From: a virus
Length of the DNA: 21,671 nt
Strand: one strand, 5' to 3'
Virus record (IMG/VR): IMGVR_UViG_3300037189_009596
Location: 1 to 21,671 of that record
Shown here: positions 1 through 21,671 of the stretch, one piece after another
Numbering within the stretch: position 1 is the first letter of the stretch
Layout: each line of letters begins with the position of its first letter
Notes under the pieces: generated by a model
What the model was told of the DNA's origin: nothing
The model's database searches: none
What the model saw: the letters and a program-made list of their open reading frames with translations, nothing else
Program-made: the position numbers and the translations under genes

Positions 1-58
1 AAGAAAACATGGCTATGGTTATGTAGAACGCAACGGCTAATATTTCAGATTTTTTCAT
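1..58 (-). CDS. Small membrane protein, N-terminus only
   Basis: The ATG is preceded by a strong GGGGAGGAG ribosome binding site that lies in the 3' end of the gene upstream. Only 19 codons are visible before the window ends. After MKKSE the residues are hydrophobic (ILAVAFYITIAMF), which fits a transmembrane segment or signal anchor. It is the last visible gene of the leftward operon and starts directly after the stop of its neighbour. Function unknown, because most of the gene lies outside the window. Confidence 0.55.
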   Translation of the reverse strand, partial: MKKSEILAVAFYITIAMFS

Positions 59-322
59 TTATAACTCCTCCCCATTCTTCTCAGCTTCTTTGTTCATTCT
101 TTTCAACCCCTTCGGGTCAGATGTCAACGCTCCTGCATCTATTAACTGACGCAATACCCCATCATCAAGAACTAACTTACGGTATACCAACACCTCTTCT
201 AACAACGACTCCATATCGTCGGCTGCGGCTAAATGAAACGGACTGATGGGTATGTTGTTAGCTAATGAACGCATACCTCTAATCCAATGTCGTGCGGCGT
301 CTTCACCCACTTTCTTTTTCAT
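59..322 (-). CDS. Hypothetical phage protein, 87 aa
   Basis: An 87-residue soluble, charged protein that I do not recognise. It begins MKKKVGEDAARHW and ends in a lysine/glutamate-rich tail. No cysteine pairs, nucleotide-binding motif or membrane segment is visible. The start is supported by AAGGGGG five bases before the ATG, and the ATG overlaps the stop of the preceding gene (ATGA), indicating translational coupling. It sits among small genes downstream of the DNA polymerase, a typical place for fast-evolving accessory phage genes. Confidence 0.7.
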   Translation of the reverse strand: MKKKVGEDAARHWIRGMRSLANNIPISPFHLAAADDMESLLEEVLVYRKLVLDDGVLRQLIDAGALTSDPKGLKRMNKEAEKNGEEL

Positions 323-525
323 GACTGCCCCCTTGCGCGGATAGCGTCAGCGATACCCTCATAAGATGTAACTTCGTAAGCAAACTTCGCACACGCTTCG
401 CGCTCTGCTGCTGCGACTAAGGCTGCAAAGCGTTCAATATCGGGCATATTGCCGGTGTAAGAATATCCATCATCGTCACAAAGACCAGCCTCACGCGCCA
501 TGCGGATAATGTCTTCATTAGTCAT
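319..525 (-). CDS. Hypothetical phage protein, 68 aa (paralogue of 731..964)
   Basis: A short protein with the pattern MTNEDIIRMAREAG, then ERFAALVAAAEREACAK and a C-terminal AIRARG. I recall this arrangement as common in small hypothetical proteins of environmental phages, with no known function. It is clearly related to the gene at 731..964, which shares MTxxDIxRMAxEAG, ERFAxxVAxxEREACAK and IRARG. The two copies flank an unrelated 70-residue gene. It has ATGA overlaps with both neighbours. Confidence 0.75.
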   Translation of the reverse strand: MTNEDIIRMAREAGLCDDDGYSYTGNMPDIERFAALVAAAEREACAKFAYEVTSYEGIADAIRARGQS

Positions 526-734
526 CGCATCACCTTTGGATAAAAAGTAACTACGTTGCTAGGCATGTGAATCGATGCTTCACAACCAACACGTTTACAA
601 ACTCCTTCAGCCCAATCACGTATGGCAAGCATAGCCGGAACTTCTGGTGGATATCTATCTTCAAGCAATCCCAAACTAATAGTAGCTTCTTCACCTTTGA
701 TGACTTTGCTAATAATAAAATTTTCGAAGTTCAT
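522..734 (-). CDS. Hypothetical phage protein, 70 aa
   Basis: A 70-residue protein (begins MNFENFIISKVIKGEEATI) with a predicted mixed alpha/beta character and no recognisable catalytic motif. The ATG overlaps the stop of the gene upstream (TGA at 731-733) and its own stop overlaps the next start, so it is a coupled operon member. AAGGGG lies seven bases before the start. It lies between two paralogous small genes, so it may have been inserted between them or be part of a duplicated pair. Function unknown. Confidence 0.7.
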   Translation of the reverse strand: MNFENFIISKVIKGEEATISLGLLEDRYPPEVPAMLAIRDWAEGVCKRVGCEASIHMPSNVVTFYPKVMR

Positions 735-964
735 TTATGACCCCTTGCGCGAATGCGTAAGTGGCAATCAGCAACCCACGAAATATATCCAGTTGGGCCT
801 TCGCCTTGGTCATACATTTCCTGAGCAATTGCCTCACACACCTTTGCACACGCTTCTCGCTCTTCTTCTGCGACTATGGTGGCGAAGCGCTCAAGTGCTT
901 TATGCATTTTTGTTCTTTCAAACCCAGCTTCCTTCGCCATTCTGGTAATGTCGTCTTTAGTCAT
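731..964 (-). CDS. Hypothetical phage protein, 77 aa (paralogue of 319..525)
   Basis: The reading frame opens at 979, but I chose the ATG at 964 (MTKDDITRMAKEAG). It has GGAAGGGG upstream, starts just after the polymerase stop, and aligns with the N-terminus of its paralogue at 319..525. Shared blocks are ERFATIVAEEEREACAK and the terminal IRARG. Between them this copy has an insertion (QEMYDQGEGPTGYISWVAD). No catalytic motif is visible and the function is unknown. Confidence 0.72.
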   Translation of the reverse strand: MTKDDITRMAKEAGFERTKMHKALERFATIVAEEEREACAKVCEAIAQEMYDQGEGPTGYISWVADCHLRIRARGHK

Positions 965-966
965 TT

Positions 967-2826
967 CTACCCCTTCCATTTTTTAGCGCCGCCATAGCTG
1001 TCACCCATTTTTACTTCACAGTTCAATGGCAATGTCTCCGCCCACTTAGGTCTCCAACGCATACACTCTTGTACATAACGCGCTGCTTCTTCAGCTTCTG
1101 CTATCGGTGCAATACAAGCCACAGCATCATGAACGGTTAGCACCACCTTGTACCGCTGCGCAATCTTTAACATCTGTTCACCTATCACGCACCGTGCAAG
1201 TCCCTGACAAATGTTCTCTACTACCTTACCGCCATAGATTCGATTTGGGCCTTTTCTTGTATCGTAGATAATCTCAAGTGTGTGACGAAAAACATCTGCT
1301 GTCTGTCCACTAATCCTAATCCCCGGATATTTTTGCGGGATACCGCTTGGCATATCAAACCCAACCCCCGGCATAAAGTACGTAGCATCTGGTTGAACGC
1401 CGAACGGTGCAGCCCTTATATCTCCCCGCGCTAACAACTCTATGCAACTACCCGCCTGATCCCACAACCTAGGTATGTGCCCAAACTCTTCTCGGTAGGT
1501 ATTTAAAATCTTCTTGCAAAAATCTAAGGGGATGTACACGCCAAACGTACTCAACTGCATCTGAAACTTCACCGCACCCATGCCGTAACCCGCACCGAGA
1601 ATTGTGGTCTTACCTACAAACCGCTCTTCTTCTGAAACGTCATCTGTCGATTTACGATAAATCTTTCCCGCCATAATCTTGTACACATCACGACCTTCTT
1701 CAAAGGCTACGACTAAATCTTTCTGTCCTGATAGCCAAGCAATAATCCTTGCTTCGATCTGTGCAGAGTCGGCATCAATCATCACGTATCCTTGCGGAGG
1801 GCATATCGCTGTCTTTAGTGTGTTCTTGTCTTTGCCACGGCTCGGTAAGTTTTGTAGGTTTAACTTATCATCGCCGCCCCAACGACCTGTGTGCGCTGCG
1901 TAGTAGCGTAGTGGGACTGGCATCTTGCCCCGCTTTGCGATGTCGATGAGCCGCTGTGTCCTTGTCTCTTCCAATGTAGACTTAGTTCCCAACCGCGCAG
2001 CGACTAATGCTTGCACTCGTTCATCAGGATGTTCGGCTAATGCTTTGAACCCTTCATCACTCTTAGCAAGTGCCAACGTTTCTTTGCCTGTAGTGGGGCT
2101 AATTTTCATTGGCGGTATAACCCCAAGCTGCTGCAAGCGTTCCGCAAACTTAGGATTGGATAGTAATGTTTCTCTATCTGAATTTGCTTCGGCAATAAGT
2201 TTTTCTTTACGCTCAACCACATCAATTAGATGCTGCTCAAGCAATGGCAGATTTAACTCTAGCGTCGGCTCGATAAACATGCTAAGGGTCAAATCAATCA
2301 GTTTTAATTCTTTCTTATTGATACCTTCCCCAAGTGCGTGAAATAGTTTGTAGGTAATCTCAACATCATTGATACAGTAATTGCCGTACTGTTCTAACTG
2401 CTCCGACTTAAAATCCTTACGGCGCATCCCCTTCGCTGCAATAACTTCAGTGCCTTTAGTGCCTAACGCGTAACGATCTGCAAGTTTTGCCAAGCTGTTC
2501 CCAACTTCTATACCGTCAATAGCACGCGCCATAGCTAACGTATCAAGCCAACCTAATGGTTTGATACCAAACCTCCACGACATAATCGCGCCATCGAATA
2601 GCATGTTGTGTGCAAGAACAAGGTGAGTAGTCCAATCGTATTGCATCAGGAACTTCTTGGTACTATCAAAGTCACCGCTAAACCATTCGGTATCATTGTC
2701 ACCAACTTTGACTGCTACACCGATAACTTCAAAGCGATCATCGCGAACGTATTCCTCAGTAGTTAACTTTGATAAGCTAAACTCTTGATCGTAGTACGTC
2801 TCGAAATCAATTGTGATTATGTTCAT
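967..2826 (-). CDS. polA: Family A DNA polymerase with 3'-5' exonuclease
   Basis: A 619-residue replicative polymerase. The DEDD-type proofreading domain is N-terminal: Exo I DFE (D7, E9), Exo II HNxxFD (N74, D78) and Exo III YxxxD (Y150, D154). Polymerase motif A is DADSAQIEAR (D351, E358, R360). Motif B is RxxxK with YG (R402, K406, Y414). Motif C is VHDA (H566, D567). There is no 5' nuclease domain, as usual in phage PolA. The residue equivalent to E. coli Pol I Phe762 is Leu410, and motif C has Ala where HDE is usual. The start at 2826 has GGAAG six bases upstream. An in-frame ATG at 2853 would overlap the preceding gene and lacks a better site. The catalytic residues are all present, so it should be active. 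Confidence 0.95.
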   Translation of the reverse strand: MNIITIDFETYYDQEFSLSKLTTEEYVRDDRFEVIGVAVKVGDNDTEWFSGDFDSTKKFLMQYDWTTHLVLAHNMLFDGAIMSWRFGIKPLGWLDTLAMARAIDGIEVGNSLAKLADRYALGTKGTEVIAAKGMRRKDFKSEQLEQYGNYCINDVEITYKLFHALGEGINKKELKLIDLTLSMFIEPTLELNLPLLEQHLIDVVERKEKLIAEANSDRETLLSNPKFAERLQQLGVIPPMKISPTTGKETLALAKSDEGFKALAEHPDERVQALVAARLGTKSTLEETRTQRLIDIAKRGKMPVPLRYYAAHTGRWGGDDKLNLQNLPSRGKDKNTLKTAICPPQGYVMIDADSAQIEARIIAWLSGQKDLVVAFEEGRDVYKIMAGKIYRKSTDDVSEEERFVGKTTILGAGYGMGAVKFQMQLSTFGVYIPLDFCKKILNTYREEFGHIPRLWDQAGSCIELLARGDIRAAPFGVQPDATYFMPGVGFDMPSGIPQKYPGIRISGQTADVFRHTLEIIYDTRKGPNRIYGGKVVENICQGLARCVIGEQMLKIAQRYKVVLTVHDAVACIAPIAEAEEAARYVQECMRWRPKWAETLPLNCEVKMGDSYGGAKKWKG

Positions 2827-2839
2827 TACCGTCTTCCGT

Positions 2840-3289
2840 TCATAGCAACCCATCCTTACACGCTCTTTCTACGTGAACGTTGATGTGATCGTTGAGCTGT
2901 TTGTTATAACTTTTAGCCAATTCTTTTTCGAGTAGCCCCTTTGCTTGCTCTACTATATGTTGAGTACCTATGATCTTACTAGGCATCTGAGACTTGTACT
3001 GCGCACGGTTGCGAATTTCTTTCTCTTCTTTAGATTGAAAGACAGCTTCAACTATAGAAAACTTAGTAGCTGCCCTGTGTATTTCATTTAGCTTAGAGGC
3101 TAAGGCAATACTCTCCATAAAAGTAAACTTTCCGGCACGGGCTATATGCATAAAGCCATGCGAAGGCGATAACCTATTTGATAAGACACTAAGCCCTAAG
3201 TCATCTCTATGTTCTTCAAGTTTGTCGATCAACATCTTGACTTCGGTGCTGCATAATTTGTACGTAGTTTTTTGTATTAGTTTTCTCAC
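2840..3289 (-). CDS. Hypothetical protein, 149 aa, next to DNA polymerase
   Basis: A GTG start with AGGAG five bases upstream. The protein is basic and mostly helical by composition (many K, E, L). It contains a central stretch HIARAGKFTFMESIALASKL and a C-terminal helix-rich part with repeated lysine/glutamate. I do not recognise a family. It lies between the VRR-NUC nuclease and the polymerase, in the same transcript and direction, so a role linked to replication or recombination is possible, but that is inferred from position only. Confidence 0.7.
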   Translation of the reverse strand: MRKLIQKTTYKLCSTEVKMLIDKLEEHRDDLGLSVLSNRLSPSHGFMHIARAGKFTFMESIALASKLNEIHRAATKFSIVEAVFQSKEEKEIRNRAQYKSQMPSKIIGTQHIVEQAKGLLEKELAKSYNKQLNDHINVHVERACKDGLL

Positions 3290-3323
3290 AGTTTCTCCTA
3301 GGGAACGGTCATTGAATCGGTCA

Positions 3324-3614
3324 TCACGGCAGCGTGTCCAACCACGCTACCAATTCATCTATATTAGTTTCGTTGATAACAAAGGCTATGCCACCAGCAT
3401 CGCGTATTTGTTTGAGTTCTCGCTCTTGTAACGCAGTGGGTTTATTGTTCCCCGCTTTTGTTTCTATCGCAAAGAAATGTCCTCGGTAACAACCTACGAT
3501 ATCAGGGACACCGCTACGACCATACCCACCAGTAGCGGGCATGAAATGGTAAACGCTACGCCGCATTAACTCAGCGCGAACTTTGGTTTTAACTTTGCCT
3601 TCGGGGGTAGACAT
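3324..3614 (-). CDS. VRR-NUC domain nuclease
   Basis: A 96-residue stand-alone VRR-NUC protein of the PD-(D/E)xK nuclease superfamily. The motifs are GRSGVPDIVG (D38), then FFAIETKAG (E51, K53) and a downstream QERELKQIRDAGG with Gln63 near the metal site. This length is normal for phage-borne single-domain members, which are thought to act on branched DNA in replication or recombination. The frame is open to a TTG at 3674. I chose the ATG at 3614 because the extra residues do not belong to the domain. Upstream lies a terminator for the preceding gene, so it probably has its own promoter (see 3645..3674). Confidence 0.9.
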   Translation of the reverse strand: MSTPEGKVKTKVRAELMRRSVYHFMPATGGYGRSGVPDIVGCYRGHFFAIETKAGNNKPTALQERELKQIRDAGGIAFVINETNIDELVAWLDTLP

Positions 3615-3644
3615 TCCACTCTCGCTGTAGATACAAGTGGACTC

Positions 3645-3674
3645 AGTATAGAATGGAAATGAGGAGGGGTGCAA
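3645..3674 (-). promoter_or_regulatory. Possible promoter for VRR-NUC and polymerase genes
   Basis: On the minus strand a good -10 (TATACT, 3645-3650) is preceded after 18 bp by a weak -35 (TTGCAC, 3669-3674). It lies between the terminator at 3722-3763 and the nuclease start at 3614, where a restart of transcription would be needed if termination is efficient. The -35 is poor, so confidence is low. Confidence 0.3.
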
Positions 3675-3693
3675 TAGCTTTTGCTATTTATTT

Positions 3694-3711
3694 TAGCTAT
3701 CGCGTTGGAAT
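3694..3711. repeat. Third, partial copy of the GCTAACGCGTTGGAAT repeat
   Basis: Eighteen bases match the start of the 37-bp repeat at 12128 with one difference (17 of 18). It lies in a short gap between a terminator and the nuclease gene. The other two copies are upstream of the paralogous plus-strand genes more than 8 kb away. Confidence 0.5.
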
Positions 3712-3721
3712 TATTGATAGA

Positions 3722-3763
3722 TAAAAAAAGGGGACAAACTGACATGCCGTCAACTTGTCCCCT
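3722..3763 (-). terminator. Rho-independent terminator built around an operator copy
   Basis: On the minus strand, arms AGGGGACAA (3763-3755) and TTGTCCCCT (3737-3729), plus inner arms TGAC/GTCA, form a long stem, followed by a run of seven T (3729-3723). It ends transcription of the gene at 3791..4654 before the nuclease gene. The inner part of the stem is exactly a copy of the 27-bp dyad site (3733-3759). Confidence 0.85.
3733..3759. promoter_or_regulatory. 27-bp dyad site, copy 1
   Basis: Matches GAC-N4-TGAC-N5-GTCA-N4-GTC at all 14 fixed positions, with spacers aaac, atgcc and actt. It forms the inner stem of the terminator downstream of 3791..4654, so protein binding and termination could interact here. 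Confidence 0.75.
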
Positions 3764-3790
3764 AAAAACGGAAGTTATCGTTGCTGAACG

Positions 3791-4654
3791 TTAACTGGTT
3801 ATGATTATCTCACCGCCTGTTAAGTAATACCAATTGGTATTCTCAATTGAAAACTTAACACCGATAGATTCTACTGGTTGGCTATGTTCTAATATACGGA
3901 GCATAGCTAGCTTAGTCTGATACAACTCTGGTAAAGCATACGTATCCTTAAGACTACGTACACGCGCATCATCAAACAGCTTTGTATCTAGTTCAATACT
4001 TGTTAGTGTACCGTCTCGCTCCTCTCGTATGACAACACCGCTGCCTGATTTAAAATCGTTATCAACAACTGCAGCAATCCTCGCTGTGTTTAGCATCTTA
4101 TCTAAGTTGGGTTGAGCTACAAGCTTATTCAACCCCGCACCAAGGGTTGGCATCTCCCCTCTATGTGTTGCCATAACAAAGTCCATTAGTGGAATAAGAT
4201 ACTCTTCACCTATCCTTTCGGTTTGACGTACTGCGTTGTATCGCACGCCACCTATCTCTGTATTCATCTTCTGTTTAACATGGGCAATAACTTCAGCCGT
4301 AGAGGATGTCGCAGAAAATATCTTCACCGCTACCTTCAATGCTTCAGCATATATCTTACTTACCTTAGAATTGCGTGGCGATATACGGTTCTTAATACGT
4401 GGCGAATATACGGTATATACATTGCTATAGTCACCACCTCTATGCATCTTCCACTCTACGTTAATCTCGCCCACTTTCTCGTTGCCGTTGTACACAACGA
4501 CCCCGCATATACTGTTAGGCTCGCCGTTCATGAACCCTGCGTCTCTCGATAAAAAATTAAGTCTTGGTATCTTGAGATACAACTTAGTGAGTATCTCCTC
4601 CAACGGTGCATACAATGGAAGATCATGGTGATTAGGTATTCTATTTACTTGCAT
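3791..4654 (-). CDS. Hypothetical protein, 287 aa, last gene of the MoxR/VWA cassette
   Basis: The frame opens at 4675, but I chose the ATG at 4654 (MQVNRIPNHHD). It has AAGGGAG six bases upstream and starts just after the stop of the gene before it. The protein is mixed alpha/beta, without cysteine pairs, nucleotide motifs or membrane segments. It has a central charged region and ends in a strand-rich segment. It is the last gene before a strong terminator and follows the DUF3150-like gene, so it belongs to the ATPase/VWA cassette by position. Function unknown. Confidence 0.72.
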   Translation of the reverse strand: MQVNRIPNHHDLPLYAPLEEILTKLYLKIPRLNFLSRDAGFMNGEPNSICGVVVYNGNEKVGEINVEWKMHRGGDYSNVYTVYSPRIKNRISPRNSKVSKIYAEALKVAVKIFSATSSTAEVIAHVKQKMNTEIGGVRYNAVRQTERIGEEYLIPLMDFVMATHRGEMPTLGAGLNKLVAQPNLDKMLNTARIAAVVDNDFKSGSGVVIREERDGTLTSIELDTKLFDDARVRSLKDTYALPELYQTKLAMLRILEHSQPVESIGVKFSIENTNWYYLTGGEIIITS

Positions 4655-4664
4655 GTTGTCTCCC

Positions 4665-5555
4665 TTACCAATCAAATTTAGCTAAGATACTATCGACTTT
4701 CTCTTTAACTTCAGAACGTACTTCTTCGCGTTCCTTGAGATCATCGGTTTCTACATTGCTTATCGCTCTACGTAACTGCGTACGCGCATCTTCCAACTTG
4801 GGGTCGTTCGTTACATTGAGACGACCTAACAAATCCACCAGACTATCCGCATTTGATAGCATCGTATCGTGGAATATCCTACGCTTCCCATCCTGACTAT
4901 CTGTCAGTCTGTCGCTCATGTGCGTAAGACATTCATGCAACCTACCCCATATGTCACGCATGGCTCCATCAAGACGCTGATTGAAATGCTCGGCGTACTG
5001 ATTAGCAAGCTCGGCTTTGGCTTGCTCGTTGATGTCAATGCGGAAGTCTCCTGCTGTCGGCACAGGGCTAACAGAATAGTGAAAGCGAAACTTATGCGCG
5101 ATCTCCTCCACATCGGGATACTCCTCTCGATCAAACAGATCACCCAATTGAAAAGCCGCCGCAGATATTAGCGTTGGGTATTGTTGTAGGAAATTAGCAG
5201 TCAGTTCATCAAAGCTATTCTTATGCACATCCATCTGCGACTTGAACCCATTGAAGAAATGCTCGGCTGTCACGATGCGTTGTCCGTTGTCTGACCACGG
5301 CATAGTGTTCAAGTTATTCCACAAGCGTGTTTGCGCTGCATACTTAACCACCGCTTCAAGCGCGGGGCTACCTGCTAACAGGTGCTTATGGTAGTTACCT
5401 GCTTTCACCTTAGTGTTCTTGGAAGCATCCACTTCCATGCCTACCTTCTTGTCCAGTTTCCTAGCAGTCCAGCAAGATATACTAAGCTCGATAAGCAACG
5501 ATGACGATGCAATACCAAAGGTTTCAAACTTAGGGGTTTCCGTTATAGCGTTCAT
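4665..5555 (-). CDS. DUF3150-like protein, 296 aa
   Basis: The protein has the layout I associate with DUF3150 proteins found beside MoxR and VWA genes in phages and plasmids. It has an N-terminal part with DKKVGMEVDASKNTKVKAG, a middle AEHFFNGFKSQMD, then IAHKFRFHYSVSPVPTAGDFRID and a helical C-terminus rich in D, R and E. The family assignment is from memory of the pattern and no search was run. AAGGAG lies nine bases before the ATG. It follows the VWA gene directly, and the two probably act in one complex. A copy of the 27-bp dyad site lies within the coding sequence (4887-4913), where it encodes DRLTDSQDG. Confidence 0.75.
   Translation of the reverse strand: MNAITETPKFETFGIASSSLLIELSISCWTARKLDKKVGMEVDASKNTKVKAGNYHKHLLAGSPALEAVVKYAAQTRLWNNLNTMPWSDNGQRIVTAEHFFNGFKSQMDVHKNSFDELTANFLQQYPTLISAAAFQLGDLFDREEYPDVEEIAHKFRFHYSVSPVPTAGDFRIDINEQAKAELANQYAEHFNQRLDGAMRDIWGRLHECLTHMSDRLTDSQDGKRRIFHDTMLSNADSLVDLLGRLNVTNDPKLEDARTQLRRAISNVETDDLKEREEVRSEVKEKVDSILAKFDW
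4887..4913. promoter_or_regulatory. 27-bp dyad site, intragenic, three of four boxes
   Basis: TGAC-N5-GTCA-N4-GTC is exact (spacers tatct and gtct) but the left outer box is CCC instead of GAC. It lies inside the DUF3150-like gene. Chance cannot be excluded for this copy alone, though its spacing is exactly that of the family. Confidence 0.5.
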
Positions 5556-5568
5556 TTTTATTTTCTCC

Positions 5569-6843
5569 TTACCCTACATAAATAGATTGACCATACTGCG
5601 GCACAAAGTCTTTGTTACCCACCACACACCACAACACAGGTGCAGATACACGACTCCACTCTTTCCACCCATCACCATAGAACTCACCATCGGTTAGCAT
5701 GATGATGCACTGTGGCGTAATGCTCTTGGCTTCGAGATAGATAGGCACACACTCTGGTTGTGTACCACCACCACCTTTGGGCTTCGTGCTGTTAATAAGG
5801 TTAGCTACTTCTGCATCACGATAAGTTTCGTGGTTTGTTACGTGGCTATCCCAATACAGTAGTTCAACTATCTCAGGCGCAACGTCAAGGCATATAGATT
5901 GAACCTCACCCATGAACTGCGCTGCCATAGCACCGATAGAACCTGATAGATCAACGCCCACAGCAATCGTCCCTGCCCTCTCTGATATAGAACTAGGCAT
6001 GATGATGTCCATACCAAGGAACCTACGGTTAGGTCTACGCCATGTTGATTTGTCACCACCACGTACGCTTGCCTTGACGTACATACGCAATGCTTCTTTC
6101 CAATCAACTCGGGGATGTAGTAGCTCGTCAATACCGCGTGGAACGTTGCCCTTCATTTTCCCTGCTAGAATAGCCCCCTCACGTAACGCGTTGTCGATCT
6201 CCTGAGTTAGCTCATCCTCATCGGCTTTAGATAATTCATTAGCACCTTCCCAATCATGTTCGTCAAAATTCTCTCCGCCACTACCATGATCATTGTGTTT
6301 GCCATTGCCTTGCTTACCACTCGTAGGACTTCCTGACCCACCGTCAGTTTGTCCACCATCGCCGCCTCTGTCGCCACCCTCACACTCCTTCTTGAGTAGC
6401 TCGTAAACTTGCTTGGTATCCATGTCACGATACTTCTCGTCTAGCAAACCGATCATCTTACCTTCGGCGTCGCGTGGCATAGTAACTACCTGACCATTCG
6501 GGTCGGAGTCTACGATCTGTAAGTTAATAACAAAGTCCATAGCTGCGTTGGCTAGGCGTGGGTTCTCTCTAGCTATACCTTTCCATACCGACAAATGACG
6601 GTAGGCTTTGTGCATAGCTTCGTGTACCACGACAAAGGCAAGTTGCTTGTCATCTAGGGAATCAACAAAGGCGCGACCATACGTCACGTCCCTACCGTTA
6701 GTTACTGCAGTTGGTACGCTATCGCTAACCGATACCTTACCCACCATGAACACACCTGAGAACAAACAGAAATCTTTGTTTCTCATTAGCTGTGCATGGG
6801 CACGTTCAACCCGCTTCTCTGCGGATAGTTTTACTGTAGCCAT
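5569..6843 (-). CDS. HExxH metallopeptidase-like protein with VWA domain (DUF2201 type)
   Basis: A 424-residue, two-part protein. The N-terminal domain has a zinc-peptidase motif VVHEAMHKAYRH (H74, E75, H78), followed by LANAAMDFVIN, typical of DUF2201-type predicted metallopeptidases. Residues about 156-190 are a Gly/Ser/Asp-rich linker. The C-terminal domain is VWA-like with a full MIDAS set: DLSGS (D298, S300, S302), GGGGT (T361) and LTDGE (D385). VWA proteins of this kind pair with MoxR ATPases, and a MoxR gene lies two genes upstream. AGGAGG six bases before the ATG fixes the start. The linker hosts a perfect copy of the 27-bp dyad site. The substrate is unknown. Confidence 0.88.
   Translation of the reverse strand: MATVKLSAEKRVERAHAQLMRNKDFCLFSGVFMVGKVSVSDSVPTAVTNGRDVTYGRAFVDSLDDKQLAFVVVHEAMHKAYRHLSVWKGIARENPRLANAAMDFVINLQIVDSDPNGQVVTMPRDAEGKMIGLLDEKYRDMDTKQVYELLKKECEGGDRGGDGGQTDGGSGSPTSGKQGNGKHNDHGSGGENFDEHDWEGANELSKADEDELTQEIDNALREGAILAGKMKGNVPRGIDELLHPRVDWKEALRMYVKASVRGGDKSTWRRPNRRFLGMDIIMPSSISERAGTIAVGVDLSGSIGAMAAQFMGEVQSICLDVAPEIVELLYWDSHVTNHETYRDAEVANLINSTKPKGGGGTQPECVPIYLEAKSITPQCIIMLTDGEFYGDGWKEWSRVSAPVLWCVVGNKDFVPQYGQSIYVG
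6327..6353. promoter_or_regulatory. 27-bp dyad site, perfect copy inside the VWA gene
   Basis: All 14 fixed bases of GAC-N4-TGAC-N5-GTCA-N4-GTC are present (spacers ttcc, ccacc, gttt). It encodes part of the Gly/Ser linker (GQTDGGSGSP), where the protein sequence is loosely constrained, so the DNA site could be kept without harming a fold. Confidence 0.65.
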
Positions 6844-7067
6844 TCTGAACCTCCTGTCGCTTCGGCTTTCTTAAATGTAACGAACCAGTTGAGCAAATCC
6901 TCTGCTACGCTCTTAACAAAATGTTCCTCTGACATGATCTCGTTACTCTGTGATGTAGCTAACAAATAGATAAGGGCAGGGATAACATGCCCCATGTTGG
7001 CCCCATCAATCACGTTACCTATCTTGTCGATTAAGTCGTGAACTACTTTCGAATCGTTATCTTCCAT
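6831..7067 (-). CDS. Hypothetical protein, 78 aa, between MoxR and VWA genes
   Basis: A small acidic helical protein (MEDNDSKVVHDLIDKIGN, later EEHFVKSVAEDLLNWFV). It overlaps the VWA gene start by 13 bp and follows the MoxR gene with a 9-bp gap, and CTAGGAGA lies just upstream of its ATG. No motif is recognisable. Its fixed place between the ATPase and the VWA protein suggests an adaptor or regulator of that pair, inferred from position only. Confidence 0.72.
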   Translation of the reverse strand: MEDNDSKVVHDLIDKIGNVIDGANMGHVIPALIYLLATSQSNEIMSEEHFVKSVAEDLLNWFVTFKKAEATGGSEWLQ

Positions 7068-7076
7068 AACTTTCTC

Positions 7077-8138
7077 CTAGAATAAATATTGGTTCTCACG
7101 CATCCAGTTGACGAACGATGAACTCGTCATCAAGATGTTCTTCTTGTCCTCGTTCTTACTTGTGGTAACACAGAACACAGACTGCAACTCTTTCGGTGTA
7201 CGTTTCAGATACTCGAACCATGCGCTGATGTTGCCGCGATCAATCTTCTGTACTGCGCCATACGCCATGATGCATAACGCTGCTGCGTTGGTAGGTACAC
7301 TCGCACCCTTCGGGTCACGGATAACCTCATCCCATGTTGGCAGCTTGTCTGATACTTCGACATACGCAATCAAGTCACGCGCTGCTGACTCACCAATCGT
7401 GCCGCACAACGATGCCACCAATGCACCTCGCGTAATCATGTGGCGCTTCTTCAATATGTTGCTAGCACGATGACCTGAACGTGGGCAGAAGTAAGAGTTC
7501 TGCGGTGTCTTTGGGTTGTAGATGTAGTTGTTCTCCTTCTGTGTTGGGTCTTTGTAAGACGCCATGACTTGTGGATACTGACGTACGAAAGCCAACAACT
7601 CGGGAGCAAACCCAACGCGAGTACCGTAATCCACATACTCATCCCAATATGGTTTGCGTACGGGAGTAATAGTCATACGACTAATCGAATGACCTTTCAG
7701 CATGTCGCCTACACCATCGGACATATTGTTACCCGCAGTCACTACGATGCTATCAGGATGTAACTTCATGCCACCAATGCGACGCTCGTTCAACAACGGA
7801 TGCAACATGTTCTGTACTGCTTGGCTGCTTGGCTTACTGAACTCGTCGATGAAGATCATCAGCGGCTCTTGCTTATGGAAACCCCAGAACTCGTTCGGAT
7901 ACAGCGATGTTGTCTTGGTCTCATGGTTCGGCATAGGGATACCGATGTCACCTAGCTCGGTATTAGGCGTGTCGATATACACACCACGATAACCAGTTCT
8001 TGCTACTAGTCTTTCATACATGGCTGTTTTACCGATTCCGGGTTCACCTACAAGGTGTACTGCGTTCTCATTACCAACGGCAAGGATAAGTTCTTCTGCT
8101 TCAGCAAGGGATACTTCTACGTTCATACGAATTTCCAT
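7077..8138 (-). CDS. MoxR-like AAA+ ATPase
   Basis: A 353-residue AAA+ ATPase. Walker A is GEPGIGKT (31-38), Walker B is LMIFIDEF (93-100), and a sensor-1 region is IVVTAGNN (131-138). The DIGIPMP segment and the short insertion around helix 2 resemble the MoxR branch, whose members act as chaperone-like motors for VWA-domain partners. The VWA partner lies two genes downstream. The start at 8138 has CTAGGAGA before it. A dyad site lies about 20 bp upstream of the start, in the gap after the preceding gene. It probably remodels a host or virion target, which the sequence does not reveal. Confidence 0.9.
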   Translation of the reverse strand: MEIRMNVEVSLAEAEELILAVGNENAVHLVGEPGIGKTAMYERLVARTGYRGVYIDTPNTELGDIGIPMPNHETKTTSLYPNEFWGFHKQEPLMIFIDEFSKPSSQAVQNMLHPLLNERRIGGMKLHPDSIVVTAGNNMSDGVGDMLKGHSISRMTITPVRKPYWDEYVDYGTRVGFAPELLAFVRQYPQVMASYKDPTQKENNYIYNPKTPQNSYFCPRSGHRASNILKKRHMITRGALVASLCGTIGESAARDLIAYVEVSDKLPTWDEVIRDPKGASVPTNAAALCIMAYGAVQKIDRGNISAWFEYLKRTPKELQSVFCVTTSKNEDKKNILMTSSSFVNWMRENQYLF

Positions 8139-8158
8139 TTTTGTTTCTCCTAGTTATA

Positions 8159-8185
8159 GACTTACTGACACCATGTCAGGTTGTC
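8159..8185. promoter_or_regulatory. 27-bp dyad site upstream of the MoxR gene
   Basis: Perfect 14-of-14 match, with spacers ttac, accat and ggtt. It lies in the 49-bp gap between the 327-residue gene and the MoxR ribosome binding site. The inner arms extend to CTGACA/TGTCAG around a 3-bp centre. It shares its left and central spacers with the copy at 9438. Confidence 0.8.
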
Positions 8186-8187
8186 GT

Positions 8188-9171
8188 TCATACTTCAAAA
8201 GGTAAAGCTTCACCCGAACCGTATTTCAAAAACTTCATGCTATCGTCTAGCACGATCTTGCCTTGTGGTACTACCTCTCTAGTAAACAAGCTCTTCGCAT
8301 AGTAGAAGCGGCACAGATCATAGAAGTGATCTCTCGCTTTGCTAGGCGTGCATGCATACCTGTACTGTTGCATCTTGTAGTCATAGACTTTTTGTGATGC
8401 ATTTACTAACACCTGCTCGGCTAACAGTAGGAACGCGCCATACTTATCTTCCCCAGTTGCTTGCATCGCGTTATGTAACTCCATAAAGAACAATTTCCTA
8501 GACTTAAGATGTCTGTCCTCCGACCACCGTATCTCAGTTACCGTCGTTCCCAACGGCTCAACTGCAGTGATCACAGCCGCTATCCTTGTCTCACCTATCA
8601 TCTGTGCATAGTAAGTTAGGTACTCGGTGAACTCGGCGTAATGCTTCCTGAGTTTCCCCATACGTTCCTTGTTCAATGTCCATGCACTTTCTGTAGCTGT
8701 ACCTGTTACTTCGTTCGTATCACTAAGTTTTAGTACGGACTCAAACCTGTGGTCTTTGCCATGCCCATCAGAGAAATACAGCTTCCCCCGCCGTCTGGTA
8801 ATCCCTGACCACTTCTGCGCTACATGCACATTCACAAGATTATTATTAGGCGGTACTCTAAATCTCGTATACAAAATGGCATTGATGAAGTCCATCGTAG
8901 ATATAGTCTCGTGCCCATCGTGCATCATCAGCACGCTACCGTCCTCGCAGAACATAACTACTGGTGTGCTATGAAACGTACACACGACAATGTTCTGTCC
9001 TTCGCTGTTGGTATCCAACGAAATAAGACTGCGGTCGTATCGACGGTTATCACCAAGCGGACGCAAGCCTTTGCTACGCCCCCTCTTGTACGGTTCCCTT
9101 GTGTGATACCAAGCCAGAGCTTCTTCATACGAATTAAGTCTTGGCAGTTGGTCTCCTGTATATAAAGTCAT
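8188..9171 (-). CDS. Hypothetical protein, 327 aa
   Basis: Starts MTLYTGDQLPRLNSYEEALAWY with GGAGGG six bases upstream, and ATGA overlap with the preceding gene. The first half contains strand-rich segments such as NIVVCTFHSTPVVMF and DGSVLMMHDGHETIST, followed by FINAILYTRF. The second half is helical and rich in Y, R and K. I do not recognise a family, but I have the impression of a conserved phage protein accompanying MoxR cassettes. No catalytic motif can be named. It is probably cotranscribed with the ATPase. Confidence 0.75.
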   Translation of the reverse strand: MTLYTGDQLPRLNSYEEALAWYHTREPYKRGRSKGLRPLGDNRRYDRSLISLDTNSEGQNIVVCTFHSTPVVMFCEDGSVLMMHDGHETISTMDFINAILYTRFRVPPNNNLVNVHVAQKWSGITRRRGKLYFSDGHGKDHRFESVLKLSDTNEVTGTATESAWTLNKERMGKLRKHYAEFTEYLTYYAQMIGETRIAAVITAVEPLGTTVTEIRWSEDRHLKSRKLFFMELHNAMQATGEDKYGAFLLLAEQVLVNASQKVYDYKMQQYRYACTPSKARDHFYDLCRFYYAKSLFTREVVPQGKIVLDDSMKFLKYGSGEALPFEV

Positions 9172-9419
9172 ACTCTACCCTCCGCTTTGCGCTTAATTTC
9201 TTCAGCGATTGTGTTGATAAGAACCTGCACACCAGTAATGACTCCGGCTCGATGTTCAGGCGGTAATGCGTTGATGATTTCATACGCATAGGTGTATGCC
9301 TCCTCAAGGCTGTCTTTGGTAGCAAACAAGGAAGATTGCAAGTTACCTGCCAACTCAACAACTTCTTTCATTTGGTCTACTGCTTCTACTCCTGCTATTT
9401 CTTCACTCCATGTACCCAT
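9168..9419 (-). CDS. Hypothetical acidic protein, 83 aa
   Basis: A helical, acidic protein (MGTWSEEIAGVEAVDQ, then a helix EAYTYAYEIINALPPEHRAG). The start has AGGAGA nearby, and the stop overlaps the next ATG (ATGA). No motif or membrane segment. A perfect dyad site lies just upstream at 9438-9464, so this gene may mark the start of a separately controlled part of the operon. Function unknown. Confidence 0.7.
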   Translation of the reverse strand: MGTWSEEIAGVEAVDQMKEVVELAGNLQSSLFATKDSLEEAYTYAYEIINALPPEHRAGVITGVQVLINTIAEEIKRKAEGRV

Positions 9420-9437
9420 GATGCTTCTCCTAATTGT

Positions 9438-9464
9438 GACTTACTGACACCATGTCAGTTTGTC
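9438..9464. promoter_or_regulatory. 27-bp dyad site upstream of 9168..9419
   Basis: Perfect match, spacers ttac, accat and gttt. The TGA stop of the preceding gene (9455-9457) lies within the site, read from its minus-strand TGAC box. The inner palindrome CTGACA/TGTCAG equals the copy at 8159. Confidence 0.8.
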
Positions 9465-9661
9465 GTTGCGTTTATTTCGTTTATCTCTGCTGTCATGTTA
9501 TTAAATTCACGCGCACGCAGTTGTTGGTTCAAGCGTTTCTGCACTTCGATTACCGGCTCGGCTTTCTTACCAAAGAACCCATACAACAGAGCGTCGCTCT
9601 CGCGTGCCCTGTCGATATCAACTTGCTTACGCAGCTTGTGTGCGTTTCCTTTTGTACCCAT
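9455..9661 (-). CDS. Hypothetical basic protein, 68 aa
   Basis: I chose the ATG at 9661 (MGTKGNAHKLRKQ) over an in-frame TTG at 9673 because the ATG overlaps the stop of the gene upstream and a GGTGAT site precedes it. The protein is charged and helical, with RARESDALLYGFFGKKAEP and a C-terminal coiled-coil-like part. No motif is recognised. Its stop codon sits inside a dyad site. Confidence 0.6.
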   Translation of the reverse strand: MGTKGNAHKLRKQVDIDRARESDALLYGFFGKKAEPVIEVQKRLNQQLRAREFNNMTAEINEINATTN

Positions 9662-9756
9662 CAGATCACCCAATAGGCTAAGATCAAACCAAAGACTGTG
9701 CCCAACAGTCCACCCATAATTGCGGCAAGCATCGCCACCTTTTCATAGTCGTTCAT
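9661..9756 (-). CDS. Small single-pass membrane peptide, 31 aa
   Basis: The frame is open further upstream, but only the ATG at 9756 has a good site (GGAGG six bases before). The 31-residue product starts MNDYEKVAML, followed by a glycine-rich hydrophobic helix (IMGGLLGTVFGLILAYWVI), a clear transmembrane segment. It overlaps by ATGA with another membrane peptide gene upstream. A small holin-like or inhibitory membrane role is imaginable, but the position far from lysis genes gives no support. Confidence 0.6.
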   Translation of the reverse strand: MNDYEKVAMLAAIMGGLLGTVFGLILAYWVI

Positions 9757-9911
9757 TGCTTTCCTCCTTCGTTTAATAAAATACCAACTATTGCACCTGC
9801 GATCACAAGCGTTGCCTGTTGCAGGTATCGTCCGTCTGTGTCCAGACCCCATGCCACCATTACGCAAGCGACTATCGTCGTTGCTACTGTAAAAATGTTG
9901 TCGTTGTTCAT
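9753..9911 (-). CDS. Two-helix membrane peptide, 52 aa
   Basis: Start ATG with GGAGGG upstream, stop overlapping the next ATG. The product has two hydrophobic stretches (about residues 6-22 and 33-47), separated by a polar WGLDTDGRYLQQ turn, so it is probably a hairpin in the inner membrane. It pairs with the 31-residue membrane peptide downstream. The layout recalls small holin-like proteins, but this is a guess from topology. Confidence 0.6.
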   Translation of the reverse strand: MNNDNIFTVATTIVACVMVAWGLDTDGRYLQQATLVIAGAIVGILLNEGGKQ

Positions 9912-9912
9912 C

Positions 9913-10101
9913 TCACCCTCCGTTTAAGTCAGACATTGTTAGAACATCTCGGTAATAGACACGCGCATCCCGCTTGTATACATCCTCGTCAGGGAATAGG
10001 ATGCGTGCGTATCTCTCTGCTGCTAGCTTCGTATCAAAGAACGTTGGGTAATAGCTGTCGTTCTTATCGTTCTCGCCCCACACATACCAGACCTGATTCA
10101 T
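9913..10101 (-). CDS. Hypothetical protein, 62 aa
   Basis: Start at 10101 (MNQVWYVWGENDK) chosen over an upstream in-frame start because GGGAGGTGG precedes it and the ATG overlaps the stop of the gene before (ATGA). The protein is rich in Y, D and R, with FFDTKLAAERYARILFP, and looks like a small alpha/beta fold. No known function. It lies in a chain of overlapping small genes. Confidence 0.65.
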   Translation of the reverse strand: MNQVWYVWGENDKNDSYYPTFFDTKLAAERYARILFPDEDVYKRDARVYYRDVLTMSDLNGG

Positions 10102-10268
10102 ACCACCTCCCAAAAATCGTATATTTCGCTGTCTTGGTCTGTGCATTTATTCATATGGAACTCGTCATACATAAGCTCTCGCGCTTTATCTTCGGACTCA
10201 GCTTCTACCTCGACTGTTTGGTAATACCTGACCACCACTATCCCTCTATACTTTTTGCGTGGCTTCAT
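10098..10268 (-). CDS. DpnD/PcfM-like small protein, 56 aa
   Basis: The ATG has AGGAGG five bases before it. The product begins MKPRKKYRGIVVVRYYQTVE, then VEAESEDKARELMYDEF, then an acidic C-terminus ending in DFWEVV. The VEVEAESEDKA pattern, a beta strand followed by a helix, matches DpnD/PcfM-like small phage and plasmid proteins as I remember them. The function of the family is unknown. Both ends overlap neighbours by ATGA. Confidence 0.6.
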   Translation of the reverse strand: MKPRKKYRGIVVVRYYQTVEVEAESEDKARELMYDEFHMNKCTDQDSEIYDFWEVV

Positions 10269-10504
10269 CTCATCCTCCTGTTACTTGTTATGCCCTTGAC
10301 GATATCAAAGTCATAACCTACGGTGAACAAGTCCAACTGCAGGTTTCTCAGCGTGGTGTTGGCATCGATAAGCATCTCCCTCGCGTTCTGCAGTTGCTCC
10401 GGCGTTGTTTCTGGATGTGCAATAAGCCGCAAGATGTTGCCTAACATGCTCTGATAGCTGTCGTTGATTTTCAGTACGCGCATATCTACGTTTATCCCTT
10501 TCAT
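10265..10504 (-). CDS. Hypothetical protein, 79 aa
   Basis: Starts MKGINVDMRVLKINDSYQ, with GAGG before the ATG and overlap with the preceding stop. The middle is a helical hairpin (TTPEQLQNAREMLIDANTTL). No cysteine, nucleotide-binding or membrane motif. An alternative start is Met8. The N-terminal strand followed by helices made me consider a ribbon-helix-helix regulator, but the spacing of the helices does not support it. Function unknown. Confidence 0.65.
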   Translation of the reverse strand: MKGINVDMRVLKINDSYQSMLGNILRLIAHPETTPEQLQNAREMLIDANTTLRNLQLDLFTVGYDFDIVKGITSNRRMR

Positions 10505-10713
10505 GTTGTCCTCTTTGGGTTGAGTTGTTTTAGTGTTTCCATACTACTAATGTAGTAGTAGTTGGACTTGTTCAGCGGTGCGATGCAATGCTTGACCTGC
10601 TTGGCTGCAGCTTCCCCGCATGGTTTGCATAGCTTGTAACCAAGAGCGTATCTCGCATGGTCGATGTACCCACCACATACAACGCACAAATACCGTGCAT
10701 CTTCATTGCTCAT
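10501..10713 (-). CDS. Small zinc-ribbon protein, 70 aa
   Basis: Start at 10713 (MSNEDARYLC) chosen over an open frame reaching 10776 because GAGGAG precedes it and it overlaps the stop of the gene before. Two CxxC pairs (C10/C13 and C29/C32) in CVVCGGY and CKPCGE should bind one zinc ion. The part between them, RYALGYKLC, resembles RLAYGHTVC in the gene upstream, so the two may be related. Such proteins could bind nucleic acid or host proteins, but the role is unknown. Confidence 0.68.
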   Translation of the reverse strand: MSNEDARYLCVVCGGYIDHARYALGYKLCKPCGEAAAKQVKHCIAPLNKSNYYYISSMETLKQLNPKRTT

Positions 10714-10858
10714 TTGATATCTCCTCAATGTTGTGCTTCTTGGTGCATGTGACGCATACGGTGTGACCATACGCAAGTCGTTTTTTACCTACGCTGTTGA
10801 CCAAGCAGATTCGGCATCTGCCTACGCTTGGTCGTAGCTTCTTCTTTTGTTTAGACAT
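10703..10858 (-). CDS. Small zinc-ribbon protein, 51 aa
   Basis: A 51-residue basic protein starting MSKQKKKLRPSVGRC with two CxxC pairs (C15/C18 and C35/C38), so a zinc ribbon is likely. Its start overlaps the end of the gene at 10851..11033, and its ribosome binding site (GGTGG) lies within the centre of a dyad site (10854-10880). The start codon also overlaps that site. The sequence around RLAYGHTVC resembles the next gene's zinc ribbon, suggesting a local duplication. Confidence 0.65.
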   Translation of the reverse strand: MSKQKKKLRPSVGRCRICLVNSVGKKRLAYGHTVCVTCTKKHNIEEISNEQ

Positions 10859-11033
10859 CCTGACCACCTGTCAGCTTGTCATTGTTCTTGTGGTACTTAT
10901 CGGCAGCGAGTAGAACTCTGCCTTGTGCAATAAGTAAGTGCTGTAGTTCTTCCCATGCCCTCATGTACTCGACGCGGGGCGTTGCGGGGTTATCTACGAT
11001 ACGTTGCAAGTAAGAGATGTAATTAATAGACAT
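10851..11033 (-). CDS. Hypothetical protein, 60 aa, first gene of the leftward operon
   Basis: The first gene after the consensus promoter at 11093-11121. It starts MSINYISYLQRIVDNP and is mostly helical, with a central WEELQHLLIAQGRVLLAAD. The ATG follows GGAGG, which lies in the centre of a dyad site, and the last residues (DKLTGGQDV) are encoded by the next dyad site. No motif is recognised. Being first in the operon it would be made early. Confidence 0.65.
   Translation of the reverse strand: MSINYISYLQRIVDNPATPRVEYMRAWEELQHLLIAQGRVLLAADKYHKNNDKLTGGQDV
10854..10880. promoter_or_regulatory. 27-bp dyad site over the start of 10703..10858
   Basis: Perfect match, spacers atcc, cacct and gctt. 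On the minus strand the central 5 bp are AGGTG, part of the ribosome binding site, and the last GTC box contains the G of the ATG plus the next two bases. It also encodes the last nine residues of the gene upstream. Confidence 0.8.
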
Positions 11034-11055
11034 GTTGACCCTCCGTCAGATTGTC
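11029..11055. promoter_or_regulatory. 27-bp dyad site over the start of 10851..11033
   Basis: Perfect match, spacers atgt, cctcc and gatt. On the minus strand the central GGAGG is the ribosome binding site, and the final GTC box includes the G of the ATG. It lies about 30-57 bp downstream of the expected transcription start of the leftward promoter. Confidence 0.8.
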
Positions 11056-11092
11056 GTGGTTACGTTAGGGGCGAAGTCCCACTAACCCCTCT

Positions 11093-11121
11093 ATTATAAC
11101 ATAGAAACTATACAATGTCAA
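11093..11121 (-). promoter_or_regulatory. Perfect sigma70 consensus promoter of the leftward operon
   Basis: On the minus strand: TTGACA (11121-11116), 17-bp spacer, TATAAT (11098-11093). Both hexamers match the sigma70 consensus and the spacing is optimal. It drives the leftward operon starting with the gene at 10851..11033. About 30 bp of leader follow before the dyad site at 11029-11055. Confidence 0.88.
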
Positions 11122-11282
11122 GTGATTGTCCTACTTCTAAAGCCCTTGTATATTGCAAAACTTTTTAGTTTAGGGTGGCAGGGGTGGCAACTTGCGCGGA
11201 ACTTAACCACTTTGCTTTTAGTGTATCGAGAAGGGTTGTAGTGAGCTACATGAGCCTGCAATATGCGTGTTGTCGTTTTTGC

Positions 11283-11702
11283 TATTGTTCGAAAATAGCG
11301 GGGTAATGTTCTGTATTTTTGGTTTTTTAGAACAATTGACTTTTTGCTATTGTTCGAAAATGTACCTATTGTTCCTTGTCAAAAAGAAATAATAGAACAA
11401 TAGAACCCAATGTTTATGCGGATTGTACGTAATGTACCTAATGTTCTATGTTTTAAAGATAGAGAGAGCGGAGCTAAAAAATTTGTATGCTTTTAGAACG
11501 ACACTTGCCGATGAGCGCGTTCGAAATAAAAAATCCGTACATACTGAAAAATGCCGGAACATTAGAACATTTCAGAACAATTAACAAAATTTTGATAACA
11601 TTTTAGGACAAAGTTCAATGTAATCAATGGGTTAGCTGCATTTTATAATGTTCGAAAATTTCATTGTAATGTTCTATATTTTTGGGTTTTTCGAACAATA
11701 GG
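11283..11702. repeat. Iteron-like array of 17 GTTC/GAAC boxes (possible origin or operator array)
   Basis: A non-coding, AT-rich stretch of about 420 bp between the divergent operons. GTTC or its complement GAAC occurs 17 times, starting at 11287, 11308, 11330, 11352, 11371, 11395, 11403, 11443, 11496, 11519, 11557, 11565, 11575, 11613, 11650, 11671 and 11694. Most have the wider form WTGTTCnA or its complement. Many successive boxes are 19-24 bp apart, about two helical turns. The first three and the last three form a 55-bp direct repeat with about 45 identical positions. An iteron-type origin or a multi-site operator would look like this. The rest of the 590-bp gap (11122-11282) holds nothing I recognise. 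Confidence 0.65.
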
Positions 11703-11714
11703 GTAAAAAAGTGC

Positions 11715-11757
11715 TTGACAAGTTTAAATAAAAAACTTAAGCTGCGTTGCAGCTTAA
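11715..11757 (+). promoter_or_regulatory. Putative -35 and perfect palindrome upstream of the HNH gene
   Basis: TTGACA (11715-11720) is followed by a 21-bp palindrome (arms TTAAGCTGC 11737-11745 and GCAGCTTAA 11749-11757, centre GTT), which sits where a -10 would fall. No good -10 is visible at 16-18 bp spacing. The palindrome could be an operator over the promoter or an mRNA hairpin just before the ribosome binding site AAAGGA. No T-run follows, so it is not a terminator. Confidence 0.4.
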
Positions 11758-11771
11758 CTAAAAGGACGCGT

Positions 11772-12074
11772 ATGCCATTCATACCTGAGCGCCTTAGGCT
11801 GGAGTTAATCCGAGCCGAAGTAACTAAGCGGGACAAGCGCACCTGCCAATATTGCGGTAAGAAGAGTCTTAGGGGGCGAAGCCTCCATCTTGACCATGTT
11901 CATCCTGAAGCCGAAGGGGGTGAGTTTGTGGTATCTAATTTAGTTGTAGCTTGTGCCCAATGTAATTTTAGAAAGGGTAAGCGATCTGCAACTACCTACG
12001 CTGAAAGCCGCCTCAAACAATTAGATGTTGAACGAGCCATGCTTTTGAATATCCTAGACAACAAGACAGACTGA
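11772..12074 (+). CDS. HNH endonuclease
   Basis: A 100-residue HNH protein. The start at 11772 (MPFIPERLRLE) has AAAGGA upstream. An open frame extends further but lies in the AT-rich control region. Motifs are CQYCGKK (C25, C28), LHLDHVHP (D41, H42), SNLVVACAQCN (N56, C61, C64, N65) and KGK. These form the beta-beta-alpha-metal nuclease fold with a structural zinc. It is the first rightward gene, opposite the leftward operon. Small HNH proteins near terminase genes can assist DNA packaging, while others are selfish homing enzymes. Neither can be told from sequence alone. The stop codon TGA lies within a dyad site. Confidence 0.92.
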   Translation: MPFIPERLRLELIRAEVTKRDKRTCQYCGKKSLRGRSLHLDHVHPEAEGGEFVVSNLVVACAQCNFRKGKRSATTYAESRLKQLDVERAMLLNILDNKTD

Positions 12075-12091
12075 CACGATGTCAAAATGTC
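12065..12091. promoter_or_regulatory. 27-bp dyad site at the end of the HNH gene
   Basis: Perfect match, spacers agac, acgat and aaat. The stop codon of the HNH gene (TGA 12072-12074) is the first part of its TGAC box. Confidence 0.75.
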
Positions 12092-12127
12092 GCGTAGGGA
12101 ACTCTCCCGTGCCTTCTCCCCAATTAG

Positions 12128-12164
12128 TAGCTAACGCGTTGGAATGACCGTTCCCTGCCCAAAA
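12128..12164 (+). repeat. 37-bp direct repeat, copy 1
   Basis: The same 37 bp occurs at 12925-12961 with two differences (35 of 37 identical), 797 bp away. It holds GGAAtgaccgTTCC, a small inverted repeat. Each copy lies about 50-120 bp upstream of the promoter of one of the two paralogous genes. Confidence 0.8.
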
Positions 12165-12215
12165 AAGCAAGGACACTCTCACTATTGCAATATCAAAAGC
12201 CATAGATACAATCAA

Positions 12216-12245
12216 TTGGATATTATCGTAGGAAAATAATAGTAT
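12216..12245 (+). promoter_or_regulatory. Promoter of 12297..12869
   Basis: TTGGAT (12216-12221), 18-bp spacer, TAGTAT (12240-12245). The spacer contains CGTAGGAAAA, also present in the promoter of the paralogue at 13044-13072. The dyad site starts 8 bp after the -10. Confidence 0.6.
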
Positions 12246-12252
12246 TGATTCT

Positions 12253-12279
12253 GACGTAATGACATCGGGTCGTTATGTC
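12253..12279. promoter_or_regulatory. 27-bp dyad site downstream of the -10 of 12297..12869
   Basis: All four GAC/GTC boxes are present at the right spacing (spacers gtaa, atcgg, ttat), with GTCG in place of GTCA. It should cover the transcription start, a position expected for repression. Confidence 0.75.
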
Positions 12280-12296
12280 TTAACTAGGAGAAATAA

Positions 12297-12869
12297 ATGA
12301 GTGCAAGTAAATCAGGCGAAATGTTCGCTCGTAGTGAGATTGATGCGGTTGAATCCCTTGAAGTTTTTGCTCGCGAAGTAGGAACCGAGCCAACCTATGA
12401 AACGTGGCAAGCCGCTCGGGTCGAATTCATCAACGGTTATGTATTCGTCAAACCACAGGCGAAAGGCGATGCATCCGACCAAGCGTTTAAGCGGTTCAAA
12501 GATAGACTGGTAGAACGATTCGGTGTCGTAGTACCAAAAGCCACAAGTGAAGGCGCTATCAAAAAAGCCGCCGAGCGTAAAGAGAAAGAGGATAAGTTAA
12601 TCACCAAGTACGCTGACGCAACCGCAACTGTATTACGCTCACAGATTGAGGCTTGCTATCAAACACTAGCCAAAAATCCTGATAGCAAGGTAGCGAAAGC
12701 CCAAGCCGCTGAACTGGCGAAGGTATTGAAGATCAAAACCCGCGACACCGAGAAAGCCGAGCGTGACGAGATCAAGGAACTACGCAACGAAGCGATAGCC
12801 GAGATCAAAGCTTGTACAAGTATTGAGTGTTTAGAACGAGTAATTGAAGTATTGATTCAATACCAGTAA
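12297..12869 (+). CDS. Hypothetical protein, 190 aa, paralogue of 13141..13782
   Basis: Starts MSASKSGEMFARS with AGGAGA before the ATG. The N-terminal half has EVGTEPTYETWQAARVEFINGYV and FKRFKDRLVERFGVVVPKA. The rest is a long charged, probably coiled-coil region with a CYQTLAKNP segment and a helical C-terminus. It is clearly paralogous to the next gene (GT-P-T/Y/F-W-A-RV-GYV, VxPKA, YQTLAKNP). No known fold or function. It forms an independent unit with its own promoter, operator and terminator, like a moron. Confidence 0.8.
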   Translation: MSASKSGEMFARSEIDAVESLEVFAREVGTEPTYETWQAARVEFINGYVFVKPQAKGDASDQAFKRFKDRLVERFGVVVPKATSEGAIKKAAERKEKEDKLITKYADATATVLRSQIEACYQTLAKNPDSKVAKAQAAELAKVLKIKTRDTEKAERDEIKELRNEAIAEIKACTSIECLERVIEVLIQYQ

Positions 12870-12885
12870 TAAACCCCGACCAACC

Positions 12886-12915
12886 AACCCCGCCTAATCA
12901 GCGGGGTTTTTTATT
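12886..12915 (+). terminator. Rho-independent terminator after 12297..12869
   Basis: Arms AACCCCGC (12886-12893) and GCGGGGTT (12901-12908) around a 7-base loop, followed by a T-run (TTTTTTATT). It closes the first paralogue unit. Confidence 0.92.
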
Positions 12916-12924
12916 GCCCAAAAG

Positions 12925-12961
12925 TGGCTAATGCGTTGGAATGACCGTTCCCTGCCCAAAA
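12925..12961 (+). repeat. 37-bp direct repeat, copy 2
   Basis: Thirty-five of 37 bases match 12128-12164. It starts 10 bp after the terminator of the first unit, upstream of the promoter of the second paralogue. It supports duplication of the whole unit, from repeat to terminator. Confidence 0.8.
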
Positions 12962-13043
12962 TCTATCAGTTTGGCTGGGTTGATAGCGAAAACCTAAATC
13001 CCAAAAAAGACAAAATGACAACAAAAAATAATTTAAATATTTC

Positions 13044-13072
13044 TTGCTATTAGCGTAGGAAAACGCGATAAT
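13044..13072 (+). promoter_or_regulatory. Promoter of 13141..13782
   Basis: TTGCTA (13044-13049), 17-bp spacer with CGTAGGAAAA, GATAAT (13067-13072). It is a good sigma70-type promoter, better than that of the first paralogue. The dyad site begins 6 bp downstream of the -10. Confidence 0.65.
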
Positions 13073-13077
13073 CATAG

Positions 13078-13104
13078 AACTTAATGACGTAGGGTCATTG
13101 AGTC
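13078..13104. promoter_or_regulatory. 27-bp dyad site downstream of the -10 of 13141..13782
   Basis: TGAC-N5-GTCA and the right GTC are exact (spacers ttaa, gtagg, ttga), and the left outer box is AAC in place of GAC. It lies at the expected transcription start. Confidence 0.75.
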
Positions 13105-13140
13105 AGACCAGACCGGTCGATCAACTCAGGAGAAATAAAG

Positions 13141-13782
13141 ATGGAAAAGCAAATCATAGCGGAGCAAGTCTCCGCATTATCAGCCGATCAGGTATTAACA
13201 GCAAGAGACGCGGGTTTTCAATTCGCACGTAATCAGTTAGCTAATCTGGAGACAGCGAAAGGATATGCTAGCATGCTAGGGACAAATCCTACATTCGATC
13301 AGTGGGAAGCAGGTCGGGTTAGTTGGGTATCAGGTTACGTTGAAGCAAATCCAGACAATACCGGAAACGCAGCCGACAAGGCATGGAATCGTTTTGCGGG
13401 TTTACTTGACGAGTTATTTGGTCTGGTTAAACCGAAAGCGGTATCAGTTGCAGCCGAGAAAAAGCGGATTGAACGCGAAAAGAAAACCGTCGAGATACTT
13501 GCAAAGCATGGAGACTTGACGCCGACCATGATCCGCGCTCAGATGGAAGCAGCATATCAAACGCTAGCCAAGAATCCCACTAACAAGGAAGCAGCAAAAC
13601 AAGTCAAAGAACTTGATAAGGTTTTGAAAGTGAAACAATCCGCCGAGAACAAAGAACATGGGGAAGAACTAAAAACCCTTCGCGGAGCGGTAAAGATTGA
13701 AGCGGGTAAATGCACCGACCTTGATCTACTTCAAACAATTCTCGACATGTTGGTTGAAGCGATACCAACCGATAAACTCTAA
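13141..13782 (+). CDS. Hypothetical protein, 213 aa, paralogue of 12297..12869
   Basis: The ATG has AGGAGA eight bases before it. The product starts MEKQIIAEQVSALSADQV, then GTNPTFDQWEAGRVSWVSGYV, FAGLLDELFGLVKPKA, a lysine/glutamate-rich helix, AAYQTLAKNP and a helical C-terminus. It is longer than its paralogue at the N-terminus. No fold or function recognised. The duplication has kept the promoter, operator and terminator plan, which suggests that the regulation matters as much as the protein. Confidence 0.82.
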   Translation: MEKQIIAEQVSALSADQVLTARDAGFQFARNQLANLETAKGYASMLGTNPTFDQWEAGRVSWVSGYVEANPDNTGNAADKAWNRFAGLLDELFGLVKPKAVSVAAEKKRIEREKKTVEILAKHGDLTPTMIRAQMEAAYQTLAKNPTNKEAAKQVKELDKVLKVKQSAENKEHGEELKTLRGAVKIEAGKCTDLDLLQTILDMLVEAIPTDKL

Positions 13783-13804
13783 GCAAATCCTCAGCAACAC
13801 CTTG

Positions 13805-13830
13805 ACCCGCCGATCTGGCGGGTTTTTTTT
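13805..13830 (+). terminator. Rho-independent terminator after 13141..13782
   Basis: Arms ACCCGCC (13805-13811) and GGCGGGT (13817-13823) around a 5-base loop, followed by a run of eight T (13823-13830). Confidence 0.93.
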
Positions 13831-14164
13831 CGCCCAGACCGCCGACCCCACCCAGTACCCACCCCCCAAAATTTTGATTACCACCCTATCGCGCCATCTA
13901 CACCGTGTTTTACTCATTACAAGAGCAAATTTTAAAATGCCCCCCCCCCATACAAAAATAACAACATATCTTCACATACTAATATATAGAAAGGCCCCCC
14001 CTTGCCTTTTCAAATCGCAACCCCCCGGGGGGTATATATTTTTTGAAAAGATGTGTTATATTTCGCGTCGTTGGGAAAGCCGATATGGTGGAAACGCGGA
14101 GATACGTTTTGCCCGGGCGGTGAGTACCAGCACTTATTTATCTGTCTCCCAGACAAGGCAGAAC
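13831..14164. other. Non-coding stretch with four poly-C tracts
   Basis: This 334-bp gap between the second paralogue unit and the terminase genes has no convincing gene. An open frame runs through it but lacks a start with a ribosome binding site. It holds C runs of 6 (13862-13867), 10 (13940-13949), 7 (13995-14001) and 6 (14021-14026) in otherwise AT-rich DNA. Its position just before the terminase small subunit makes a packaging site or late promoter region plausible, but no consensus promoter is evident. Confidence 0.5.
14006..14050. promoter_or_regulatory. Nested inverted repeat upstream of the terminase genes
   Basis: Outer arms CTTTTCAAA (14006-14014) and TTTGAAAAG (14042-14050) enclose a perfect palindrome ACCCCCC/GGGGGGT (14020-14033). 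It is followed by TATATATTTTTT, so it could act as a terminator, as a protein-binding site, or as part of a packaging signal. Confidence 0.45.
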
Positions 14165-14869
14165 ATGACAATTCATATACAACCTACAGATGGCGTGCCC
14201 GTCCCCAAAGATTTGGGCGATGAATTCGGCGCGACCCTGCAGGATAACGCTCGTGTAGCTGCTGGTACGGCAGCGCTCATGGCAGAACTTGGCATGCCTT
14301 TCGAAATGACGGAAGAGGATGAGAAGTTAGCCCACGACTTATTCAAGCAGGTTGATAAGCAGAAACACAAAACGGCTTCTGATCAATACAATCCCGCTGC
14401 TCTGTATCAAGGTAACGTAGCCTTGAAGTTGTCGGCTCTACTTAATGAGTATGACCAGCGTGTAGTCCTAGATGCTACCCAAGCACGGACATATATAACC
14501 AACCGCCTCCTTGAAATATCCTCCTGCGGCGACGCCCGCTACGAATTAAAAGCTATTGAGCTTCTGGGAAAGCTATCCGATGTTGGTGCTTTTACAGAAA
14601 AGTCCGAAGTTACTATTACTCACCGCACTTCAGACGATCTAAAAACGGCTATTACGGACAAGATTAATCGTTTGCTAGCTGCCCAGCAAAACAACATTAT
14701 TGACATCTCCCCCGAAAAAACCTCAGTAGAAGAGGAATTGGGGCTGCTAGAAGCCAAGATATGCACAGAAAATGATGAAAAATGTGCAGATGAGCCGGAA
14801 TATGCACAAGAAATCGACACATTAGAGATATTAAATAAGACAGCGGAAGACAACGGGGAGCCGTTGTGA
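14165..14869 (+). CDS. terS: Terminase small subunit (putative)
   Basis: I start this 234-residue protein at the ATG at 14165 (MTIHIQPTDGVPVPKD), because upstream frame lacks a supported start. A weak AAGG lies before it. The C-terminal half has RLLEISSCGDARYELKAIELLGKLSDVGAFTEKSE followed by a helix, a pattern I associate with terminase small subunits of environmental phages. The stop overlaps the large-subunit GTG start (GTGA), so the two are coupled. It should bind the packaging site and recruit the large subunit. The acidic C-terminal tail is typical. Confidence 0.75.
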   Translation: MTIHIQPTDGVPVPKDLGDEFGATLQDNARVAAGTAALMAELGMPFEMTEEDEKLAHDLFKQVDKQKHKTASDQYNPAALYQGNVALKLSALLNEYDQRVVLDATQARTYITNRLLEISSCGDARYELKAIELLGKLSDVGAFTEKSEVTITHRTSDDLKTAITDKINRLLAAQQNNIIDISPEKTSVEEELGLLEAKICTENDEKCADEPEYAQEIDTLEILNKTAEDNGEPL

Positions 14870-16377
14870 ACGCCCAAGAGCTGCAAAATCTCTTAAAAGC
14901 ACTACCAAATTTACCGGAAGCGCAGCTTCGTGACCTCTATGCTTCCCTAGAAGAGCATGAGGTAATACAGAAACGAGAGAATGCAGCAAACAACTTCATG
15001 GATTTTGTCCATAAAGTATGGCCTCACTTTATTAATGGGGCGCACCACTCCAGAATGGCAAAGGCATTTGAGAAAGTGGCGCGTGGCGAGTGCAAAAGGC
15101 TCATTATTAACATGCCACCCCGCCATACCAAGTCAGAATTCGCTAGTTACCTGCTTCCAGCGTGGTTTTTAGGTAAGTTTCCGCACAAAAAGGTCATCCA
15201 AACGTCCCACACTGCTGAATTAGCGGTAGGTTTTGGTCGAAAAGTCCGAAATTTGGTGGATTCTGAGATATTTCACGAAATTTTCCCCGATACATCACTG
15301 CGTGCCGACTCTCAAGCGGCAGGACGATGGAATACTTCCGCAGGTGGTGACTACTTTGCTATTGGTGTAGGAGGAGCAGTTACTGGTAAGGGTGCTGACG
15401 TACTAATTATTGACGACCCGCACTCAGAACAAGAGGCTGCACTAGCCGAGGTGAACCCAGAAATCTACGACAAGGTCTACGAGTGGTATACGTCAGGCCC
15501 GCGTCAGCGTCTGCAACCGGGTGGCAGCATTATTATAGTTATGACCCGTTGGTCAAAAAAAGATTTGACAGGGCAAGTTATAAAAGCGGCGTCCCAGAGA
15601 GGTGGAGATGACTGGGAGGTGATTGAGTTCCCTGCGATCCTACCGAGTGGCAAACCACTGTGGCCTGAGTTCTGGTCGTTAAAAGAACTGATGGCGTTGA
15701 AGGAAGAACTACCCAACCAGAAGTGGATGGCGCAGTATATGCAGAACCCGACCTCGGAATCTGCGGCAATAGTAAAGAGGGAATGGTGGAAAATATGGGA
15801 AGAAGAATCTCCCCCACACTGTGAATTTGTGCTCCAGTCGTGGGATACTGCGTTTGAGAAATCTACCCGTGCTGACTACAGCGCGTGTACGACGTGGGGA
15901 GTTTTTTATCAGGAGGACGATACGGGTGTCAACCAAGCCAACATCATCCTCCTCAACGCCTTCCGTGATCGACTTGAATTCCCATCGCTTAAAAAGAAAG
16001 CCATCGAGGAATACAAAGAGTGGGACCCCGACTCCATCATTGTGGAGAAAAAGGCATCAGGTGCCCCCCTCATCTACGAGATGAGGGCGATGGGTATACC
16101 TGTCCAAGAGTTCACACCAAGCAAAGGTAACGACAAAATTTCAAGATTGAATGCGGTCGCTGATCTGTTCGCATCCGGACGGGTTTGGGTACCCAACACA
16201 CAATGGGCAGAGGAAGTTGTAGACGAGGTGGCATCGTTCCCCGGCGGGGAGCATGACGACTATGTTGACTCTGTGTCCCTTGCAATGATGCGTTTCAGAC
16301 GAGGTGGCTACATCCGTACATTATTGGATGAGCCTGAAGAAGTGCCTGAGTTTAGGCGCAAACGTCCCTATTATTAA
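14866..16377 (+). CDS. terL: Terminase large subunit
   Basis: A 503-residue packaging motor. The ATPase has Walker A MPPRHTKSE (83-91), Walker B VLIIDDP (179-185) and a coupling motif MTRW (226-229). The nuclease domain has SWDTAFEKS (D327), IIVEKKASG (E394) and HDDYVDSVSLAM (D464, D465, D468), the RNase H-like metal site. It translocates DNA into the prohead and cuts concatemers. The start is GTG at 14866, coupled to the small subunit. Length is normal for the family. The portal gene follows after 9 bp. Confidence 0.97.
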   Translation: MNAQELQNLLKALPNLPEAQLRDLYASLEEHEVIQKRENAANNFMDFVHKVWPHFINGAHHSRMAKAFEKVARGECKRLIINMPPRHTKSEFASYLLPAWFLGKFPHKKVIQTSHTAELAVGFGRKVRNLVDSEIFHEIFPDTSLRADSQAAGRWNTSAGGDYFAIGVGGAVTGKGADVLIIDDPHSEQEAALAEVNPEIYDKVYEWYTSGPRQRLQPGGSIIIVMTRWSKKDLTGQVIKAASQRGGDDWEVIEFPAILPSGKPLWPEFWSLKELMALKEELPNQKWMAQYMQNPTSESAAIVKREWWKIWEEESPPHCEFVLQSWDTAFEKSTRADYSACTTWGVFYQEDDTGVNQANIILLNAFRDRLEFPSLKKKAIEEYKEWDPDSIIVEKKASGAPLIYEMRAMGIPVQEFTPSKGNDKISRLNAVADLFASGRVWVPNTQWAEEVVDEVASFPGGEHDDYVDSVSLAMMRFRRGGYIRTLLDEPEEVPEFRRKRPYY

Positions 16378-16386
16378 GGATAAATC

Positions 16387-18870
16387 ATGGCTATTGATAA
16401 AGCACTAAACCAAGCTCCGATGGGCTTAGACCCTATGGGTATGCAGGGTGGAGCAGAACCGGAGTTAGAGATTGAGATTGAAGACCCAGAAAGCGTAACC
16501 ATGCGCACGGGCGATCTTGAGATTGAGATAGAGCCGGGCAAAGAAGAAGATGATGAGTTTAACGATAACCTTGCTGAAGAGATCAGTGAAGATGCATTGC
16601 AGGGTTTAGCCGCCGAGCTTCTCTCTGATTATGATGATGACGTAGCTAGTCGCAAAGACTGGATGCAAACGTACGTGGACGGTCTTGAGTTGTTAGGCAT
16701 GAAGCTCGAAGAACGTAGCGAACCGTGGGAGGGTGCTTGTGGCGTATACCATCCGTTGTTATCTGAAGCACTGGTTAAATTCCAATCCGAAACAATCATG
16801 GCGACTTTCCCGGCTTCTGGTCCGGTTAAAACGCAAATCATTGGCAAAGAAACTCCAAAAAAGAAAGAAGCGGCTGAACGAGTCCAAGCTGATATGAACT
16901 ATCAGCTCACGGAAGTGATGACTGAATATCGTAGTGAGCATGAGCGTATGTTGTGGGGCTTGGGACTTTCAGGTAATGCGTTCAAGAAGGTGTACTACGA
17001 TCCAAATAGAGAACGTCAAGCATCTATCTTTGTGCCAGCCGAGGACGTTATTGTTCCGTATGGCTCTGAAGATTTGCAGACCGCAGAACGCGTTACTCAT
17101 GTGATGCGTAAATCTGAGAACGACCTGAAGAAGTTGATGGTTGCAGGCTTCTATCGTGACATTGACTTGGGCGATCCAGTTAATGCACTAGATGATGTAG
17201 AGAAAAAGATAGCCGAGAAGATGGGCTTTCGTGCTACTGCAGATGATCGCTTCAAGCTCTTGGAGATGCAGGTTGAGTTAGACCTGCCGGGTTACGAGCA
17301 TGAGGATGGTATCGCGCTTCCTTATATCGTCACTATAGAGAAGGGCACTAAAAATATTCTGGCTATTCGCCGTAATTGGGAACCTGACGATAAGACATAT
17401 CAGAAGCGTACTCACTTTGTGCACTATGGCTATATCCCCGGCTTTGGTTTCTACTACTTTGGCTTGATCCACTTAATCGGTGCATACGCTAAGAGTGGTA
17501 CTTCTATCCTTCGCCAACTTGTAGACGCAGGTACGCTATCTAATCTACCCGGTGGTTTAAAAACCAAAGGCATGCGCACTAAGGGTGATGACACGCCTAT
17601 CTCTCCGGGAGAGTGGCGAGATGTCGATGTAGCGTCTGGCACCATACGAGATAACATACTCCCCCTACCATACAAGGAACCGAGCCAAGTATTAAAAGGC
17701 TTGATGGATCAGATAGTAGACGAGGGAAGGCGCTTTGCTTCTGCTGCTGACTTACAAGTTAGCGATATGTCTGCTCAAGCACCAGTAGGCACAACTCTGG
17801 CGCTACTTGAGCGGCAGTTAAAAGTGATGAGCGCAGTACAAGCACGCATCCACTTTGCGATGAAACAAGAGTTTAAACTCTTAAAGAACATCATCGCTGC
17901 TTACGCTCCTACGGAATACAACTACGAGCCAGAAGAAGGCCCACGTCGCGCACGCCAGCAAGACTATGCAAACGTAGATGTCATCCCAGTATCAGACCCT
18001 AACGCGGCAACTATGTCGCAGAAAGTTGTCCAGTACCAAGCTGTGATGCAGATGGCGCAAGCATCGCCACAAATCTACGACATGGTTGAGTTGAACCGTC
18101 AGATGTTGGAAGTCTTAGGTATTAAGAACATCGGCAAGCTAATACCAAGCGCCGAAGATCAGAAACCGAAAGACCCTGTAGCAGAGAACATGGCTGTGTT
18201 GAACATGAAACCAGTCAAAGCGTTTGCGTATCAGGATCACCAAGCGCATATCCAAGTGCATATGTTTGCGATGCAAGACCCAAAGATTGCGGCAATTATT
18301 GGGCAAAACCCTCAAGCACAGCAACTGATGGCTGCAATGCTGGCGCATATAAACGAGCACGTTGCGTTTGAGTATCGCAAGCAAATCGAAGAGATGGTTG
18401 GTGTACCACTGCCACAAAACAAAGATGATGAAACTATCCCACAAGATGTAGAGAACCAAATCGCTAGCATGATGGCTATGGCAGCGGCTAAGTTACTGCA
18501 GAAAAATCAAACTGAAGCTGCGCAACAACAAGCACAACAAACGGCCCAAGACCCGATTGTTCAGATGCAACAGAAAGAATTGGAGATTAAACAGGGTGAG
18601 CTTGACCTTAAGAAGCAGAAACTTTCAGTGGATGCCGTTACTAAAGTTAAGCAAATCGAAGTTGAAAGAGAGCGCATCGCATCGCAGAAAGAAATTGCTG
18701 GCGCACAGTTGGGCGCTAAAACAGCCAAAGACAAAGCGGAATTGGACGCTAAACAACGCCTAGAAGGTATTCGTATAGGTGCACAAACTGCAAAAGAACG
18801 TGACCAAATGCAGTATCAACGTGAGCAAGCTAACAAACCACAGCCAGAAAAACCGACAAAAGGTAAATGA
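16387..18870 (+). CDS. Portal protein
   Basis: An 827-residue protein directly after the terminase, the usual place for the portal, through which DNA enters and leaves the head. The N-terminus is acidic (repeated EIEIE). The body has SRKDWMQTYVDGLELLG and EPWEGACGVYHPLL, typical of large portals of short-tailed phages. The last 150 residues are glutamine- and lysine-rich, probably a long helical barrel or coiled coil. AAGGATAAATC precedes the ATG. Its length is above the usual 500-700 residues, similar to large podovirus portals. The assignment rests on pattern and position. Confidence 0.88.
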   Translation: MAIDKALNQAPMGLDPMGMQGGAEPELEIEIEDPESVTMRTGDLEIEIEPGKEEDDEFNDNLAEEISEDALQGLAAELLSDYDDDVASRKDWMQTYVDGLELLGMKLEERSEPWEGACGVYHPLLSEALVKFQSETIMATFPASGPVKTQIIGKETPKKKEAAERVQADMNYQLTEVMTEYRSEHERMLWGLGLSGNAFKKVYYDPNRERQASIFVPAEDVIVPYGSEDLQTAERVTHVMRKSENDLKKLMVAGFYRDIDLGDPVNALDDVEKKIAEKMGFRATADDRFKLLEMQVELDLPGYEHEDGIALPYIVTIEKGTKNILAIRRNWEPDDKTYQKRTHFVHYGYIPGFGFYYFGLIHLIGAYAKSGTSILRQLVDAGTLSNLPGGLKTKGMRTKGDDTPISPGEWRDVDVASGTIRDNILPLPYKEPSQVLKGLMDQIVDEGRRFASAADLQVSDMSAQAPVGTTLALLERQLKVMSAVQARIHFAMKQEFKLLKNIIAAYAPTEYNYEPEEGPRRARQQDYANVDVIPVSDPNAATMSQKVVQYQAVMQMAQASPQIYDMVELNRQMLEVLGIKNIGKLIPSAEDQKPKDPVAENMAVLNMKPVKAFAYQDHQAHIQVHMFAMQDPKIAAIIGQNPQAQQLMAAMLAHINEHVAFEYRKQIEEMVGVPLPQNKDDETIPQDVENQIASMMAMAAAKLLQKNQTEAAQQQAQQTAQDPIVQMQQKELEIKQGELDLKKQKLSVDAVTKVKQIEVERERIASQKEIAGAQLGAKTAKDKAELDAKQRLEGIRIGAQTAKERDQMQYQREQANKPQPEKPTKGK

Positions 18871-19064
18871 TGGACAAAACTCTGACAATTATTAGAGACA
18901 GAATTAATGAAAAACAGGCGCAGTTAGCTCACGCTGTGAGTGACGGCACTGCAAAGGATTACACAGAGTATCGTGCAATATGCGGGGAGATTCGGGGTCT
19001 ATCCATCGCAGAAGGTTTCATATTAGACCTTGCAGACCAAATGGAGCGCAACGACGATGACTGA
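18867..19064 (+). CDS. Small protein after portal, 65 aa
   Basis: A helical protein (M-M-DKTLTIIRDRINEKQAQL, later GEIRGLSIAEGFILDL). Two ATGs lie in tandem (18867 and 18870), the first overlapping the portal stop. The second has a better distance to AGG. The overlap indicates coupled translation. A role as a small head or portal accessory protein fits its place, but no motif supports it. Confidence 0.7.
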   Translation: MMDKTLTIIRDRINEKQAQLAHAVSDGTAKDYTEYRAICGEIRGLSIAEGFILDLADQMERNDDD

Positions 19065-19449
19065 CATAGTAATCGCAACGGAAGACGGTGAAGTACCACA
19101 AACAGCGGAAGAAAAAGCCAGACAACTACCTGCACCTAGTGGGTACAAAATTCTGGTTGCTATTCCTGAAATTGATGACAAGTACGAAAACGGTTTAGCA
19201 AAAGCCGGTTCTACTATGCACTATGAAGAAGTGTTAGCAACGGTATTTTTTGTCGTGGCGTTAGGTCCCGACTGCTATACAGACAAGGAACGATATCCAA
19301 CTGGCCCGTGGTGTAAGCCGGGGGACTTTATTGTTACTCGTCCTAATAGTGGATCGCGTTTAAAAATCCACGGTAAAGAGTTTCGCATAATTAACGAAGA
19401 CACTGTTGACGCAGTTGTCCAAGACCCTCGTGGCATTAGCCGCGCATAA
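19057..19449 (+). CDS. GroES-like co-chaperonin
   Basis: A 130-residue protein with a GroES-type fold signature: PSGYKILVAIPEID (strand), a mobile-loop-like DKYENGLAKAGSTMHYEE, then FFVVALGPDCYTD, WCKPGDFIVTRPNSG and KIHGKEFRIINEDTVDAVV, which align with the GroES strands including the KxGD and final E-D-I-A pattern. It probably acts with host GroEL, as T4 gp31 does for the capsid. The open frame starts at a TTG (19030). I chose the ATG at 19057 with GGAG upstream, overlapping the stop of the previous gene. Its position beside the scaffold-like gene supports a head-folding role. Confidence 0.85.
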   Translation: MTDIVIATEDGEVPQTAEEKARQLPAPSGYKILVAIPEIDDKYENGLAKAGSTMHYEEVLATVFFVVALGPDCYTDKERYPTGPWCKPGDFIVTRPNSGSRLKIHGKEFRIINEDTVDAVVQDPRGISRA

Positions 19450-19458
19450 GGAGGTGGT

Positions 19459-20415
19459 ATGGAAATGAAAGAGTTTGAATTCCCTGATGAGCAAGAACTT
19501 AAATCAGGTGGGAAAGCGGAAGCAGCTAAAGACGACTTTGATTTTGAAATCGAGGACGATACCCCACCAGAAGATCGTAATCGTGAACCCCTCCCCAAGG
19601 AGATAGTTCAAGAACTAGACCAAGACGAGTTGGAGGATTACTCCGAGAAAGTTAAAACTCGTCTAAAGCAAATGAAGAAGGTATGGCATGACGAGCGTCG
19701 GGAGAAAGACCAAGCCCTACGAGAGCGTCAAGCTGCGGAAGACCTTGCCAAGAGAATCTTAGAAGAAAACAAGAATCTCAAAACTAGACTCAGCGAAGGT
19801 GAGCGCACTTACCTAGATACATATAAGAGTGCCGCCGAACTGGAGTTAAATGTTGCTGAAAAGGCATATAAATCTGCGTACGAAGATGGTGATTCTGAAA
19901 GATTGCTAGAAGCGCAACGCAAGTTGAACGATGCAAACTATAAATTGCAGAAAGCAAAAGAATTCGTTCCCTCTTTACAATATAACGAAAATGAGGTACA
20001 ACCCCAGTCAGAAGCCCAAGTGGCTCGTCCTGACCCACGGGCTGTTGCGTGGCAAGAGCGCAATACATGGTTCGGTCAAGACGAGGAGATGACTAGTCTA
20101 GCACTTGGTCTACACCAAAAACTAGTCAAACAGCACGGTCAAACCTACACGTCCACCGACGAGTATTGGCAGAAGATTGATGGCACCATGCGTCAACGCT
20201 TCCCGGACTACTTCCAAGATAAAACGTCTGAAGCGGGAAATAAACCTGCTGGACGCACAGATAGACCATCCACGGTAGTCGCTCCTGCGACCCGTAGCAC
20301 TGGTTCCAAAAAAATCGTGCTTAAGCAATCGCAGTTGAGCATCGCTAAACGTCTGGGACTTAGCCCAGAACAGTACGCCCGTGAACTTATGAAAATGGAG
20401 GCCAACAATGGCTGA
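19459..20415 (+). CDS. Scaffold-like protein
   Basis: A 318-residue acidic protein with a long charged coiled-coil region (roughly residues 55-170), no catalytic motif, and a C-terminal helix-turn-helix-like IAKRLGLSPEQYARELMKM that would contact the capsid. AAGGAGG lies before the ATG. It is placed between the GroES-like gene and the head protein genes, the usual site of a capsid scaffold. It overlaps the next gene by 8 bp. The role is inferred from composition and position, but fits well. Confidence 0.8.
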   Translation: MEMKEFEFPDEQELKSGGKAEAAKDDFDFEIEDDTPPEDRNREPLPKEIVQELDQDELEDYSEKVKTRLKQMKKVWHDERREKDQALRERQAAEDLAKRILEENKNLKTRLSEGERTYLDTYKSAAELELNVAEKAYKSAYEDGDSERLLEAQRKLNDANYKLQKAKEFVPSLQYNENEVQPQSEAQVARPDPRAVAWQERNTWFGQDEEMTSLALGLHQKLVKQHGQTYTSTDEYWQKIDGTMRQRFPDYFQDKTSEAGNKPAGRTDRPSTVVAPATRSTGSKKIVLKQSQLSIAKRLGLSPEQYARELMKMEANNG

Positions 20416-20857
20416 AAACAAACTTAGTCGTGAACTACAAACTCGTGCCGTGCAGGAACGTCCTAAGCAGTGGACACCACCTGAGCTTCTCCCTGAACCA
20501 GACAAGCAACCCGGTTTCGCGTACAGATGGATTCGTGTTTCAACCCTGAACAACGCTGACCCACGTAACCTTTCCGCCAAATTGCGAGAGGGATGGGAGC
20601 CAGTCAGGATTGAAGAACAGCCAAAATTTCAACTGTTAATCGACCCGAATAGTCGCTTTAAGGACAACATCGAGGTTGGTGGGTTGTTACTCTGTAAGTC
20701 CCCAGAGGAATTGGTATCACAGCGTAATTCGTACTACCAGAAGCAGTCCGAAGGGCAGATTGAGTCTGTAGATAACAACCTTATGCGACAAAACGATCCG
20801 AGGATGCCACTCTTTAATGAGCGAAAATCTTCGACATCCTTTGGTAAAGGTAAATAA
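20408..20857 (+). CDS. Virion-associated protein, 149 aa
   Basis: Starts MAENKLSRELQTRAV, then FAYRWIRVSTLNNADPRNL, LREGWEPVRIEEQPKF and a polar C-terminal tail. The RW(I/V)R and REGWEPV pattern is one I remember from small phage head-region proteins of unknown function. It overlaps the scaffold-like gene and precedes the major head protein by 19 bp. No enzyme motif is visible. A head completion or connector role is plausible. Confidence 0.78.
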   Translation: MAENKLSRELQTRAVQERPKQWTPPELLPEPDKQPGFAYRWIRVSTLNNADPRNLSAKLREGWEPVRIEEQPKFQLLIDPNSRFKDNIEVGGLLLCKSPEELVSQRNSYYQKQSEGQIESVDNNLMRQNDPRMPLFNERKSSTSFGKGK

Positions 20858-20876
20858 CTAATTTTTGGAGCAAATT

Positions 20877-21671
20877 ATGGCTTATCCTGTCGTATCGGCC
20901 CCTTACGGCCTACAGCCAGTGAATTTGATTGGTGGTCAAGTATTTGCAGGTTCTACCCGCATGTACCCCATCATTTACGGTTATGCAACCGACATTTTCT
21001 ATGGCGATTTTGTTGTTCTATCTCGTGGTCGTTTAGAGCGTGCTTCAGTAACTACTGGCACAACTCTGAACCAAACCGTTGGTATTTTCTTGGGCTGCAC
21101 ATACACCAACCCAGTAACTAAGCAAAAGCAGTTCGCTCAATACTGGCCCGGCGGCACTTTGGCTGGTGACTGTGAAGCGTACGTATCAGATGATCCAGAC
21201 GCAGTGTTTAAAGCTGTTGTTTGTTCTTCTGGCACGGTTGTGGCCTCTGCCTCAAATGCAATCGTTGGTTGCAACGTCAGCGCTATTAACAACACTGGTA
21301 ACACTAACACTGGCAATTCAGCAAATGCTGTTTTGGCTCCTGTTGACACCCCAGTAACCACAACTCTGCCACTACGTGTAATTGGCGTTGTTCCTGATAC
21401 CGCTGTTAGTTTAGGTAGTGCAACATACGCAAGTATCTCTACCAACACAATCACTGTTTCAGCGTTGCCTTTCGCACTTCCTGTCGGAACAGACGTTGCT
21501 TCAATTGCAGCTAATGGTCAGATCATTGCTTCAGGTTCATTTGTTGATACAGCGGCGGCTGCTGGCGCAACTTCTGTTGTGTTGAATCAGCCTCCTGCAA
21601 CCGCATTTGTTGCAAGCTCAACAATCGTATTCACCCAGTACCCAGAAGTCTTGGTTAAGTTGAACCAAGGT
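20877..21671 (+). CDS. Major structural (probable major capsid) protein, C-terminus missing
   Basis: An open frame runs from the ATG at 20877 (GGAG seven bases before) to the window end, giving 265 residues. It starts MAYPVVSAPYGLQPVNLIGG, has few charges, and is rich in Thr, Ala, Ser, Val and Gly with many strand-like segments. It follows the scaffold-like and head-associated genes, so it is probably the major capsid protein or a major head decoration protein. I favour capsid by position. The gene continues beyond the window. Confidence 0.8.
   Translation, partial: MAYPVVSAPYGLQPVNLIGGQVFAGSTRMYPIIYGYATDIFYGDFVVLSRGRLERASVTTGTTLNQTVGIFLGCTYTNPVTKQKQFAQYWPGGTLAGDCEAYVSDDPDAVFKAVVCSSGTVVASASNAIVGCNVSAINNTGNTNTGNSANAVLAPVDTPVTTTLPLRVIGVVPDTAVSLGSATYASISTNTITVSALPFALPVGTDVASIAANGQIIASGSFVDTAAAAGATSVVLNQPPATAFVASSTIVFTQYPEVLVKLNQG

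Follow-up and report, generated by a model that had tools for sequence, protein, structure and literature searches.

The window, a 21,671-base IMG/VR record, is contained in the 65,563-base record G001 with 99.99% identity. When the proteins of 29 records or loci were clustered, a single phage family emerged whose members share an early module, in the order p190 copies, control region, small genes (including one for a zinc protein), p327, MoxR ATPase, vWA/DUF2201, p296 and p294. The module was represented in the window by the following features:

3791..4675, minus strand: p294, final gene of the site-bearing module
4665..5555, minus strand: p296, module core gene
5569..6843, minus strand: vWA/DUF2201 protein, module core gene
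7077..8138, minus strand: MoxR-type AAA ATPase, module core gene
8188..9171, minus strand: p327, module core gene
11093..11121, minus strand: predicted early promoter, 12/12 sigma-70 match, TTGACA-17-TATAAT extended by a TG ahead of the -10 box
12297..12869, plus strand: p190 copy 1, all-helical by prediction, with a site in its leader
13141..13782, plus strand: p190 copy 2, paralogue of copy 1

The MoxR ATPase and vWA/DUF2201 genes (5569-8138) formed the conserved core of the module together with p294, p296 and p327. p190 was a lysine-rich early protein present in two copies and unmatched in cultured phages, with a strong hairpin resembling an intrinsic terminator after each of them (12297-13782). 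An element close to GGCTACCGCGTTGGAATGACCGTTCC was found at 12126-12164 and 12923-12961, with a diverged copy at 3692-3730, and a similar element was conserved before the p190 genes, ahead of the promoter, in most relatives. A mostly non-coding region of about 600 bp (~11150-11750) was rich in TGTTC/GAACA words, with 13 in G001 compared to a mean of 1.4 per 600 bp; it lay mid-array in most relatives, and is possibly a replication origin or a second operator cluster. Additionally, G001 carried a gene for a 2,543-aa protein at 46797-54428, after the replication genes.

Dispersed over this module were copies of the dyad GAC-N4-TGAC-N5-GTCA-N4-GTC. An earlier note on this DNA had claimed ten of them, all of which were found at the coordinates it gave, and they are listed here without strand:

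3733..3759: site 1, perfect; between p294 and a VRR-NUC-like gene
4887..4913: site 2, two mismatches, with loss of the outer left box; within p296
6327..6353: site 3, perfect; within the vWA/DUF2201 gene, in the part coding for a Gly/Ser/Thr linker
8159..8185: site 4, perfect; in the gap between p327 and MoxR, 20 nt upstream of the MoxR start
9438..9464: site 5, perfect; overlapping the end of a 72-aa gene, 18 nt upstream of where an 83-aa gene starts
10854..10880: site 6, perfect; in the last codons of a 60-aa ORF
11029..11055: site 7, perfect; at about +31 to +57 relative to the predicted early promoter
12065..12091: site 8, perfect; overlapping the stop codon of an HNH gene
12253..12279: site 9, single mismatch; 17 nt upstream of the p190 copy 1 start
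13078..13104: site 10, single mismatch; 36 nt upstream of the p190 copy 2 start, directly after a GATAAT box

Seven copies (3733, 6327, 8159, 9438, 10854, 11029, and 12065) kept all 14 fixed bases, as had been reported, while those at 12253 and 13078 lacked one base each and that at 4887 lacked two, its outer GAC reading CCC. The four subsites GAC, GAC, GTC, and GTC started at positions 1, 9, 17, and 25, consistent with the 8-bp spacing described before, and the chance of a perfect match per window (∼21,600/4^14 = 8e-5) agreed in order of magnitude with the previous estimate of one in 10,000. When up to three mismatches were allowed, 12 matches were detected in the window, two of them self-overlaps shifted by 8 bp, against 0.71 in dinucleotide-preserving shuffles (maximum of 4 among 100 shuffles). 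In G001, 11 matches were found at ≤2 mismatches, every one within 24.2-33.6 kb, a span of 9.4 kb, and the structural arm was devoid of sites in this record as well as in the window, where their absence had been noted earlier. The site is larger than first described, comprising GACA, CTGAC and preferences in the flanks. The half-site consensus was (R)(S)GACA-W-N-C-TGAC-R, with R and S being preferences just outside. Beyond the dyad letters, the flanks were unrelated among copies and no conserved element stood at a fixed distance. At 3729-3763 (minus strand), the site at 3733 was extended into a near-perfect hairpin with a T tail, resembling an intrinsic terminator, after the p294 gene.

Many sites were located at gene junctions, with a minority inside genes, and their range extended from the p190 genes to just past p294, with none beyond. 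Of 161 left-arm sites, 71 had an ATG at site positions 23-25, not all of these being start codons, and the TGA of CTGAC served as a stop codon in several sites. The centre of site 7 (11029) formed the GGAGG of a ribosome-binding site, and the same site carried the start ATG of the 60-aa ORF. Among the vWA homologues, 18 of 28 had a site ∼500 nt from the gene start, in a variable linker; other records were missing the vWA copy and had array copies elsewhere. Coverage by the array, rather than one exact place, therefore seems to be conserved.

The predicted early promoter was the sole match of 11-12/12 per record in G001, G003, G009, G002, and G015, and the remaining records had a few extra matches of this quality, mostly with 16-bp spacing and no TG. 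In 20 of the 21 promoter-bearing records, the first site started at +29 to +70 from the predicted transcription start, compared to 1.1 expected, a count that does not represent 20 independent events because the records are related. This first site lay downstream of the promoter with no overlap, and further copies followed along the early operon at about one per kb; the majority of sites did not overlap a promoter. In three records of one clade, here called clade B, the TATAAT of a p190 promoter ended 8 nt before a site; outside clade B, the link between -10 box and site at p190 promoters was not above background.

An array of 2-11 copies was detected in more than 20 related uncultured phages, in the same early module. 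The earlier note had made its reading depend on close relatives having copies at the same places; relatives do carry the sites, partly at the same gene junctions. In the search of whole records, related records had 2-11 copies and unrelated ones mostly one, with 0-1 per record for reversed-pattern controls; these records are metagenomic and mutually related, and the counts are not independent events. Among the matches listed in an exact scan of IMG/VR, many contigs had clustered copies and others had single copies. No array was found in five cultured phages related by their terminases (HTVC027P, HTVC023P, 023Pt_psg01, DSL-LC04, and MinM2; terminases 48-56% identical), and p190, p294 and the site region had no match among 50,697 phage records. 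The 18-base core was matched only 11 times, at isolated positions, in bacterial and archaeal genomes totalling 257 Gb, with ∼4 expected from base counts alone, and no arrays occurred in 84,980 species genomes. Since the core occurs only singly there, no host regulon is visible. The array is thus real, conserved, and new to the phage records searched.

Clade B (G006, G007, and G008) differed in the sites themselves. Nearly all of them read GAC-N4-TTAC-N5-GTAA-N4-GTC, not TGAC/GTCA, with one mixed TCAC/GTAA site in each of the three records, and mixed TGAC/TTAC sites were also present in G014 and G067. Such a clade-wide switch is as predicted if a sequence-specific protein were to co-evolve with its array.

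The search for this protein covered several candidates. In 20 records, RHH_1 had no match at E 0.05 and ParB_N had none; with the former result, and with subsites that are not met-box palindromes, the ribbon-helix-helix regulator of MetJ type proposed earlier has no support. A search confined to tyrosine integrases likewise gave no match in 20 records, among which were fragments, and no repressor of L5 type was found. With no integrase found, what normally accounts for arrays of this kind, a prophage repressor, seems to be lacking. The only recognisable DNA-binding protein of the core, present in all near-complete records, was the following:

G001 43381-43623 (L136:3381-3623): 80-aa HTH protein, recognition helix almost invariant

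This protein was not favoured as the binder, its recognition helix being unchanged in clade B despite the switched sites; it might bind the TGTTC cluster. The AlphaFold model of p190, another candidate binder, was all-helical and had no convincing fold match, and the protein has a conserved basic stretch. The model of p294 gave no convincing fold match either. HTH183 matched PHROGs families annotated as 'nucleotide kinase' and was missing from many records.

Taken together, the dyads are putative operators; the one sequence-specific protein that would recognise them, most likely a phage product, would act on early transcription units. We give this reading a probability of about 0.6. It is favoured because the sites follow the early promoter, stay in the early module and were switched together in one clade. 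Against it count the negative searches for RHH_1, ParB_N and integrase, the unchanged helix of the 80-aa HTH protein in clade B and the lack of promoter overlap at most sites. The proposal that a regulator silences or times the early genes was accordingly the best supported of the earlier readings (promoter link in 20 of 21 records, module confinement, clade switch), and stands in part. A symmetric oligomer could bind each site, either as two subunits each reading GACA-N4-TGAC or as four placed 8 bp apart. Bound in the leader and within the operon, the protein would halt RNA polymerase, and this halt would shut off the early genes or hold them down after a first wave; at the start of the p190 units, the bound protein may repress initiation. 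A broader scenario, which we put forward tentatively and hold to be less probable than its negation, is that a phage family of apparently virulent lifestyle relies on a stoperator-like array, read by a DNA-binding protein of a new kind, to time its early operon or shut it off in the absence of lysogeny, and that one clade recoded the whole array.

The main rival to DNA operators is an RNA element, because obligatory loops would also yield reduced complementarity. The site would then act as a hairpin in early mRNA, with GACA and CUGAC stems, a 2x2 internal loop and a 5-nt loop, and would serve antitermination, processing or translational control from the leader and from repeats along the transcript. 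Sites do occur in the early transcript's leader and are partly oriented relative to transcription, position 12 being A in 61% on the sense side versus 19% in the mirror, although this orientation is weak and the bias at position 23 was largely due to the overlapping ATG. A first, unstratified pair test gave an excess at 7/21, which was gone once right halves were shuffled among sites of the same genome: complementarity was then 78 observed versus 78.3 expected at 7/21 and 124 versus 124.0 at 9/19 (z ∼0), with no compensatory stem changes at either pair. The pairs 5/23, 6/22, and 12/16 were less complementary than expected (z of -2.8, -4.1, and -3.0), as would fit obligatory loops, and the two halves of one site were less alike than random half pairs from the same genome. 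The stem letters were fixed rather than covarying, the inner stem was broken in 47 of 131 sites (7 of these mid-stem), and scans with Rfam and for tRNAs gave no matches. Independent variation at paired positions and avoidance of complementarity at free ones speak against an RNA stem, and for want of covariation it was rejected as the main reading; we regard it as unlikely. The simplest reading is that each half would be read independently in DNA, with extra hairpin potential selected against.

Other roles for a DNA site were less probable still. The array could organise DNA near the origin-like TGTTC/GAACA cluster, for partition, replication control or compaction rather than transcription. In most records it flanks the 600-bp region, which has ∼10-18 of these words compared to means of 1.2-2.6, and phage N15 provides a precedent for dispersed centromere sites. 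However, the sites follow the early operon and end with it, the first is positioned relative to the promoter, and neither a ParB_N match nor an integrase or other sign of stable maintenance was seen; DNA partition, as suggested earlier, thus obtained no positive support, and a role in DNA organisation appears rather improbable. The binder could also come from the host, as a transcription factor or nucleoid protein exploited or evaded by the phage, in line with the phage binder searches (RHH_1, ParB_N, HTH) that gave none. Yet the species genomes contained isolated matches only, and the clade-wide switch would require a change to a host with an altered factor, which makes this quite improbable. 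Placement near gene starts and the weak orientation would suit phage-specific promoters or elements for a phage-modified RNA polymerase, but sites occur within genes and after good sigma-70 promoters, and a fixed-distance element outside the dyad is lacking, so there is very little to expect from this explanation. Functionless copies of a mobile palindromic repeat would account for the many copies, some within coding sequence. This is scarcely credible for repeats that share the dyad letters alone, are absent outside the early module, were kept through deep divergence and were switched together in one clade.

Putative operators of this layout invite comparison with the L5-type (cluster A) mycobacteriophages, in which 20-30 dispersed operator/stoperator sites for one regulator occupy promoters and short intergenic gaps, for the most part in one orientation to transcription, and the motif diverges with phage clade; the sites are asymmetric and 13 bp long, and the binder is a monomer with two DNA-binding domains (PMC6550527, PMC9283540). 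The array resembles L5 stoperators in having a putative operator near an early promoter, copies along the operon in gene gaps, and a clade-specific motif, and differs from them in its 27-bp dyads, its confinement to one early module and the lack of a recognisable repressor or integrase. The parallel with L5 drawn earlier therefore holds for the layout and fails for the site and the protein. Because site architecture and gene content differ, we consider that the array probably works like L5 stoperators without being a member of that group.

The c1 operators of phage P1, a temperate phage-plasmid, are asymmetric 17-mers present in many copies over the genome and bound by one repressor. The multi-copy operator is shared with P1, while the sites described here cluster in early genes and show symmetry. 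MetJ recognises met boxes, palindromic AGACGTCT units with 8-bp spacing. The likeness lies in the 8-bp subsite spacing and the GAC/GTC letters, but in the present site a direct pair of GAC subsites is opposed to a pair of GTC subsites, and there are no palindromic 8-bp tandem boxes. In phage N15, a few inverted-repeat centromere sites bound by SopB are scattered over early and replication genes; scattered inverted repeats are common to both systems, whereas here no ParB-type protein was found and placement follows the early promoter and operon. The natural switch from TGAC to TTAC could serve directly to identify the protein and the residues that set its specificity. Most known dispersed roadblock operators come from temperate phages. 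If our reading is true, the symmetric sites kept as an array by a large family of uncultured phages without visible lysogeny genes would imply that lytic phages also time their early genes in this way.
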